From Pontivivens marinum (GTDB lineage: Bacteria > Pseudomonadota > Alphaproteobacteria > Rhodobacterales > Rhodobacteraceae): a DNA stretch of 64,000 nt. The translations under genes and the position numbers were made by a program. Under the pieces are notes generated by a model that was not told the DNA's origin, made no database searches, and saw nothing but the letters and a program-made list of their open reading frames with translations. This document shows positions 1 to 64,000 of the stretch, piece after piece. The stretch covers positions 1,054,001 to 1,118,000 of the forward strand of contig NZ_OCTN01000001.1 in assembly GCF_900231835.1 (NCBI RefSeq). The letters are read 5' to 3'. Within the stretch, counting starts at the first letter, position 1, and each line of letters begins with the position of its first letter.

Positions 1-221
1 CGATGATTAACATTGTGCAGAACTAATATTTCCAACGCGCTGATTTCCGAGTTCCCAGCCGCCGCCATGCACCGCATCGTCCAGCGGCTAAAGGCGTTTT
101 GCGCGATAATCAGGCCATATTCGAATTCGGATGCCTCCCACCCATCGCCATCCGCCAGATGGCGCGACGATACGATCCGCCGCCGGTCAGGTTTCGATGC
201 AGGCTGTTGCGCGTCGGACAT
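1..221 (-). CDS. MarR-type winged-helix regulator, 5' part only
   Basis: Partial gene on the minus strand; the ATG is at 221-219 and the frame stays open to the window edge, giving about 73 residues. The peptide starts MSDAQQPASKPDRRRIVSS and continues with a helix-rich stretch (EYGLIIAQNAFSRWTMRCM) and a segment LEILVLHNVNHR. From memory this matches the N-terminus of a predicted MarR-family winged-helix group (COG5631-like) common in Rhodobacterales; the DNA-binding wing lies outside the window. An AAAAGGT Shine-Dalgarno lies 5-6 bases before the ATG and is part of the inverted repeat at 223-274. The gene is divergent from dnaN. The start and frame are well supported; the family call is moderate because only the first third is visible. 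Confidence 0.6.
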   Translation of the reverse strand, partial: MSDAQQPASKPDRRRIVSSRHLADGDGWEASEFEYGLIIAQNAFSRWTMRCMAAAGNSEISALEILVLHNVNH

Positions 222-222
222 T

Positions 223-274
223 GGGCACCTTTTCGTTTGCGTTTCACCGGGGAAACATAAACGAAAAGGTACCC
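223..274. repeat. Large imperfect inverted repeat over the RBS of the MarR-like gene
   Basis: The arms ACCTTTTCGTTTGCGTTTC (227-245) and GAAACATAAACGAAAAGGT (252-270) pair over 19 positions with two mismatches around a 6-base loop. GGG/CCC extends the stem outward to 223-274. There is no T-run on either side, so it is a poor terminator. On the minus strand the AAAAGGT ribosome binding site of the MarR-like gene lies inside one arm. It could be an operator for that regulator or an RNA hairpin that hides its ribosome binding site. Confidence 0.75.
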
Positions 275-375
275 CACGGTATAGCCACGTCGCAACACCG
301 TGCAATTTGACAGCAATCCGACCGCTGGAAAGGTGTTTGCACTCCGCCCCGTATCCCCTTACCGTTTCCGTCCGA

Positions 376-384
376 TTATCCACC
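376..384 (+). promoter_or_regulatory. DnaA-box-like nonamer upstream of dnaN
   Basis: TTATCCACC matches 8 of 9 bases of the consensus DnaA box TTATCCACA and lies 31 bases before the dnaN ATG. A single box can occur by chance; the dnaN promoter region is a plausible place for DnaA control. No convincing -10 hexamer could be paired with the TTGACA at 307-312. Confidence 0.3.
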
Positions 385-415
385 AAGCCGACACTCACAA
401 GATGGAGTCCGACCG

Positions 416-1534
416 ATGAAAGTCAGCATCGAACGCAGCGCCCTGCTGAAGGCCATGAGCCGCGCACAATCGGTCGTTGAGCGGCGCAACACGATCCCGA
501 TTCTGGCCAACGTCCTGATCGAGGCAGAGGGCGCAGACATTTCATTCCGCGCCACCGACCTGGACATCGAGGTCGTGGACAAAACCGCCGCAATGGTTGA
601 GCAGGCAGGCTCCACCACCGTTGCCGCCGGTATGCTGCATGACATCGTGCGCAAATTGCCCGACGGCTCCACTGTGCAACTGAACGCTGATGCCGCGACA
701 GGCCGGATGGAAATCCGCGCGGGCCGTTCGCACTTCTCACTGGCGACCCTGCCGCGTGAGGATTTCCCCGTGATGGCATCCAGTGAATATGACACGAATT
801 TCACGGCCAAGGCATCGCTGCTGCACCGCCTGTTCGACAAGGCGAAGTTCGCGATCTCGACCGAGGAAACCCGCTACTACCTCAACGGTATCTATCTGCA
901 CTCGGCCACAGCGCCGGGCGGCCAGATGCTGCGCGCGGTAGCGACGGATGGCCACCGGCTTGCCTGTATCGACACGGAACTGCCCGACGGTGCCGACGCC
1001 ATTCCGGGCGTGATCGTACCGCGCAAAACCGTGACCGAGGTGCTGAAGCTGCTGACCGATGACGACGCGCAAATTGATGTCAGCGTCTCCGAGACAAAGA
1101 TCCGCTTCGCCACCCCCGACATTATCCTGACATCCAAGGTGATCGACGGCTCGTTCCCCGATTATACCCGCGTGATCCCGCAGCAGAACCAGAAGCGTAT
1201 GGAAGTAGACGCCAAGGAATTCGCAGCCGCGGTCAACCTCGTCTCCACCGTCTCATCCGAGCGGTCGCGTGCGGTAAAGCTGTCCATCGACGAGGATCGC
1301 CTGATCCTCAGCGTGAATGCCCCCGATAGCGGTGCCGCCGATCATGAACTGGCCGTGGCCTATGCGGATGAGAAACTGGAAATCGGCTTTAACGCGAAAT
1401 ACCTGCTGGAAATCGCCAGTCAGGTGGACCGCGAAAACGCTGTGTTCCTGTTCAACTCCTCGGGCGATCCGACCCTGATGCGTGAGGGCAATGATGACAG
1501 CGCCATCTACGTCGTCATGCCAATGCGGGTCTAA
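416..1534 (+). CDS. dnaN: DNA polymerase III sliding clamp, beta subunit
   Basis: A 372-residue protein, the usual alphaproteobacterial length, with the three tandem clamp domains (about 1-120, 121-245, 246-372). It starts MKVSIERSALLKAM, carries the ATDLDIEV segment in domain 1 and ends with the typical clamp tail VVMPMRV. The homodimeric ring encircles DNA and tethers polymerase III and many repair enzymes, including MutS encoded later in this window. The ATG is preceded by GGAG at 404-407. recF follows after 9 bases, the classical replication operon order. dnaA is not present upstream; instead a divergent MarR-like gene is found there. Confidence 0.97.
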   Translation: MKVSIERSALLKAMSRAQSVVERRNTIPILANVLIEAEGADISFRATDLDIEVVDKTAAMVEQAGSTTVAAGMLHDIVRKLPDGSTVQLNADAATGRMEIRAGRSHFSLATLPREDFPVMASSEYDTNFTAKASLLHRLFDKAKFAISTEETRYYLNGIYLHSATAPGGQMLRAVATDGHRLACIDTELPDGADAIPGVIVPRKTVTEVLKLLTDDDAQIDVSVSETKIRFATPDIILTSKVIDGSFPDYTRVIPQQNQKRMEVDAKEFAAAVNLVSTVSSERSRAVKLSIDEDRLILSVNAPDSGAADHELAVAYADEKLEIGFNAKYLLEIASQVDRENAVFLFNSSGDPTLMREGNDDSAIYVVMPMRV

Positions 1535-1543
1535 CGCGGTCCG

Positions 1544-2635
1544 TTGCCGCACATAACCTCGCTGCGCCTGTCGCATTTTCGGTCCCACTCCCAAACCACC
1601 ATCGCGGCGGATAAACGCCCCGTCGCGATCTGGGGGCCGAATGGCGCGGGCAAAACCAATATACTTGAGGCGATCTCGCTGCTGTCCCCCGGTCGTGGCC
1701 TGCGCCGCGCCACGTCGGATGAGCTGAGCCGGAAACCCGACGCTATCGGCTGGCGGGTACGCGCCGAAATCACCGCAGAGGCTGACCACCAGATCGTTAC
1801 GGGGGCCGAGGGCGATGCCTCGCGCACCGTGCGGATCGACGACAAGGCAACATCGCAAACCGCACTGGGCCGCCTGCTGCGCGTGGTGTGGCTGGTGCCG
1901 GTCATGGACCGGTTGTGGCTGGAGGGCGCGGCGGAGCGACGCCGCTTCCTCGACCGGATGACGCTCAGCTTTGATCCAGACCACGCCGATACCGTGCTGC
2001 GCTATGAAAAGGCGATGCGCGAACGCAATCGCTTGCTCAAGGATCAGGTCCGCGATCCCGCATGGTACGCAGCACTTGAACAACATATGGCCGAGGCTGC
2101 CCTGCGCATGACCGCCGCACGGCAAAACACCATTACCCGCCTCAGCCGCGCACAGGACGGGGCCACGACCGCATTCCCATCGGCAACATTGACCCTGACC
2201 GGCCCCGATGACGGGCCGGAGGATAGCAGCGACCTTGCCGCACGACTGGCCGCGCACCGCTCGCGCGACCTCTCAGCAGGCAGATCGCTGATCGGACCGC
2301 ACCGCGCCGATATGTCCGCGATCTATACGGCCAAGGGGGTTGCCGCCCGCGCCTGCTCCACGGGCGAACAAAAGGCCCTGCTGGTCTCACTCGTATTGGC
2401 CAATGCCCGCGCACTGGCCGCCGAAGATCAGGGAACCCCCGTTTTACTGCTGGATGAGGTTGCGGCCCATCTGGACCCCACGCGACGTGCCGCGCTTTAC
2501 GCGGAAATTGTCGATCTGGGCATTCAGGCATGGATGACCGGAACCGATGCAAGCCTCTTTGCAGAGATAAACAACCATGCGTTGAATCTCAAAGTCGAAG
2601 ATGTGAACGGCATCTCCCAAATTACCGACCACTGA
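1544..2635 (+). CDS. recF: DNA replication and repair protein RecF
   Basis: A 363-residue SMC-like ATPase that helps load RecA at single-strand gaps. Walker A is GPNGAGKT at residues 31-38, the signature region is STGEQKALL near 270 and Walker B is LLLDEVAAHLD near 305. The N-terminus MPHITSLRLSHFRSH matches the family. The start codon is TTG at 1544, 9 bases after the dnaN stop; no ATG farther in keeps the conserved first strand. It is the second gene of the dnaN operon. The AT-rich gap that follows ends the operon. Confidence 0.95.
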   Translation: MPHITSLRLSHFRSHSQTTIAADKRPVAIWGPNGAGKTNILEAISLLSPGRGLRRATSDELSRKPDAIGWRVRAEITAEADHQIVTGAEGDASRTVRIDDKATSQTALGRLLRVVWLVPVMDRLWLEGAAERRRFLDRMTLSFDPDHADTVLRYEKAMRERNRLLKDQVRDPAWYAALEQHMAEAALRMTAARQNTITRLSRAQDGATTAFPSATLTLTGPDDGPEDSSDLAARLAAHRSRDLSAGRSLIGPHRADMSAIYTAKGVAARACSTGEQKALLVSLVLANARALAAEDQGTPVLLLDEVAAHLDPTRRAALYAEIVDLGIQAWMTGTDASLFAEINNHALNLKVEDVNGISQITDH

Positions 2636-2707
2636 TTTCATTGAATTAACATTTGTGGATGCGAATAAACGGCGCAATTCCGCCACTTTACGCTGCCTGT
2701 CAACGAT

Positions 2708-2743
2708 TAAGTGAAAGTTAAGATTTTAATAAAAAGTATAATA
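2708..2743 (+). promoter_or_regulatory. Possible CtrA-dependent promoter
   Basis: TTAA-GTGAAAG-TTAA at 2708-2722 is a perfect TTAA-N7-TTAA site, the consensus for the alphaproteobacterial cell-cycle regulator CtrA. A consensus TATAAT -10 follows at 2738-2743 with no good -35, so the CtrA box occupies the -35 region, as in CtrA-activated promoters. The expected transcript would start near 2750 and enter the aldolase gene at 2810. The surrounding 174 bp between recF and that gene are AT-rich. Binding is inferred, not shown. Confidence 0.5.
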
Positions 2744-2809
2744 ACTTATCCCATTTACCCGAATTAACAAATCCTCGATGGTCGATGCATCAACCTAAAG
2801 GAGAGTTAC

Positions 2810-3634
2810 ATGACCACCTTCAAAGCAAAACTCGCAGATCCCAGCCAGCGCCTGTCCATGCATGTGAACGTCATTCCATCCGCCGTAACGACGCAGGCAA
2901 TCGCCGTATCGGGCGCGGATGTTGTTGTGATTGACCGTGAACATGGCGCTGTTGATTACGGCACCTGCCACGCCATGATCGCCGCAACACAGGGCACCGA
3001 TTGCGCGCCCGTCGTTCGGGTGTCCGAAATCGCGGATAATGAGGTAAAGCGGGTGCTGGATCTGGGCGCGGAGGGGATCATCTTCCCACTGGTTCGCGAT
3101 GTAGAGGACGTACGCCGCGCTGTCTCCTCGATGCGCTATCCCGGCTCCATGGGCTCACGCGGGTTCGGCCCGTTCATCGCACATTCGCGCTGGCCCTCCG
3201 ACATGATGACCTATGCCCGCACCATCGAGGATCGCTTGACCTGCGGCATCCTGATCGAAACGGTTGAGGCCGTCAGCAATATCGACGCCATCGTGGCCGA
3301 GGAAGGGATTGACTACATGATCCTCGCGGCCTTCGACCTCAGCGCGACAATGGGCATTCCGGGCCAGTTCGATCACCCCCACTTCGTGAAAGCATGCGCC
3401 AGGGTGGAGCAGGCCGCACGCGGTGCCGGCATCCCGCTGGGCGGTATTGCCATGACCGAACAGGACGCCGCCGAACGCTTCGCCCATGGCTACCGCATCA
3501 TCGCGGGCTTTGACGTGCTGCATCTCAAGGCAAAGGTCGCGCAAACTGCCGCATGGACTCGTCGCACCGATGCCGTCCACGCCTATGTTGCGAGCACCAC
3601 GCCGGCGCAGCATTCACTGACTGTCCCGCACTAA
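2810..3634 (+). CDS. HpcH/HpaI-family aldolase
   Basis: A 274-residue TIM-barrel class II (metal-dependent) aldolase of the HpcH/HpaI/citrate lyase family. These enzymes cleave or form carbon-carbon bonds of 4-hydroxy-2-oxo acids to give pyruvate and an aldehyde. Visible motifs are DREHGAVD at 42-48 (DWEHGP in most members), GAEGIIFPLV, the metal-binding Glu in LIETVEAV and the Asp in AAFDLSATMG. The usual GP before DLS is replaced by AA. An AAAGGAG ribosome binding site precedes the ATG. It stands alone between recF and gyrB behind the possible CtrA promoter, so its substrate cannot be inferred from neighbours. Confidence 0.85.
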   Translation: MTTFKAKLADPSQRLSMHVNVIPSAVTTQAIAVSGADVVVIDREHGAVDYGTCHAMIAATQGTDCAPVVRVSEIADNEVKRVLDLGAEGIIFPLVRDVEDVRRAVSSMRYPGSMGSRGFGPFIAHSRWPSDMMTYARTIEDRLTCGILIETVEAVSNIDAIVAEEGIDYMILAAFDLSATMGIPGQFDHPHFVKACARVEQAARGAGIPLGGIAMTEQDAAERFAHGYRIIAGFDVLHLKAKVAQTAAWTRRTDAVHAYVASTTPAQHSLTVPH

Positions 3635-3706
3635 TAGGATAGGCATGTCCGGCGCGGCCTCCAATCGCGGGGCCGCGTCATCCGCCCTGAAACCGGCCCG
3701 AAATGT

Positions 3707-3746
3707 GCCAGCCACATAGCAGCCAGAAAGCAGCCGCAAAGCAGCC
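3707..3746 (+). repeat. Four heptamers at exact 11-bp spacing, copy 1
   Basis: GCCAGCC at 3707 is followed by AGCAGCC at 3718, 3729 and 3740, each separated by a variable 4-mer, so the period is exactly 11. An almost identical arrangement occurs at 36354-36393, with similar flanks (AAAT before, TTTCA after). The array lies about 80 bp before the gyrB ATG. Direct 7-mers with 4-bp spacers resemble sites for OmpR/PhoB-type response regulators, but no known regulon is recognised. Confidence 0.7.
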
Positions 3747-3813
3747 CCGCGAATTTCATGTCAGAGGCGTGACAATCCCCCGCGCAAGCGCTAGAACAAA
3801 GGCTACAAAATAG

Positions 3814-6240
<2,427 letters not shown>

Positions 6241-6279
6241 ACACGTAGATGCCGCAGGCAGGGCCAGTAGGGCCCCCCA

Positions 6280-6309
6280 ACCGATGGCCCCAAGAATTGG
6301 GCCATCGGT
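6280..6309. terminator. Hairpin between convergent gyrB and amine oxidase genes
   Basis: ACCGATGGCCC at 6280-6290 pairs perfectly with GGGCCATCGGT at 6299-6309 around an 8-base loop. It lies between the gyrB stop and the stop codon of the convergent amine oxidase gene at 6312. There is no clear T-run, so it may act as a bidirectional transcript end or stabiliser rather than a classical intrinsic terminator. Confidence 0.5.
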
Positions 6310-6311
6310 AA

Positions 6312-7397
6312 TTACATCGACATCGTTTCGTTCAAGCTTAGCGTATTCGCCACACGCTCGGCCGCCTCTAATGCACCCTCAAGAAAGCCTCCAAATTCAG
6401 GGGCAGTTTCAGTAGATGCAAAAATCAGGCCGCGCGCAGTAAGACCGCTCAGCTTCGTAGGCAAGCCATAGCTGGGATGGCTTCTGACAGGCTGTCGATC
6501 CTGCGGGCGTGCGATCCCGGGGATGCTCGCCCAATCCTGCAAGGTAAGATGCATCGGGGATGCCATTTTAGGGCCAAACAGCGCGATCAATTGCTCTTGG
6601 GCAAGGCGCATCATTTCGTCCCTGTGCAGGACACGCACATCCGCAGGCACCCCGACAAACCCGAACAGCGCATAGGGGCCGCCCTGCATCGGCGAGGCGT
6701 CATGGATTTCCACCATTGGGCCGCGTTGGCTCATAGCATCCCCGGACAGACCTGCATTCCGCCAGTGGGGTTGGTCGTAAACTGCGATGATCTTCGCCTG
6801 ACCCGCCATCCAAGTCGGTACATTTTGCAGCGCCTGCATTTGGGCCGCGTCCAAAGCGGGCTCGAACGAAACGGTATCAGCAATAACCCGAGGTGGAATG
6901 GCCATTACGATCTTGTTTGCCTTGATGATCTGCGCGGTGCCGCCATGATCAACCTGCGCTGTGATGCTGCCTGCTGAATGCTCGACCGCAATCAGCCGCG
7001 TATTGGTCAGAAATTTCGCTGGGTCCACGATATCTCCCAAGGCATTCACCAGACTGCCGATCCCGCCAGCCAACCGGTATGATCCCGCCATCGAGGCATA
7101 GCCACGCCCGCGCTGCACCGCGCCGCTATGCTCTTGATAAACCAAGTCACCGGTCGAAAATTGCTCAAATACGGGGATATTGAAACGTTCCGCTAGCGCT
7201 GCCATCCGCGGCTGGCCCGGCCAGAACCATGCAGGGCCAAGGTCAAATGCAGCACCCGAATACTCTTTGGTCAATATGCGTCCGCCAAGCCGATCCTGCG
7301 CTTCGAGCAACAAGAAATCCCGACCTTGACTGGTCAGATGATCCGCAAGAGCAAGACCGGCCAGACCACCGCCCACAATCAGAATATCGGTCTGCAT
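6312..7397 (-). CDS. FAD-dependent amine oxidase family protein
   Basis: A 361-residue flavoprotein. The N-terminal Rossmann motif is VGGGLAGLALA (residues 8-18), followed by the adenine-ribose Glu and a DRLGGRI segment. The C-terminus has ASTETAPEFGGFLEGALEA, the FAD-covering motif of flavin monoamine oxidases and related desaturases. It oxidises an amine or a CH-CH bond; the substrate is not evident. It is the last gene of a three-gene minus-strand operon (cupin, SDR, oxidase) and its start shares one base with the SDR stop, indicating translational coupling. The operon is probably controlled by the divergent TetR gene at 8875. Confidence 0.82.
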   Translation of the reverse strand: MQTDILIVGGGLAGLALADHLTSQGRDFLLLEAQDRLGGRILTKEYSGAAFDLGPAWFWPGQPRMAALAERFNIPVFEQFSTGDLVYQEHSGAVQRGRGYASMAGSYRLAGGIGSLVNALGDIVDPAKFLTNTRLIAVEHSAGSITAQVDHGGTAQIIKANKIVMAIPPRVIADTVSFEPALDAAQMQALQNVPTWMAGQAKIIAVYDQPHWRNAGLSGDAMSQRGPMVEIHDASPMQGGPYALFGFVGVPADVRVLHRDEMMRLAQEQLIALFGPKMASPMHLTLQDWASIPGIARPQDRQPVRSHPSYGLPTKLSGLTARGLIFASTETAPEFGGFLEGALEAAERVANTLSLNETMSM

Positions 7398-8074
7398 CAG
7401 AATGCCTCTCCCATCGGTCTGAGGTCCAGCTCATGCGTCCACGTGGAACGCGGCTGATCCGCTAGGGACAGGTAGGTCTGGGCAATATCCGCAGGTTTCA
7501 TCATCCGTGCAGGGTCCATCCCGTGCAGCGCGCGGCTGGCATCCGTATCTACAATTCCATCAAGAACCACATGTGCGACATGGATGCCCTGTGGCCCATA
7601 TTCGCGCGCCAACGATTGGGTCAGCGCGCGCAGGCCCGCCTTGGCCGAAGCAAAAGCAGCAAAATTCTTACCACCACGCAGGCTTGCCGTCGCGCCCGAG
7701 ACGATAAACGTTCCGCCGCCATTTTCGACCATTGCAGGTAAAATGCTGCGGGCCAGATTAACCGCAGTCATCACCATCGCGCTCCAAGTGGCCTCAAAAT
7801 CGGCATTCGTGGTGTCCTCAAAGCCCGAGATCACCAGTTTCGCGGCGTTGTGAACCACCAGCTTTGGTGCGCCATGGGCTTGGATAAGGCGCGATACTGC
7901 TTGAGTCGTCTGATCCGGATCGGACAGATCAACGCCATGGATCATGCCACTAGAACCATCAGGAACCGACCGGTTCAGACCTACGGCGGTGTAGCCGCTT
8001 TGCGCGAATGTATGCAGCAAGCTTTTCCCAAGCCCCGCGCCTGCTCCGCCAATTATTGCAAGTGGCTCTGACAT
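7397..8074 (-). CDS. Short-chain dehydrogenase-like protein lacking the catalytic Tyr
   Basis: A 225-residue Rossmann protein. The cofactor loop is GGAGAGLG at residues 9-16 and VHNAA replaces the usual NNAG. At the active site the YxxxK motif reads FASAK (141-145): Lys is kept but Phe replaces Tyr. Members with FASAK occur in a recognised SDR subgroup, so this may be a stable variant rather than damage. The start chosen is ATG at 8074, one base after the cupin stop; a longer frame upstream overlaps the cupin gene. It is the middle gene of the operon with the cupin and amine oxidase. A conventional dehydrogenase role is uncertain. Confidence 0.78.
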   Translation of the reverse strand: MSEPLAIIGGAGAGLGKSLLHTFAQSGYTAVGLNRSVPDGSSGMIHGVDLSDPDQTTQAVSRLIQAHGAPKLVVHNAAKLVISGFEDTTNADFEATWSAMVMTAVNLARSILPAMVENGGGTFIVSGATASLRGGKNFAAFASAKAGLRALTQSLAREYGPQGIHVAHVVLDGIVDTDASRALHGMDPARMMKPADIAQTYLSLADQPRSTWTHELDLRPMGEAF

Positions 8075-8075
8075 G

Positions 8076-8756
8076 TCAGCCCTCAACATTCGGGGCAGAT
8101 GGTGTAGCTGCAAGGTGGCCTGATTTCACCCAGAGTCGTGCCCCCTCGGGACCGGAAACAGCGCTTAGCGGCGTATTGGGCGGCAGGCGAAGCCATGAAT
8201 TGACGCGGAAGTCCTCATCGCCCTCACGAAAGCTCCCCTCGATCACGAGCGCTTCAAACCCGTTATGGCCTGTCTGTGCCACCGCTACATTCGCATCCCA
8301 TAGTTCAATGCGCACACGTTCGCGGGCATCCTTGAACAGGGGAATTTCCGATACACCGTCACGCACGGGCTGCGGCGTCTGCGCGTTGGTATCGATGGTG
8401 ACCTGCTGACGGTCATCCATATCGAATTGCCATAGCTTGACGAAAATCGTCGCCCCCGGTGCGGAGCTGGGCGTGTGGGAGGATGTCGGCGGGTTGCGCA
8501 CATAGGTGCCAACCGGAAAGTCACCATGCTCGTCCTGAAAAACACCATCAAGCACGAGGTATTCCTCTCCACCCGTATGGGTATGTGCCGAAAACGCGCT
8601 GCCGGGGGCATAGCGAACAATGGTGGTCGCCCGTGCAACCTCATCCCCGATCCGGTCCAACATCCGCCGGTCGACACCCTTCATCGGGGAGGCAACCCAG
8701 GGGACCTGATCCGAATGCACAACGGCGCGTTCATCAAAATTTGCATTTAGGTCCAT
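8076..8756 (-). CDS. ChrR-like cupin protein without anti-sigma domain
   Basis: A 226-residue double-cupin protein. The first cupin carries HTHTGGEEYLVLDG, giving candidate metal ligands His58, His60, Glu64 and His94, in the pattern of the C-terminal cupin of the anti-sigma factor ChrR. The second half has cupin-like strands but no His ligands, so it is probably structural. The zinc-binding N-terminal anti-sigma domain of ChrR is absent and no sigma factor gene is adjacent. It is the first gene of the operon leading to the SDR and amine oxidase; its promoter faces the TetR gene across two matching operators. Confidence 0.8.
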   Translation of the reverse strand: MDLNANFDERAVVHSDQVPWVASPMKGVDRRMLDRIGDEVARATTIVRYAPGSAFSAHTHTGGEEYLVLDGVFQDEHGDFPVGTYVRNPPTSSHTPSSAPGATIFVKLWQFDMDDRQQVTIDTNAQTPQPVRDGVSEIPLFKDARERVRIELWDANVAVAQTGHNGFEALVIEGSFREGDEDFRVNSWLRLPPNTPLSAVSGPEGARLWVKSGHLAATPSAPNVEG

Positions 8757-8789
8757 GGTTCGTCCTTCCGGTACAACGCAGCATTGCGA

Positions 8790-8807
8790 CTATCTATCAG
8801 TTGATAG
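8790..8807. promoter_or_regulatory. TetR operator, cupin side
   Basis: CTATCTATCAGTTGATAG contains the palindrome CTATCA-GT-TGATAG and matches the 18-bp site at 8845-8862 at 13 of 18 positions, including both ends. It lies 34-51 bp upstream of the cupin gene start. It is the probable binding site of the TetR protein encoded at 8875. Confidence 0.65.
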
Positions 8808-8844
8808 GCAATCGATAAGATGTTGCCACCCACACTGTCAACGC

Positions 8845-8862
8845 CTATCTACCAACAGATAG
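8845..8862. promoter_or_regulatory. TetR operator, regulator side
   Basis: CTATCTACCAACAGATAG has inverted arms CTATCT and AGATAG and is the second copy of the 18-bp site. It ends 12 bp before the TetR ATG, so the regulator probably represses its own gene as well as the divergent operon. Start-to-start spacing of the two sites is 55 bp. Confidence 0.65.
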
Positions 8863-8874
8863 ACAGGACAAGCC

Positions 8875-9420
8875 ATGCCACCGACTATGAAAGAAAAAAT
8901 CCTTGATGCCGCTGAAAAGCGCGTCCGTGGCGCAGGTTTCTCAGCGATGAGCTTTCGCGATCTGGCAGGCGATGTCGGCATCAAGAGCGCAAGCGTACAT
9001 TACCACTTCCCCACCAAACCCGATCTGGGTGAGGCTTTGGTTGATCGCTACACCAGCCAGTTCAAGGAACAGCTTGACCAGATCGACACCAGCGATCTGC
9101 AAACAGCGCTGAACAGCTACGTCGCCCTTTATTCCCAAGCGCTCGTGCTGGACGAATCCATCTGCCTTTGCGCGATCATGGGGGCCGAGGCGATCGGCTT
9201 GCCAAAGAATGTGAACCAGAAAACAAAGACATTCTTCAAAATGAACCGGACTTGGCTGCTTGAGCTGCTCCAGCGTAAGGGCGTCCAAAACCCGGATGAC
9301 ACGTCCTGCCTCATCGTTGCGGCGCTAGAGGGCGGCATGATCGTTGCCTCCCCCTCAAACGATCGCGCGATTTTCGATCAGATCGCCAAGGCGGCGATCC
9401 AAAGTGTCACCAAAATTTGA
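8875..9420 (+). CDS. TetR-family transcriptional regulator
   Basis: A 181-residue regulator. The N-terminal TetR helix-turn-helix covers residues 5-50: KILDAAEKRVRGAGFSAMSFRDL is followed by VGIKSASVHYHFPTKPDL, the recognition helix and its end. The C-terminal ligand domain is not specific enough to name an inducer. The gene is divergent from the cupin-SDR-amine oxidase operon, with two matching 18-bp palindromes between them, which makes local autoregulated repression the simplest model. Its G+C (about 48 % in a sampled line) is lower than the core genes, consistent with an acquired module. Confidence 0.87.
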   Translation: MPPTMKEKILDAAEKRVRGAGFSAMSFRDLAGDVGIKSASVHYHFPTKPDLGEALVDRYTSQFKEQLDQIDTSDLQTALNSYVALYSQALVLDESICLCAIMGAEAIGLPKNVNQKTKTFFKMNRTWLLELLQRKGVQNPDDTSCLIVAALEGGMIVASPSNDRAIFDQIAKAAIQSVTKI

Positions 9421-9501
9421 GGCGGCTACCACCGTCGCAAATGCCCGCACCAAGCACAGCCTTGGGCGACCGCATGAACTATCGGCTAATCCCCCCGACA
9501 T

Positions 9502-10098
9502 TTACGCTGGCACGGACACTCCAACCAACCGCAGCGCGCTGCTTTGCACAGCTTTCAAAGCGTCGGTGTCAAAGGCACCGCGTGACAGCACGCGAAAACC
9601 CACCATCAAAGCTGTGAGTGATTTTGCTGCCGCATCTGCATCAAGGTCAGGCGCAATGGCACCTGAGCGCTGCCCCTCGGCAATCTTGGTTGCGAAGAAC
9701 TTCTGCAATCCACCAAATGATTTCATGACCAATTGCTGCGCGACATCCTCATGATTGGGAAAATCCATCGCGACGGTAATAATCAGCCCGCCCTTTGCCT
9801 GCTGCCCCATCGCCGTATGCGACATGACCACGTCAAATGGCATCATCAGCGCAGCAATCGGATCCTCCAGCACCATTAGACGCTTCAACGCATCCGCCTG
9901 CTGATCGCCCACAAATTTCGCCAGCACTGCGTGGAACAGGTCGCGCTTTCCACCAAAGGTATTGTAAATACTACCTTTATTTATCCCCATTCCCTTGACC
10001 AGATCAGAAATGGATGTTGCCTCATATCCCTTGATCGAGAAGACCTCTGCGGCGCTTTCCAGCACCTCATCCGCATCGAACGCTATTTCCCACGCCAT
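9502..10098 (-). CDS. TetR-family transcriptional regulator
   Basis: A 198-residue regulator starting MAWEIAFDADEVLESA. The ATG at 10098 is preceded by GGAGG 12 bases upstream; an earlier in-frame ATG at 10149 lacks this. The helix-turn-helix region shows GYEATSISDLVKGMGINKGSIYNTFGGKRDLF. The protein is convergent with the TetR gene before it but not closely similar to it. It is divergent from the small membrane protein gene at 10320; a perfect ACCGATCGGT palindrome between them is the likely operator. The ligand is unknown. Confidence 0.87.
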   Translation of the reverse strand: MAWEIAFDADEVLESAAEVFSIKGYEATSISDLVKGMGINKGSIYNTFGGKRDLFHAVLAKFVGDQQADALKRLMVLEDPIAALMMPFDVVMSHTAMGQQAKGGLIITVAMDFPNHEDVAQQLVMKSFGGLQKFFATKIAEGQRSGAIAPDLDADAAAKSLTALMVGFRVLSRGAFDTDALKAVQSSALRLVGVSVPA

Positions 10099-10224
10099 CC
10101 AAGAGTGCTCCCTCCAGCCAAGCGCGTACCGTTCGCCTGCTGCATTCATATTCTACTCCAACGCTCAACAATGATGCGGTCAATGCAGCGCTCTGTATCA
10201 AAACACACATCATCAGCACGTTGA

Positions 10225-10234
10225 CCGATCGGTA
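10225..10234. promoter_or_regulatory. Candidate operator ACCGATCGGT
   Basis: This perfect 10-bp palindrome lies in the intergenic space between the TetR gene starting at 10098 and the membrane protein gene at 10320. TTGACC at 10222-10227 overlaps it and could be part of a -35 element. The site resembles operators of AcrR/NemR-type regulators. The assignment rests on position only. Confidence 0.5.
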
Positions 10235-10319
10235 TAAGCTATGCAACTGTAGTTAAAGTAAGTGTTTTTTGATTGCACCAAAAATGTGATTCGTATGTGA
10301 GTAAGCGTGGAGACGAAGA

Positions 10320-10907
10320 ATGGAACAATTGATACGTGAAGGATCTCTATTAGCTGCTGTCGCCGCTGTGACATTGGCAGCCTATATGATCTTGCGCCAG
10401 ATTGGCGGCACGCCCACCATACAGGCTGGCCGCATATTGAGCGCTATTCTCGGAGCTGTTCTACTCATCGGTGGTCTGTCGAAATTTTTCGCACCTTTCA
10501 GCGACAAGTTTGTTGATTTAGTCACGCTTAGCCAGCTGCCGATGCCGCAAACCACGATCATTACGATTCACGCGACGGAGATTTGCGCCGGCATTGTCCT
10601 GATACTGTTTTCCTATGCATGGACCACTCTCAGAACCGGTGCATTCAATCCGCTCTTTCAGGTGGCAAATGCGATCACCATCGTGATCATGCTCAGCTTG
10701 GTCTACGTGAATCTGCATCCAGACGTTCCCGCATCCATTCTACCGCTTGGCATAAAGCCTCCGATTGCAGCGCTTTTGCTCATTGTTATGGCAATGATGA
10801 ATATGTCAGCACCGCGCTCGAATGGTGCGGCGGGCAATGGGCACGGTTACGTACACTCCGAGCGCACTGGGCGACACAACATCGGCATTCACTCCGTATT
10901 GTCCTAA
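10320..10907 (+). CDS. Small DoxX-like integral membrane protein
   Basis: A 195-residue membrane protein of unknown function. Four to five hydrophobic segments are visible at about residues 9-27, 38-57, 78-100, 112-130 and 138-160, followed by a polar tail of about 35 residues. The length and topology resemble DoxX-like proteins, but no diagnostic motif was seen. It is divergent from a TetR gene with an operator between, so it is probably induced by a compound that the TetR protein senses. A strong intrinsic terminator follows. The sampled G+C is 47-50 %, below the surrounding core genes. Confidence 0.6.
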   Translation: MEQLIREGSLLAAVAAVTLAAYMILRQIGGTPTIQAGRILSAILGAVLLIGGLSKFFAPFSDKFVDLVTLSQLPMPQTTIITIHATEICAGIVLILFSYAWTTLRTGAFNPLFQVANAITIVIMLSLVYVNLHPDVPASILPLGIKPPIAALLLIVMAMMNMSAPRSNGAAGNGHGYVHSERTGRHNIGIHSVLS

Positions 10908-10940
10908 GCTTCACTCGAATTTCAGGAACAGTCTTATCAA

Positions 10941-10974
10941 ACCGGCAGCAACATATGGTTGCTGTCGGTTTTTT
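10941..10974 (+). terminator. Rho-independent terminator
   Basis: CCGGCAGCAAC (10942-10952) pairs with GTTGCTGTCGG across a short ATATG-type loop with one G-U pair, followed by TTTTTT. It ends the transcript of the DoxX-like membrane protein gene and insulates the next operon. Confidence 0.9.
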
Positions 10975-10990
10975 GCATTTCGCCTCACAT

Positions 10991-11006
10991 TTGAGTGATT
11001 GCTCAA
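10991..11006. promoter_or_regulatory. 16-bp operator, distal copy
   Basis: TTGAGTGATTGCTCAA is an inverted repeat (TTGAG...CTCAA) that differs by one base from the site at 11015-11030. The two copies are 24 bp apart. They are the probable targets of the TetR protein encoded as the fourth gene of the operon downstream. Confidence 0.7.
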
Positions 11007-11014
11007 ATTACCTA

Positions 11015-11030
11015 TTGAGTGATCGCTCAA
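11015..11030. promoter_or_regulatory. 16-bp operator, proximal copy
   Basis: TTGAGTGATCGCTCAA is nearly perfectly palindromic around GATC. It lies 49 bp before the ATG of the AhpD-like gene. Two closely spaced copies suggest cooperative repression of the operon by its own TetR product. Confidence 0.7.
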
Positions 11031-11078
11031 AACAACTAAATCAGGGGTCGAGAAACAAACCTGTCTTAGGAGATACCC

Positions 11079-11639
11079 ATGGTTACGTTCACCAAGCACA
11101 CCGCAGAATCCGCACCCGAAGAGTCCAAGGAGCTGGTCGCTAAATCCGTTGCATCCATGGGCCGCCTGCCCGGCCTGCATGCTGTTATGGCGGAATCCCC
11201 CAGCCTGCTGAACGCCTACCAGCAGGCGCATGCGCTGTTCATGGAAACCAGCTTTGACAAGGATGAGCTGACCGTTGTTTGGCAGGCCATCAACGTTGAG
11301 AACGATTGCCACTACTGCGTTCCAGCCCATACCGGCATCGCAAAGATGATGAAGGTTGATGACGAAATCATCGACGCATTGCGCAACGAGACACCCCTGC
11401 CAAATGCACGTCTGGAGGCGCTGCGCACCTTCACGCTGCAACTGGTTCGCGATCGCGGCTTTGTTGCCGAGGCAGACACACAGGCATTCCTGGATGCGGG
11501 TTTCACCCAGAAGAACATCCTCGAAGTGATCCTGGGCTACAGCCAGAAAATCATGTCGAACTACACCAACCACTTCGCAAAAACGCCAGTGGATTCCGTG
11601 TTCGAGAAGTTCGCATGGACCCGCGCCGAAAAGGCATAA
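11079..11639 (+). CDS. AhpD-like carboxymuconolactone decarboxylase family protein
   Basis: A 186-residue protein of the CMD/alkylhydroperoxidase AhpD superfamily. The redox motif ExxCxxCxxxH is present as Glu74, Cys77, Cys80 and His84 in NVENDCHYCVPAHTG. The CxxC with the relay His is typical of peroxidase-like members rather than true decarboxylases. The ATG follows TTAGGAGATACCC, a strong ribosome binding site. It is the first gene of an operon with a membrane protein, a DsbA-like protein and a TetR regulator; two CxxC redox proteins in one operon suggest thiol or electrophile stress defence. The substrate is not known. Confidence 0.85.
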   Translation: MVTFTKHTAESAPEESKELVAKSVASMGRLPGLHAVMAESPSLLNAYQQAHALFMETSFDKDELTVVWQAINVENDCHYCVPAHTGIAKMMKVDDEIIDALRNETPLPNARLEALRTFTLQLVRDRGFVAEADTQAFLDAGFTQKNILEVILGYSQKIMSNYTNHFAKTPVDSVFEKFAWTRAEKA

Positions 11640-11645
11640 TCCATG

Positions 11646-11669
11646 GTGCGGTCCCTACGGGGGCCGCAC
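11646..11669. other. Intra-operon hairpin
   Basis: GTGCGGTCCC and GGGGGCCGCAC form a G+C-rich stem of about eight pairs in the gap between the AhpD-like gene and the membrane protein gene. There is no T-run. It probably protects or processes the mRNA and may lower expression of the later genes. Confidence 0.5.
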
Positions 11670-11691
11670 ATTCCACGTGCGTGAGGGCAGC

Positions 11692-12069
11692 ATGTTAGAA
11701 ATGTGGCATTCGTTCACTGCACTACCAATGTGGGTCAAGCTATGGATGATGCTGATCCTCGGCCCGATCAATATGGCCACGCTGGCCTATCTGGATCAGC
11801 CGATGGGCATTACGATTGCTGCCCTTGCATGGGGCGGAATGTTGATCAGCGTCGGGATTTTGATCCGCGACCGTGGCTTTTCAAAGCTGGTTTCAGGCGG
11901 GCATGTTCTGACATGGCCCCCGCTGGTCCTACTGCTGATTTTCGCGCGGCCCGATGGCTCTGACAGCTATGGGCTGTTCCTGACGGCATTATTACTGGTT
12001 GATGCTGTCTCGCTAATATTCGACACCAATGACCTACGGCTTTGGTTTTTGAACCGCCGCTCGTCCTGA
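11692..12069 (+). CDS. Small membrane protein of unknown function
   Basis: A 125-residue protein with three to four hydrophobic segments: near residues 13-33, 38-58, 72-86 and 92-108. The ATG at 11692 follows GAGG at a proper distance; a GTG at 11677 in frame is less likely. No family was recognised. It sits between the AhpD-like and DsbA-like genes of a TetR-controlled operon, so it may carry reducing equivalents or a small molecule across the membrane, but that is speculation. Confidence 0.6.
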   Translation: MLEMWHSFTALPMWVKLWMMLILGPINMATLAYLDQPMGITIAALAWGGMLISVGILIRDRGFSKLVSGGHVLTWPPLVLLLIFARPDGSDSYGLFLTALLLVDAVSLIFDTNDLRLWFLNRRSS

Positions 12070-12081
12070 AAGGGGATTGCC

Positions 12082-12729
12082 ATGACCACCGAACCGCTTC
12101 GCATCGATATCATCTCTGACGTGATGTGCCCGTGGTGCATTATCGGCTATCGCCAACTGACCGCAGCGTTGGAAAAAACCGGCACGCCACACGAAATCCA
12201 CTGGCATCCGTTCGAGCTGAACGTGAACATGCCGCCAGAGGGACAAGACGGGTTTGAGCATGTTGCAGAGAAATACGGCGCCACGCGTGAGCAATCCGTG
12301 CAAAACCGTGCGCAAATGACCGCTCTGGGCACTGATCTGGGATTTGACTTCCAGTTTGCGGATAATTCTCGCATGCACAACACGTTCAACACGCATCAAT
12401 TGCTGCATTGGGCGGGTGAGCAGGATCGTAAGAACGACATGAAGCAGGCGCTGTTCACCGCGCACTTCACCCATCGTCGCGATCTGTCCGACAATGCTGT
12501 TCTGGCCGATATCGCGGCAGAGCAAGGTCTGGATCGGGATGAGGCCTTGGCCGTGCTGACCGATCAGCGTTATGCTAAAACCGTGCGTGAAAACGAGGAA
12601 TTCTGGGTAAATCAGGGCATTTCCGGCGTTCCCGCAGTGGTGTTTAACCGTCGGCACCTTGTCACAGGGGCGCAGGGGGTTGAGAATTACACCAATATTC
12701 TGAACCAACTGGCAAATCTAGAGTCCTGA
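12082..12729 (+). CDS. DsbA-family (FrnE-like) thiol oxidoreductase
   Basis: A 215-residue thioredoxin-fold protein. The active site is C16-P-W-C19 right after the first strand (DIISDVMCPWC), and the cis-Pro loop region is GISGVPAVVFNRRHLV. There is no signal peptide, so it acts in the cytoplasm, as FrnE/DsbA-like proteins and 2-hydroxychromene-2-carboxylate isomerases do. It is third in the operon with the AhpD-like gene, and the TetR gene follows after 3 bases. The pairing with a CxxC peroxidase-like protein suggests a shared role in thiol stress. Confidence 0.88.
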   Translation: MTTEPLRIDIISDVMCPWCIIGYRQLTAALEKTGTPHEIHWHPFELNVNMPPEGQDGFEHVAEKYGATREQSVQNRAQMTALGTDLGFDFQFADNSRMHNTFNTHQLLHWAGEQDRKNDMKQALFTAHFTHRRDLSDNAVLADIAAEQGLDRDEALAVLTDQRYAKTVRENEEFWVNQGISGVPAVVFNRRHLVTGAQGVENYTNILNQLANLES

Positions 12730-12732
12730 CCC

Positions 12733-13326
12733 ATGGCCCGCGCTACCCCCTATGATCGCGATCAAACGCTGGATGCTGCAATGTCCCTGTTCTGGGACAA
12801 AGGCTATCACGCGACCTCGCTCAAGGATCTGGAGGGCGCGTTGAGCATGAAGCCGGGCAGCATCTATGCCGCATTCCAAAGCAAGCAAAACCTGTACCTG
12901 CTTGCCTTGGAAAAATACTTCACGGCCTCGCGCGCCTCGTTCCGCAAACAGGCGGCGCGGGCTGCGACGCCGTTACAGGGCTTGGCGAATAACCTACGGG
13001 CCTATCCGCAACTATCCGCCGATGATGCGGCGCGACAGGCCTGCATGTTGACCAAAACGATGGTGGACACCCGATCCACCGACACCATCATATCGCAGCA
13101 ATCGCGCAAATATATGGGCGAAATGCGCGCAGAGATCGCGGCGGTTTTCGAGGCAGCCGTGGCGTGCGGCGAATTGCCCTCCGATGCGAATCCCGAGCGG
13201 TTGGCACGGCGATATCAGGCCAATCTGACGGCGCTGCGGCTGGAGCTACATCAGGGCACAGATCAGGCGGAGCTGCTGAATCTGGCCGAGGATATGGCCC
13301 GTGAGGTTGAGGCCCTACGCCAATAA
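12733..13326 (+). CDS. TetR-family regulator of the AhpD/DsbA operon
   Basis: A 197-residue regulator. The DNA-binding domain spans about residues 8-55, with ATSLKDLEGALSMKPGSIYAAFQSKQNLY as the helix-turn-helix and following helix. It is the last gene of the operon that begins at 11079, 3 bases after the DsbA-like stop. The two TTGAGTGAT-type palindromes in front of the operon are the likely targets, giving autoregulation. A peptide deformylase gene starts 13 bases after its stop and may be cotranscribed. Confidence 0.88.
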   Translation: MARATPYDRDQTLDAAMSLFWDKGYHATSLKDLEGALSMKPGSIYAAFQSKQNLYLLALEKYFTASRASFRKQAARAATPLQGLANNLRAYPQLSADDAARQACMLTKTMVDTRSTDTIISQQSRKYMGEMRAEIAAVFEAAVACGELPSDANPERLARRYQANLTALRLELHQGTDQAELLNLAEDMAREVEALRQ

Positions 13327-13339
13327 CCAAGGAGGTCAT

Positions 13340-13825
13340 ATGCGCACCATCGTCACCGCCCCTGCCGCTGTTCTGTCCGGCATCGCCGCGCCGGTCACTG
13401 ATTTCGGCACTGTGTGGCTGCGCGACCTTATCGCGGATATGGCCCGAATTCGGCATGAAATGGGCGGTGCGGGCATAGCGGCCCCGCAGGTGGGTGAGGG
13501 CGTGCGCCTGTTCCTGCTGGACGCGACGCAGCCCGATGGCACAACCCTGCTCCGCCATGCCGGCACGCCCAAGATGATCGTGGCCAATCCGGTGATTACC
13601 GACACCAGTGGTGATCCCGAGGAGGGTGCGGAGGGGTGCCTGTCGATCCCCGCAACCCTGCACCCTGATGGACGCGTTGCCATCACCCGCCCGCCGCAAA
13701 TCGCGTGGCAGGGGCAGTCGCCCGACGGCGCGCCGATTGGCGGCACGCTAGATGGCTTTGGCGCCCGTGCCTTTCAGCATGAGCTGGACCACCTCAACGG
13801 CATTCTAATCACCGATCACAGGTGA
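13340..13825 (+). CDS. def: Peptide deformylase, second-type paralogue
   Basis: A 161-residue metallohydrolase that removes the formyl group from nascent proteins. All three family motifs are present: GIAAPQVG, EGCLS (metal Cys) and HELDHLNG (metal His residues and catalytic Glu). The ATG is preceded by a perfect AAGGAGG ribosome binding site. It does not sit next to fmt, where the housekeeping copy is usually found, so it may be a paralogue. It follows the TetR-controlled thiol operon and its last 10 bases overlap the 3' end of the convergent Hsp70-like gene. Confidence 0.9.
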   Translation: MRTIVTAPAAVLSGIAAPVTDFGTVWLRDLIADMARIRHEMGGAGIAAPQVGEGVRLFLLDATQPDGTTLLRHAGTPKMIVANPVITDTSGDPEEGAEGCLSIPATLHPDGRVAITRPPQIAWQGQSPDGAPIGGTLDGFGARAFQHELDHLNGILITDHR

Positions 13826-15066
13826 CCGGTTCCGATCGCCAGCCCGTCAACCACCGCCGTAAATGCCTCGGAGCGTGAAATTTCAGCGGTTGGGCACAGC
13901 GCACGCGCCTGCTCCTCAACCATACCCATCAAACTGGAACCACCGACCAGCACGACGGAGCCGATTTCCTCGGGGCGGTTGGTGGCAAGGGTAAAGGTAT
14001 GCTCCATCGCCTCACGCAGGCGGTTGGCAAAGGGGGTCAGCGCCGCGTTCAGCGAGGTGCGCGTGATCGGGGCGGTCAGCCCCCCCTCGATAAAGCGCAT
14101 GTCGATGGCGGCATCCTGATCGCCATTCGCTGCAATCTTGCCGCGCTCCACCGCGAAGGCCAGCTCATGCCCCAACTGTTCCTCGATCACATAGGACAGA
14201 CGCTCCATATCGCGGGGGGCCACGGCCTGCTTGACCATATCATCCACCAGCCGCTGCACATCACGGGTATAGAGAAACGGGATCTTCGCCCATGAGGCCA
14301 GATCAGCGTAGATATCATTGGGAACCGGCAGCAGCCCCTTGCCAAAGGTCCGGCGCAGCTCACCCCCATGCCCCAGATGGCGCATAACGTGGGACATAGA
14401 GGTCACTTGGTCAAAATCCGTACCGCCCAGCCGAATACCGTGACTGGCGAGGATATCCACATGCTGCCCATCGGTGCGAAACACCGAAAAATCCGACGTA
14501 CCGCCGCCAATATCGACGATCAGACCCAGCGTGCCGGATTTGTTGAGCTGGTGCGAGGCCAGCGCCGCTGCCTCCGGCTCAAACAAGAACCGCACCTCGT
14601 CGAAACCGGCGGCCTTGTAACAGGCGCGCAAATCCGACTCGGCGCGGGCATCGCGGGTGGCATCGCCGGAATGGAAATGCACGGGGCGACCGGACAGCGC
14701 GCTGGTAAAGGTCTGACCGGCCTCATCCTCGGCCCGCTGCTTCACGACCCGCAGGAAATCGGTGATGATGCTGGCCAGCGTGCGACGGCGGCCCCCGATG
14801 GGGCGCTCCTCGTTCAACAGGGATGTTCCCAGCACGCTTTTCAACGCCCGCATGTAACGCCCCTCATCCCCCGCAATCAGGGCGCGCGATGCGGCCTCAC
14901 CCAGCAGCATCTCGCCGCCCTCGGTCTGGAAAAACACGGCGGTGGGCAATGTGTCTGCGCCCACCTCAATCGGCAAACGGTGCGGCACACCATCGCGCAG
15001 GACCGCCGCGGCGGAATTCGATGTTCCGAAGTCGATTGCAAGCATGTCGTCGGCCATCGCGCCCAT
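13816..15066 (-). CDS. YegD-like Hsp70-family protein
   Basis: A 416-residue actin-fold ATPase related to E. coli YegD (about 450 residues). Motifs are LAIDFGTSNSAAAV (phosphate 1), VDIGGGTSDFSVF (phosphate 2) and VLVGGSSLMGMV (adenosine). The peptide-binding lid domain of DnaK is absent, so it is not a canonical chaperone. Two starts are possible, at 15066 and 15057 (MADD); neither has a strong ribosome binding site. It is convergent with the deformylase gene, sharing 10 bases, and divergent from the ABC transporter operon. The cellular role of YegD-type proteins is not well established. Confidence 0.85.
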   Translation of the reverse strand: MGAMADDMLAIDFGTSNSAAAVLRDGVPHRLPIEVGADTLPTAVFFQTEGGEMLLGEAASRALIAGDEGRYMRALKSVLGTSLLNEERPIGGRRRTLASIITDFLRVVKQRAEDEAGQTFTSALSGRPVHFHSGDATRDARAESDLRACYKAAGFDEVRFLFEPEAAALASHQLNKSGTLGLIVDIGGGTSDFSVFRTDGQHVDILASHGIRLGGTDFDQVTSMSHVMRHLGHGGELRRTFGKGLLPVPNDIYADLASWAKIPFLYTRDVQRLVDDMVKQAVAPRDMERLSYVIEEQLGHELAFAVERGKIAANGDQDAAIDMRFIEGGLTAPITRTSLNAALTPFANRLREAMEHTFTLATNRPEEIGSVVLVGGSSLMGMVEEQARALCPTAEISRSEAFTAVVDGLAIGTGHL

Positions 15067-15255
15067 CCCGTATATTCAGAAAGGACGCGCACCTACACGC
15101 GGATGCGGCGGCGCGCAAGTCGCCTGATGCAAAATGACATCGATTTACCCTGCACGCCGATGAAAACAGGTGTTCGATTTAACAGCGCCCTCCACTGGCA
15201 AATATTCAACCGACGCGGTACAGCCTAACAGCATGCACCTCTTGGAGAATTTGAC

Positions 15256-16098
15256 ATGAAGCGCCTATTTCTTTGCCTGTTACTGATGAGCGCGCCCGCC
15301 AGCGCCGAAACACTCTACTTTTCGGCGATCCCGGATGAGGATGAAACAAGGCTGATCGAACGCTTTGGCGCCGTGGCCGAGTATCTGGAGGCCGAGCTGG
15401 GCGTTGATGTCGAATACATCCCCGTCAAAAGCTACGCCGCAGCCGTAACCGCATTCCGTAATGATCAAATCCAACTGGGCTGGTTTGGCGGCCTCTCCGG
15501 TGTGCAGGCGCGGTTGCAGGTTCCGGGTTCGCAGGCCATCGCACAGGGCGCCGAGGATGAGACCTTTGTGACCTATTTCATCGCCAATGCCGCAACCGGA
15601 TTGCAGCCAAGCGAGGAATTCCCCGATCTGGCAGGACGCAGCTTTACCTTTGGCGCGCAGACCTCGACCTCGGGCCGTTTGATGCCGGAATTCTGGATTC
15701 GCGAATCCACCGGTCAGGCGCCTACGGAGCTGTTCTCGGATGTCGGTTTTTCTGGCGATCACGGACAGACGCTGCGCCTTGTCGCATCGGGCGCTTATGA
15801 AATCGGCGCGATGAACTATTCCGTCTACGACCGTGCTGTGGCCGATGGCGCGGCAGAGGTTGAGCAGGCCAGCATCATCTGGAAAACCCCGCCCTACCCT
15901 GATTACAACTGGACGATCCGTGCTGATGTGGATGCCCGCTTTGGTGAAGGTTTCACAGACCGTGTTCAATCCGCATTGATCGATATGCAGGACGAGGCGC
16001 TGCTGGCTTCCTTCCCGCGCAGTGCGTTCATTCCTGCGGAAAACGCCTTCTACCAGCCGATCGAGGATACAGCCCGCGCGCTGGACATTATCGACTGA
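15256..16098 (+). CDS. PhnD-family ABC substrate-binding protein
   Basis: A 280-residue periplasmic protein with a signal peptide (MKRLFLCLLLMSAPASA, cleavage near residue 17). The mature start ETLYFSAIPDEDETRL and the segments VEYIPVKSYAAAVTAF and LGWFGGLSGVQAR match the PhnD-type phosphonate/phosphite binding family. Among these it is most like the branch annotated as putative selenate-binding proteins. No C-P lyase or selenium genes are in the window, so the ligand cannot be decided. It is the first gene of a three-gene operon; its stop overlaps the ATPase start (TGATG). Confidence 0.83.
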   Translation: MKRLFLCLLLMSAPASAETLYFSAIPDEDETRLIERFGAVAEYLEAELGVDVEYIPVKSYAAAVTAFRNDQIQLGWFGGLSGVQARLQVPGSQAIAQGAEDETFVTYFIANAATGLQPSEEFPDLAGRSFTFGAQTSTSGRLMPEFWIRESTGQAPTELFSDVGFSGDHGQTLRLVASGAYEIGAMNYSVYDRAVADGAAEVEQASIIWKTPPYPDYNWTIRADVDARFGEGFTDRVQSALIDMQDEALLASFPRSAFIPAENAFYQPIEDTARALDIID

Positions 16099-16757
16099 TG
16101 CAAACGCTGCTCTCCCTACAGGATCGCTCGCTGGGATGGGGGGACCATATGGTCCTGCCCAACCTTAGTATCAGTGTGTCGCAGGGGGAGCGGATTGCCG
16201 TTTTGGGGCGCAGCGGCGTGGGGAAAAGCACTCTGCTCTCCGCGCTGGCCGCGCAACAGGACGGCCCACGTATCGCGCTGGTGCCGCAGGATCACGGGTT
16301 GGTCGGGTCGCTGAGCGTATTTCACAACGTCTGGATGGGGCGGCTGGATGATTTCGGCACGGCGCGCAATCTGGCCACGCTGATCTGGCCCCGCGCTACG
16401 CAGCGTGCGCAGGTGGATGCGGTGCTGGACCGTGTTGGCCTGACCGGACTTGGCCGTCGCCCGGTTGCGGAACTGTCCGGTGGACAACGGCAACGTGTCG
16501 CGCTGGCCCGTGCGTTACTACGCGGTGGTCAGATTGTGCTGGCGGATGAGCCTGTCTCCGCCGTTGATCCCGCACAGGGGGCCGACCTGCTGCGGGGGAT
16601 TGCGGACCGGTTCGAAACCGCAATCGTCGTGCTGCACGACGCCGCACTGGCCCGTCAGTTCGCCACGCGCATCATCGGATTGCAGGCGGGCGGCGTAGCC
16701 ATTGATGCCGCCCCCGATGCAATTAGCGATGCCGATCTGGCGGAGCTATACGGGTGA
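16098..16757 (+). CDS. ABC transporter ATP-binding protein, PhnC-like
   Basis: A 219-residue ATPase that powers uptake of the ligand captured by the PhnD-like protein. Walker A is GRSGVGKS (37-44), the signature is LSGGQRQRVALARAL and Walker B with the catalytic Glu is VLADEPVSAVDP. It is short for the family, with no C-terminal extension. It starts in the stop codon of the binding protein gene and its own stop overlaps the GTG start of the permease gene, so the three genes are tightly coupled. Confidence 0.9.
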   Translation: MQTLLSLQDRSLGWGDHMVLPNLSISVSQGERIAVLGRSGVGKSTLLSALAAQQDGPRIALVPQDHGLVGSLSVFHNVWMGRLDDFGTARNLATLIWPRATQRAQVDAVLDRVGLTGLGRRPVAELSGGQRQRVALARALLRGGQIVLADEPVSAVDPAQGADLLRGIADRFETAIVVLHDAALARQFATRIIGLQAGGVAIDAAPDAISDADLAELYG

Positions 16758-18220
16758 AGGCGCGTCACGCATTGGCAGGCTTTGCCGTTGTGACGTTGAT
16801 CGCGATATTGCTCAGCGACATGACCGCCCGCCGGCCGGACCCTTGGCTGACGCTGGCTGCGATGGGGCGCGGGATCATCACCCCCGACTTCAGCGACTTT
16901 ACCGGACTGGCGACTGCCACTGGATTGACGTTGGCCTTTGCCTTTTGCGGGGTCGGGCTGGGCGCGACTGTTGGCCTGATACTGGCCCCGATCTATGCGC
17001 GAGTGCGGGTGCTGTGCGTTTCCGTGCGTGCCGTGCATGAACTGTTCTGGGCGCTGCTGCTGCTCAACATCACCGGCATTTCACCGATAACCGGCGTGCT
17101 GGCCATCGCGTTGCCCTATTCGGGGATTTTCGCCAAGGTTTTCGCAGAGTACCTAGAGGAAGCAGACCCCGCAGCCGAGGCCGCCCTGCCCCGTGGTCTG
17201 CCCGCCACGATCCGCCTGATCTGGGTGCGTATTCCGCAATGCTTGCCACAAATGCAGACCTATACGCTGTACCGACTGGAATGCGGACTGCGCTCCTCGG
17301 CCGTGCTGGGCTTTGTGGGGTTGCCGACATTGGGGTTCGAGCTGGAATCCACCTTTCGCCAAGGGCTGTATGGTGAGGCAACGGCGGTGCTGCTGATCTT
17401 CCTCGCGTTGATCCTGCCGATGCGGCGTTGGGTGATCTGGCGGTTGGTGCCGTTTTACCTGCTGGCCTCGATCATGGCGTTGAGCCTGTTTAAATCGCCG
17501 CCAATGGGTGCCGGCGCGCTGATGCGGTTCCTCAACGATATCATCCCCGCCCCGATCCGCACCGGCGCGGATTGGAGCAGTTGGCTGGATAAGGTCTTCG
17601 TCCAACAGGCATGGCCCGGCGCGATGGATACCCTCGTCCTGTCGCAGATCGCACTGGCCGGCGCGGCGCTGTTGGCGGCGATTGCCTTTCCGGCGATTGT
17701 ACCGCGTGTGGCGGGTCGGGTCGGTGCAGTGATCGGGCATGGGGTGCTGGTGGTGCTGCGATCCATCCCCGAATACATGCTGGCCTTTGTCTTTGTGCAA
17801 ATCCTGGGCGCATCGATGCTGCCCGCCATTCTGGCGCTGGCGCTGCATAATGGCGCGATCATCGCGCATCTGGCCGGTCGGCAGGCAACCGGCGTGGACC
17901 TCCGCCCCGATGCCCCGCGCGGCTTGACCCTATGGGCGTGGGAGCTGTTTCCGCGTATGAGCGGCACGTTCTGGGCCCTGTGCCTGTATCGGTGGGAGAT
18001 TATCCTGCGGGAAAGCGCGATCATGGGCCTGCTGGGCATCGCCACATTGGGGTTCTACATCCAGACCGGCGTGCAGGAATTGCGGCTGGACCGCGTGATT
18101 GCGCTGCTTCTGGTCTCGATCCTGCTGACCTTTATCATCGATCAGATCTCACGCAGTTTGCGCCGCCGCATGCAGTTGGGCGGCGCATTGCGGGTCGAGG
18201 CAACACGGGGCCGATCCTAA
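16754..18220 (+). CDS. Fused tandem ABC permease, PhnE-like
   Basis: A 488-residue integral membrane protein made of two permease domains in one chain (about 1-245 and 270-488). Each half has a cytoplasmic loop of the EAA type: AALPRGLPATIRLIWVRIP in the first and DAPRGLTLWAWELFP in the second. About ten to twelve hydrophobic segments are visible. Ordinary PhnE is a single domain of about 260-290 residues that dimerises, so this is an internal duplication or fusion. The GTG start shares 4 bases with the ATPase stop. The 3' end overlaps by 4 bases the stop of the convergent sulfotransferase-like gene. Confidence 0.87.
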   Translation: MKARHALAGFAVVTLIAILLSDMTARRPDPWLTLAAMGRGIITPDFSDFTGLATATGLTLAFAFCGVGLGATVGLILAPIYARVRVLCVSVRAVHELFWALLLLNITGISPITGVLAIALPYSGIFAKVFAEYLEEADPAAEAALPRGLPATIRLIWVRIPQCLPQMQTYTLYRLECGLRSSAVLGFVGLPTLGFELESTFRQGLYGEATAVLLIFLALILPMRRWVIWRLVPFYLLASIMALSLFKSPPMGAGALMRFLNDIIPAPIRTGADWSSWLDKVFVQQAWPGAMDTLVLSQIALAGAALLAAIAFPAIVPRVAGRVGAVIGHGVLVVLRSIPEYMLAFVFVQILGASMLPAILALALHNGAIIAHLAGRQATGVDLRPDAPRGLTLWAWELFPRMSGTFWALCLYRWEIILRESAIMGLLGIATLGFYIQTGVQELRLDRVIALLLVSILLTFIIDQISRSLRRRMQLGGALRVEATRGRS

Positions 18221-18927
18221 ATCGCGTGTGCGGCCAGCCGTTCGTAACAGGGCATCGCCGCGTCAGCCAAGCGGGCGGCCTGTCCGCTCAATTCCGGCAA
18301 TGGTCCCTCCGCCGCGGCAAATCCGGTGGACCGATGCACGGCCCCGTACCAATGCGGCGCCCATGGCCCGTCATAGGGTCGCGGGCCAGCGGGCCAGTGC
18401 AGCATTTCCACACGGAACGGAATGCCCAACGCGGTGCACAGCGCACTCAACTTACCCTGCGGATCGACGCGAATATCCGCACTGTCCACCACCAGCGGTG
18501 CGTGACCGGTATCCTGCGCAACGGCGTCGAATAGCTGCGCCTGTTGCACGAACCCGATATCGGACAGGGTCGGGTCCTCGTATTTCGCGGCAAAGCTGGC
18601 CATAACCCGCGCCGGATGCCGGATCAGGAACACATTCGTAACATCCCGCATCCAGTCGCGCGGAATCCCGTCCACCATGTGCTGGCACATGTGCTTTTGA
18701 TAGAAATGCGGCTGCACGCCATCCTGCGCACAGGCATTGGCAACGGTGTGGCCGTCACGCTGCCACTGGGCCAAGGTTTCGGCCCGCATCGGATGGTCGA
18801 TCCCTGTCGCGTCCAGATAGGCGGCATAGAATGGCTCATCCCACACCGTGCAATCCCCACGCGCGGCAAAGGAATACATCATCGCCGTGGACAGATTGCG
18901 CGGGCCGGACCACATCGCGATTTTCAT
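18217..18927 (-). CDS. Sulfotransferase-like protein
   Basis: A 236-residue protein with a PAPS-type nucleotide-binding start, MKIAMWSGPRNLSTAMMYSF, where PRNLST takes the place of the 5'-phosphosulfate loop, and a 3'-phosphate-like segment LIRHPARVMASF. From memory it closely resembles the N-terminal domain of plant proteins named branched-chain aminotransferase-like, in which this domain is fused to a class IV aminotransferase. Here the aminotransferase is the gene directly upstream, with a 4-base overlap (ATGA). The substrate and even sulfotransfer activity are unproven; it could be a phosphotransferase-like homologue. Confidence 0.72.
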   Translation of the reverse strand: MKIAMWSGPRNLSTAMMYSFAARGDCTVWDEPFYAAYLDATGIDHPMRAETLAQWQRDGHTVANACAQDGVQPHFYQKHMCQHMVDGIPRDWMRDVTNVFLIRHPARVMASFAAKYEDPTLSDIGFVQQAQLFDAVAQDTGHAPLVVDSADIRVDPQGKLSALCTALGIPFRVEMLHWPAGPRPYDGPWAPHWYGAVHRSTGFAAAEGPLPELSGQAARLADAAMPCYERLAAHAI

Positions 18928-19817
18928 GCGCCGACCTCCTGCATATAGGCCTCGCGGATGCGCTGCATAATCGGCCCGCCCTGACCCGTGCCGATCTGGC
19001 GGCCGTCAATTTCACTCACCGGTGTTTGCGCACCGAATGATCCGGTCAGGAACGCCTCATCCGCGCCATATGCCTCCACCAGTGAGTAGTTCTTCTCCCG
19101 CACCGGAATGCCCAGTTCACCGCAGATGCGGATCACCGCCGCACGGGTGATACCGTTCATGCAATAATCACCGGTAGAGGTCCAAACCTCGCCCCGCCGC
19201 ACGATGAAGAAGTTGCAGGCATTCGTCGTGTTCACAAAACCATGTACATCCAGCATCAGCGCCTCATCCGCGCCGGATTTTTCGGCGGCGATACAGGCGA
19301 GGATGCAGTTCAGCTTGGAATGCGAATTCAGCTTGGGGTCCTGCGTCATTGGCAAACCGCGCAGATGCGGCACCGTGGCCAACCGGATCGGGCGACCGAT
19401 CTGAGCCTTGGAATGTTCCATGATGATGGTGATCGTCGGGCCGCTGCGCGACAATGCGGGGTGCTGGAATGGTCGAGTTTTAACACCGCGTGTGACCATC
19501 AGACGGGCATGGGCATCCGTCACCATTTCATTTGCCTGCTGCGTGTTGTCCAGCGCGGCGATGATCTGTTGGGGGGTCATGCCGATGTCGAGGTCGATAG
19601 CCTTTGCCGCCTCGAACAATCGCTCGATATGCAGGTCGCGAAACGCCCATGTACCATTATACAGGCGCAGCCCCTCCCACACGCCGTCGCCCAGCATGAA
19701 ACCACTATCGTAGACGGAGACCAGCGCCTGCGCACGCGGCACCAGTTTTCCGTTGAGCCAGATCAGGATCCCCTCGTTGCGGGCATCTTCCTCGGCGGCA
19801 TGGGTGAACGTATCCAT
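18924..19817 (-). CDS. Class IV PLP aminotransferase
   Basis: A 297-residue fold-type IV PLP enzyme, the family of branched-chain aminotransferases, D-amino-acid transaminases and aminodeoxychorismate lyase. The N-terminal region GKLVPRAQALVSVYDSGFMLGDGVWEGLRLY is typical, the PLP lysine lies in the PKLNSHSKLN segment, and GADEALMLDVHGFV with TRAAVI are family motifs. The ATG at 19817 has AAGGAG five bases upstream, better placed than the GTG two codons earlier. Its stop overlaps the start of the sulfotransferase-like gene. The pairing suggests a joint pathway rather than housekeeping valine or leucine synthesis. Confidence 0.87.
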   Translation of the reverse strand: MDTFTHAAEEDARNEGILIWLNGKLVPRAQALVSVYDSGFMLGDGVWEGLRLYNGTWAFRDLHIERLFEAAKAIDLDIGMTPQQIIAALDNTQQANEMVTDAHARLMVTRGVKTRPFQHPALSRSGPTITIIMEHSKAQIGRPIRLATVPHLRGLPMTQDPKLNSHSKLNCILACIAAEKSGADEALMLDVHGFVNTTNACNFFIVRRGEVWTSTGDYCMNGITRAAVIRICGELGIPVREKNYSLVEAYGADEAFLTGSFGAQTPVSEIDGRQIGTGQGGPIMQRIREAYMQEVGA

Positions 19818-19965
19818 CGGCACTCCTTTTGCACCGATGCTAGCGCCGCTAATCCGCGCTGAATAGCGTCTGCGGCGCCCTGTTCAGGACTGAAATGTGT
19901 GCACACAATTGCGCGCCGTGGATCAGGGTTTTGCCAGCATGATGTTCCTCAAGCTGGTTAATGGT

Positions 19966-20000
19966 GCGGATCAGGATCGATTTTCTCGACACTGATCCGC
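19966..20000. other. Hairpin in the gap before the RidA gene end
   Basis: GCGGATCAG (19966-19974) and CTGATCCGC (19992-20000) form a perfect 9-bp stem with an inner TCGA-type mini-stem in the loop. It lies 44 bases after the RidA stop (minus strand) and 150 bases before the aminotransferase gene. There is no T-run. It may end or protect the RidA transcript. The rest of this 226-bp gap shows no gene. Confidence 0.4.
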
Positions 20001-20043
20001 ACAGTACGATTCTTTTGCCGCTGGAGATGCTCAGGGAAAATCC

Positions 20044-20394
20044 TCAGCTCGTGGGTTTTAGGGCGGCGGTAATGATGATCTCGACCTTCAGCGCGTCGCG
20101 GGCCAGCTTTGCCTCGCCGCAGGCGCGGGCGGGGGCGTGGCCCTGTGGTATCCATGCGTCCCAGACAGCGTTCATCTCGGCAAAGTCCTGCATATCCGCC
20201 AACCAAACGATTGCTTGCAGGATATGTTCGCGGTCCGATCCCGCCTCGACCAGCAGGGCATCAATCCGGCCAAGGCAATCCTGCGTTTGCGCGGCAACAC
20301 CATCGCCCGCGCCGACCTGACCGCACAGATAGATTGTGCCGTTATGGGTGACGATTTTGCTCATCCGGTCGTTTGTGTGCTGGCGTTCGATCAT
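20044..20394 (-). CDS. RidA-family protein
   Basis: A 116-residue YjgF/YER057c/UK114-family protein; RidA members hydrolyse reactive enamine/imine intermediates made by PLP enzymes. The conserved Arg is in [12 protein letters not shown], near residue 93, and the C-terminal VEIIITAA strand fits the trimeric fold. The start at 20394 overlaps the stop of the broken acyl-CoA ligase gene (ATGA); an alternative start is MSKIV, ten codons on. Translation was probably coupled to the now decayed upstream gene, so expression may have changed. The class IV aminotransferase nearby is a possible functional partner. Confidence 0.85.
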
Positions 20395-21231
20395 GTGATT
20401 GGTCCGATCAGGTTTCGGGCACCCAGTGCCGCGGTGATTTCATCTAGAATTAACGGATCATCAATCGCGGCTGGCATTTTGAAATCCTGCACATCCGCGA
20501 TTTTCTGAACTGTACCGCGCAGTACCTTACCCGAACGGGTTTTGGGTAGGCGCTTTACCTCCACCCCATGTTTGAAGGCCGCAACCGCCCCGATTTTAGC
20601 ACGTACGAGCTGCACCTGCCCCTTTAGCGGGTCAGCCTTACCAAACAAGACGGTGCGGGATGTTGAGCGATGACCTCCTCCATCGCGCCGGTGGACAGGC
20701 GGTGCGCTGCGACGTTGATGATGTCATCTGTGCGCGCCATGACGAAGACATAGCCATCCTCGTCGATCACCCCCGCATCCGAGGTCGCGTAATAGCCCGG
20801 ATACTCAGCCATAAAGGACGATATAAACCGCTCAGACGCGTTCTACGCCTTTGGGCTGACCGGTCGCGCCCGAATTATACAGGATATAAAGTGGATCGGT
20901 CGCGGCAACGGGCTCCGACTCGGTGCTTTCCCCCGCTGCAATGGCCGCATCAAACTCCTGCGCCTAATCCACATCTCGCCTTGCGATCAAATCGCAGGCC
21001 TGTGCTTCTCGTTGCAGAATGACGCAATGATCCGACCCGCCAACACGTGCCGATCCACGCAGTTGTAACACGTATTGCATGTCGCGCCATCGAACCAGCG
21101 GCCATAAGCGCCGCTATCCGCGTTAAACACCGCCGTAGCGGGGTAAACCAGTCGATCTGCTTCGCTGCCTTACCCCAAGATACCTGAGGGTCCTATTGCC
21201 AAACCTGATAGGTTTCTTCGTAGCGCGACAT
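20391..21231 (-). pseudogene. prpE: Decayed propionyl-CoA synthetase gene
   Basis: Remains of an acyl-CoA ligase can be followed in pieces on the minus strand. The N-terminus is MSRYEETYQVWQ then a stop, followed by KAAKQIDWF. Farther on comes PLYILYNSGATGQPKGV (the AMP-binding P-loop region, normally YTSGTTG), then a stop. Next is YYATSDAGVIDEDGYVFVMARTDD (the ATP/ribose motif), and finally KRLPKTRSGKVLRGT, the acylation lysine motif. Pieces are in different frames and large internal segments are missing: about 840 bp remain of the roughly 1.9 kb expected. It is non-functional, with stops, frameshifts and deletions. Confidence 0.87.
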
Positions 21232-21242
21232 GATACAGGTTC

Positions 21243-21992
21243 CTAACAGGTGTAGTTCAGACCCAAACGGCCACCATCGACATAGATCGTCTCACCCGTG
21301 ACATAGCTGGCCTTTTTCGAGCACAGGAACGCCACCACATCGCCGATTTCACGCGCATGGCCTGCACGACCCAGCGGTGTGCGCGACATTGCCGCCTTGA
21401 ACGCATCGGGGTTGGCGTTCACGCCGGCCATCATTTCCGTATCGATGGAACCGGGGCCAACTGCGTTGACGCGGATGTTGTTCTTGGCCAGTGCCAATGC
21501 TGCCACCTTGGTCAGTTGCATGACGCCGCCCTTGGACGCGCAATAGGCGGGGATAGCAGGGATCGCGACCTGCGCGTTGATCGAGGACATGTTGACGATC
21601 GCGCCCTCGATCTTGTTCGCAACCATGATGCGTGCGGCCAGTTGGGTCGCCGTGAAAACGCCGCGCAGGTTGATGTCGATCACCCGCTCGAAGGTTTCCA
21701 GCTCGTAGGTCAGGAAATCACCGGGCATTGCAACGCCGGCATTGTTGACCAAGGCATGGATCGGGCCGTGATCTGCGGTGATCGCATCGAACATCGCAGT
21801 GATTTGCGCCGTGTCACCCATATCACAGGCATAGGCCGCAACAGCGCCCAGCGCGGCGGCGGCCTCATTCACGCCGTCCTCGTTAATATCGGCCAGAATA
21901 ACGCCGTAGCCATCATTTGCCAGTGCTTCGGCGCAAGCATATCCGATGCCCTGTGCGGCACCTGTGATCAGCGCGAGTGGTTTATTAGCCAT
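21243..21992 (-). CDS. SDR-family NAD(P)-dependent oxidoreductase
   Basis: A 249-residue classical short-chain dehydrogenase. The cofactor motif is TGAAQGIG near residues 9-16, then NNAG, catalytic Ser in MSSINAQ and YCASK (Tyr and Lys). The C-terminus SYVTGETIYVDGGRLGLNY is typical. The ATG at 21992 has AAAGGA seven bases upstream; a second ATG directly before is possible. The 5' neighbour is the hydantoinase B remnant (5-base gap), which suggests it once belonged to a larger catabolic operon. The substrate is unknown. Confidence 0.9.
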   Translation of the reverse strand: MANKPLALITGAAQGIGYACAEALANDGYGVILADINEDGVNEAAAALGAVAAYACDMGDTAQITAMFDAITADHGPIHALVNNAGVAMPGDFLTYELETFERVIDINLRGVFTATQLAARIMVANKIEGAIVNMSSINAQVAIPAIPAYCASKGGVMQLTKVAALALAKNNIRVNAVGPGSIDTEMMAGVNANPDAFKAAMSRTPLGRAGHAREIGDVVAFLCSKKASYVTGETIYVDGGRLGLNYTC

Positions 21993-21996
21993 CATA

Positions 21997-22260
21997 CTAT
22001 CCTTTAAATCCGTAATCGTGTTTTGCCTGCGCTGGCGTAATCTTGACCGCGCGTAGATATTTCGCGATGAGCGTCTCATCACGCCCAGCAGAAGCACCGT
22101 AGCCGCCGCCACCAAGCAGGCTCAACCGCAACCTTTGACCAGACCTGACCAATTGCTGCCCCTTAATGCGCAATTTGGTGCCATCGGTTAATTCCACACG
22201 GCCCGCTGTACCCGCACCGCCGCCACTCGCGGGGTTATCCACGCCAACACAGCGCGTAGA
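21997..22260 (-). pseudogene. C-terminal remnant of hydantoinase B
   Basis: The frame reads RCVGVDNPASGGGAGTAGR, then LRIKGQQLVRSGQRLRLSLLGGGGYGA and ends KYLRAVKITPAQAKHDYGFKG. This matches the C-terminal end of HyuB-type N-methylhydantoinase/5-oxoprolinase subunits, which are normally about 500-600 residues. Only about 88 residues remain; the upstream part is deleted up to the stop of the Lrp gene. It could in principle be translated but lacks most of the enzyme, so it is called a pseudogene. Confidence 0.8.
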
Positions 22261-22273
22261 ATTCGCTATGCAC

Positions 22274-22732
22274 TCACCCGATATCGGGAAAGACGGTCGC
22301 CCGTTTCAGCACACCATAGGCAAAGCTGGTATCGATTGAGCCAATTCCGGGGATGGAGTGCAATTTTCGCCGCACGAACTCCTCGTAATCCTGCAAATCC
22401 TCGACCAAAATCCGCAGCAGGTAATCCTCGCTGCCGGTAATGATATAGCAGTCCAGAATCTGTTCTGTTTCCAGCACCTTCTTCTCGAATTGCTCCACCA
22501 CCGCAGCCGAGTGTTTTTCCAGCCGGATTCGCACCAGCGCGGTGATGGGCAGGCCATAGGTCTTCTCATCCACAATCGCGGTATAGCCGGTGATGACACC
22601 CTGTTCCTCCAACGCGCGGGTGCGGCGCAGGCAGGGCGAGGGCGACAGGTTGACTTGCTCGGCCAAATCCTGATTGGTCAACCGCCCATTGCGTTGCAAT
22701 GCCGCGATAATCTGGCGATCTTTGCTATCCAT
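22274..22732 (-). CDS. Lrp/AsnC-family transcriptional regulator
   Basis: A 152-residue regulator with an N-terminal helix-turn-helix (residues 5-50: DRQIIAALQRNGRLTNQDLAEQVNLSPSPCLRR) and a C-terminal RAM ligand domain, showing CYIITGSEDYLLRILVEDL. Such proteins bind an amino acid and control its transport or catabolism. It lies upstream of, and on the same strand as, the hydantoinase B remnant and the SDR gene, so the lost operon may have served amino acid or hydantoin degradation. Confidence 0.92.
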   Translation of the reverse strand: MDSKDRQIIAALQRNGRLTNQDLAEQVNLSPSPCLRRTRALEEQGVITGYTAIVDEKTYGLPITALVRIRLEKHSAAVVEQFEKKVLETEQILDCYIITGSEDYLLRILVEDLQDYEEFVRRKLHSIPGIGSIDTSFAYGVLKRATVFPDIG

Positions 22733-22821
22733 ATTGATGCTTTCTGGCAGATTCCGCCCACAGGCGCTGAATTACCGCAACAAATAGCAATCACCATCCC
22801 CGCCGCCAATACCCTAGGGCA

Positions 22822-24033
22822 TCAGGCGATGACCGCCTCCTCCTTTGCCCCGACGCTGAATTTCAACAACAGGATCAGGGCCACAATCGCAGGCAGCAAC
22901 AGCCCCAGCGCCATCGGCAGTGCCGTGTCACTGCCACCCAGCGCGACCAGTGATGAGATGGTGAAGGCAATACCAAACTGGATCGCGCCCAGCACGGCCG
23001 ACCCGATCCCCGCACTATCGCGGGCCGAGGCCATCGCAATATGCATCGCATTCGCAGACAGCATCCCAACACACCCAATCGACAGCCATAGCGGCGGGAT
23101 AAAGACCCACAGCGTCGTGGTGCCCGATAGCAGCACCAGCACCAGCGTAGCCGCCACGTAATAGGGCAAACCGGTCTTCAAAATCTGCTCCGCCGTGAAG
23201 TGGTTCAGCAGCCGCGTATTAACCTGCCCGAACAGCAGCAAAGCCGTGGCGATGCCCGCAAACATCAGACCATAGGTCAGCGCACTCAGCCCGAAAACGC
23301 CCTGAAAAACGCCCGAGGAACCAGTGATAAAGGCGAACAGCCCGCCCTGCACCAATCCGGCAATCACAGCGGGGATCACGAATGCCCGACGCCGCAATAG
23401 CTGCCCCGCGACCTTGCGCCCCGTGCGAAATGGCGCTGTAACCCGCTGCTCCACCGGCAATGTTTCGGGTACGACCAGCAGTGACAGGATGAATGCCAGC
23501 GCTCCGATCAGCAACATCACGACAAAGATCGAGCGCCAGCCAAACGCCCCCAACAGCAAGCTGCCCAGCGTCGGTGACACAATCGGCCCGATGGTGAGCA
23601 ACATCACCAGAACCGTCATGGCTTGCGCCGCACGCCGCCCCTCATACAGGTCGTTTACCACGGCCCGACCGACCACCATGCCGCCACAGGCCCCCAAGGC
23701 TTGCAAAAACCGCAGCGTGTTAAACACGGCGATATCCTCGACAAGGATCAGCGCAAAAGAGGTCACGATAAACAACGCCGTCGCGCCCAGTAGCGGCCCC
23801 TTGCGCCCCAGACTGTCGATCAACGGCCCCATGATAAGCTGCCCGACGCACAGCCCGAGGAAGAAGATGGACAGCGACAATTCCGCCGCCGAATGACTGG
23901 CCCCCATCGACTGCGCAATATCGCCAAGACCGGCAAGGTACATATCTGTGGCAAGCGGAGGAAAGATGGACAGCAACCCCAGCACAGCCGTGACACAGGC
24001 CGCCCGTCGGGCTGATAGGATTTCGCGTGACAT
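22822..24033 (-). CDS. Bcr/CflA-family MFS drug efflux transporter
   Basis: A 403-residue 12-helix transporter. The N-terminal half has the loop 2-3 motif GPLIDSLGRKGPLLGATALF and a QALGACGGMVVGRAVVNDLY segment in helix 4, typical of Bcr/CflA proton antiporters that export drugs such as bicyclomycin. TM helices start near residue 10 and continue to about 390. The gene is divergent from a TetR gene, with two matching operators in the 108-bp gap. The exported compound is not evident. Confidence 0.9.
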   Translation of the reverse strand: MSREILSARRAACVTAVLGLLSIFPPLATDMYLAGLGDIAQSMGASHSAAELSLSIFFLGLCVGQLIMGPLIDSLGRKGPLLGATALFIVTSFALILVEDIAVFNTLRFLQALGACGGMVVGRAVVNDLYEGRRAAQAMTVLVMLLTIGPIVSPTLGSLLLGAFGWRSIFVVMLLIGALAFILSLLVVPETLPVEQRVTAPFRTGRKVAGQLLRRRAFVIPAVIAGLVQGGLFAFITGSSGVFQGVFGLSALTYGLMFAGIATALLLFGQVNTRLLNHFTAEQILKTGLPYYVAATLVLVLLSGTTTLWVFIPPLWLSIGCVGMLSANAMHIAMASARDSAGIGSAVLGAIQFGIAFTISSLVALGGSDTALPMALGLLLPAIVALILLLKFSVGAKEEAVIA

Positions 24034-24059
24034 GTCGTGACCTCTGATATGGTATTTAT

Positions 24060-24073
24060 TAGACTGCGGTCTA
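24060..24073. promoter_or_regulatory. TetR operator TAGAC-N4-GTCTA, pump side
   Basis: TAGACTGCGGTCTA is a perfect 5+5 inverted repeat with a 4-bp spacer, 27 bp upstream of the MFS gene start. It shares the TRGAC-N4-GTCYA design with the copy at 24084-24097; the centres are 24 bp apart. It is the likely binding site of the TetR protein at 24142. Confidence 0.7.
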
Positions 24074-24083
24074 TAAAGATAAT

Positions 24084-24097
24084 TGGACGGCAGTCCA
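24084..24097. promoter_or_regulatory. TetR operator TGGAC-N4-GTCCA, regulator side
   Basis: TGGACGGCAGTCCA is the second inverted repeat of the pair. It lies 45 bp before the TetR ATG, so the regulator may also control itself. Confidence 0.7.
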
Positions 24098-24141
24098 CAA
24101 ATAAATTACACATGCCTGTGATCGCCCCGCAGGAGGTAAAG

Positions 24142-24738
24142 ATGAGCACTGAAAAACAGCCCGCAGGCCGCCCCCGCGATACCGAGGCCGCAGGCGCGAT
24201 CAAGGCCGCGACCCTGAAACTGGTCCGCGAACGCGGCTACGGAAAGGTCAGCATCGCCGCCATCGCGGCGGAGGCAAATGTCGCCCGCCAAACCCTGTAT
24301 AACCGCTGGAACACAAAGGCGAATTTGGTGCTGGACGCCGTGTTCGAGGAAACTGCCCAATATGCCGACACCCCGCAACACGACCCCAATCAAAGCAGTA
24401 AGTCACAGCTTGAAAGGTTTCTAGCGCAGGTCTTTACCCACCTGACCGAAAACGGCGACCCCATCCGCGCCCTGATCGCCGCTGCGCAGGACGACCATGC
24501 CTTTCGCCAAGTGTTCAGCGAACGCTTTGTAAAACCACGCGAAAAAATGGTCACAGACCTGCTGCGCAACGCCCAAAACAACGGCGAGATCGCCCCCACC
24601 CGCAATGTCGAGATGCTATCCAGCTTCGTCCACGGCGCATTCTGGTACGCCCTGCTCAACGGCGACCCTGTGGATAACGATCTGGCGCGCAACATCGCGG
24701 GCGAAATCTTCACCCACGTACCCGACAGGAGTGTTTAG
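24142..24738 (+). CDS. TetR-family repressor of the MFS pump
   Basis: A 198-residue regulator. The ATG at 24142 is preceded by AGGAGGT; in-frame upstream codons lack this. The helix-turn-helix is in [31 protein letters not shown] (residues about 30-60), and a TetR C-terminal domain of the TetR_C_11-like type follows ([12 protein letters not shown]). It is divergent from the Bcr/CflA gene with two TRGAC-N4-GTCYA palindromes between, the standard layout of a drug-responsive efflux repressor. The gene ends 6 bases before the 3' end of the convergent tRNA-Arg. Confidence 0.88.
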
Positions 24739-24743
24739 GAAAT

Positions 24744-24820
24744 TGGTGCACCCATCAGGATTCGAACCTGAGACCTCTGCCTTCGGAGGGCAGCGCTCTA
24801 TCCAGCTGAGCTATGGGTGC
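24744..24820 (-). tRNA. tRNA-Arg, anticodon CCG
   Basis: 77 bases with encoded CCA, read on the minus strand. The acceptor stem GCACCCA pairs with TGGGTGC; the D arm is GCTC-AGCTGGATA-GAGC; the anticodon arm CTGCC-CTCCGAA-GGCAG gives anticodon CCG (reads CGG); the T arm is CAGG-TTCGAAT-CCTG. All four arms are intact. Such tRNA 3' ends are common integration sites, but no integrase or duplicated end is seen nearby. Confidence 0.96.
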
Positions 24821-24879
24821 GTCCGTTCGCTGCATACTGTAAGCATTGGACGAGCGCAACGGTTCTTGATGGGGGCGAC

Positions 24880-25827
24880 ATGCCGCTAAATGTCATGATG
24901 GTGGTTCAGGACGGGCGCTTGGCCTATGAAGCGCTGCTGGCCACGGCCAGTTTTGTTCCCACGGATGATGTGCGCCTGTGGTTAATGGAACCCCAACCCG
25001 GCCCCAACTGGCCACAGGATCCGCGGGTCGCAAACCCTGAAATTCGGGCGGAACTGCAACGCCACGCGGCTTTGACACCGTTTCACAGCACGCATTTCGG
25101 TGCCTTCTATCCGCATGGGAACAAGATGGAGGCCCTGTCCGCCTTGCCCGAGGAGCAGCCATTTCTGTTCCTCGACACGGATACGCTATTCCTTGGCCCG
25201 CTCCCGAAAATCGACGCTTCGCGCCCTGCGGCCAGCCTGCGGCGTACGGCGACGTGGCCAAAACTGCAACCGGACGGACCCACGCGCGCGGAAATCTGGC
25301 GCAGCCTCTATGACCGATTCGGCCTGACTTTGACCGAGGATACCAATCACCCCTCCGAGGACTGGCAGCGGTTTCCCTATTACAATGCCGGATGGTTCTG
25401 CGGCCCCTGCCCACGCCAATTCGGCGCGCGGTTTGTGGAATATGCGACCGAAATCCACGCAAATCCCGGCCCGGCACTGACAGGACAATCGCTGAACCCG
25501 TGGCTGGATCAGATCGCACTGCCGCTGGTCATCGCATCGCTGGGCGGTGGTCCGCGTGCGATTGCTGGTCTGGACGATACGGCGACCTGCCACTGGCGCA
25601 CGCTGCCGCTAGCCTATGCCCGCGAATCCGATGCCGTGATTGAGCGTCTGACCCAGATCGCGCAGATCAATCGCGTAAAAAAGCTGCTCAAGGGCTACCC
25701 GCCCTTTCACCAGATGCTGTATCGCGGCGGCGGCGCACAGGCGCGGGCCTTGTTTGCGGATGGCCTGCCCGATGATGAGGCAGTGATCCGCAAGCGCCTG
25801 CGCGCCGCCGGTCTGTGGGTGCGTTAG
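24880..25827 (+). CDS. Putative glycosyltransferase
   Basis: A 315-residue protein starting [18 protein letters not shown], with GGGGG nine bases before the ATG. A DTD motif at residues 99-101 ([14 protein letters not shown]) is the metal and nucleotide-sugar site seen in GT-A fold enzymes. Aromatic segments [13 protein letters not shown] and [14 protein letters not shown] resemble GT8-like or uncharacterised GT-A members in Rhodobacterales. No family could be fixed. It stands alone between the tRNA and the HIT gene. The acceptor and donor are unknown. Confidence 0.65.
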
Positions 25828-25830
25828 GCG

Positions 25831-26217
25831 TTACTGCGCCGCTGGCACGTCAATCATCTCACCCAGATATGTACCGGCAAAAATGTGGATGTGCAGATGC
25901 GGCACCTCCTGATGACCATCAGGGCCGGCATTGGACAGCATCCGGTACCCTGCGCCGGCATCCGGCGTTACGCCCATCTGCTGCGCGACCTTCGCCACGG
26001 TTCGGGTGTAGTCCAGAATCTCGGCATCGCTGGCCTCGGCTGCGAAGTGGTCATAGGTGACATATGGCCCCTTGGGGATCACCAGAACATGCTGCGGGGC
26101 ACGCGGCGAGATATCCTCGAATGCCAGCGAGTGCTCTGTCTCCATCACCGTGCGGTTGGGGATTTCCCCGCGCAGGATCTTGGCGAAAATGTTCTGATCG
26201 TCATAGGCGTAGGCCAT
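25831..26217 (-). CDS. HIT-family nucleotide hydrolase
   Basis: A 128-residue histidine-triad protein. The triad motif is HLHIH at 107-111 in QEVPHLHIHIFAG, and the substrate strand is QHVLVIPKGPY. Hint-type members hydrolyse purine nucleoside phosphoramidates and related adenylates in the cytoplasm. It is convergent with the glycosyltransferase gene (3-base gap) and downstream of, on the same strand as, the GT14-like gene with a 22-base gap, so the two may be cotranscribed. Confidence 0.92.
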   Translation of the reverse strand: MAYAYDDQNIFAKILRGEIPNRTVMETEHSLAFEDISPRAPQHVLVIPKGPYVTYDHFAAEASDAEILDYTRTVAKVAQQMGVTPDAGAGYRMLSNAGPDGHQEVPHLHIHIFAGTYLGEMIDVPAAQ

Positions 26218-26239
26218 GTCGGCTCTCCCAGTGTAAATC

Positions 26240-27811
26240 TTAGTTAAAGGGCATCTCGGCTACAGCCATTTCGCGCCCGTTCTTAAAGGGAATATCGAGG
26301 AAACGCGCAATCTGCTCCCCTGCCAGATCGGCACTGTCATGCAGGTTCAACGTGTAGAAATGTGCAAGGTTCAAATCGCGCAGCGCGTTGCTGTCATCCC
26401 TGAACTGCCGGTCCAGCGTGCGGATCAGCGGCATGCAATCCTCCAACCGCGCCTCGTCAGGCAACAGACCCGCCCGCTTAGCATGGCCCAGCAGATAATC
26501 ATCATCAATGTCTGTGCGCAGCTCCATCACCCGCAGGTTGCACTGATCATCCCGAATATCGCGCAGCGCGTCGATATTTGACGGGTCCAGACAGATCATC
26601 AGGCGTTCCGCGTCGTGATATTCCAGCAGCATCCGCAAAACGGCGCGACGGTGGCGGCCACGCTTGGGGGTTGATGTCTCAATCCCGCCCAGCGCGGGCA
26701 ATGCGCCGGCATCCTCGTCAAAAACATAGCCATGAGCCATGGGACCGCCGGCGCGACGGGCGGCGTTCATGAAGCGCTTGCCGACATGGTATTTCTTGCA
26801 CACCACGACCAGCATTTCGTTCCCGCGCCCGATCTTGCCGCCCCGCTCCCAGAAACGTTCGGTGTAACGGCCCCCGACACGGCCGCGTCGGGTGACATAT
26901 TCAAACAGCGCACCGGCGGTATCCGCCGTTACCATGCGGTCGAAATCCTGCGAGAATAAATCCCGCAGCCGTTCACGCAGGCTCAGCGCATTTTCCGAAA
27001 CCTTGCGCGTGAACAGATGGGGCTGGGTGCGTACCAGATCGTATTGGTCATCATGAAACACCAACGGCAATCCGTAATCCGAAAAGGCGAGGAAGGTCAG
27101 CGTGCGGTTTTCCACCTGCTCACGCGGGACCACATGCATGACGAGGCTCTGAAAATAGGTCTCATCCGGAATCCAGGTGGTGGCGAAAAAGCGCGGTATA
27201 TCCTTGCGAGAGGCCGTCAGCGCCAGCACCTTATCCACCGTACTACGCCGCAGAACGCACCACTGGGACCCGATATAGATCGTCAGACCCTTGGGCGTGC
27301 TCCGCTCCATCCCCAAGGCACGTTGCAGCTTTAGCGCGCCATAGAACAGCGCCTTGCGCGTGCGTTCGTTGAAATAATGGCGATAGCGCAGGCGGTCCTC
27401 TTTGATGCCAGTCTTGATCCAATCGCTCTCATAGAAATCGTTATGCTCAACGAAATCCTTGTCGTTTTCCTCAAGGTAGCGCGCGATATAGGCGCGCGGC
27501 TTGGTCGGCATGCAATCGCCAGAGATAAAGTAGAAATGCGTCGCGTCCGGCCATTTGCTGCGCGCCATTTTCAGCGCGTTCAGCGTGGCCAGAACCAGAC
27601 TCCATTCCCCCCAGCCGCATTTTACACGGTCACAAAAGGCAACATTGGGATCGTCACCCAGTTCCTCGACAATCTGGGACCAGACGGCAGGGGCTGCGCT
27701 TTTATCGACATGAATGGCGATTTTGTCGCCATGTTTTGTCAACATGCGGGCCTGCTGTATCACCCCTTGGGGGTTTTTGTGGCAGAGAAGAATGTACGCG
27801 ATCTGAACCAT
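26240..27811 (-). CDS. GT14-like beta-1,6-GlcNAc transferase with long C-terminal domain
   Basis: A 523-residue protein. The first 280 residues match the core-2/I-branching glycosyltransferase family: IAYILLCHKNPQGVIQQARML at the start, HFYFISGDCMPTKP near residue 92 and IYIGSQWCVLRRSTVDKVL near 190. The remaining 240 residues form the extension often found in Rhodobacterales members (DUF5928-like, from memory). No signal peptide is seen, so it acts in the cytoplasm. It is divergent from a sulfotransferase gene across a 143-bp gap; together they suggest synthesis of a sulfated surface glycan. Confidence 0.82.
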   Translation of the reverse strand: MVQIAYILLCHKNPQGVIQQARMLTKHGDKIAIHVDKSAAPAVWSQIVEELGDDPNVAFCDRVKCGWGEWSLVLATLNALKMARSKWPDATHFYFISGDCMPTKPRAYIARYLEENDKDFVEHNDFYESDWIKTGIKEDRLRYRHYFNERTRKALFYGALKLQRALGMERSTPKGLTIYIGSQWCVLRRSTVDKVLALTASRKDIPRFFATTWIPDETYFQSLVMHVVPREQVENRTLTFLAFSDYGLPLVFHDDQYDLVRTQPHLFTRKVSENALSLRERLRDLFSQDFDRMVTADTAGALFEYVTRRGRVGGRYTERFWERGGKIGRGNEMLVVVCKKYHVGKRFMNAARRAGGPMAHGYVFDEDAGALPALGGIETSTPKRGRHRRAVLRMLLEYHDAERLMICLDPSNIDALRDIRDDQCNLRVMELRTDIDDDYLLGHAKRAGLLPDEARLEDCMPLIRTLDRQFRDDSNALRDLNLAHFYTLNLHDSADLAGEQIARFLDIPFKNGREMAVAEMPFN

Positions 27812-27954
27812 GGCATATCAATGCGTCGAGGTCCGGCGCGGGGCAAGAGTTTTGCGCCCATGACAGCTTTATTGACCCATTTCTTGTGCGTTTTCTTGAC
27901 TTCACGCCCCCCCAAGGGCCAAGGATATAGTTGTATCTGAAATGTGAGGCCAAC

Positions 27955-28755
27955 ATGCCCTTTCCCGGGACCTGGATGACCGAGAGTCAATCGATGATCT
28001 ACCGCGTCGTGCCGAAATGCGCGTGCTCAACAGTGGGACAGATCATGTATTACGCCGATCACGGCGAATATTTCGATGGCGACATTCATGATGCAAAAAC
28101 CGGTATTCACAAATGGGCGCTGGAACACAGCCAACCCCTGCTAGAGGCCGCCGTAACGGGGCGTGAGCTGTATACATTTACCGCCGTGCGCAATCCGTAT
28201 ACCCGCATCCTCAGCTCGTTCTTTGATAAAATCGCGGGCATTCAGCGCAACGGAAAACGCTATCGCGGCAATCTGGTGCCAATGCTGACCAAACGGTACG
28301 GCGTGGAGGTCGAGGGCGACTTTGACCAAATTCAAAGCTTCCGCCGGTTCTTGCTGTTCGTGCGCGACACCATCCGGTTTCGCAAACCGATGGACCCCGA
28401 TATCCACTGGTCGGCCTGTTCGGGCCATGTCTCGACCCTGGTGCGCAATGGCGGGCGATACGATCACATCTTCCCGACGGAACGGTTCAATGACGGGATG
28501 AAGCACGTCCTCGCCAATGTTGAAACGCGCCACGCCGTGGATGTGGACACCATGCCCCGTTTTAACGAGAGCGCAGGCCACGGGCCAAAACAGCAATTCC
28601 CGATCGAGGATTATTTCGACGATCTTTCGAACTTCATGATGCTTGAAATCTATCGTCGCGATTTCAATCTGTTCAAATATGCCAAAGAGCCAAACCGGAA
28701 CCCTCCGGCAAAGGAGATTGACCTCGATGAGGTTCATGCGCGCCTCACGAAGTGA
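27955..28755 (+). CDS. Sulfotransferase family 2-like protein
   Basis: A 266-residue PAPS-dependent sulfotransferase-like protein. The 5'-phosphosulfate loop is YRVVPKCACSTVGQIM near residue 15, with a Lys-Cys-Ala-Cys-Ser pattern, and the 3'-phosphate motif is FTAVRNPYTRILSSFFDK near 75. Such enzymes add sulfate to carbohydrates. The ATG at 27955 has GAGG 6 bases upstream; a TTG further up in the same frame is less likely. Divergent from the GT14-like gene; the following dehydratase gene starts inside its 3' end. Confidence 0.85.
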   Translation: MPFPGTWMTESQSMIYRVVPKCACSTVGQIMYYADHGEYFDGDIHDAKTGIHKWALEHSQPLLEAAVTGRELYTFTAVRNPYTRILSSFFDKIAGIQRNGKRYRGNLVPMLTKRYGVEVEGDFDQIQSFRRFLLFVRDTIRFRKPMDPDIHWSACSGHVSTLVRNGGRYDHIFPTERFNDGMKHVLANVETRHAVDVDTMPRFNESAGHGPKQQFPIEDYFDDLSNFMMLEIYRRDFNLFKYAKEPNRNPPAKEIDLDEVHARLTK

Positions 28756-29743
28756 GCAGACACTGCCCGATCTGAACGAAATCGACGCCGCGCGCAAACG
28801 GCTGCGCGGACGTATTGTGGCAACCCCGATCCTGCCCCTGACCACCGACCGGCTGACAGACGCGCTGCCCGATGGCGCCAGCGTCTATATGAAGATGGAA
28901 TTGTTCCAGCAGGCCGGCAGCTTTAAATCCCGCGGCGTTTTGCTGGGCATCGATGCGATGACCCCCGAACAGCGCGCCGCCGGCGTGATTGCGTCGTCAG
29001 GCGGAAATCACGCGCTGGCCGTTGCATGGGCTGCCAATGCCGCCGGCATCGACGCGCTGATTATCATGCCAGAGGCAGCAGACCCCCAAACCGTAGAACG
29101 TGTTGCCGCCATGGGCGCCACGATCCAACGCACACCGGGCAGCGCCACAAATCTGGCTCTGCTGGACGAAATGACCGCCCAGACCGGCCGCACGAAACTG
29201 CACCCGTTCGAGGCCCCGCATATGTTACTGGGTGCCGCGACCTGTGGCTATGAAATCGTCTGCGCTCATCCTGATCTGGACGCGATGATCGTGCCCGTTG
29301 GCGGCGGTGGTCTGCTGGCCGGCATTTCGCGCGCGGTCAAACTGTTCTCACCCGCCTGTCAGGTCATCGGGGTGGAGCCGGACGGCGCTGCCGGAATGAC
29401 CCGCTCGGTTGAGGTCGGCAGTCCCCAAACCCTCAGCGAGGTAAACACCGTCGCCGTCAGTCTGGCCGCGTCCCGTGCCGAGCCGCTGACCTTCTCTGCG
29501 GTAAAGGCCCATGTGGACCGCATGATCACCCTGCCAGACAGCGCGTTGATCGAGGCAATGCGCCGCATGAACAGGGACCTGTCACTGATGGTTGAACCGG
29601 CCTGCGCCGCGTCCTTTGCCGCGCTAACCGGCCCACTGCGCGATGAATTGGCGGGCAAACGTGTGGGCATTATTGCCTGCGGATCAAATATCGGGCGCGT
29701 TGGTTATAGCCGGATCATAGAAGCAGCAGATGCCGCGACCTGA
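28727..29743 (+). CDS. Threonine/serine dehydratase-like PLP enzyme
   Basis: A 338-residue fold-type II PLP enzyme. The PLP lysine is Lys67 in AGSFKSRG, the substrate loop is SSGGNHALA near 93 and the phosphate-binding loop is GGGGLLAG near 190. There is no C-terminal ACT domain, so it is the catabolic or promiscuous type (threonine dehydratase, serine dehydratase or racemase). The ATG at 28727 follows AAGGAG at 28711; this makes a 29-base overlap with the sulfotransferase gene. A second ATG nine bases later is possible. Confidence 0.88.
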   Translation: MRFMRASRSEQTLPDLNEIDAARKRLRGRIVATPILPLTTDRLTDALPDGASVYMKMELFQQAGSFKSRGVLLGIDAMTPEQRAAGVIASSGGNHALAVAWAANAAGIDALIIMPEAADPQTVERVAAMGATIQRTPGSATNLALLDEMTAQTGRTKLHPFEAPHMLLGAATCGYEIVCAHPDLDAMIVPVGGGGLLAGISRAVKLFSPACQVIGVEPDGAAGMTRSVEVGSPQTLSEVNTVAVSLAASRAEPLTFSAVKAHVDRMITLPDSALIEAMRRMNRDLSLMVEPACAASFAALTGPLRDELAGKRVGIIACGSNIGRVGYSRIIEAADAAT

Positions 29744-29784
29744 TTTGCATTAAAATTTCATAATTTCAGGCTTACATTTTTTTA

Positions 29785-29802
29785 GTTCAGTCCATACTGA
29801 AC
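29785..29802. promoter_or_regulatory. Operator of the GbsR/MarR-like regulator
   Basis: GTTCAGT-CCAT-ACTGAAC is a perfect 7+7 inverted repeat with a 4-bp spacer. It ends 4 bp before the ATG of the regulator that heads the RND efflux operon. Binding here would block transcription or initiation, so autorepression of the whole operon is likely. Confidence 0.7.
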
Positions 29803-29806
29803 AGAC

Positions 29807-30265
29807 ATGAGCACAAAACCCGATCCTCGCACGGCCTTCATTAAGCATTTCAGTGAGTTCATAACCGATGCGGGGATGAGCCCTATTGCAAGACGCATTT
29901 TTGCGACCCTGCATTACGATGGGACGGTCAGATCGTTGAATTCCTTGGCGCAGGAACTATCCGTCAGCCGCGCCAGTATTTCGACCAATGCGCGTAAGCT
30001 CATCGAGATGGGGTTTTTGGAGCATCTGCGCCAAACTGGTGATCGGCAGGATTACTATAAAATCCACGACGATGCTTTTTCATCTCTGCTCTCGAAAATT
30101 CATCAGCATTTGTCACAGATGACGGAGCTTTTGCACTATATCGAGAAAAACCAGACCGATGCTGCGCGCATTTCGCGGTTGAAACACTTTGTTGACTTCC
30201 ATGTCGCGTTAACCCAAGTCATACACGACTTTACAGACCGCAAGTCTCTTAACGACGGACCCTAA
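29807..30265 (+). CDS. GbsR/MarR-family regulator
   Basis: A 152-residue winged-helix protein. Residues 20-80 hold the helix-turn-helix and wing (GTVRSLNSLAQELSVSRASISTNARKLIEMGFLEHL, then RQDYYKI), as in GbsR-like members of the MarR superfamily. A helical C-terminus probably mediates dimerisation. It is the first gene of an operon with a membrane fusion protein (2-base gap) and an RND pump, and a perfect palindrome sits just before its start. The sampled G+C is about 40 %, far below the pump genes, which hints at a separate origin for the regulator. Confidence 0.85.
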   Translation: MSTKPDPRTAFIKHFSEFITDAGMSPIARRIFATLHYDGTVRSLNSLAQELSVSRASISTNARKLIEMGFLEHLRQTGDRQDYYKIHDDAFSSLLSKIHQHLSQMTELLHYIEKNQTDAARISRLKHFVDFHVALTQVIHDFTDRKSLNDGP

Positions 30266-30267
30266 AA

Positions 30268-31413
30268 ATGACGCACCCCAATTCGACCGAAAACGGCACG
30301 CCGCTCGCATTTGACGATACGCGTCGGTCGGGGGTTTCAGGCTGGCTTGCCGTGTTGCTAACACTGGCCCTAATCGCATGGATGGGCAGCGGTTACATCT
30401 ACCCCACGCCCAGCGCGCCTGAGGAAGAACCACGGCAGGATGGCCGCCGCGCCGCCACCGTCGCAACCCGTCATTCCATGGCAGAACAGATCTCGCAATT
30501 CTTCGTGGCTGAGGGGCAGGCCCTGCCCGACCGTGAAACCATGTTGCGGGCCGAAACCTCGGGCGAGATCGAATCGCTCAGCGTGAACAAGGGCGAAATT
30601 CTTGAACGTGGCGTAGAAATTGCCCGCATCGCCCCCGCCGAACGCTCCGCCCAATTGGCCCAAGCCACGGCGGAGATTGAGCGTGCCCAGCGCGAGGTTG
30701 CAAATGCCCAATCCCTGCTGGAACGCGGCGTTGCCACACAGGACCGCGTGACCGATGCGAATGCCGCGCTGGCCACCGCACAGGCGCAACTGGCGACGGT
30801 GGAACAGGGCTTGGAAAACACCATCATCCGCGCCCCCTTTGCCGGCCTGCTGGATGATCTGAGCATCGACCCCGGCGAATATGTTCAGGCCGGCACGGAG
30901 GTTGGCCGCATCATCGACACCGATCCCCTAACGATTGAGGTTCAGGTCCCCCAACAGGCCGTGTCCACCATCCACGCGGGACAGGTCGCGACCGTAAACT
31001 TCATCACCGGCGAAACACGCGAGGGCACCGTGGCCTATGTTTCGGGCAGCGCGAATGCGCAGACCCGCACCTTCCGCGCCGAGGTTGAGGTGCCAAACCC
31101 CGATGGCGCGATCCCTGCCGGCGTTTCGGCGCAAATCCGCGTTCCGGTCGGCACCGCCACCGCACATTTCGTCAGCCCCGCCATTCTGGCACTGGGAACC
31201 GACGGCACATTGGGCATCAAAACGCTGGAGGACGGCAATATCGTCGGCTTCGCTCCGGTGGAAATTGTACGCGCCCAAACCGATGGCATCTGGATTTCCG
31301 GCCTGCCCGACAGCGCGACAATCATCACTATCGGACAGGGCTTTGTCAGCGCGGGTGAGGTGGTTGACCCACGGGATGAGGCCGCAATCGCCGCGCAGGA
31401 TGCAGCCCAATGA
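30268..31413 (+). CDS. RND efflux membrane fusion protein
   Basis: A 381-residue periplasmic adaptor. An N-terminal anchor lies at about residues 22-42 (SGWLAVLLTLALIAWMGSGYIYPTP). Then come a barrel-sandwich segment (RAETSGEIESLSVNKGEILERG), an alpha-hairpin of Ala/Gln/Glu-rich coiled coil (about 120-175), the second lipoyl half (IIRAPFAGLLDDLSIDPGEYVQAG) and a beta-barrel. It links the inner-membrane pump to an outer-membrane channel, which is not encoded in this operon. The 3' end overlaps the pump start by 4 bases. Confidence 0.93.
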   Translation: MTHPNSTENGTPLAFDDTRRSGVSGWLAVLLTLALIAWMGSGYIYPTPSAPEEEPRQDGRRAATVATRHSMAEQISQFFVAEGQALPDRETMLRAETSGEIESLSVNKGEILERGVEIARIAPAERSAQLAQATAEIERAQREVANAQSLLERGVATQDRVTDANAALATAQAQLATVEQGLENTIIRAPFAGLLDDLSIDPGEYVQAGTEVGRIIDTDPLTIEVQVPQQAVSTIHAGQVATVNFITGETREGTVAYVSGSANAQTRTFRAEVEVPNPDGAIPAGVSAQIRVPVGTATAHFVSPAILALGTDGTLGIKTLEDGNIVGFAPVEIVRAQTDGIWISGLPDSATIITIGQGFVSAGEVVDPRDEAAIAAQDAAQ

Positions 31414-34400
31414 ACGGCCTGATTTCCGCCGCCTTCGGGCGGGCGCGTGTCGTTGCTCTGATGCTGATCTTCATCCTGACGGTCGGCTCCATCGGCTATA
31501 TCTCGATCCCCAAGGAATCCTCGCCAGAGGTTGCCATCCCCATCATCTATGTCGTCACCACGCTGGAGGGGATCAGCCCCGAGGATAGCGAACGCCTGCT
31601 GGTCGAACCGCTGGAAAGCGAGCTTGCCTCAATCGAGGGGCTTCAGGAAATGAGCGGCAGCGCGGCTGAGGGGTATGCCTCCGTCACCATGGAATTCGAC
31701 CCCGGCTTCGACGCGGATGAGGCAATGGCAAAGGTGCGTGAGGCCGTAGACCGCGCCGCCACCGAATTGCCCGAGGACGCATCCGAGCCCAGCGTGAACG
31801 AGGTCAACACCTCGCTATTCCCGATCCTGACAACCATCCTGTCCGGCCCCGTCCCCGAACGCACCCTGATCCGTATTGCCGAGGAGCTGCGCGACGATAT
31901 GGAGGCACTAGAGGGCGTGCTGGAGGTCGATATCGGCGGCACGCGAGAGGAACTGCTGGAGGTCGTAATCGACCCCACCGTGTTCGAAACCTATGATCTG
32001 ACATTCGAGGAACTGATCGGCCAGATCAGCCGCAATAACCGCCTGATCGCAGCAGGCGCAATCGACACAGGTGCCGGTCGGCTGGTGCTAAAGGTTCCGG
32101 GCCTGATCGAGGATATCGACGATGTGATGAGCATGCCGGTCAAGGTTAGCGGCACCACCGTCGTCACATTTGCCGACATCGCCACCGTGCGCCGCACCTA
32201 CCGCGACCCTGACAGCTTTGCCCGTATTGACGGCCAGCCCGCATTGGCGCTGGAGGTCAAGAAACGGGTCGGCTCGAATATCATCGAGACTGTGGCACAG
32301 GTAAAGGATGTCATCGAACGCGCCAGCCGCGACTGGCCGGATACCGTCCAGATCGAATATATGCAGGACGAGAGCGAGCAGGTGCAGGACATGCTGGGCG
32401 ATCTGGAAAACAACGTGATCGCCGCCGTGGTGCTGGTGATGATTGTGATCCTGTTCGCATTGGGCATCCGCACCTCGATCCTTGTCGGACTGTCCATTCC
32501 GGGGGCTTTCCTTGCCGGTGTGGCGGTGCTGTGGATCATGGGCTTTACCATGAATATCGTGGTGCTGTTCTCACTGATCCTGGTGGTCGGCATGCTGGTG
32601 GATGGTGCCATCGTCACGACCGAACTGGCGGACAGGCGATTGCTGTCCGGCGATACCCCGCGACAGGCCTATGCCCACGCGGCGCAGCGTATGGCGTGGC
32701 CGATCATAGCATCGACCGCCACAACGCTCAGCGTGTTTTTCCCATTGCTGTTTTGGGAGGGGACCGTGGGCGAGTTCATGAAATTCCTGCCCATCACGGT
32801 CATCATCACCCTAGGCGCATCTTTGTTCATGGCGCTGATCTTCATCCCCGTTCTGGGCGGTATGATCGGCAAGGCGCAGCCGCAAACGGCCAAGCAGCGC
32901 AGCCAACTTGCCGCCGCGGAATCCGGTGATCCACGCCATATGACCGGTAGTGCCGGCACCTATGTGCGGGCGCTGGAATGGGCGATCCTGCGACCGGGCC
33001 GCACGTTGATCTTTGCCCTGCTGGCGCTGGTTGCATCCTTTGTTGCCTATGGTCAATTCGGCACCGGTGTCTCTTTCTTCCCCTCGGTTGAGCCTGACTT
33101 CGCGCAGGTTCAAATCCGGTCCCGCGACAACTTCTCGATCTATGAACGCGACGCACTGGTCCGTCAGGTTGAGGATCGCCTGCTGACCTTTGATGAGATT
33201 CAAAGCGTCTATGCCCGCTCCACCCTTGGCGGCGGTCAAACGGGTGAGGACGTGATCGGCACGATCCAGCTGGAATTCACCGAATGGGATACCCGCCGCA
33301 CGGCTGAGGAAATAGGCGAGGATATCCGCGCCTCGGTTGCCGATATCGCCGGCGTGGACGTGCAATATGCCGTGCAGGAGGGCGGACCCGGTGCCGGCAA
33401 ACCGATCTCGCTAGAGGTGCTGTCGCGCAACGGGCAGGAACAACAGGCTGCTGTTGCGATGATCCGCGCTGCCATGGATCAGGTCGGCGGCTTTACCGAC
33501 GTGACCGATGATCGCCCCCTGCCCGGCGTGGAATGGCAGCTGGATGTAAACAGGGCCGAGGCCGCACGCTTTGGCGCTGACATCACCCTGCTGGGCCAGG
33601 CGGTTCAACTGCTGACCAACGGCATTCAGGTCGCGGATTACCGCCCCGATGACGCCGAGGGTGAGGTCGATATCCGCGTCCGCTTCCCCGCCACCGAACG
33701 CACGCTTGAGGAGCTGGAAAGCCTGCGCATCCCCACCGCCGCAGGGCTGATCCCCGTCAGCAACTTTGTGGAATTCGTGCCCGCACCGCGCACCGGCACC
33801 ATCCACCGTATCGACCAGCGGCGGGTGATTACCATCGCGGCCGATATCGCACCGGGCCTGCTGGCCAATGATCAGGTGATCGCGCTACAGGCGGCGATCA
33901 GCAGGCTGGACCTGCCCGCCTCGGTCGAGACGGTGTTCAGTGGTGAGGCCGAGGAACAGGCAGATGCCATGATCTTCCTCGTCGGTGCGTTTGTTGCCGC
34001 ACTTGGTGCGATGTTCATGATCCTCGTGACACAATTCAACAGCCTGTATCAGGCCTTCATTGTAATGAGCGCGATCGTCTTTTCCATCGCCGGCGTTCTG
34101 CTGGGCCTGCTGATCACGGGCCGGCCCTTTGGCGTGGTGATGGGCGGTATCGGCGTGATCGCGCTGGCCGGTATTGTGGTGAACAACAATATCGTTCTGA
34201 TCGATACCTATAATGACCTGAGGAAGGAGGGCCAATCCGCACGCGAGGCCCTGCTGCGCACCGGAGCACAGCGTTTGCGGCCGGTTGTCCTGACCTCCCT
34301 AACCACCGCGCTGGGGCTGATGCCGATGGTGATCGGGGTGAACATCAACTTCTTTGACCGCTCGATCGTGTTCGGCGCACCGTCGACCCAATGGTGGACC

Positions 34401-34547
34401 GAGCTTTCCTCCGCCATCGCCGGCGGTCTGGTCTTTGCCACGGTGCTGACGCTGATCGTAACGCCTGCCATGTTGATGCTGGGGGTAAAGCTGTCGGAAC
34501 GTCGCGACCGCCGCCGCGCACGACGGGCCGCTGCCGCCACCACATAA
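31410..34547 (+). CDS. RND-family multidrug efflux pump (HAE1/AcrB-like)
   Basis: A 1045-residue inner-membrane proton antiporter with the usual two repeats: TM1, a large periplasmic loop, TM2-6, then TM7, a second loop and TM8-12. The TM4 charged pair is in LILVVGMLVDGAIVTTELADRRL, and the TM10 lysine is not examined in detail. Strong sequence markers are SIPKESSPEVAIPIIYV after TM1 and GIVVNNNIVLIDTYNDL in TM10. The pump exports hydrophobic drugs or toxic metabolites with the adaptor at 30268. The GbsR/MarR-like regulator probably controls it. The substrate is unknown. Confidence 0.95.
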   Translation: MNGLISAAFGRARVVALMLIFILTVGSIGYISIPKESSPEVAIPIIYVVTTLEGISPEDSERLLVEPLESELASIEGLQEMSGSAAEGYASVTMEFDPGFDADEAMAKVREAVDRAATELPEDASEPSVNEVNTSLFPILTTILSGPVPERTLIRIAEELRDDMEALEGVLEVDIGGTREELLEVVIDPTVFETYDLTFEELIGQISRNNRLIAAGAIDTGAGRLVLKVPGLIEDIDDVMSMPVKVSGTTVVTFADIATVRRTYRDPDSFARIDGQPALALEVKKRVGSNIIETVAQVKDVIERASRDWPDTVQIEYMQDESEQVQDMLGDLENNVIAAVVLVMIVILFALGIRTSILVGLSIPGAFLAGVAVLWIMGFTMNIVVLFSLILVVGMLVDGAIVTTELADRRLLSGDTPRQAYAHAAQRMAWPIIASTATTLSVFFPLLFWEGTVGEFMKFLPITVIITLGASLFMALIFIPVLGGMIGKAQPQTAKQRSQLAAAESGDPRHMTGSAGTYVRALEWAILRPGRTLIFALLALVASFVAYGQFGTGVSFFPSVEPDFAQVQIRSRDNFSIYERDALVRQVEDRLLTFDEIQSVYARSTLGGGQTGEDVIGTIQLEFTEWDTRRTAEEIGEDIRASVADIAGVDVQYAVQEGGPGAGKPISLEVLSRNGQEQQAAVAMIRAAMDQVGGFTDVTDDRPLPGVEWQLDVNRAEAARFGADITLLGQAVQLLTNGIQVADYRPDDAEGEVDIRVRFPATERTLEELESLRIPTAAGLIPVSNFVEFVPAPRTGTIHRIDQRRVITIAADIAPGLLANDQVIALQAAISRLDLPASVETVFSGEAEEQADAMIFLVGAFVAALGAMFMILVTQFNSLYQAFIVMSAIVFSIAGVLLGLLITGRPFGVVMGGIGVIALAGIVVNNNIVLIDTYNDLRKEGQSAREALLRTGAQRLRPVVLTSLTTALGLMPMVIGVNINFFDRSIVFGAPSTQWWTELSSAIAGGLVFATVLTLIVTPAMLMLGVKLSERRDRRRARRAAAATT

Positions 34548-34577
34548 AAAAGCCCCGCCGGATGCGTCCGACGGGGC
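34546..34577 (-). terminator. Rho-independent terminator of the PfkB kinase operon
   Basis: An 11-bp stem with one mismatch (GCCCCG...CGGGGC, 34552-34577) and a TGCG loop is followed on the minus strand by six T residues (34551-34546), ending the nth-kinase transcript. The T-run overlaps the stop codon of the RND pump gene on the other strand; the stem may also limit readthrough from that side. Confidence 0.9.
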
Positions 34578-34601
34578 CAATCTCACAAAACCAACGCGCC
34601 C

Positions 34602-35591
34602 TTACAGGCCGGCATCGGCGAACAGCGCCTTCATATCCTTTTCAGGACGCGCGCCCATATGGCCGATAACCTCAGCCGCAGCGATGCAGCCCATACGACC
34701 TGCATCCTGTAGGGTGCGACCAGTGACCAACCCGTTCAGGAAACCTGCCGCGAACTGATCGCCGGCGCCGGTTGCATCGACAGGAACGACGCGGTTCACC
34801 GGAATCTCGACCCGCTCATCCCCGCGAATGATGACGACCGCATCACCGGAACGGGTGCAAACCACCAATGGGCAGGCCGCAGCGGCCGTGGCCAGTGCCT
34901 CATCCAGAGTGCCCGCCTCATACAAAGTGGTGAACTCTGCCTCATTGCCGATCACGTAATCCAGATCATTGGCCAGCAAGGCTTGGAAGTCGGCACGGTG
35001 GCGATCCACGCAGAACGGGTCGCTCAACGCGATGCCGGCCATGCCGCCGCCCTGACGAATGGCGCGGGCCGCCTTGGCAAATGCTTCCTTGCCCTGATCC
35101 TTGTCGAACAAATATCCCTCAAGGAACAGAACCTGCGCATCCGTGACAACCGCATCGTCCACATCATCGGGACCAACCTCGGACGAGATGCCCAGATAGG
35201 TGTTCATCGAACGCTCACCATCGGGGCTGACGAAAATCATCGAACGGGATGTTGGCAGATCACCGCCCGTAACCGGCCCGTTCGGGAAATCCGTGCCGCC
35301 ATCGGTCATCGCATCAGCATAGAACCGACCCAGCGCATCATCGCGCACACGCCCGATAAAGGCAGTGGACCGCCCCATTGCGCCCAAACCGGCGAGGGTA
35401 TTTGCAACCGAACCGCCGGCCGCCTGCACACGCTCACTCATCGCGGCATACAGCGTCTCGCCGCGCTCACGCTCAACCAATTGCATGATGCCCTTGGTGA
35501 TGCCCATATGTTCCAGAAAGCTGTCATCGGTTTGTGCGATCACATCAACAACGGCATTGCCGATGCCAACAACTTCGTAGCGTTTGGTCAT
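34602..35591 (-). CDS. PfkB-family sugar/nucleoside kinase (adenosine kinase-like)
   Basis: A 329-residue ribokinase-fold enzyme. The N-terminal motif is GIGNAVVDVIAQ, GGSVANTLAGLG follows in the substrate pocket, and the anion hole with the catalytic base is DATGAGDQFAAGFL. Similar alphaproteobacterial proteins are annotated as adenosine or sugar kinases; the exact substrate cannot be fixed. The ATG at 35591 follows CGAGG and overlaps the nth stop codon (ATGA), so the two genes are coupled. A terminator follows. Confidence 0.85.
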   Translation of the reverse strand: MTKRYEVVGIGNAVVDVIAQTDDSFLEHMGITKGIMQLVERERGETLYAAMSERVQAAGGSVANTLAGLGAMGRSTAFIGRVRDDALGRFYADAMTDGGTDFPNGPVTGGDLPTSRSMIFVSPDGERSMNTYLGISSEVGPDDVDDAVVTDAQVLFLEGYLFDKDQGKEAFAKAARAIRQGGGMAGIALSDPFCVDRHRADFQALLANDLDYVIGNEAEFTTLYEAGTLDEALATAAAACPLVVCTRSGDAVVIIRGDERVEIPVNRVVPVDATGAGDQFAAGFLNGLVTGRTLQDAGRMGCIAAAEVIGHMGARPEKDMKALFADAGL

Positions 35592-36232
35592 ATCGTTTTG
35601 TCCTCGAAGGTACAGATATCGTTGATAAGGCAATGCGCGCAATCAGGGTTGCGGGCCTTGCAGGTATAGCGGCCATGCAGGATCAGCCAGTGATGGGCGT
35701 GCTGCTGGAATTCCACCGGCACGCGATCTTCAACCGCACGTTCCACCGCGACAACATCCTTACCCGGCGCGATGCCGGCACGATTGCCAATGCGGAAGAT
35801 ATGGGTATCCACGGCCTGCGCGGGATGCCCGAACCACATGTTCAGCACCACATTCGCGGTTTTGCGCCCCACACCGGGCAGGGATTCCAGCGCGGCGCGA
35901 CTGGATGGCACCTCACCCCCGAATTCATCGACCAGAATGCGGCTCAGCTTGATGACGTTTTTCGCTTTGTTGCGATACAGGCCAATGGTGCGGATGTGCT
36001 CGATCACAGCTTCCTCGCCCAGATCCAGCATTTTCTGCGGGGTGTCTGCCACCTTGAACAACTCCACAGTGGCGCGGTTCACACCCTTATCGGTTGCCTG
36101 CGCGCTCAACGCGACGGCGACGACCAGAGTGAAGGCGTTGACGTGATCCAGCTCTCCCTTCGGCTCGGCGCAATCATCGCGGAACCGGGTGAAAACCTCG
36201 ACCATCTGGGAATATGTAAGCGGCTTTGGCAT
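35588..36232 (-). CDS. nth: Endonuclease III
   Basis: A 214-residue bifunctional DNA glycosylase/AP lyase that removes oxidised pyrimidines. The helix-hairpin-helix is LPGVGRKTANVVL with the catalytic Lys, the catalytic Asp is in VDTHIFR, and the 4Fe-4S cluster ligands are C-x6-C-x2-C-x5-C near the C-terminus (CKARNPDCAHCLINDIC). The ATG at 36232 has GAGGGG five bases upstream; earlier in-frame ATG codons would add an atypical N-terminus. First gene of the nth-kinase operon. The 11-bp repeat array lies upstream. Confidence 0.95.
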   Translation of the reverse strand: MPKPLTYSQMVEVFTRFRDDCAEPKGELDHVNAFTLVVAVALSAQATDKGVNRATVELFKVADTPQKMLDLGEEAVIEHIRTIGLYRNKAKNVIKLSRILVDEFGGEVPSSRAALESLPGVGRKTANVVLNMWFGHPAQAVDTHIFRIGNRAGIAPGKDVVAVERAVEDRVPVEFQQHAHHWLILHGRYTCKARNPDCAHCLINDICTFEDKTI

Positions 36233-36353
36233 GGCGCCCCTCATGCCACGGGTGGGCGTTGCAATCAAAGACAGATTTGTCGCCGGCCCGATCTTAACCC
36301 TGCGTTACGCAAAAAGGCCGGTTTCGCACCAAACCAGCCCCTTCGCAAAATTT

Positions 36354-36393
36354 GCCAGCCTTATAGCAGCCGCACCGCAGCCAAATAGCAGCC
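36354..36393 (+). repeat. Four heptamers at exact 11-bp spacing, copy 2
   Basis: GCCAGCC at 36354 is followed by AGCAGCC (36365), CGCAGCC (36376) and AGCAGCC (36387), separated by TTAT, GCAC and AAAT. The period is exactly 11, as in copy 1 at 3707-3746, and the flanks also agree (AAAT-x-TGCC before; CGC and TTTCA after). The final unit also forms a small AAATAGC/GCTATTT stem. It lies 122 bp upstream of the nth start and before a decayed reading frame. It may be a binding array for a direct-repeat-reading regulator. Confidence 0.7.
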
Positions 36394-36409
36394 CGCTATT
36401 TTCACGCAA

Positions 36410-36622
36410 TCAGTCGGCAGCGATCCAATCATCGCCACGCCCGTCGCCGGTCACGTCGAAGATCTCGCACCCATTCGGGCCGATCAGATCTGCGACCGCA
36501 TTCATCCCATATTCGTCAGCGATTTATTGCGGCACATATAGGGCATCCAACCCCGCACATAAATTGCTGGACAGCGCAACAGTGCCCCCATCCAAGGCGG
36601 GATAAACCCAGCCACTGGCGGG
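36410..36622 (-). pseudogene. Decayed reading frame, unknown protein
   Basis: On the minus strand one frame reads PASGWVYPALDGGTVALSSN, then LCAGLDALYVPQ, a TAA stop, then ADEYGMNAVADLIGPNGCE and FDVTGDGRGDDWIAAD before a TGA. The composition is protein-like on both sides of the internal stop, with a DxTGDGRxDD segment like a calcium-binding loop, so this looks like the 3' end of a broken gene. Another stop lies just upstream. No family was recognised. The 542-bp gap between nth and the MGMT gene holds only this and the repeat array. Confidence 0.4.
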
Positions 36623-36774
36623 ACACTATTTTACGACCTCAAAGCAACTCAAACTGGCTACATTTACGGCAGATGAGGCAGCAAAATGCACAAGAACCGC
36701 ACGTTTCGGGTCGTTTATATCACCCGCTATGTGCAACTAGTTTGGACCAGCATGTAACCGAAGGGGGATCACCC

Positions 36775-37629
36775 ATGTCCGACGATAGCGCCGCCGCCCA
36801 ATACACCCTGATGGCCCGCGCCCTGCGGCATATCGAGGAGAACCGTCTGGACCAACCGACGCTGGGCGATGTTGCTGCCTCGGTCGGGTTGAGCGCACCG
36901 CACTTCCAGCGTGCGTTCAGCCAATGGGTCGGGATCAGCCCGAAACGCTATCAACAATATCTGACGCTGGACCATGCGCGGCATTTGCTCAAGGAACGGT
37001 TCACCGTGCTCGACACCACCTTTGAGACCGGTCTATCCGGCCCCGGTCGGCTGCACGATCTGTTTGTGCGGTGGGAGGCAATGACGCCGGGCGAATATGC
37101 ACGGGGCGGGGCCGGTATCACCATCAGCTATGGCTGGTTTGACAGCCCCTTTGGCGAGGTTCTGGCACTGGGCACCGATCGCGGATTGTGCGGCATGGCC
37201 TTTGCGGCGGAAAGCACTCGTGCCGACACCTTTACCGATATGAGCAGCCGCTGGCCGGCCGCCACATTCGTCGAGGCCCCTCAAAACATTGCAAAATGGG
37301 CGCAAGCGGCCTTTGGCGAGGGCGGAGAGGCCCGCTTGCATCTGATCGGCGCGCCGTTCCAGATCAAGGTATGGGAGGCCCTGCTGTCCATCCCTTCAGG
37401 CCATGTCACCACCTATTCCCAAATTGCCGAGGTTATCGGCAACCCAAAGGCAGTGCGCGCCGTGGGCACCGCCGTTGGGCGCAATCCGGTTAGCTGGCTG
37501 ATCCCGTGCCACCGTGCGATGCGCAAATCGGGCGGGCTGGGCGGCTATCACTGGGGGCTGCCCGTCAAACGCGCGATGCTGGCCTGGGAGGCCGCACGGC
37601 TGGATGCGCGGGACGAGAATGTCGCCTAA
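36775..37629 (+). CDS. AraC-type HTH fused to O6-methylguanine-DNA methyltransferase
   Basis: A 284-residue two-domain protein. Residues 1-100 are an AraC-type helix-turn-helix pair (LGDVAASVGLSAPHFQRAFSQWVGISPKRYQQYL, then GLSGPGRLHDLF). Residues 115-284 are an MGMT domain with acceptor Cys245 in IPCHRAM and the DNA-binding segment GNPKAVRAVGTAVGRNP. The N-terminal zinc/methyl-phosphotriester domain of Ada is missing, so methyl sensing must differ from E. coli Ada. It repairs O6-methylguanine and may regulate repair genes. The ATG follows AAGGGGG. Confidence 0.9.
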   Translation: MSDDSAAAQYTLMARALRHIEENRLDQPTLGDVAASVGLSAPHFQRAFSQWVGISPKRYQQYLTLDHARHLLKERFTVLDTTFETGLSGPGRLHDLFVRWEAMTPGEYARGGAGITISYGWFDSPFGEVLALGTDRGLCGMAFAAESTRADTFTDMSSRWPAATFVEAPQNIAKWAQAAFGEGGEARLHLIGAPFQIKVWEALLSIPSGHVTTYSQIAEVIGNPKAVRAVGTAVGRNPVSWLIPCHRAMRKSGGLGGYHWGLPVKRAMLAWEAARLDARDENVA

Positions 37630-37668
37630 TGCTTGATCGTGGCGCGCGCATTGCGCACTCTATCGTGC

Positions 37669-38061
37669 ATGACAGATCAAATTGACAAACCGCATGGACA
37701 GCTCGCATTGCAAACCATTGCAATGCCGGCAGATACGAACGCTAACGGAGATATCTTCGGGGGCTGGCTGATGGCGCAGATGGACCTTGGTTCATCGGTT
37801 CTTGCCCGAACCCGCGCCCGCGGTCGGGTCGCCACAGTCGCTGTTGAGGCGATGACCTTTTACAAACCGGTCCATGTCGGGGATCTGGTCAGTATTCATG
37901 GCGAGATCCAGAACGAGGGCACGACCTCCATGCGTATCGGGGTTGAGGTCTGGGTGACACGCCAACCCAGTGGTGAGCTACTGAAAATGACCGAGGCCGT
38001 CTTTACCTTTGTTGCCGTGGATGACAGCGGCAATAAACGACCGCTGCCGGTAAAATCATAA
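37669..38061 (+). CDS. YciA-type acyl-CoA thioesterase
   Basis: A 130-residue hotdog-fold thioesterase that hydrolyses acyl-CoA. The motif NANGDIFGGWLMAQMD holds the active-site Asn/Asp region, and FYKPVHVGDLVSIHGEI is a family signature. The ATG at 37669 gives the usual length; an upstream TTG in frame would add an unlikely N-terminus. It follows the MGMT gene by 39 bases. A GGCAGGG/CCCTGCC hairpin at 38075-38096 may end the transcript before dnaK. Confidence 0.88.
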   Translation: MTDQIDKPHGQLALQTIAMPADTNANGDIFGGWLMAQMDLGSSVLARTRARGRVATVAVEAMTFYKPVHVGDLVSIHGEIQNEGTTSMRIGVEVWVTRQPSGELLKMTEAVFTFVAVDDSGNKRPLPVKS

Positions 38062-38216
38062 CGACATTCCTTCAGGCAGGGTGGCAACGCCCTGCCCGCG
38101 CTGCGGCCCGCCGGTTTTGCCCTAAATTTCACCACACCCGCCCCGTTTGAACAGTAGTTCTGCGTTCCGCTGCGTATTTGGCGCTGAAATGTATGTGCAC
38201 ATTGCAAAGCAGATGG

Positions 38217-38245
38217 TTGCGGCGGGTGAAGCTGCCTCCTATATC
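38217..38245 (+). promoter_or_regulatory. Putative dnaK promoter
   Basis: TTGCGG at 38217-38222 and TATATC at 38240-38245 are separated by 17 bp, leaving a leader of about 100 bases before dnaK. It could serve the housekeeping sigma factor or RpoH. No CIRCE element (the HrcA operator) was found in the 290-bp gap between the thioesterase gene and dnaK, which fits heat control of dnaK by RpoH rather than HrcA. Confidence 0.4.
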
Positions 38246-38351
38246 AGCGTGCAGTAACAGCCGAACCTCAGCAGAGGGACGGCAGGGATGGGGAACGGGG
38301 GCCTCCGAGCAGGACCCGAGCCCTACAATCGCCAAGTAGAAGGGACGTATT

Positions 38352-40271
38352 ATGTCTAAAGTTATCGGTATTGACCTCGGAACCACCAACTCCTGCGTCG
38401 CCATCATGGACGGCAGCCAAGCAAAAGTGATCGAAAACTCCGAGGGTGCACGCACGACCCCCTCCATGGTTGGCTTCACAGAAGACGAGCGCCTGGTTGG
38501 CCAGCCTGCAAAACGTCAGGCCGTCACAAACCCCACAAACACCCTGTTCGCAGTCAAGCGTCTGATCGGCCGTCAATTCGGTGATCCGCTGGTCTCCAAG
38601 GACAAGGGCATGGTCCCCTTCGAAATCGTCGAGGGGTCCAACGGTGATGCATGGGTCGAGGCACGCGGTGAGAAATACTCCCCGTCGCAGGTCTCCGCAT
38701 TCATCCTGCAAAAGATGAAGGAAACAGCTGAGCAGTATCTGGGTGAGAAGGTCGAGCAGGCCGTCATCACCGTGCCAGCGTATTTCAACGACGCACAGCG
38801 TCAGGCGACCAAGGATGCGGGCAAGATTGCCGGCCTCGAAGTTCTGCGCATCATCAACGAGCCGACAGCGGCGGCATTGGCATATGGCCTCGACAAAGAG
38901 GGTTCCAAGACCATTGCGGTCTATGACCTTGGCGGCGGTACATTCGATATCTCGATCCTCGAAATCGACGAAGGCCTGTTCGAAGTTAAATCCACCAACG
39001 GCGACACGTTCCTCGGCGGTGAAGATTTCGACATGCGCATTGTCGAATATCTGGCCGATCAGTTCAAAAAAGAGCACGGCATCGACCTGCGCGGCGACAA
39101 ACTGGCGCTACAGCGTCTGAAGGAAGCTGCGGAAAAGGCAAAGATCGAGCTGTCCTCGACCTCGCAAACCGAAATCAACCAGCCGTTCATCTCGATGAAC
39201 CCTGAGACACGCCAGCCGGTTCACCTGGTAATGAAGCTGACCCGCGCAAAGCTGGAAAGCCTCGTCTCCGACCTGATCGCACGTTCGATCAAGCCGCTGA
39301 AAGCCGCGTTGAAGGATGCTGGCCTGTCCACATCGGATATCGATGAGGTTGTGATGGTCGGCGGCATGACGCGTATGCCTAAAGTATACGACGAAGTGAC
39401 CAAGTTCTTCGGCAAGGAGCCACATAAGGGTGTGAACCCTGATGAGGTTGTCGCCATGGGCGCCGCCATTCAGGCCGGTGTTTTGCAGGGCGATGTTACC
39501 GACGTGGTTCTGCTGGACGTCACCCCGCTGACGCTGGGTATTGAGACGATGGGCGGCGTACTGACGCCAATGATCGATCGCAACACGACGATCCCGACGA
39601 AAAAGTCCAACGTCTTCTCCACCGCTGAGGACAACCAGAGCGCCGTAACCATCCGCGTGTTCCAGGGTGAGCGTTCCATGGCTGCGGATAACAAGATGCT
39701 GGGCCAGTTCAACCTGGAGAGCATCCCGCCCGCACCTCGTGGCCTGCCACAGATCGAAGTGACCTTCGACATCGACGCCAACGGCATCGTGTCCGTCTCC
39801 GCCAAGGATAAGGGGACGAACAAGGAGCAGAAGATCACCATTCAGGCCAGCGGTGGTTTGTCCGATGCCGATATCGAGGCAATGGTTCGTGAAGCCGAGG
39901 AGAACGCTGACGCCGATAAGGATCGTCGCGAGCTGGTCGAGGCGAAGAACCAGGGTGAAAGCCTGATGCACTCCACCGAGAAGTCGCTGGAGGAGCACAA
40001 GGACAAGGTCAGCTCCACCACGATCGAGGCAATCGATCTGGCGATGGCGCAGCTCAAGGACTCGCTGGAAACAGACGATGTGGGCAAGATCAAAGGCTCC
40101 ATCCAGAACCTGACGGAATCGGCCATGAAGCTGGGCGAGGCCATCTATAAGGCGCAGGAAGCAGAGGCCGAGGCGGATGAGCCACGCGCCGCCGACGATG
40201 CAATGGGTGAGGACGACGTCGTTGACGCAGACTTCACCGATGTTGACGACGACGGCAAGAAGGCGTCCTGA
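38352..40271 (+). CDS. dnaK: Chaperone DnaK (Hsp70)
   Basis: A 639-residue Hsp70. The nucleotide-binding domain (1-385) shows [28 protein letters not shown] and [10 protein letters not shown]; the substrate-binding domain starts [17 protein letters not shown], and the C-terminal lid ends with the usual acidic tail ([12 protein letters not shown]). It folds proteins with GrpE (encoded at 54.7-55.2 kb) and DnaJ (41.2 kb). A perfect hairpin follows the stop and an FkbM methyltransferase gene separates it from dnaJ, which is unusual. Confidence 0.98.
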
Positions 40272-40277
40272 TCGTTC

Positions 40278-40306
40278 TGTCGGGCGGTGATCCCCACCGC
40301 CCGACA
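40278..40306. other. Perfect hairpin after dnaK
   Basis: TGTCGGGCGGTG and CACCGCCCGACA form a perfect 12-bp stem with a 5-base loop, seven bases after the dnaK stop. There is no T-run. It probably protects the dnaK mRNA 3' end or partly reduces readthrough into the FkbM and dnaJ genes. Confidence 0.6.
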
Positions 40307-40324
40307 AACCAGGCAGATACGCTT

Positions 40325-41167
40325 ATGTCCTTTACGCCCCCGAACCCGCCCTTTGGCACCTATGCAATTTCGCCCACGCTTGAGCGTTTGCGCCTGCGTG
40401 CCGAACGTGCGCCGCGCCGCTGGATCGCCTCTGGCATCCGCCGTTTGATCCAGCGTGCACAGGCCGAGCCCTATGATGTTGTCGTTTTCGGCAATCAAAA
40501 GGCACGGCTGCATCCCGCGGATAACCGCGCCGAAAAACGGGTTTTGTCAGGGACGCAATATTGGGACTTACCCGAACGAACACGGTTGGCACAGGCCATC
40601 GCGGAGGCAGGTGATACATTCTGCTTCGTCGATGCCGGTGCAAATGTCGGCATGTACACCCTATCCGTGCGCGCGGATGCGCAGCGCGCTGGTAAGGCTG
40701 TGCAAATTGTTGCGATCGAACCTGATCCCGTAAATGCGGGGCGCCTGCGATGCAACCTTGCCGCGTCCGATGCTGTCGATGTGCATCACGCCGCCGTCGC
40801 GTTGAGCGATTCGGAGGGTGAGGTCAGCTTCGTCTCGGGCGGTTTGGAAAATCGGGGTGAGGCACGGATTGGCGAGGGTGATCTGACATTGCCCTGCCGT
40901 CCATTGCTATCGGTTGTTCAGGATGCAGGGCTGCCGCGTATCGACGCGATGAAGATGGATATCGAGGGTTACGAAATTCCGGTTCTGACAGCATTTTTTG
41001 CGAGCGCTCTGCCGCAAATGCTGCCCCGGCTCGTAATCATGGAAACCGGCCGCGATGCGGGTGGGCCCCTACCGGAACTGATGATCCGGCACGGCTACCA
41101 CATCGAAATGCAGACCGGTATCAACACAATTTTCGTGCTGGGCGACGCCGCTCAGCCATCGGAGTAA
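40325..41167 (+). CDS. FkbM-family methyltransferase
   Basis: A 280-residue SAM-dependent O-methyltransferase of the FkbM type. The SAM-binding motif I is FVDAGANVGMYTLSV near residue 100, followed by VAIEPDPVNAGRLRCNL; DAMKMDIEGYEIPVL is the second family signature. FkbM enzymes methylate hydroxyls of sugars or polyketides. It lies between dnaK and dnaJ; dnaJ begins 3 bases after its stop, so it is probably cotranscribed with dnaJ. The acceptor is unknown. Confidence 0.9.
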   Translation: MSFTPPNPPFGTYAISPTLERLRLRAERAPRRWIASGIRRLIQRAQAEPYDVVVFGNQKARLHPADNRAEKRVLSGTQYWDLPERTRLAQAIAEAGDTFCFVDAGANVGMYTLSVRADAQRAGKAVQIVAIEPDPVNAGRLRCNLAASDAVDVHHAAVALSDSEGEVSFVSGGLENRGEARIGEGDLTLPCRPLLSVVQDAGLPRIDAMKMDIEGYEIPVLTAFFASALPQMLPRLVIMETGRDAGGPLPELMIRHGYHIEMQTGINTIFVLGDAAQPSE

Positions 41168-41170
41168 GAC

Positions 41171-42325
41171 ATGGCGAAGCGCGATTACTACGATGTTCTG
41201 GGTGTAGCCAAAGGTGCCACCGACGTCGAAATCAAAAAGGCGTTCAAGAAAAAGGTGATGGAACATCACCCTGACCGGAACCCCAATAATCCTGAGGCTG
41301 AGGGCCTGTTCAAGGAGGCCAACGAAGCACATGACGTGCTGAAGGATCCTGAAAAGCGCGGCGCCTATGACCGCTACGGCCACGCCGCGTTTGAGGGCGG
41401 AATGGGTGCCGGCGGCGGGCGACGTCAGCAGGGCGGCGCGGATTTCTCCTCGGCGTTTTCGGACGTGTTCGACGACCTGTTCGGCGATTTCATGGGCGGG
41501 CAACGCGGTGGGCGCGGTGGTGGCCAGCGCGCCGCACGTGGGTCAGACCTGCGCTACAACATGCATGTCACGCTTGAGGAAGCCTTTGCCGGCAAGCAAG
41601 CCAGCATCACCATCCCCGGATCGGCGATCTGTGAGGAATGTGAGGGCTCGGGCGCAGAGGGCGGCGCAGAACCCGCCACCTGCCCAACCTGTTCAGGCAT
41701 GGGTAAGGTCCGCGCGCAGCAGGGCTTTTTCACCATTGAACGCACCTGCCCTACCTGTGATGGCCGCGGCCAGATCATCAAGAACCCGTGCCGCAACTGT
41801 AATGGCGCCGGTCGGGTTGAAAAGCAGCGCACGTTGAGCGTGAACATCCCCAAGGGCGTCGAAACCGGCACCCGTATCCGTCTAGCGGGTGAGGGTGAAG
41901 CCGGCCAGCGTGGCGGTCCATCGGGCGATCTGTACATCTTTATCGAGGTGGCCAGCCATCCGATCTTTGAACGCGATGGCGTCAATCTGTTCTGCCGGAT
42001 TCCGGTCCCGATGGCGACTGCCGCGCTTGGCGGTGACATCGAGGCACCAAATCTGGACGGTGGCCGCAGCCGCGTAAAGGTTCCGGCCGGCGTGCAGGCA
42101 GGCAAGCAATTGCGCCTGCGCAGCAAGGGTATGCCCCATCTGCGCGGACAGGGCACTGGCGATCTGTATATCGAACTGGCGGTTGAAACGCCGGTCAACC
42201 TGACCGCACGGCAAAAGGAATTGCTGAAGGAGTTCGAGGACGAAAGCGCCAAGAACAGCCCTGACAGCGAGGATTTCCTGTCCAAGGTTAAGGGTTTCTG
42301 GGACGGCATGCGCGGCACCGGCTAA
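41171..42325 (+). CDS. dnaJ: Chaperone DnaJ (Hsp40)
   Basis: A 384-residue type I co-chaperone. The J domain has HPD in [11 protein letters not shown] (residues about 31-39), followed by a Gly-rich linker, four CxxCxGxG zinc motifs ([32 protein letters not shown]) and the C-terminal substrate domains. It delivers unfolded clients to DnaK and stimulates its ATPase. The start has GGAG ten bases upstream, placed in the end of the FkbM gene. A strong terminator follows. Confidence 0.97.
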
Positions 42326-42350
42326 CGCATCCACCTGTTTAACTGGAAAG

Positions 42351-42377
42351 GCCCGCACACCCTGTGCGGGCTTTTTT
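42351..42377 (+). terminator. Rho-independent terminator of dnaJ
   Basis: GCCCGCACA-CCC-TGTGCGGGC followed by TTTTTT is a perfect 9-bp stem with a T-run, 25 bases after the dnaJ stop. Confidence 0.95.
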
Positions 42378-42503
42378 CATTTCGCGTATCCGCATTGGAA
42401 ACAGTGGACGCGATCCATCAATTGATTAGGTCATTCATTTTCAGCATTGGTCGGGCGGAAATCCGCTCGCTAACGTCCGTGAACCAACTTCAGGGAGCTG
42501 AAA

Positions 42504-44051
42504 ATGAAAAAATTCACCACCATTGCCTCCGCGCTCGCATTGAGCGTCGGCATGACATTCGGTGCAGCAGCACAAGATCTCCGCATTGCCTATGACGCCG
42601 ATCCGGTATCGCTCGACCCACATGAGCAGCTATCAGGCGGTACACTACAGCTGTCGCACATGACCTTTGACCCGCTGGTACGCTGGACACAGGACCTACA
42701 GTTCGAGGGCCGTCTGGCCGAGAGCTGGGAGCAGGTTGACGATGTCACCACCCGCTTCACCCTGCGTCAGGGCGTAAAGTTCCACTCCGGCAACGAAATG
42801 ACGGCTGATGACGTGGTTTACACGTTTGAGCGCCTGAAGGAGTCGGATGACTTCCGCGGTATCTTCGCACCGTTCGTCTCGCTGACCGCAGTAGACGATT
42901 ACACGGTTGAGCTGGTCACAGCTGAGCCTTACCCGCTGGTCCTGCACACCGCGACCTACATCTTCCCGATGGAGCGTGCCTTCTACGAAGGTTCCGAGGA
43001 TGGCGGCGAGATTGTTAAGCACGGCGACAGCTTCGCCTCGCGCAACATCTCCGGCACCGGCCCATATGTCGTGACAGAGCGTGAGCAAGGCGTTTCCATG
43101 ACGTTCGAGCGTTTTGCCGATTACTGGGATACAGAATCCGAGGGCAACGTTCAGAACATCACACTGACCCCGATTGCCGAGGATCCAACTCGCGTTGCGG
43201 CCCTGCTGGCCGGCGATGTTGATTTCATCGCACCTGTTCCGCCAACCGATTTGCAGCGCATCGAGGACGATCCAGAGACGGATCTGATCACCATGTCCGG
43301 CACACGGATCATCACGTTCCAACTGAACCAGGACCGTGTTGAGGCATTCCAGGACGCACGTGTTCGTCGCGCAATCGACTTCGCTGTGAACAATGAGGGC
43401 ATCGTCGCCCGCATCATGCGCGGCTTCGGCACCGTTGGCGCACAGGCATCCCCTGCTGGATATCTGGGCCATGATCCTGAGCTGACGCCACGCTTTGATC
43501 TGGACGAGGCAAACCGCCTGATGGCCGAAGCAGGCTATGCAGATGGTTTCACCGTTTCGATGATGGCGCCAAACAACCGCTACGTGAACGATGCGCGCAT
43601 CGCCGAGGCTGTTGCCTCGATGCTGTCGCAAATCAACATCACGGTTGATCTGCAAACGTTGCCAAAGGCCCAGTACTGGCCTGAATTCGACGAGCGTTCC
43701 GCCGACATGATGATGATCGGCTGGCATGCGGATACCGAGGATTCGGCAAACTTCCACCAGTTCCTGACAGCCTGTGCTGATGAGGAAACCGGTAACGGTC
43801 AGTATAACTCGGGCAACTATTGCAACGAGGAAGCCGATGCCCTGATGGCGCAGGCAAATGCCGAAACCGATCCGGAAGTACGCGCAGACCTGCTGCAACA
43901 GCTTGAGGGCATCCTGTACGAGGATGCTGCCTTTATCCCGCTGCACTGGCAGGATCTGGCATGGGGCGCACGCGCTGGTGTAAATGCTGCACCTATCGTG
44001 AACGCGCTGAACTTCCCCTACTTTGGTGATCTGGTTGTAGATACCGAGTAA
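42504..44051 (+). CDS. Peptide-type ABC substrate-binding protein
   Basis: A 515-residue periplasmic protein of the DppA/OppA family (SBP family 5). The signal peptide is MKKFTTIASALALSVGMTFGAAAQ, cleaved near residue 24. The family signature is FHSGNEMTADDVVYTFERLK near residue 90. It captures oligopeptides or related solutes. It is the first gene of a five-gene operon with two permeases and two ATPases, and a strong hairpin after the stop probably reduces downstream expression, as is common for binding proteins. The ATG follows AGGGAG. Confidence 0.93.
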   Translation: MKKFTTIASALALSVGMTFGAAAQDLRIAYDADPVSLDPHEQLSGGTLQLSHMTFDPLVRWTQDLQFEGRLAESWEQVDDVTTRFTLRQGVKFHSGNEMTADDVVYTFERLKESDDFRGIFAPFVSLTAVDDYTVELVTAEPYPLVLHTATYIFPMERAFYEGSEDGGEIVKHGDSFASRNISGTGPYVVTEREQGVSMTFERFADYWDTESEGNVQNITLTPIAEDPTRVAALLAGDVDFIAPVPPTDLQRIEDDPETDLITMSGTRIITFQLNQDRVEAFQDARVRRAIDFAVNNEGIVARIMRGFGTVGAQASPAGYLGHDPELTPRFDLDEANRLMAEAGYADGFTVSMMAPNNRYVNDARIAEAVASMLSQINITVDLQTLPKAQYWPEFDERSADMMMIGWHADTEDSANFHQFLTACADEETGNGQYNSGNYCNEEADALMAQANAETDPEVRADLLQQLEGILYEDAAFIPLHWQDLAWGARAGVNAAPIVNALNFPYFGDLVVDTE

Positions 44052-44092
44052 GCAACGTGCAGGCCGGATCAAACCGGCCGCATATCAATACC

Positions 44093-44120
44093 GCAGGGGG
44101 CCGCGCGCCCCCTGCATTTT
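44093..44120 (+). other. Intercistronic hairpin after the binding-protein gene
   Basis: GCAGGGGGC pairs perfectly with GCCCCCTGC over a 5-base loop, followed by ATTTT. A smaller GGCCGG/CCGGCC hairpin precedes it at 44062-44079. Partial termination or mRNA protection here would keep the binding protein in excess over the membrane subunits. Confidence 0.7.
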
Positions 44121-44138
44121 CACCGGGGGACACACGGC

Positions 44139-45119
44139 ATGTTTGCCTATCTCGTCAAAAGACTGTTTCAGGCCGCTGCGGTCATGTTCGCGATATCGAT
44201 TGTCGCCTTTGCCATTCAGGACAATCTGGGTGATCCGCTGCGTGAACTGGTCGGGCAATCCGTATCCGAGGAAGTCCGCCAGCAATTGCGTGATGAGCTG
44301 GGCCTGAACGATAGCTTTATCGAACAATATCTACGCTTTGCCGGTCGTGCCATTCAGGGCGATCTAGGCACCTCATATTTCTTTAAAGAACCCGCGTTGG
44401 ACGTGATCCTGCGCAAACTGCCCGCGACGCTGGAACTGGTCTTTGGTGCGACTGTCATCATTATCGGCCTGTCCATTCCGCTGGGCGTTTACACTGCGAT
44501 CAAGCCGAACTCGATTTTTTCCAAAGTCGTGATGGGCGTCAGCATCATCGGTATCTCGATCCCTGTCTTTCTGACGGCAATCCTGCTGATCTTCTTCTTT
44601 GCGGTTGAGCTGCGCTGGCTACCCTCGTTCGGGCGGGGTGATCCGGTTCATGTGTTTGGTTATTGGGAAACGAATTTCGCGAACTGGGCCGGCCTGCGCC
44701 AGATTTTGCTGCCCTCCATCGCGCTCAGCTCGATCATGTTGCCACTGTTTATCCGCCTGATCCGTGCGGAAATGCTGGAAACACTCGACAGCGAATATGT
44801 GAAATACGCCTATGCCAAGGGCCTGCAAACGCGCCGTATCTGGTTTGTGCACGCGCTGAAAAACACGCTGCTGCCGGTGATTACCGTGGGTGGTGTGCAG
44901 ATCGGAACCATGGTGGCCTATACGATCCTGACCGAAACCGTCTTTCAGTGGCCCGGCATGGGCTTCATGTTTCTAGAGGCGGTGAACCGCGTCGATACGC
45001 CCCTGATCGTGGCCTATCTGATCGTGGTCGGTTTCATCTTTGTTCTAACTAATACGGTGGTCGATTTGATCTACGGACTGGTCAACCCGACCGTCAATTT
45101 GTCGAGGATGGGCGCATGA
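44139..45119 (+). CDS. Peptide-type ABC permease, DppB-like
   Basis: A 326-residue inner-membrane protein with six hydrophobic segments; the first is near residues 10-30. The EAA-type loop reads EYVKYAYAKGLQTRRIWFVHALKN near residue 225, and the conserved region FRLNLGQS-like (DELGLNDSFIEQYLRFA) near 50 is typical of DppB. It forms the translocation channel with the second permease, whose ATG overlaps this stop by 4 bases (ATGA). Confidence 0.92.
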   Translation: MFAYLVKRLFQAAAVMFAISIVAFAIQDNLGDPLRELVGQSVSEEVRQQLRDELGLNDSFIEQYLRFAGRAIQGDLGTSYFFKEPALDVILRKLPATLELVFGATVIIIGLSIPLGVYTAIKPNSIFSKVVMGVSIIGISIPVFLTAILLIFFFAVELRWLPSFGRGDPVHVFGYWETNFANWAGLRQILLPSIALSSIMLPLFIRLIRAEMLETLDSEYVKYAYAKGLQTRRIWFVHALKNTLLPVITVGGVQIGTMVAYTILTETVFQWPGMGFMFLEAVNRVDTPLIVAYLIVVGFIFVLTNTVVDLIYGLVNPTVNLSRMGA

Positions 45120-46075
45120 GCAACGTGGAGAGTAATCTGCACAGCCAGACCCGCTGGCAGAAATTTCGTGCCTCTAATCTGGGATATTCGTTCCTGAGCA
45201 ATAAGGTCGCGATGATCTCCATGGCGGTCTTTGTGGCTATCGTGGTGATGGCGGTGTTTGCACCGCTGATCGCGCCATTCGATCCCTATGATCCGCGCCA
45301 GCAAGACATCATGAATTCCGAGATGGCCCCCATTTGGTGGGCCGGCCCGCGTGATTTCACGGACCCGCAATTCATTCTGGGCACCGATGCGCAGGGGCGC
45401 GACCTGTGGTCCGCGATCCTGTACGGCACGCGCCTGTCGCTGATGATCGGCGTCTGTGCCGTTGCGTTGCAGGCGTTTCTTGGCATCTCCATCGGTCTGA
45501 TCTCGGGCTATGTTGGCGGGCGCACGGATAGCTTGCTGATGCGTTTGGCTGATATCCAGTTGAGCTTTTCCACGCTGATGGTCGCGATCATCTTCCTCGC
45601 GGTGACGCAGGCGCTGTTCGGGTCAGAGGTGTTCAACCGCTACGCTATCTTCTTTCTGATCGCAGTGATTGGCGTGTCCGAATGGCCGCAATATGCCCGA
45701 ACGGTCCGCGCGACTGTGCTGGCGGAGAAAAAGAAGGAATATGTCGATGCCGCGCAGGTTCTGGGCTTTGGCCCGATCCGCATCATGGTGCGGCATATTC
45801 TGCCAAACTCCGTCTCGCCGATCTTTGTGATTTCAACCGTTCAGGTTGCGAATGCGATTATTTCGGAGGCGTCGCTCTCCTTCCTCGGGCTGGGAATGCC
45901 GGTATCGCAACCCTCGCTAGGCTCGCTGATTTCCGGCGGGTTCGAGTTCATTTTTTCGGGAAGCTGGTGGATCACAACAATCCCCGGCGTCGTTCTGGTC
46001 GTGCTGGTTCTGGTCATCAACCTGTTGGGTGACTGGCTGCGCGACGTGCTGAACCCCAAGCTGTATAAGGGGTAG
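45116..46075 (+). CDS. Peptide-type ABC permease, DppC-like
   Basis: A 319-residue inner-membrane protein. The N-terminal helix is near residues 32-58, LGTDAQGRDLWSAILYGTRLSL is the DppC signature after it, and the EAA loop is EYVDAAQVLGFGPIRIMVRHILPN near 210. It pairs with the DppB-like permease. Starts in the stop of the previous gene; the first ATPase gene follows after 4 bases. Confidence 0.92.
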   Translation: MSNVESNLHSQTRWQKFRASNLGYSFLSNKVAMISMAVFVAIVVMAVFAPLIAPFDPYDPRQQDIMNSEMAPIWWAGPRDFTDPQFILGTDAQGRDLWSAILYGTRLSLMIGVCAVALQAFLGISIGLISGYVGGRTDSLLMRLADIQLSFSTLMVAIIFLAVTQALFGSEVFNRYAIFFLIAVIGVSEWPQYARTVRATVLAEKKKEYVDAAQVLGFGPIRIMVRHILPNSVSPIFVISTVQVANAIISEASLSFLGLGMPVSQPSLGSLISGGFEFIFSGSWWITTIPGVVLVVLVLVINLLGDWLRDVLNPKLYKG

Positions 46076-46079
46076 GCCC

Positions 46080-47075
46080 ATGTCACTTCTTTCCGTACAG
46101 GGCCTGACCGTGAAGTTTGCGATGCGCAACAACACGGTTACCGCGCTCAACGACATCTCGTTCGATATTGGTCAGGGTGAACGGGTCGGCATCGTCGGGG
46201 AATCCGGCGCCGGCAAATCCATCACCGGATTCTCGATACTGAACCTGCTGTCGCGCCCCGGCTATATCGCCGGCGGGTCGATCATGTTTGACGGGCAGGA
46301 CCTGACCAAGCTGAGCGATAAGCAGTTCCGCACCATTCGCGGCAACCGCATCGCCATGATTTTTCAGGACCCGATGGTCACGCTGAACCCCGTTCTGACC
46401 ATTGGTCAGCAGATGGTGGAACAATTGCAGGCCCATCGTCGCGTCAGTCGCAAGGACGCGGAGATCATCGCCGTGGCCAAGCTGCGTGAGGTCTATATCC
46501 CCGCACCAGAGGAACGCCTGAAGCAGTATCCGCATGAGCTGTCCGGCGGTATGCGCCAGCGGATTGTCATCGCTATTGCGCTGCTGCTGGACCCTCAGCT
46601 GATTATCGCTGACGAACCGACAACCGCGCTGGATGTGACCATTCAGGCCGATATCATGGAGCTGCTGCTGGAGCTGTGCGAAAGCAACAATGTCAGCCTG
46701 ATCCTGATCACCCACGATCTGGGCGTGGTCAGCCAGATGACGCAACGCATGTTAGTTATGTATGCCGGCCGGATTATCGAAACCGGTGGCACACGTGAAA
46801 TCATCAACGACCCACAGCATCCCTATACGCAGGGCCTGATTAACGCATTGCCGCAGCAGACCCTACCCGGTGAGAAACTGCGCCAGATCCCCGGCAATAT
46901 GCCCGCGCTCAGCGCCATTCCCCCCGGCTGCCCGTTCCACCCACGCTGCGGCTATGCCGTGCCCACCTGCCGCACCGTGCGCCCCGAATTGCGGCGCCAT
47001 GGCGGGTCGGACGTGGCCTGTATCGAGGTTGAGCGCCTGCACGGCACCACACCGCATAAGGTGGATTACGCATGA
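46080..47075 (+). CDS. Peptide-type ABC ATPase, DppD-like
   Basis: A 331-residue ATPase. Walker A is GESGAGKS near residue 41, the signature is LSGGMRQRIVIAIAL and Walker B is LIIADEPTTALDVT. The C-terminal oligopeptide domain carries CPFHPRCGYAVPTC, a Cys-rich segment that binds an iron-sulfur cluster in related proteins. It works with the DppF-like ATPase, whose start overlaps this stop by 4 bases. Confidence 0.94.
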   Translation: MSLLSVQGLTVKFAMRNNTVTALNDISFDIGQGERVGIVGESGAGKSITGFSILNLLSRPGYIAGGSIMFDGQDLTKLSDKQFRTIRGNRIAMIFQDPMVTLNPVLTIGQQMVEQLQAHRRVSRKDAEIIAVAKLREVYIPAPEERLKQYPHELSGGMRQRIVIAIALLLDPQLIIADEPTTALDVTIQADIMELLLELCESNNVSLILITHDLGVVSQMTQRMLVMYAGRIIETGGTREIINDPQHPYTQGLINALPQQTLPGEKLRQIPGNMPALSAIPPGCPFHPRCGYAVPTCRTVRPELRRHGGSDVACIEVERLHGTTPHKVDYA

Positions 47076-48106
47076 AGAACGAAATGACCCAAACACCTCT
47101 GTTGCAAATCGATGCGCTGGAAAAACGCTTCGCACTGGATCACGGATTTCTGGAGACGGTAAAACTGCGCAAGGGACGCATCCGCCGTGAAAAGCGTGAG
47201 GTCCATGCCGTTAATGGGCTGACGCTGGACATCAAACGGGGTGAGGCGCTGTGCATCGTGGGCGAATCCGGCTGCGGTAAATCCACCGTTGCGCGGTTGG
47301 TGGCGGGTTTGTTGAACCCGTCAAACGGCTCAATCACCTATGATGGCAAGCGGATCGACACCCTGACCCGCCGCGAGATGCTGCCCTATCGGCGCAAGAT
47401 GCAGATGATCTTCCAAAATCCCTATGCATCGCTGAACCCGCGGATGACCATCGAACAGGCGCTTACAGAACCGGTCAAGCATCACCACCCCGACCTCAGC
47501 GCGCAGGGCGTGCGGGATAAGGTGGTAGAGGTTATGCGCTCCGTCGGCGTTGATCCCGCATGGGCGCCCCGCTATCCGCACGAATTTTCCGGTGGTCAGC
47601 GGCAGCGTATCGCCATCGCCCGGGCCCTGACGGTAGATCCCGAATTCATCATCGCGGATGAGCCGATTTCGGCCCTGGACGTGTCCATTCAGGCGCAGGT
47701 GCTCAACCTGATGCTGGAGGCACAGGTTGAGCGTGGCCTGACCTATCTGTTCATCACCCATGACCTCAGCGTGGTGCAGCATTTCGGAACCCGCGTGGCC
47801 GTGCTGTATCTGGGTACGTTATGCGAGCTGTCGGATACCGCGACCCTGTTTGCGAACCCCAAGCATCCCTATACCCGCGCCCTGCTGTCCGCCGTGCCAA
47901 AGCTGGACGATCAGGCCCCGAACCATATTCGTTTGCGCGGTGAAATCCCGACTCCGATCGATATGCCGCAGGGTTGCCCGTTCCGCTCACGCTGTACCTA
48001 TGCCAATGATCGTTGCGCGGTGGAACGGCCGGTTCCTGCACCACAGCCCGACGGGTCGCTGGTTGCATGTCATGCGGTCGAAGAAGACAGGATTGAAACC
48101 GTCTAA
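47072..48106 (+). CDS. Peptide-type ABC ATPase, DppF-like
   Basis: A 344-residue ATPase, the last gene of the transporter operon. Walker A is GESGCGKS near residue 66, preceded by a longer N-terminus with a basic loop (KLRKGRIRREKREVHAV) typical of OppF/DppF. The signature is FSGGQRQRIAIARAL, Walker B is FIIADEPISALDVS, and the C-terminus has CPFRSRCTYANDRC. A LysR-type regulator gene begins 32 bases later and may control the operon. Confidence 0.94.
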   Translation: MKNEMTQTPLLQIDALEKRFALDHGFLETVKLRKGRIRREKREVHAVNGLTLDIKRGEALCIVGESGCGKSTVARLVAGLLNPSNGSITYDGKRIDTLTRREMLPYRRKMQMIFQNPYASLNPRMTIEQALTEPVKHHHPDLSAQGVRDKVVEVMRSVGVDPAWAPRYPHEFSGGQRQRIAIARALTVDPEFIIADEPISALDVSIQAQVLNLMLEAQVERGLTYLFITHDLSVVQHFGTRVAVLYLGTLCELSDTATLFANPKHPYTRALLSAVPKLDDQAPNHIRLRGEIPTPIDMPQGCPFRSRCTYANDRCAVERPVPAPQPDGSLVACHAVEEDRIETV

Positions 48107-48138
48107 GCCCAACGGGTTATCGACGGCTGGAGCATTCA

Positions 48139-49056
48139 TTGGAAATTTCGTGGCTGAAAGATTTTGAGGCATTGGCAACCCTGCGCAATTTTTCGCGCGC
48201 GGCCGAGGATCGCAATGTCTCGCAGCCTGCCTTTAGCCGGCGCATACGGATACTTGAGGAAGAAGTCGGCGCCGGCCTGATTGACCGGCGCTCACTACCG
48301 CTCTCCCTAACCCCCGCAGGTGAGATTTTTCTGGCGCAGGCGCGCCTGATGACCCGCACCTATGAGGAAACGATCGAGCGGTGTCAGGCGGTGGATGCAG
48401 CGAATGCCGACACGATCCGCTTTGCCACCACGCAATCGCTATACCTGACGCATTATCGCAGCCTGATCGGTCCCATGGCCGACCATGACGGCGTTGATAT
48501 CGACCTGAACTCGACCAGTTGGGCGACTGATCAGTTCGTGACCGCCCTGCAACAGCATTACTGCGATGTGATCCTGACCTATTGGCACCCCGCGATGGAG
48601 GCCTTGTCGCCGCTGGATGTGACCCGTGCTGACCACTTGGTTCTAAGCCGCGACATGCTGCTGCCCGTTGCACATGCCCTGCCCGATGGCCGGCCCGCCT
48701 ATACCCTGCCTGCCAGCAGTAAAAAGCCCGTGCCGATGTTCCATTACGGATCATCCTCGGCGCTAAAACCGGTGGTGGATGCGATCCTGCGCCGACACAT
48801 GATGCCCGGAAACCTGCTGACCATATCCCATGGCGGACAGGCCCACGGGATCAAGGAAATGGTACAGGAAAATTTCGGCTTGGGCTGGTTACCGCGTGAG
48901 GTATGTACACGGGAACTGGACGCCGGCAGTTTGGCGATTGCCGGTAATGACAGCTTTGCGGCGCCGCTGGAAATCCGCATCTATAAGGACGCACAAAACC
49001 AAAAGCCGTCGCTCAGAAAACTGTGGCGACGGCTTGAGGAATTGGTGGCCAATTAA
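48139..49056 (+). CDS. LysR-family transcriptional regulator
   Basis: A 305-residue regulator. The N-terminal helix-turn-helix (residues 1-60) reads MEISWLKDFEALATLRNFSR, then NVSQPAFSRRIRILEEEVG; the effector domain follows from about residue 90. The start codon is TTG with GGAG six bases upstream; no ATG suits the conserved N-terminus. It lies just after the peptide-type ABC operon on the same strand, so it might regulate it, although most LysR targets are divergent. Convergent with the malic enzyme gene (3-base gap). Confidence 0.92.
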   Translation: MEISWLKDFEALATLRNFSRAAEDRNVSQPAFSRRIRILEEEVGAGLIDRRSLPLSLTPAGEIFLAQARLMTRTYEETIERCQAVDAANADTIRFATTQSLYLTHYRSLIGPMADHDGVDIDLNSTSWATDQFVTALQQHYCDVILTYWHPAMEALSPLDVTRADHLVLSRDMLLPVAHALPDGRPAYTLPASSKKPVPMFHYGSSSALKPVVDAILRRHMMPGNLLTISHGGQAHGIKEMVQENFGLGWLPREVCTRELDAGSLAIAGNDSFAAPLEIRIYKDAQNQKPSLRKLWRRLEELVAN

Positions 49057-49059
49057 CGC

Positions 49060-51318
49060 CTACCCAACGCGGCACGCCGCCATTAACGCCATGTGCAGAA
49101 TGTCATTCACCGTGGCGGTGGTCGAGGTCAGCTTTACCTGTCGATCAATGCCAGTCAGGATCGGGCCAATCACCGTGGCGCCGGCCAGTTCCTGCATCAT
49201 CTTGACCGAGATTGACGCCGAATGGCGGGCCGGCACGACGACGATATTTGCGGGGCCAGACAGGCGGCAGAACGGGTATTGACGCATGACATCGGCGTTC
49301 AGCGCGACATCTACGGTCATTTCGCCATCATATTCGAAATCCACATTGCGGGCGTCCAATGCCTCCACCGCGTGGTGCATCTTCTCGGCTCGCTCGGATA
49401 CCGGATAACCGAAATTCGAGAAGGAGCAGAACGCCACGCGCGGCTCCAACCCCAGACCACGGGCAACCTTTGCTGCCTGTTCGGCGATATTGGCGAGGTC
49501 TTCGCGTTCCGGCCATTCATGTACCAGCGTATCCGCGATCAGGATCAGGCGGCCATTATGCAGCACCGCAGAAATCCCCACTGCGCCATCAGCGGCAGTC
49601 GCGTCGAAGACCAGTCCGATCTGTGACAGCACCTGCGCGCTTTTGCGGGTGGCACCGGTGACCATGCCGTCCGCCATATCATGGGCCAGTAGCAGCGCGG
49701 CAAAGACGTGGCGATCACGACTGGCAAGACGATAGCAATCGCGCTGATCCAGCCCCTTACGCTGCAACCGCGTGTAGAGGTAGTCCGCCATTTCCTGCAA
49801 ATTATCGACGGTGCCGGCGTTCACAATCTCCAGATCATTGATGGCGTCGGGCTGGCCCGCAGCCTCCAACATCGCGGCGATATCGTCGCGACGACCCACC
49901 ACCAGCGCTTGGCCAAGGCCGGAACGGCGATAGGCCAGCGCAGCACGTACCACCCGTTCATCATCCCCCTCGGCAAAGATCATCCGCGCTTGCGCACCGC
50001 GCGCACGGTTGAACAACCCGTCAAGGATCGACGCCGTCGGATCGAGGCGCGAGCGTAGCGTCAGCTCATACCCCTCCATATCGATAATCGGGCGGCGGGC
50101 GACACCGGTATCCATGCCTGCCTTGGCCACAGCCGGCGGAATGACGTGGATCAGACGGGGGTCAAACGGGGTCGGGATAATGTAATCGCGCCCGAATTGC
50201 AGCTTGCGCCCATAGGCCATCGCGACCTCGTCCGGCACGGCGTCCCGCGCCAGATCGGCCAAGGCACGGGCACAGGCGATCTTCATCTCATCATTGATGG
50301 CGCGGGCATGGATATCCAGCGCGCCACGGAACAGATAGGGAAAGCCCAGCACGTTGTTCACTTGGTTCGGGTAATCCGACCGGCCGGTGGCGACGATTGC
50401 GTCCTCGCGCACGGCATGGGCCTCCTCGGGCGTGATTTCGGGGTCGGGGTTCGCCATCGCGAAAATCACCGGGTTCGGCGCCATGCTGGCCACCATTTCA
50501 GGCGTAACCGCGCCCTTGACCGACACCCCTAGGAAGACATCAGCGTCGCGCATTGCTTCCTCAAGCGTGCGATCGGTGGTCACGGCCGCATGGGCGGATT
50601 TCCACTGGTTCATCCCCTCGGTTCGGCCCTGATAGATCACGCCCTTGGTATCGCAGGCGATGCAATTATCGTGCTTTGCGCCCATCGCCTTGATCAACTC
50701 GATACAGGCAATGCCGGCCGCGCCGGCGCCGTTCAGCACGATCTTACAATCCTCGATTTTCTTGCCCGAGATATGCAGCGCGTTCATCAGGCCGGCTGCA
50801 CAGATCACCGCCGTGCCGTGCTGATCGTCATGAAAAACGGGGATATCCATCTCCGCCTTTAGCCGCTGTTCGATGATGAAACATTCGGGGGCCTTGATAT
50901 CCTCAAGGTTGATGCCGCCAAAGGACGGCCCCATCAATTTGACCGCGTTGATAAATGCCTCGGGGTCCTCGGTGTCCAGTTCCAGATCGATGGAGTTCAC
51001 ATCAGCGAACCGTTTGAACAGAACCGCCTTGCCCTCCATCACCGGTTTGGAGGCCAGCGCCCCCAGATTGCCAAGTCCCAGAACCGCCGTTCCGTTCGAG
51101 ATTACGGCGACCATGTTCCCCTTGGTCGTGTAATCATATGCCAGCGCAGGGTTCGCCGCGATTGCTTCACATGGAACAGCAACACCCGGTGAATAGGCCA
51201 GGCTTAGGTCACGCTGCGTCGCCATGGCGGTGGATGCACGGACCTCCAGCTTCCCCGGAGATGGGCTGAGGTGATAGGCCAGCGCCTCCTCATTCGTGAT
51301 CCGTGTATTTCTGCTCAT
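49060..51318 (-). CDS. maeB: NADP-type malic enzyme with phosphotransacetylase-like domain
   Basis: A 752-residue protein. Residues 1-430 form the malic enzyme: RDLSLAYSPGVAVPC, the catalytic Lys region, DDQHGTAVICAAGLMNAL and the Rossmann motif GAGAAGIACI. Residues about 430-752 are the phosphotransacetylase-like domain typical of MaeB, which usually acts as a regulatory acetyl-CoA sensor. It converts malate to pyruvate with NADPH. The ATG at 51318 has GGGAG six bases before it. Divergent from mutS across 118 bp. Confidence 0.95.
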   Translation of the reverse strand: MSRNTRITNEEALAYHLSPSPGKLEVRASTAMATQRDLSLAYSPGVAVPCEAIAANPALAYDYTTKGNMVAVISNGTAVLGLGNLGALASKPVMEGKAVLFKRFADVNSIDLELDTEDPEAFINAVKLMGPSFGGINLEDIKAPECFIIEQRLKAEMDIPVFHDDQHGTAVICAAGLMNALHISGKKIEDCKIVLNGAGAAGIACIELIKAMGAKHDNCIACDTKGVIYQGRTEGMNQWKSAHAAVTTDRTLEEAMRDADVFLGVSVKGAVTPEMVASMAPNPVIFAMANPDPEITPEEAHAVREDAIVATGRSDYPNQVNNVLGFPYLFRGALDIHARAINDEMKIACARALADLARDAVPDEVAMAYGRKLQFGRDYIIPTPFDPRLIHVIPPAVAKAGMDTGVARRPIIDMEGYELTLRSRLDPTASILDGLFNRARGAQARMIFAEGDDERVVRAALAYRRSGLGQALVVGRRDDIAAMLEAAGQPDAINDLEIVNAGTVDNLQEMADYLYTRLQRKGLDQRDCYRLASRDRHVFAALLLAHDMADGMVTGATRKSAQVLSQIGLVFDATAADGAVGISAVLHNGRLILIADTLVHEWPEREDLANIAEQAAKVARGLGLEPRVAFCSFSNFGYPVSERAEKMHHAVEALDARNVDFEYDGEMTVDVALNADVMRQYPFCRLSGPANIVVVPARHSASISVKMMQELAGATVIGPILTGIDRQVKLTSTTATVNDILHMALMAACRVG

Positions 51319-51436
51319 GTCGCGCTCCCACCATAATGCGTTTTCGTCAAGGTTAGCGGCCCATGCCATGCGCACAAAGGGTTTTCGCCACGCGGCCGTC
51401 AGGTTAGGACTGAGCCACGCAATTATGGGGGCCGAC

Positions 51437-54064
51437 ATGGCGAATGGCGCAACGCCGATGATGGTGCAGTTTCTGGAGATCAAGGCGCAGTACCCCGATG
51501 CGTTGCTGTTCTACAGAATGGGCGATTTTTACGAGATGTTCTTTGACGATGCGATTGCGGCATCAGCTGCACTGGACATTGCACTGACCAAACGCGGCAA
51601 ACATGACGGCGAGGATATCGCGATGTGCGGCGTGCCACAGCACGCAGCCGAGGGGTATTTGCTGACCCTGATCCGCAAGGGTTTCCGCGTTGCCGTTTGC
51701 GACCAGATGGAAAGCCCCGCCGAGGCGAAGAAGCGCGGTTATAAGGCCGTGGTAAAGCGTGAGGTTGTGCGTCTGGTCACCCCCGGCACCTTGACCGAGG
51801 ATACGCTGCTGGATGCGCGGCGGCACAATTACCTCGCCGCCTATGCGCAGGTGCGCGATAGCGGGGCCTATGCGTGGCTGGACCTCAGCACTGGCGAGCT
51901 GCACGTCACACGCTGCCCGAAAATCATGCTGGGCCCGATGCTTGCCCGTACCTCACCGCGTGAGGTTCTGGTGGTTGAGGGCGATGTGCCAGATTCCCTG
52001 ACCGAGGATAGCGCCGTCATTACCCCGCTCGCACGCGCCAGCTTTGATAGTGAGGGTGCGCGCACGCGGCTGGAACGCCTATACGGCACAGGGTCGCTGG
52101 ACGGCTTCGGACAATTTGATCGGGCGGAGCTGGGCGCGCTAGGCGCATTGATCGACTATATTGATATCACTCAAAAGGGCCGCCTGCCCCTGATCCACCC
52201 GCCTGTGCAGGAACAACAGGGCGCGGCCATGCAGATCGACGCGGCGACGCGGCGCAATCTGGAACTGACCCACGCGCTCAGCGGTGGGCGCGAGGGCGGG
52301 CTGCTAAACGCCATCGACCGCACGGTGACGGGCGCAGGGGCACGACTGCTGGAAACACGGGTTTGCGCACCCTCCACCGATCTGACGGTTATCCGTGAGC
52401 GTTTGGACGCCGTGCAGCTCTTTGTAGATGACCGGACCCTCAGCGCCGACCTGCGCGATGCGTTGCGACAGGCGCCTGACATGGATCGCGCCCTATCACG
52501 GCTGGCGCTGGATCGGGGGGGGCCGCGTGATCTGGCCTCCATCCGCAATGGCTTGACCGCCGGCGCACGCATGGGAGCTATCCTCAGCGGTGAGTTGCCC
52601 GAGGGGGTCGCGCAGGCGGCAAAGGTGCTTTCCACCCTGCCCGATTGCGCCGCCTTGCTGGAATCCGCGCTGGTGGCCGAACCCCCCCTGCTGAAACGCG
52701 ACGGTGGTTTCGTGACGGAGGGCGTGGATGTCGATCTGGACGAGGCCCGCACCCTGCGCGATGAGGGGCGCGGCGTTATTGCCTCCATGCAGGCAAAATA
52801 TGCTGAGCTGGCCGGCGTCACCGCATTGAAAATCAAGCATAACAACGTGCTGGGCTATTTCATCGAAACCACGGCAACCCATGCGGAAAAGATGATGTCC
52901 GACCCGCTATCGGATACGTTCATCCATCGGCAAACCACCGCAAATGCAGTGCGTTTCACCACGGTTGAGCTGTCCGAACTGGAAACCCGCATCCTGAACG
53001 CCGGCGCGCGCACATTAGAGCTGGAGCTGGAGCAGTTCGACCGCATGCGTGACGCAGTGCTAAACGATGGGGCCAGCATCAGCACCATCGCCCGCGCATT
53101 GGCGGAACTGGATGTGGCCAGCGCGTTGGCAGAGCTGGCCGTGGACAGCGACTGGACCCGGCCCAAACTGGACATGTCACGCAGCTTTAACATCGTCGGT
53201 GGTCGCCATCCTGTGGTGGAACGTGCATTGCAACGACAGGGCGGCGCAGATTTCATCCCCAACGATTGTGATCTAACGGCGCAGGGCGACAATGCAGCGC
53301 GGATCATCCTGCTGACCGGTCCGAACATGGCCGGTAAATCGACATGGCTACGCCAAAACGCGATCATCGCGCTGCTGGCGCAAATCGGGGCCTATGTGCC
53401 GGCAGCCTCGGCTGAAATCGGGCTGGTGGATCAGCTCTTCTCACGTGTTGGGGCGGCGGATGATCTGGCGCGGGGCCGCTCCACCTTTATGGTGGAGATG
53501 GTTGAGACGGCGGCCATTCTAAATCGCGCCGGCCCTCGGGCCATGGTTATTCTGGACGAAATCGGCCGCGGCACCGCGACCTATGACGGGTTGAGCATCG
53601 CATGGGCCGTGATGGAACATTTGCATGAGGTCAACGGCGCCCGCGCCCTGTTCGCCACCCATTACCACGAAATGACCGGCCTATCGGCGAAGCTGGACGG
53701 CGTATCCAACGCCACCGTCGCCGTGCGTGAATGGGAGGGCAACGTGGTTTTTCTGCATGAGGTGCGTGAGGGCGCGGCAGACCGCTCCTACGGGGTACAG
53801 GTCGCCCGTCTGGCCGGCCTGCCCGACAGTGTGGTGGATCGCGCCCGTAGCGTGCTGAAAATGCTGGAATCCGAGGAGCATGGCGGCAAGGCCAAGCTGC
53901 GCATCGACGACCTACCCCTATTCGCCGTGCCGGTCAGCGAACCCGCCGCGCCCAAAGCGGATTCACAGGTAGAAAGCCGCCTCGCAGATATCCTGCCCGA
54001 CGGCCTGACCCCGCGTGAAGCATTGGATCTGATCTATGAGCTAAAGGGGTTGATGCCTCAGTAA
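51437..54064 (+). CDS. mutS: DNA mismatch repair protein MutS
   Basis: An 875-residue mismatch sensor. The mismatch-binding motif FYEMF is in DFYEMFFDDA near residue 33. Walker A is GPNMAGKST near 632, followed by VGAADDLARGRSTFMVEM and DEIGRGTATYDG (Walker B and composite site). The C-terminus keeps a short helix-turn-helix tail (LTPREALDLIYELKGL). The ATG at 51437 has GGGGG five bases before it; upstream in-frame starts would reach into the malic enzyme gene. It overlaps the convergent PPOX gene by 7 bases. Confidence 0.97.
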   Translation: MANGATPMMVQFLEIKAQYPDALLFYRMGDFYEMFFDDAIAASAALDIALTKRGKHDGEDIAMCGVPQHAAEGYLLTLIRKGFRVAVCDQMESPAEAKKRGYKAVVKREVVRLVTPGTLTEDTLLDARRHNYLAAYAQVRDSGAYAWLDLSTGELHVTRCPKIMLGPMLARTSPREVLVVEGDVPDSLTEDSAVITPLARASFDSEGARTRLERLYGTGSLDGFGQFDRAELGALGALIDYIDITQKGRLPLIHPPVQEQQGAAMQIDAATRRNLELTHALSGGREGGLLNAIDRTVTGAGARLLETRVCAPSTDLTVIRERLDAVQLFVDDRTLSADLRDALRQAPDMDRALSRLALDRGGPRDLASIRNGLTAGARMGAILSGELPEGVAQAAKVLSTLPDCAALLESALVAEPPLLKRDGGFVTEGVDVDLDEARTLRDEGRGVIASMQAKYAELAGVTALKIKHNNVLGYFIETTATHAEKMMSDPLSDTFIHRQTTANAVRFTTVELSELETRILNAGARTLELELEQFDRMRDAVLNDGASISTIARALAELDVASALAELAVDSDWTRPKLDMSRSFNIVGGRHPVVERALQRQGGADFIPNDCDLTAQGDNAARIILLTGPNMAGKSTWLRQNAIIALLAQIGAYVPAASAEIGLVDQLFSRVGAADDLARGRSTFMVEMVETAAILNRAGPRAMVILDEIGRGTATYDGLSIAWAVMEHLHEVNGARALFATHYHEMTGLSAKLDGVSNATVAVREWEGNVVFLHEVREGAADRSYGVQVARLAGLPDSVVDRARSVLKMLESEEHGGKAKLRIDDLPLFAVPVSEPAAPKADSQVESRLADILPDGLTPREALDLIYELKGLMPQ

Positions 54065-54666
54065 AGCGATTTGGAATAGCGGGCGAGCATCTGCTCGTCC
54101 GTTTCACGCGGTGCATCCGCGCCGGCGTGGTCGACCAGCATTTCACCCATTGTGGGCACCGGACGAATCTTTGCCCATGTTTCCGGTTGCCACAGGCCGG
54201 ATCGCAACATGGATTTGGCGCAATGCAGATAGGCACGGGTGATCGTAACCCGCAGCACGGTCAGCGCCGGCTTGCCGTTAAATCCGCATTTCTCACACAA
54301 ATCCGCATCGTCCCGAATTTCCGCAACACCGCGCACACGCAATGTTTCACGTACACCGGGGATCATGAAAATCAGACCAATCGCAGGATCAGCCAACAGG
54401 TTGCTGAGGCTATCCAGCCGGTTATTCCCCGGCCTGTCAGGAATCAGCAGATGCGTGTCGTCCTCAACACACACAAAACCCGCAGCGTCGCCCCGTGGCG
54501 TCAGGTCCAGACCCTGAGCACCGGATGTGGACATCACCATGAATGGCGACGCTGCGATAAATTGACGGCAATGGGGGTCGAGATGGATCATTTCCTTGGC
54601 AACGGCCCGTGCGCTTTTCTCGCCGTATAGCGCGCGCAGGCTTGCCTCATCTGTGATCCGTCCCAT
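54058..54666 (-). CDS. PPOX-type FMN-dependent flavoprotein
   Basis: A 202-residue split-barrel flavoprotein of the pyridoxamine-5'-phosphate oxidase-like superfamily. The segments ASPFMVMSTSGAQGLDLTPRGD and LLIPDRPGNNRLDSL, with IGLIFMIPGVRETLRVRG, match the subfamily often labelled MSMEG_1061-like. It likely binds FMN or F420; the reaction is unknown. Its last codons overlap the mutS stop on the other strand. grpE lies upstream on the same strand with an 11-base gap, so the gene may sit at the end of the hrcA-grpE operon. Confidence 0.83.
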   Translation of the reverse strand: MGRITDEASLRALYGEKSARAVAKEMIHLDPHCRQFIAASPFMVMSTSGAQGLDLTPRGDAAGFVCVEDDTHLLIPDRPGNNRLDSLSNLLADPAIGLIFMIPGVRETLRVRGVAEIRDDADLCEKCGFNGKPALTVLRVTITRAYLHCAKSMLRSGLWQPETWAKIRPVPTMGEMLVDHAGADAPRETDEQMLARYSKSLY

Positions 54667-54677
54667 TGCTCTATCCT

Positions 54678-55235
54678 TTAGCCACCCGAAGATACGCCAA
54701 CCTGCGCGGGGCGCAGCAAGCGCTCACCGATCATGAAGCCCTCGGTCATGACCTGAAGCACGCAGCCGGCCGCGACGCCGGGCATTGGAGCCTCGAACAT
54801 TGCCTGATGCAGCTTTGGATCAAACTTATCGCCCATTTCAGGATCGATGCGCGTGATCTTGTGCTTTTCAAAGGCGCTCAGCAGCTCACGCTGGGTCAGC
54901 TCGATACCCTCCAGCACGCCGCCAACGGCCTCACGCTGTTCATCGGTAACGGTTTCCAGCGCGCGTTTCAGGTTGTCATGCACGGGCAGCAATTCACGCG
55001 CCAGGCGTGTGCCGCCGTAAACCTCGGCGTCCTTACGGTCACGCTCCAACCGCTTGCGCAGGTTTTCCATGTCCGCATAGGTGCGCAGCAATTTGTCGCG
55101 CAACTCCTCATTCTCGCTGCGAAGGTTAGCGATTTCGGCATCCGGATCGGCATAGCCGTCCAGATTTTCCTCGCTCTCGCCCTCGGCGTTCAGGATTTCT
55201 TCTAGATCTTGGTTCACGTCATTTTCGTCCGACAT
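54678..55235 (-). CDS. grpE: Nucleotide exchange factor GrpE
   Basis: A 185-residue homodimeric co-chaperone that releases ADP from DnaK. The acidic N-terminus (about 1-35) is followed by a long coiled coil (LRSENEELRDKLLRTYADMENLRKRLERD) and a C-terminal beta domain with the family motif LHQAMFE and G-V--VMTEGFMIGERLLRPA near the end. It is downstream of hrcA by 24 bases in one operon. dnaK and dnaJ are about 14 kb away. Confidence 0.95.
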   Translation of the reverse strand: MSDENDVNQDLEEILNAEGESEENLDGYADPDAEIANLRSENEELRDKLLRTYADMENLRKRLERDRKDAEVYGGTRLARELLPVHDNLKRALETVTDEQREAVGGVLEGIELTQRELLSAFEKHKITRIDPEMGDKFDPKLHQAMFEAPMPGVAAGCVLQVMTEGFMIGERLLRPAQVGVSSGG

Positions 55236-55259
55236 GTTTGCTTTCCGTGCTCAGCGCGT

Positions 55260-56330
55260 TCAGCGACCGTCCTTGAGGAGTCGGCCCACCAATTGCGCGG
55301 TGTAATCAACTATCGGCACGATACGTCCGTAATTCAGCCGTGTAGGGCCGATAACGCCGATCGCTCCGATGATCTTCCGATCAGAGTTCATATAGGGAGA
55401 TACGACCAGAGAGGAACCGGAAAGTGAAAAGAGCTTGTTTTCTGACCCGATGAAAACGCGCACCCCGTCGCCATCCTCGGTCAAACTCAGCAATTGTGCC
55501 AAATCCCGCTTCCGCTCAATATCGTCAAACAGTTGGCGCACCCGCACCAGATCGTCCTCTGCCTCGGTTGCGTCAATCAGATGCGATGTTCCGCGCACAA
55601 TCAGGCGATCGCGGTCATCATTCGTATTATCGGACCATAGCGCTACGCCCGATTCCACCAGATTGCGCGCCAGAACGTCCAGCTCCTGACGGCGCGCAGT
55701 GATTTCCAGCTCCACGATGGAGCGGGCCTCACCGACAGTGCGACCCTCCAGAATAGAGTTCAGAAAATTCGCAGCCTCACGCATGGCTGAGGGGGGCAAG
55801 CCCGGTGGCGGTGTGAACAACCGGTTTTCCACCCGCCCATCCGCCATCACCAGAACGACCAGTGCGCGTTCCTCGGATAGGGAAACGAATTCGATATGGC
55901 GGATCGGCGCCTCAACCTGCGGGGTTAGCACCAGCGAGGCACCCCGCGTCAGGCCCGACAGCACACCGCCGGCGCGGTTCAACGCGCCTGTGATGTCATC
56001 TGTATCGGTGCCAACCGCGCGCTCGATCTCCTGCCGGTCAACGCTGTTCACGTCGCCGCCCTCGATAAATCCGTCCACAAACATCCGCAGGCCACGCTGC
56101 GTCGGGATACGGCCGGCGCTGACATGGGGGCTACCCAACAGGCCCAGCACCTCCAGATCCTGCATGACGTTGCGTATCGTGGCTGCCGACACACGCTCCG
56201 CCAAGGATCGTGACAGGGTACGTGATCCTACAGGCTCTCCCGTATCCAGATACGTCTCAACCAGTGAGCGAAACACCGCACGGGCGCGCTCATTCATATC
56301 ATCCAACGTGCTGGTATGCGGATTTATCAT
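55260..56330 (-). CDS. hrcA: Heat-inducible transcription repressor HrcA
   Basis: A 356-residue repressor that binds CIRCE elements in front of chaperonin genes. The N-terminal winged helix (residues about 12-90) shows ETYLDTGEPVGSRTLSR, then VSAATIRNVMQDLEVLGLL, followed by a GAF-like and dimerisation region. Two starts are possible (56330 and 56297); the first is kept because of family length. No CIRCE element is seen in this window, so its target, usually groESL, must be elsewhere. It is divergent from rph across 112 bp. Confidence 0.94.
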   Translation of the reverse strand: MINPHTSTLDDMNERARAVFRSLVETYLDTGEPVGSRTLSRSLAERVSAATIRNVMQDLEVLGLLGSPHVSAGRIPTQRGLRMFVDGFIEGGDVNSVDRQEIERAVGTDTDDITGALNRAGGVLSGLTRGASLVLTPQVEAPIRHIEFVSLSEERALVVLVMADGRVENRLFTPPPGLPPSAMREAANFLNSILEGRTVGEARSIVELEITARRQELDVLARNLVESGVALWSDNTNDDRDRLIVRGTSHLIDATEAEDDLVRVRQLFDDIERKRDLAQLLSLTEDGDGVRVFIGSENKLFSLSGSSLVVSPYMNSDRKIIGAIGVIGPTRLNYGRIVPIVDYTAQLVGRLLKDGR

Positions 56331-56442
56331 GCTTATTCACAGGTAGACATGCCACGCAGGCAGGTCAACGCCGGCGTCCCCCGACTGGACGGATATAAGC
56401 CGCATGATGTAGGGGAAGAGCAACCTTAAGCAGGAGAATACC

Positions 56443-57156
56443 ATGCGCCCTTCCGGCCGGTCCATCGATCAACTTCGCCCCGTTTCTATCGAGACGAATG
56501 TGACCATGCACGCCGAGGGTTCGTGCATCATCCGCTGTGGCAACACCCACGTTCTGTGCACCGCATCGCTGGAACCCCGCGTGCCGCCATGGTTGCGCAA
56601 TACCGGACTGGGCTGGGTCACTGCCGAATACGGAATGCTGCCGCGCGCCACGACATCGCGGAACCGTCGTGAGGCCCAAACAGGCAAGCAATCGGGACGC
56701 ACGCAGGAAATCCAACGCCTGATCGGTCGCTCGCTGCGCGCCGGCGTGGACCGCGTTGCCTTGGGTGAGCGTCAGATCACCGTCGACTGCGATGTTTTGC
56801 AGGCTGATGGCGGCACCCGCTGCGCGTCCATCACCGGCGGCTGGGTTGCTTTGCGACTGGCCGTGAACAAACTGCTCAAGGCCGGTGATCTGAAAAGCGA
56901 CCCGCTGCCCACCCATGTTGCCGCGGTTAGCTGTGGCATCTATGGCGGCCAAACTGTTCTGGACCTCGACTACGCCGAGGACAGCGCAGCCGGCACCGAT
57001 GCGAATTTCGTCATGACCGGCAATGGCGGCCTGATCGAGGTTCAAGCCTCGGCTGAGGGGGCTGCGTTTTCACGCGATGAATTGACCAAGCTACTGGATC
57101 TTGCCGGCGCCGGCGTTGACGAACTGGTCGCCGCACAAAAGACAGCAATCGCATGA
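56443..57156 (+). CDS. rph: Ribonuclease PH
   Basis: A 237-residue phosphorolytic 3'-5' exoribonuclease that trims tRNA 3' ends. It starts [17 protein letters not shown], with the RNase PH signature [20 protein letters not shown] region near residue 70 (split by family motifs R86-type), and has [17 protein letters not shown] near 117. The ATG is preceded by CAGGAGA. First gene of the rph-rdgB-hemW operon; its stop overlaps the rdgB start by 4 bases. Confidence 0.96.
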
Positions 57157-57767
57157 TGCGCAAACTTTCCTCGGGCGACCGGCTGGTCCTCGCATCCCAT
57201 AATGCGGGTAAGCTGCGTGAGATTACGGCACTGCTAGAACCCTATGGCATCGACGTTACCTCCGCCGGTGTTCTGGGCCTGCCAGAGCCTGAAGAAACCG
57301 AGGATACCTTTGCCGGTAATGCGCGGCTAAAGGCACATTTCGCGGCAAAGGAAACCGGCCTGATCGCTCTCAGCGATGATTCCGGTATCGAAGTTGATGC
57401 GCTGGACGGCGCGCCCGGCGTCTACACCGCCGACTGGGCCGAAACGGAAAACGGTCGGGACTTTATGCAAGCGATGAGCCGCACATGGCGCGAGTTGGAG
57501 GAGCGTAACGCCCCCGAGCCGCGCACCGGTCGGTTTGTGTGCACGCTGTGCCTCGCATGGCCAGACGGGCATGATCAGATCTATCGTGGTGATGCGTCAG
57601 GCCGACTGGTCTGGCCCCCCCGCGGCGATCAGGGCTTTGGCTATGATCCGATATTCATGCGCGACGGGCAAAGTGTGACCTTTGGCGAAATGCCCTATTC
57701 GCAGAAAGAACCGCTGAGCCACCGCTCCGCCGCGTTCCGTAAATTGGTGGCTGAGGCCCTTGTCTAA
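57153..57767 (+). CDS. rdgB: XTP/dITP diphosphatase (non-canonical purine NTP)
   Basis: A 204-residue nucleotide-sanitising enzyme that hydrolyses ITP, dITP and XTP. The substrate loop is [12 protein letters not shown] at residues 13-24, then [21 protein letters not shown], and the C-terminal motif is GFGYDPIF followed by [10 protein letters not shown]. The start overlaps the rph stop and its 3' end overlaps the hemW start by 8 bases, so the three genes are translationally coupled. Confidence 0.95.
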
Positions 57768-58932
57768 AGTCCTATCCCCCGATTGGCGCAATGGTGGCTT
57801 TGGCGTCTATGTGCACTGGCCCTTTTGCCAGTCCAAATGCCCCTATTGCGACTTTAACTCGCATGTCCGGCGTGAAGTCGATCATGCTGCATGGCGCGAC
57901 GCCCTGTGCCGTGAGATCGACCATGCCGCAGCGCTCAGCGGACCACGCCGCGTCGATACCGTCTTTTTCGGCGGCGGCACGCCCAGCCTGATGCACCCCG
58001 ACACCATCGCCGCAATCATGCAGCGTATCGCCACTGTGTGGTCCCTATCGCCGGATGCAGAGGTCACGCTGGAGGCCAATCCCACCTCCGTGGAGGCAGG
58101 CAAGTTCCAGGGCTTTCGCGATGCCGGCATCAATCGTGTGTCCATGGGCATACAGGCGCTAAACGACCCTGACCTGAAACGACTAGGACGTATGCACACC
58201 GCGCGTGAGGCTATGGATGCGTTCGACGTTGCACGTCGCACATTTGACCGCGTCAGTTTTGATCTGATTTATGCACGTCAGGGGCAGGATCGGGATGCAT
58301 GGAAATCCGAGTTGAATCAAGCGATTAACTTAGGTTTAGATCATCTTTCCCTATATCAGTTAACCATCGAATCTACGACACGCTTTGGTGAGCTACACGC
58401 ACGCGGAGCGCTGCGTGGCCTGCCCAGCGATGCGCATGCAAGCGACATGTATTTCGACACGCAGGAGATCATGGATGCGGCTGGCCTATCCGCTTATGAA
58501 ATCTCAAACCACGCACGGGCCGGCGCGGAATCGCAGCACAACCTGATCTATTGGCGTTATGGCGACTATGCCGGTATCGGACCCGGCGCGCATGGTCGCA
58601 TTACCGACGGCAAAGGCAACCGCCTAGCCACCGAGACCCTGCGAATGCCCGAGGAATGGTTAAATTCAGCCAAAACCACCGGCCATGGCTACCTGCCCAC
58701 TGAGGAGCTGACATCGCACGATCAGGCTGTGGAGTGTATTTTGATGGGGCTACGCCTCAGCGAAGGTATCAATTTGGAACGGGTTCGCAGACTGGATGCC
58801 AACTTCTTGAACGAGGACGCCTTGGTTAGCTTGACCGATGGTGGACAAGTCTCGGTCGATGCGGATCAATTGAAAATCACACCACGCGGGCGGCCCATCA
58901 CAAATGCTATCCTACGGGAACTGATCGCCTGA
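57760..58932 (+). CDS. hemW: Radical SAM heme chaperone HemW
   Basis: A 390-residue radical SAM protein. The cluster motif CxxxCxxC is in FCQSKCPYCDFNSH near residue 24; the DFNSH after it is typical of HemW rather than coproporphyrinogen dehydrogenase HemN. HIS-rich SAM-binding segments FFGGGTPSLM and YQLTIESTTRFG follow. The start is TTG at 57760, inside the rdgB end. Its TGA stop is directly adjacent to the parB stop on the opposite strand (TGATCA). The G+C falls in the second half toward parB. Confidence 0.92.
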   Translation: MSKVLSPDWRNGGFGVYVHWPFCQSKCPYCDFNSHVRREVDHAAWRDALCREIDHAAALSGPRRVDTVFFGGGTPSLMHPDTIAAIMQRIATVWSLSPDAEVTLEANPTSVEAGKFQGFRDAGINRVSMGIQALNDPDLKRLGRMHTAREAMDAFDVARRTFDRVSFDLIYARQGQDRDAWKSELNQAINLGLDHLSLYQLTIESTTRFGELHARGALRGLPSDAHASDMYFDTQEIMDAAGLSAYEISNHARAGAESQHNLIYWRYGDYAGIGPGAHGRITDGKGNRLATETLRMPEEWLNSAKTTGHGYLPTEELTSHDQAVECILMGLRLSEGINLERVRRLDANFLNEDALVSLTDGGQVSVDADQLKITPRGRPITNAILRELIA

Positions 58933-59802
58933 TCAGACACCGCCTGATAGCAATTGGCACAACCGATCCAGCTCATCCAGATCATTATAGGTTACACTGA
59001 CCTGACCGCCACCGCCGGCCTGATGCTGAATAGACACCGCCAAACCCAACGTCGCTGACAAATCCCCCTCCAGCGAACGTGTATCGGCGTCCTTTTTCGG
59101 CGCGCGGGGCTGCTGACGGGTACCCAAACCAACCGGCGCCTTTGCACGCTTTTCCGCCTCACGTACCGACAGGCCCTGCTGCACGATTTGATGCGCCAGC
59201 GGTACTGGATCAGCCAAGGGGACAAGGGTACGTGCATGGCCGGCGGTCAGCTTACCGTCCACCAGCATATCCAGAATTTCATCTGGAAGTACAAGTAATC
59301 TCAATAGGTTAGCGATGTAGGAGCGGGATTTACCCAGCGCCTCGGCTAGTTTTTCCTGAGTATGCCCGAACTTTTCCATCAGTTGCTTATAGCCGCGAGC
59401 CTCCTCAACAGCGTTAAGATCAGATCGCTGAATGTTCTCGATGATTGCGACTTCGAGCACTTCGACATCGTTAAATTCACGTATAACAACGGGAAGTTCA
59501 TGCAGTTTTGCTCGCTGCGATGCACGCCAGCGACGCTCACCCGCTACGATCTGGTATCGTTCACTGTTTTTGGGATCAACGCGAACAATCAGCGGCTGAA
59601 TAACGCCCTTCTCACGGATTGAGCGAGTCAGTTCCTCTAAGTTCTCTTCAGTAAAACTGCGGCGCGGCTGATCCGGGTTTGGAGAGATATTATCGATTGG
59701 CAGGTGTTGTACGTTCTGATTGCCAGAGGATTGTGCCGGATCAACGTCCACCAACAAGGCAGACAAACCACGGCCTAAGCCCTTACGATCCGGTTTACGC
59801 AT
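58933..59802 (-). CDS. parB: Chromosome partitioning protein ParB
   Basis: A 289-residue parS-binding CTPase. The N-terminus has RKGLGRGLSALL, the interface for ParA, followed by the CTP-binding motifs (GVIQPLIVR and GERRWRASQ) near 65 and 95, and the helix-turn-helix TQEKLAEALGKSRSYIANLLRLL near 145. The C-terminal dimerisation domain is shorter than in many relatives. The ATG at 59802 has GGAG six bases upstream; a TTG four codons before is unlikely. It acts on the two parS sites in this window. Confidence 0.96.
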   Translation of the reverse strand: MRKPDRKGLGRGLSALLVDVDPAQSSGNQNVQHLPIDNISPNPDQPRRSFTEENLEELTRSIREKGVIQPLIVRVDPKNSERYQIVAGERRWRASQRAKLHELPVVIREFNDVEVLEVAIIENIQRSDLNAVEEARGYKQLMEKFGHTQEKLAEALGKSRSYIANLLRLLVLPDEILDMLVDGKLTAGHARTLVPLADPVPLAHQIVQQGLSVREAEKRAKAPVGLGTRQQPRAPKKDADTRSLEGDLSATLGLAVSIQHQAGGGGQVSVTYNDLDELDRLCQLLSGGV

Positions 59803-59821
59803 AACGGACTCCAAATATCAT

Positions 59822-60589
59822 TTAAGCGCCCGCCGAACGGCTTCGCAACTCAGCCGCAAGACGTTGATAGGCTAGGCTACCTGCGCTGGTTTCATCGTAA
59901 AGGAGGGCCGGCATCGCGTGGGATGGAGCCTCGGACAGACGGACATTTCGCGGGATTACCGTCTCAAATACCATCTCGCCCAATGTCTGACGCGCATCGG
60001 CCGCAACCTGATGGCATAGATTATTCCGGCGATCATACATCGTCAGGACAATGCCCTCAATCTCCAGCTTTGGATTCAGGGCGGAGCGCACTTCCTTGAT
60101 CGTACTCAAGAGTTGAGTCAGCCCTTCAAGCGCAAAAAACTCACATTGCAGCGGTACCAGCACGGAATTTGCAGCCGAAAGCGCGTTCAATGTCAGCAAA
60201 TTTAGCGCGGGTGGGCAGTCAACCAGCACGTAATCATAGTCGCCACTTTCAGATCGTAGGCAATCGCGCAGCCGGTTTGCCCTGTTCGACTCCCCCGACA
60301 ACGTAATATCAACCGAACTGAGATCCGAAGTTGCCGGTACAATCGACAGATTTGGAACAATTGTGGGGAGTGCAGCGGCGGAAATAGGCAACCGCTCAAC
60401 AAGCACGTCATAAGTAGATTTTTGCCGTGCGCTATTCTCGATCCCAATTCCGGTGGAGGCATTACCCTGAGGATCAAGATCGACCAACAACACACGCTGT
60501 CCAACCGCAGCCAAGGCAGTGCCCAGGTTAATGGCAGTCGTGGTTTTACCCACCCCGCCCTTCTGATTTGCGAGTGAAATTACCTTCAT
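59822..60589 (-). CDS. parA: Chromosome partitioning ATPase ParA
   Basis: A 255-residue deviant Walker ATPase that moves ParB-parS complexes along the nucleoid. The deviant P-loop is KGGVGKTTT at residues 10-18, Walker A' is VDLDPQGNAS and Walker B is YVLVDCPPALNLL. Upstream of parB in the operon; rsmG lies 12 bases before it. Confidence 0.97.
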   Translation of the reverse strand: MKVISLANQKGGVGKTTTAINLGTALAAVGQRVLLVDLDPQGNASTGIGIENSARQKSTYDVLVERLPISAAALPTIVPNLSIVPATSDLSSVDITLSGESNRANRLRDCLRSESGDYDYVLVDCPPALNLLTLNALSAANSVLVPLQCEFFALEGLTQLLSTIKEVRSALNPKLEIEGIVLTMYDRRNNLCHQVAADARQTLGEMVFETVIPRNVRLSEAPSHAMPALLYDETSAGSLAYQRLAAELRSRSAGA

Positions 60590-60601
60590 TTTGGGTCACT
60601 T

Positions 60602-61207
60602 TCAGACACGATTCAGGTTCCGAATTTGAAGGATCGCGCTATCCTTGTTGGTAAGACTTTGAACCTCCAGCAGGTCAAAAGTCCAGTCTTTGCGCGCATC
60701 TGTGATCTCCATTTGCCGATTAGACCCTTTGAGAAACAATGCTGTGCCATCAGCGGACAGATGGCGTTCGGCAAATTCCAGTAACATCGCTAACGGCGCG
60801 AGCGCACGTGCGCTAAGAACCCTCACGGAAAGTGGCTCAACCTGCTCAATCCGGGCGTTCAAAACACGTGCTGATAGGCCACATTCACGAATGACCGTCT
60901 GCATAAACAAGCATTTGCGCTGATCGCTTTCGATTAAAGTAAGATCGCGCTTAGGGTTCAGGCACGCCACAACCAAACCAGGAAAGCCCCCTCCGGAGCC
61001 AATATCAGCCCACTTTGCATCTTCGTTGGCAAGCTCTGCGACCTGCACAGAATCCAGTATATGCCTCGACCAAACATCTTTCAGAGTACTGGGCGCCACA
61101 AGGTTAATTCGCGGATTCCAGCGGTTAAGCAGTGAAACATAGGTTTCTAGGCGCTCTAATGTTTCACGTGAAACATGATTGGCGATTTTAGAGCGTGCAT
61201 CAGTCAT
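60602..61207 (-). CDS. rsmG: 16S rRNA (guanine-527-N7)-methyltransferase
   Basis: A 201-residue SAM-dependent methyltransferase. The SAM motif is WADIGSGGGFPGLVVA near residue 66 and VESDQRKC-like LIESDQRKCLFMQTV follows. The N-terminus NHVSRETLERL encodes a perfect parS palindrome (61160-61175). It starts 3 bases after the mnmG stop in the mnmE-mnmG-rsmG-parA-parB operon. Loss in other bacteria gives low-level streptomycin resistance. Confidence 0.95.
   Translation of the reverse strand: MTDARSKIANHVSRETLERLETYVSLLNRWNPRINLVAPSTLKDVWSRHILDSVQVAELANEDAKWADIGSGGGFPGLVVACLNPKRDLTLIESDQRKCLFMQTVIRECGLSARVLNARIEQVEPLSVRVLSARALAPLAMLLEFAERHLSADGTALFLKGSNRQMEITDARKDWTFDLLEVQSLTNKDSAILQIRNLNRV
61160..61175. 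other. parS centromere site 1, inside rsmG
   Basis: TGTTTCACGTGAAACA is the perfect 16-bp parS consensus, extended to an 18-bp palindrome by A and T at the ends. It lies in the 5' coding part of rsmG and encodes part of the NHVSRETL segment. ParB encoded nearby should load here and spread. Confidence 0.93.
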
Positions 61208-61210
61208 AAA

Positions 61211-63085
61211 TCAGGCCGACTTTCGTGAATATCGACGGGTAGCCGCAATCAATAGGTTCAACGCCGCAGGAGTCATTCCCTCAATCCGAGAAGCTTGCGC
61301 AATTGAGCCGGGGCGCACAGTGGATAGCTTACCCTTTAACTCTGTGGAAAGCCCCGCAACGCCTGAATAATCTAAATCAGATGGCAAAAGCGCCTCTGCA
61401 TCACGTTTAAGTGCAGCAATATCCTTTTTCTGCCGCTCCAGATAATTTGCGTATAGGGCATCAATCGAAAGCTGACCCATGATCTGATCATCAATTGATG
61501 CAGCATGCGGACACAACGCAACGACATCCTTCGTAGTCGTATCTGGTCGAGCCATCAGCTCAAATAGGCTACGGCGCTGGCCATCTTGGTTAACCTGAAG
61601 TCCGACAGCGATCGCTTCGTTTGGGGTAAACGTCGTTGTTGTCAGAATCTCACGGCCGCGAGACAGTGCATCACTCTTTTTCGTAAAGAGATCAGAACGC
61701 TTTGATCCAACACAGCCAATATCCATTCCTAGCTTTGTTAGCCTCTGATCAGCATTGTCAGCGCGTAGAGCCAACCGATATTCAGCCCGCGAAGTAAACA
61801 TTCTGTATGGTTCAGCAACCCCACGCGTCACCAAATCATCAACCATTACACCGATATACGCTTGGGATCGATCCAAGATGAATGGATCCCTACCCTTCAC
61901 AGATAGGGCGGCATTTAGTCCGGCCACCAAACCCTGCGCCGCTGCTTCCTCATAACCTGTCGTGCCATTGATCTGCCCCGCTAAGTACAAACCCGGGCAG
62001 TTCAGTACGTTCAGTCGGGAATCTAGCGACCGAGGATCAACGTAATCGTACTCAATTGCATATCCCGGCTGTACGATTTCCACGTTTTCCAATCCACCTA
62101 TCGACCGAACATAATTATCTTGCACCTCGACAGGTAATGAGGTCGATATCCCATTTGGATATACGACATCAGAGGTCAGACCCTCAGGCTCTAGAAAAAT
62201 TTGATGTGACGTTTTATCTGCAAAACGTACAACTTTATCCTCGATTGAGGGGCAGTATCGCGGGCCAACACCCTCAATATGCCCACCATACATCGCAGAG
62301 CGGTGTAGATTTTCGCGAATTATGTCGTGGGTACGCTCATTCGTATGGGTAATTCCGCATGCGATTTGCCTCGGCAAAGACCCAGAATCCATGAATGAGA
62401 AGCGCGAAGGCTCTTCATCAGCATCCTGATATTCAAGCTCAGACCATGCAATTGTCTTGGAATTCAAGCGAGGTGGCGTCCCAGTTTTCAATCGCCCTAA
62501 CGGTAAGCCAAGGTCCTCAATCCGTTTTGCCAGTAGCAATGACGCTGGATCGCCCATGCGACCGCCCTCATGCGTTACATCCCCAATATGGATAATGCCG
62601 CGCAGAAACGTACCAGCAGTCAAAATCACTGCCGAAGCAGAAACTTCGCTATCATCAGACAGGCGTACACCTGTAACGCGCCCACCATCCATCAACAGAT
62701 CATCAACGCTAGCCTCGATAATCGTGACGTTTTCAGCAGTTATGAATTCCGCCTGCATATGTTTCCGGTAGAGATCGCGATCAGCTTGGGTTCGCGGCCC
62801 TTGGACGGCAGGACCTTTTCGGCGATTCAACATCCGAAATTGAATACCTGCACGGTCGGCGACACGCCCCATCACACCGTCTAAGGCGTCAATCTCGCGC
62901 ACGAGATGCCCTTTTCCCAATCCACCAATGGCCGGATTACAGGACATTTCGCCAATACGATCCCGCCGATGCGTAATCAGGGCAACGCGGACACCCATCC
63001 GATGGGCGGCCATTGCAGCTTCTGAACCTGCATGCCCTCCCCCAACTACGATCACATCGAACGCTTTATGTTTCACGTGAAACAT
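61211..63085 (-). CDS. mnmG: tRNA uridine-5-carboxymethylaminomethyl modification enzyme MnmG
   Basis: A 624-residue FAD enzyme that, with MnmE, modifies U34 of certain tRNAs. The FAD motif is [14 protein letters not shown] at residues about 9-22; GNTHSM-type [21 protein letters not shown] follows, and PPRLNSKTI near 210 and [13 protein letters not shown] near 375 are family signatures. The chosen ATG at 63085 lies inside a parS palindrome, so the protein begins MFHVKH; a longer frame to 63103 would overlap mnmE. Two bases after the mnmE stop. Confidence 0.96.
63069..63084. other. parS centromere site 2, at the mnmG start
   Basis: A second perfect TGTTTCACGTGAAACA, about 1.9 kb from the first. 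The 18-bp palindrome 63068-63085 contains the mnmG start codon, so ParB bound here could interfere with initiation of mnmG transcription or translation. Confidence 0.93.
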
Positions 63086-63087
63086 CC

Positions 63088-64000
63088 TCACTTGCCTATG
63101 CAAAAGCTGGAGAAGATTTCACCCAGCACATCCTCAACGCCTATTTGCCCAATCAATTTATCTAAGGCCATAATTGCCGAACGAACGTCCTCGGCGATCA
63201 GTTCCGTTACAAACGAGTCCATTTTGATACTCGAAAGAGCAACTCCGATATATTCAACCGCAGTCATCATCGCTTGCTGGTGGCGCTCACGTATCAGCAA
63301 AGATGACCCTTGCGTCAAATCACCGAGCTGCCGCCCAATATTATCAAGCAATTGATCAATGCCCGCGCCCGTGTGACTCGACACTCCGGATCGAACCCCG
63401 TCATCATCCTTACCATAGATTATCAAATCATGCGACTGCGGCTGCACGCCGTCATCCGGTTGATCCTGATCCGACGCGAGTAGGAAAATTCGTAGATCCG
63501 CCGATGTCGCACGCTTGATTGCCAGCTCTACACCTAGCCCTTCAACGACATCGCTGGTTTCCCGCAATCCCGCCGTATCGAGAAAAGTCACAAGTTGCCC
63601 CGCGACCTCCAATCTCACTTCGATTACATCGCGTGTTGTACCGGCAATATCCGAGATCAGCGCCACATCCCGCCGACTTAGCTTGTTAATCAAGCTCGAT
63701 TTTCCGGAATTCGGGCGCCCAACAATTGCGACCTCAAAACCGGTTCTAACTTGCTTGGCAGCCTTCGCGCCGGCCAGCTGCCCGTTCATTCCGGCTGAGA
63801 CATAAGTTAACAACTGCCTGACTTCTGGAAAGACATCTACAGGAACATCCTCATCAGCGAAATCGATTGTCGCCTCAATTAGAGCGATAGCGCGTAGCAA
63901 ATTGGCCCGCCACGTTTTCACCAATCGTGATAATTCACCATCCATGACCCGCAATGCCTGCCGACGCTGTTCATCAGTGTCTGAATCAATCAGATCAGCA
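63088..64000 (-). CDS. mnmE: tRNA modification GTPase MnmE, 3' part
   Basis: About 303 residues of the C-terminal part; the gene continues past the window edge (the frame opens with [16 protein letters not shown]). The G domain shows P-loop [10 protein letters not shown]2 AGTTRD and G3 DTAGLRE. The G4 position normally NKxD reads GKDD in [10 protein letters not shown]. The C-terminus ends FCIGK, with the Cys typical of MnmE. It forms a complex with MnmG to modify U34 of tRNAs. First visible gene of the operon ending with parB. Confidence 0.95.

Follow-up and report, generated by a model that had tools for sequence, protein, structure and literature searches.

A predicted PAPS-dependent sulfotransferase paired with a lysine-less aminotransferase-like protein in Rhodobacterales

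Two overlapping genes in the window (the whole stretch of 64,000 nucleotides of DNA that was analysed) encode a predicted PAPS-dependent sulfotransferase and a protein of the class IV aminotransferase fold, here called the partner, in which the PLP-binding lysine is replaced by asparagine. We put the probability at roughly 0.55 that both genes form one functional unit, in which the sulfotransferase and the repurposed, lysine-less fold serve a shared small metabolite derived from an amino acid.

The gene pair and the predicted sulfotransferase

Both genes are read from the minus strand, with the partner upstream:

18217-18927, minus strand: sulfotransferase gene (PF19798, Sulfotransfer_5), 236 aa
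18924-19823, minus strand: lysine-less aminotransferase-like gene (class IV fold; the partner), 299 aa from GTG
18924-18927, minus strand: overlap, ATGA, made of the TGA stop of the upstream partner gene and the ATG start of the downstream sulfotransferase gene

Read from the ATG at 19817, which the first-pass annotation had used as the end coordinate, the partner ORF is 297 aa. That annotation had described a sulfotransferase/class IV gene pair with a 4-base overlap; the ORFs and the shared bases 18924-18927 confirmed it, and the motifs that it had quoted were found in the proteins (GPRNLSTAMMYSF and WDEPFYAAYL). The domain match that it had proposed to check by profile search also held. PF19798 covers residues 1-234 of the sulfotransferase (E 6e-79, 265 bits against a cut-off of 23.2, Pfam profile search) and Aminotran_4 (PF01063) matches the partner (E 1.6e-36, Pfam), for which NCBIfam gave no model above cut-off.

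The same 4-base overlap occurs in 19 of 41 bacterial loci that hold both genes. All 41 keep the two genes separate, with no fusion among them; at L073 and L063 a large open frame suggested one, but the two genes proved to lie in different frames. The first-pass annotation had likened the pair to plant branched-chain-amino-acid aminotransferase-like proteins, in which both domains would be fused into a single chain. Literature searches returned no paper under two Arabidopsis locus names, titles on other subjects under the plant protein name, and no paper on the pairing of a sulfotransferase with a class IV aminotransferase.

The domain and motifs of the protein encoded at 18217-18927 predict that it is a PAPS-dependent sulfotransferase that catalyses sulfuryl transfer. 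The top structural match of its predicted model (pLDDT 95.4) was 4gbm, a sulfotransferase (Z 14.5), and CurM, olefin synthase and tyrosylprotein sulfotransferases tied as matches at Z 14.4-14.5. A comparison of the sulfotransferase profile with PDB sequences gave only the CurM (3.2e-8) and olefin synthase (5.3e-8) domains up to E 0.5. Motif conservation located two elements, which we take to be the PAPS-binding motifs of sulfotransferases:

18886-18912, minus strand: 5'-phosphosulfate loop WSGPRNLST, residues 6-14
18595-18621, minus strand: 3'-phosphate motif R103-x-P-...-S111, spacing 8

Residues W6, S7, G8, P9, R10, N11, S13 and T14 of the loop are invariant in 35 of 35 sulfotransferases and each is present in at least 97% of 61, and R103, P105 and S111 are likewise invariant in 35 of 35. 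The 3' motif can be aligned with LVRHP..V..S in the sulfotransferase domains of CurM and olefin synthase (4gbm, 4gox), which have the sulfotransferase fold and the R..S motif in common with the protein studied here. These domains, however, sit in polyketide synthases and act on carrier-bound acyl chains, whereas the protein here is a free one of 236 aa. Since both motifs are of the kind found in PAPS enzymes, the phosphorylated product that had been suggested as an option finds no support. An APS kinase occurs in 148 of the order's 149 surveyed genomes, with or without the pair, and PAPS supply therefore says nothing about which genomes carry it.

In the available parts of PMC12506393 and PMC11625862, found by the family name, PF19798 is merely listed or used as a search model. 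The sulfur-containing aminolipid of roseobacters was considered as a product and rejected; the available part of PMC8319176 does not contain the words sulfotransferase or aminotransferase.

An aminotransferase fold without its lysine

The predicted model of the partner (pLDDT 86.6) matched 7z79 best (Z 37.2), and the 50 structural matches listed are class IV aminotransferases or proteins like them (Z 28.5-37.2). With the archaeal-type branched-chain aminotransferases 5mqz, 5cm0 and 5e25 the partner shares fold type IV, 36-37% identity and the phosphate cup, but their Lys, Glu and Tyr contacts to PLP are replaced by Asn, Thr/Ser and Lys/Arg, respectively. According to the part of PMC12429042 available to us, the Tyr of class IV aminotransferases contacts O3' of PLP and the Glu contacts N1. 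The altered positions are as follows:

19326-19328, minus strand: N166 codon, at the place of the PLP lysine of class IV aminotransferases (ungapped alignment with 5mqz, 5cm0 and 5e25)
19320-19322, minus strand: H168 codon, beside the lost lysine; His in 102 of 102 alignment rows
19314-19316, minus strand: K170 codon, at the place of the Tyr touching PLP O3'; Lys in 90 and Arg in 12 of 102 rows
19227-19229, minus strand: T199 codon, at the place of the Glu touching PLP N1, aligned with the Glu of 5mqz, 5cm0 and 5e25; Thr in 90 and Ser in 12 of 102 rows

Asn stands at the lysine place in 80 of 80 loci and in 102 of 102 alignment rows; at least 15 of these rows repeat a gene that the set already contains, and 10 of the loci overlap with the 80. 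Another 21 loci had Asn in 16 cases, the remaining five being lysine-bearing outgroup relatives, and no other lysine is invariant among the aligned partner proteins. The partner thus has the fold and the phosphate-cup Arg and Thr of a PLP fold type IV aminotransferase, and lacks the Schiff-base lysine, the N1 Glu and the O3' Tyr. In the cup, R68 and T226 are kept in 102 of 102 rows, with Thr or Ser at 262. Nine residues of the pocket (W49, H105, R107, N166, H168, S169, N201, T226 and T260) are invariant in all 102 rows, suggesting that a ligand site has been kept. As judged from these replacements, the partner is probably not a transaminase. The first-pass annotation had overlooked this main point, that the predicted "aminotransferase" is one without the PLP-binding lysine.

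The closest relative of known structure, 7z79, is an aminotransferase-like protein of Variovorax paradoxus that shares the fold and 46% identity over 287 residues with the partner and has the same Asn at the lysine place; by this Asn and by highest similarity the partner belongs with lysine-less proteins of the 7z79 kind. The two differ at two of the altered positions, 7z79 having Arg at 170 and Ser at 199 in place of K170 and T199. Such Arg/Ser variants occur in a transporter-linked group of partner proteins and at loci such as L063. The literature matches listed included no paper on the 7z79 protein.

Co-occurrence and gene neighbourhoods

The main survey covered 149 genomes of the window's order, the Rhodobacterales. 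The sulfotransferase is present in 113 of them, and all 113 also carry the partner; 34 genomes have neither gene and two have the partner only, so that 147 of 149 hold both or neither. Three genomes with PF19798 below 75 bits (G033, G091, G129) and low-scoring second copies were left out before these counts. None of the 149 genomes has two partner copies. In 69 of the 113 genomes with both genes, the two share a strand and lie no more than 5 kb apart; in the other 44 the partner is elsewhere. Outside the order, the partner adjoins the sulfotransferase in 14 of 14 loci. A phylum sample of 398 genomes, 23 of them shared with the order survey, had the partner in 37 of 37 sulfotransferase genomes after G470 (62 bits) and low second copies had been left out; L273 (G215), at 39-41% identity, passed the partner threshold but was not counted as lysine-less, since it has the lysine. 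In the five genera where presence varies, a genome has both genes or neither, a check on kinship made at genus level only.

Because 147 of 149 genomes have both genes or neither, and because 19 of 41 loci have the 4-base overlap, the pairing goes far beyond chance. The adjacency survey that the first-pass annotation had called for, with 69 of 113 pairs close together, 14 of 14 adjoining outside the order, and co-occurrence even where the genes are apart, therefore bears out its functional pairing. On the whole, its domain match and functional pairing stand, and its active aminotransferase and phosphorylated product are not supported. PF19798 had no match in 14 control genomes from other phyla, no plasmid copies of the sulfotransferase were found at 1e-20, and no viral relatives were found. 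Four genomes of the phylum sample and two of the order carry the partner but no sulfotransferase, so the partner has a role of its own, which counts against a single unit.

Of the 44 split-pair genomes, 26 were placed in the partner tree, which does not include 7z79: 20 fell in a second partner clade (support 0.999), one on a basal branch and five in the transporter-linked group. The sulfotransferase lies beside the same argG cluster in 14 of 20 fetched split loci and in 15 of 27 adjacent-set loci. Since split genomes carry other partner clades while the sulfotransferase keeps its argG site, tree and synteny together suggest that the partner was exchanged, not dispensed with. In G021 and G076 the second partner clade adjoins the sulfotransferase with the gene order reversed. 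Five order genomes (G042, G078, G098, G113, G146) have as their sole partner a member of the transporter-linked group (46-49%), and co-occurrence in these five may be coincidence. The split genes give no direct sign of contact between the proteins, which counts against a single unit.

In a set of 17 loci, made up of L262 and 16 members of the transporter-linked group, a polar amino-acid ABC transporter precedes the partner in 13 and a ClC channel gene adjoins it in 4. Elsewhere its relatives adjoin imine reductase genes and, once, a choline-sulfatase gene. Among 50 partner loci without an adjacent sulfotransferase, six have a ProC-type gene on the same strand no more than 4 kb away and two an ornithine-cyclodeaminase-type gene; such neighbours are seen at L214, L215, L223, L225 and L258 and at L120 and L263, in two clades.

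Within the order, the sulfotransferase is often found in a housekeeping block, which at L076 includes malic enzyme, PfkB kinase, MsrA, argininosuccinate synthase and threonine deaminase. The neighbours scanned outside the order vary, and no conserved third gene other than generic ABC ATPases was found there in the 80 fetched loci, whose genes were called by a coarse script. The PhnDCE-like transporter at 15256-18220 (plus strand) was rejected as part of a joint operon and taken as a chance neighbour, because its genes and the pair are convergent and neither its binding protein nor its permease has a counterpart in the 80 loci. RidA at 20044-20394 (minus strand) was rejected as a further component, having no counterpart near the pair in the same loci.

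Discussion

In the reading that we prefer, the sulfotransferase would move the sulfuryl group from PAPS to a hydroxyl of a small amino-acid-derived molecule, and the old PLP phosphate cup of the partner would hold a phosphate-bearing ligand without a Schiff base to the protein. Candidate ligands are PMP, a free PLP-amino acid adduct or another phosphorylated metabolite. The partner, perhaps in physical contact with the sulfotransferase, would present or convert the same metabolite that the sulfotransferase takes as its substrate.

The loss of the catalytic lysine and ring contacts would also be explained if the partner were a catalytically dead scaffold or a ligand-sensing regulator of the sulfotransferase, and the one-way dependence, in which the sulfotransferase needs the partner, points in the same direction. 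We consider such a role unlikely but worth weighing; against it, the nine pocket residues are invariant, and some amino-acid transporter operons hold the partner with no sulfotransferase.

Sulfate could instead serve as a leaving group. The sulfotransferase would sulfate an amino-acid-like substrate at its beta- or gamma-hydroxyl, and the partner, using PMP or a free PLP adduct with H168 as base, would eliminate sulfate to give an enamine or imine that is then reduced or hydrolysed. The CurM and olefin synthase domains, the only PDB profile matches up to E 0.5, sulfate a hydroxyl that then becomes a leaving group, but these domains tie structurally with tyrosylprotein sulfotransferases, and the PDB may hold few related bacterial sulfotransferases. 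The ProC-type (6/50) and ornithine-cyclodeaminase-type (2/50) genes near the partner in two clades would suit the reaction, and the ClC channel in 4 of 17 loci would fit chloride release there; however, ProC and ClC may be chance neighbours and are missing from most of the 50 loci. A precedent exists in ColD and E1, aminotransferase-fold enzymes in which the lysine is changed to His and PMP is used to remove a hydroxyl, but they are of another fold type, and the partner has Asn at that place and its invariant His two residues on. Altogether we find this elimination quite improbable. More doubtful still is its extension to a widespread two-protein chemistry, in which sulfation would make the leaving group, the lysine-free fold with PMP or a free PLP adduct would eliminate it, relatives in transporter operons would use other leaving groups on imported substrates, and plants would carry the fusion. 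An active aminotransferase that makes a sulfated amino acid or keto acid together with the sulfotransferase, as the first-pass annotation had it, is very hard to credit: the class IV fold, the Pfam match and the kept phosphate cup would suit it, but the Schiff-base position is Asn in every member examined, there is no invariant lysine elsewhere in the protein, two more PLP contacts have changed, and 9j32, the N174K mutant of 7z79, changes this same Asn to Lys as if to restore the lysine.

Most plasmid relatives of the partner are labelled 'aminotransferase class IV' in public records. The lysine-free, strictly conserved partner occurs in 115 of 149 sampled order genomes, and on it this label is probably a misannotation. 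The sulfotransferase was never found without the partner in the genomes surveyed, which gives a handle on both proteins. The pair points to an uncharacterised step linked to sulfation, perhaps in the metabolism of amino acids, that common marine bacteria carry out; should the plant proteins prove to be a fusion of the two, land plants would have this step as well.

The gene pair and its neighbors

The two minus-strand genes overlap by four bases, as the first-pass annotation had proposed, the shared bases being ATGA, and profile searches confirmed both domain assignments.

18924-19823, minus strand: partner gene (upstream), aminotransferase-like, Aminotran_4 (PF01063, E 1.6e-36)
18217-18927, minus strand: sulfotransferase gene (downstream), Sulfotransfer_5 (PF19798, E 6e-79)

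No NCBIfam model matched the sulfotransferase, and none of the 18 matching the partner exceeded its cut-off. PF19798 has one match in the window's genome, and the best 80 of 561 named partner relatives were chiefly from Rhodobacterales.

A PhnDCE-like ABC transporter (15256-18220, plus strand) lies tail to tail with the sulfotransferase gene, with a 4-base overlap. Its binding protein scored 360 bits on TIGR04553, a 'putative selenate' transporter model (cut-off 250), and its 488-aa permease matched PhnE in two stretches at 195 bits, below the cut-off of 216.7. A second sulfotransferase of a different Pfam family (PF03567; 27931-28755, plus strand) adjoins a Core-2/I-branching protein with DUF5928 (26240-27811, minus strand), and these are perhaps a surface glycan pair.

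The partner lacks the catalytic lysine

The partner had been annotated as a class IV aminotransferase; our alignments do not support a working one. In a gap-free alignment with archaeal branched-chain aminotransferases (PKLNSHSKLN against PNIKSLNYLN of 5mqz), N166 occupies the place of the Schiff-base lysine. Asparagine was found there in 35/35 sequences, in all 80 named loci, and in all 102 rows of the partner alignment, of which at least 15 duplicate a gene and 10 are loci also among the 80. Of 21 more loci (L261 and L265 are the same gene), 16 likewise have asparagine, and five are relatives that carry Lys and Glu instead. Across 61 orthologues, no lysine was invariant anywhere in the partner.

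In one class IV enzyme (PMC12429042), PLP is contacted by K158, E194, and Y162, and its phosphate by R61, T223, and T260. In the alignment, the partner has Asn, Thr/Ser, and Lys/Arg in place of the former three but retains Arg and Thr for the phosphate, so its active site preserves the phosphate cup and differs in the contacts to the ring. Seven residues (W49, H105, R107, N166, H168, S169, and N201) are invariant across the 102 rows, which indicates strong selection on the pocket. Among solved structures, the best match is 7z79 (Z 37.2, 46%), titled 'aminotransferase-like protein from Variovorax paradoxus'; entry 9j32 shows the same protein with the mutation N174K. The literature matches listed included no paper on this protein.

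The sulfotransferase

All 35 sulfotransferase sequences compared have R103...S111 and GPRNxST unchanged, and motifs of these types are typical of PAPS enzymes. APS kinase is present in 148 of the 149 Rhodobacterales genomes irrespective of the pair, and PAPS supply thus does not separate carriers from non-carriers. The top structural matches were tied (CurM 14.5, TPST1 14.4, olefin synthase 14.4). A single-sequence search found nothing relevant, and a profile search of the PDB up to E 0.5 returned only CurM (3.2e-8) and olefin synthase (5.3e-8), whose sulfotransferase domains sulfate a hydroxyl that then becomes a leaving group. Of the readings compatible with the data, a mechanism with sulfate as leaving group goes furthest, and we consider it improbable.

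Co-occurrence and adjacency

Presence was scored in the 149 Rhodobacterales genomes as a full-length PF19798 match above 200 bits or a partner orthologue of at least 46% identity; three more genomes with solely low-scoring PF19798 matches were left out of the count. The sulfotransferase was found in 113 genomes and the partner in 115: 113 had both, 34 had neither, 2 had the partner alone, and none had the sulfotransferase alone. Both genes lay within 5 kb on the same strand in 69 of the 113 genomes and apart in 44. Outside the order, they were neighbors in 14 of 14 loci. In five of five genera with mixed presence, the genes were present or absent jointly, the partner of one genus (g7) belonging to a transporter-linked group, often located behind amino-acid ABC transporter genes.

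In a sample of 398 genomes of the phylum, PF19798 matched in 38; 37 were kept after dropping a low-scoring one (G470), 23 of them shared with the order sample, and all 37 had the partner. A partner-like match at 1e-45 was present in 42 genomes, reduced to 41 because one (G215) has the lysine, and four of the 41 lacked the sulfotransferase.

Among 41 loci with both genes, the partner came first in 38 and second in 3; the 4-base overlap occurred in 19, gaps reached 777 and 1877 bases in two, and no locus had the genes fused. In plants, both domains are probably fused in one protein, as the first-pass annotation had proposed. The sulfotransferase was inside the fetched stretch at 69 of the 80 named loci and not at 11, two of which lie on contigs ending near the gene.

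The pair also occurs in Alteromonas aestuariivivens and an Alteromonadaceae MAG (L161, L200), where partner identity is 72-76% against 52-55% at two phylum-sample pair loci outside the window's class (L073, L074), suggesting probable transfer. In two Granulosicoccaceae MAGs (L216, L217), the partner is 67-68% identical and the sulfotransferase is absent from the stretch.

Partner genes away from a sulfotransferase

We examined 50 partner loci without an adjacent sulfotransferase, although many of these genomes have one elsewhere. Of these loci, 24 had an ABC ATPase on the same strand no more than 4 kb away, in some cases only a distant relative. When 16 loci of the transporter-linked group were taken together with L262 (nearer L061 and L067 in the tree), 13 of the 17 had a polar amino-acid ABC transporter gene directly ahead of the partner; it was divergent at L257 and absent at L105, L118, and L275.

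A ClC channel gene followed the partner in 4 of the 17, and P. savastanoi has a short ClC-named gene further downstream. At L223, L225, L258, and L270, an amino-acid ABC transporter and the lysine-less partner are followed directly by the ClC-type gene, with proC nearby in at least three; chloride is possibly released there from a chlorinated amino acid.

In a second clade of the partner tree, such a transporter lies directly or one gene upstream at L103, L120, L263, L264, and L265, a ProC-like gene lies 86 bases past the partner at L214 and L215, and L263 and L120 have an ornithine-cyclodeaminase-type gene. On a Mameliella alba plasmid (L265, 4840-18333), one strand carries the transporter, the lysine-less partner, a choline-sulfatase gene overlapping it by 4 bases (592 bits, cut-off 433), and then DapA-family, oxidoreductase, aldehyde dehydrogenase, and proline racemase family genes, an arrangement that resembles a catabolic pathway for a sulfated or hydroxyproline-like compound. 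Many second-clade loci have no such neighbors, and the locus context only weakly suggests amino-acid or imine chemistry.

Probable exchange of the partner

The partner tree (121 sequences, some genes entered twice with differing ends) separated the window's operon clade, the second clade (support 0.999), adjacent genes of other families, and the transporter-linked group (0.976). The tree included 26 genomes whose two genes are separated: 20 had a second-clade partner and five a transporter-linked one, and the partner of the remaining genome (L119) was on a branch basal to the operon and second clades. None of the 149 order genomes had two partner copies. An argininosuccinate synthase cluster lies beside the sulfotransferase in 14 of 20 fetched separated loci and 15 of 27 adjacent-set loci. 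It therefore seems that the sulfotransferase stayed put while its partner was replaced by another one at a different place. In G021 and G076 (loci L077 and L078), a second-clade partner adjoins the sulfotransferase in reversed order, outside the argininosuccinate synthase block. The apparent replacement and this reversed arrangement argue for a functional tie between the genes, beyond mere shared inheritance. We favor, at a probability of about 0.55, a two-protein unit whose 'aminotransferase' is no transaminase.
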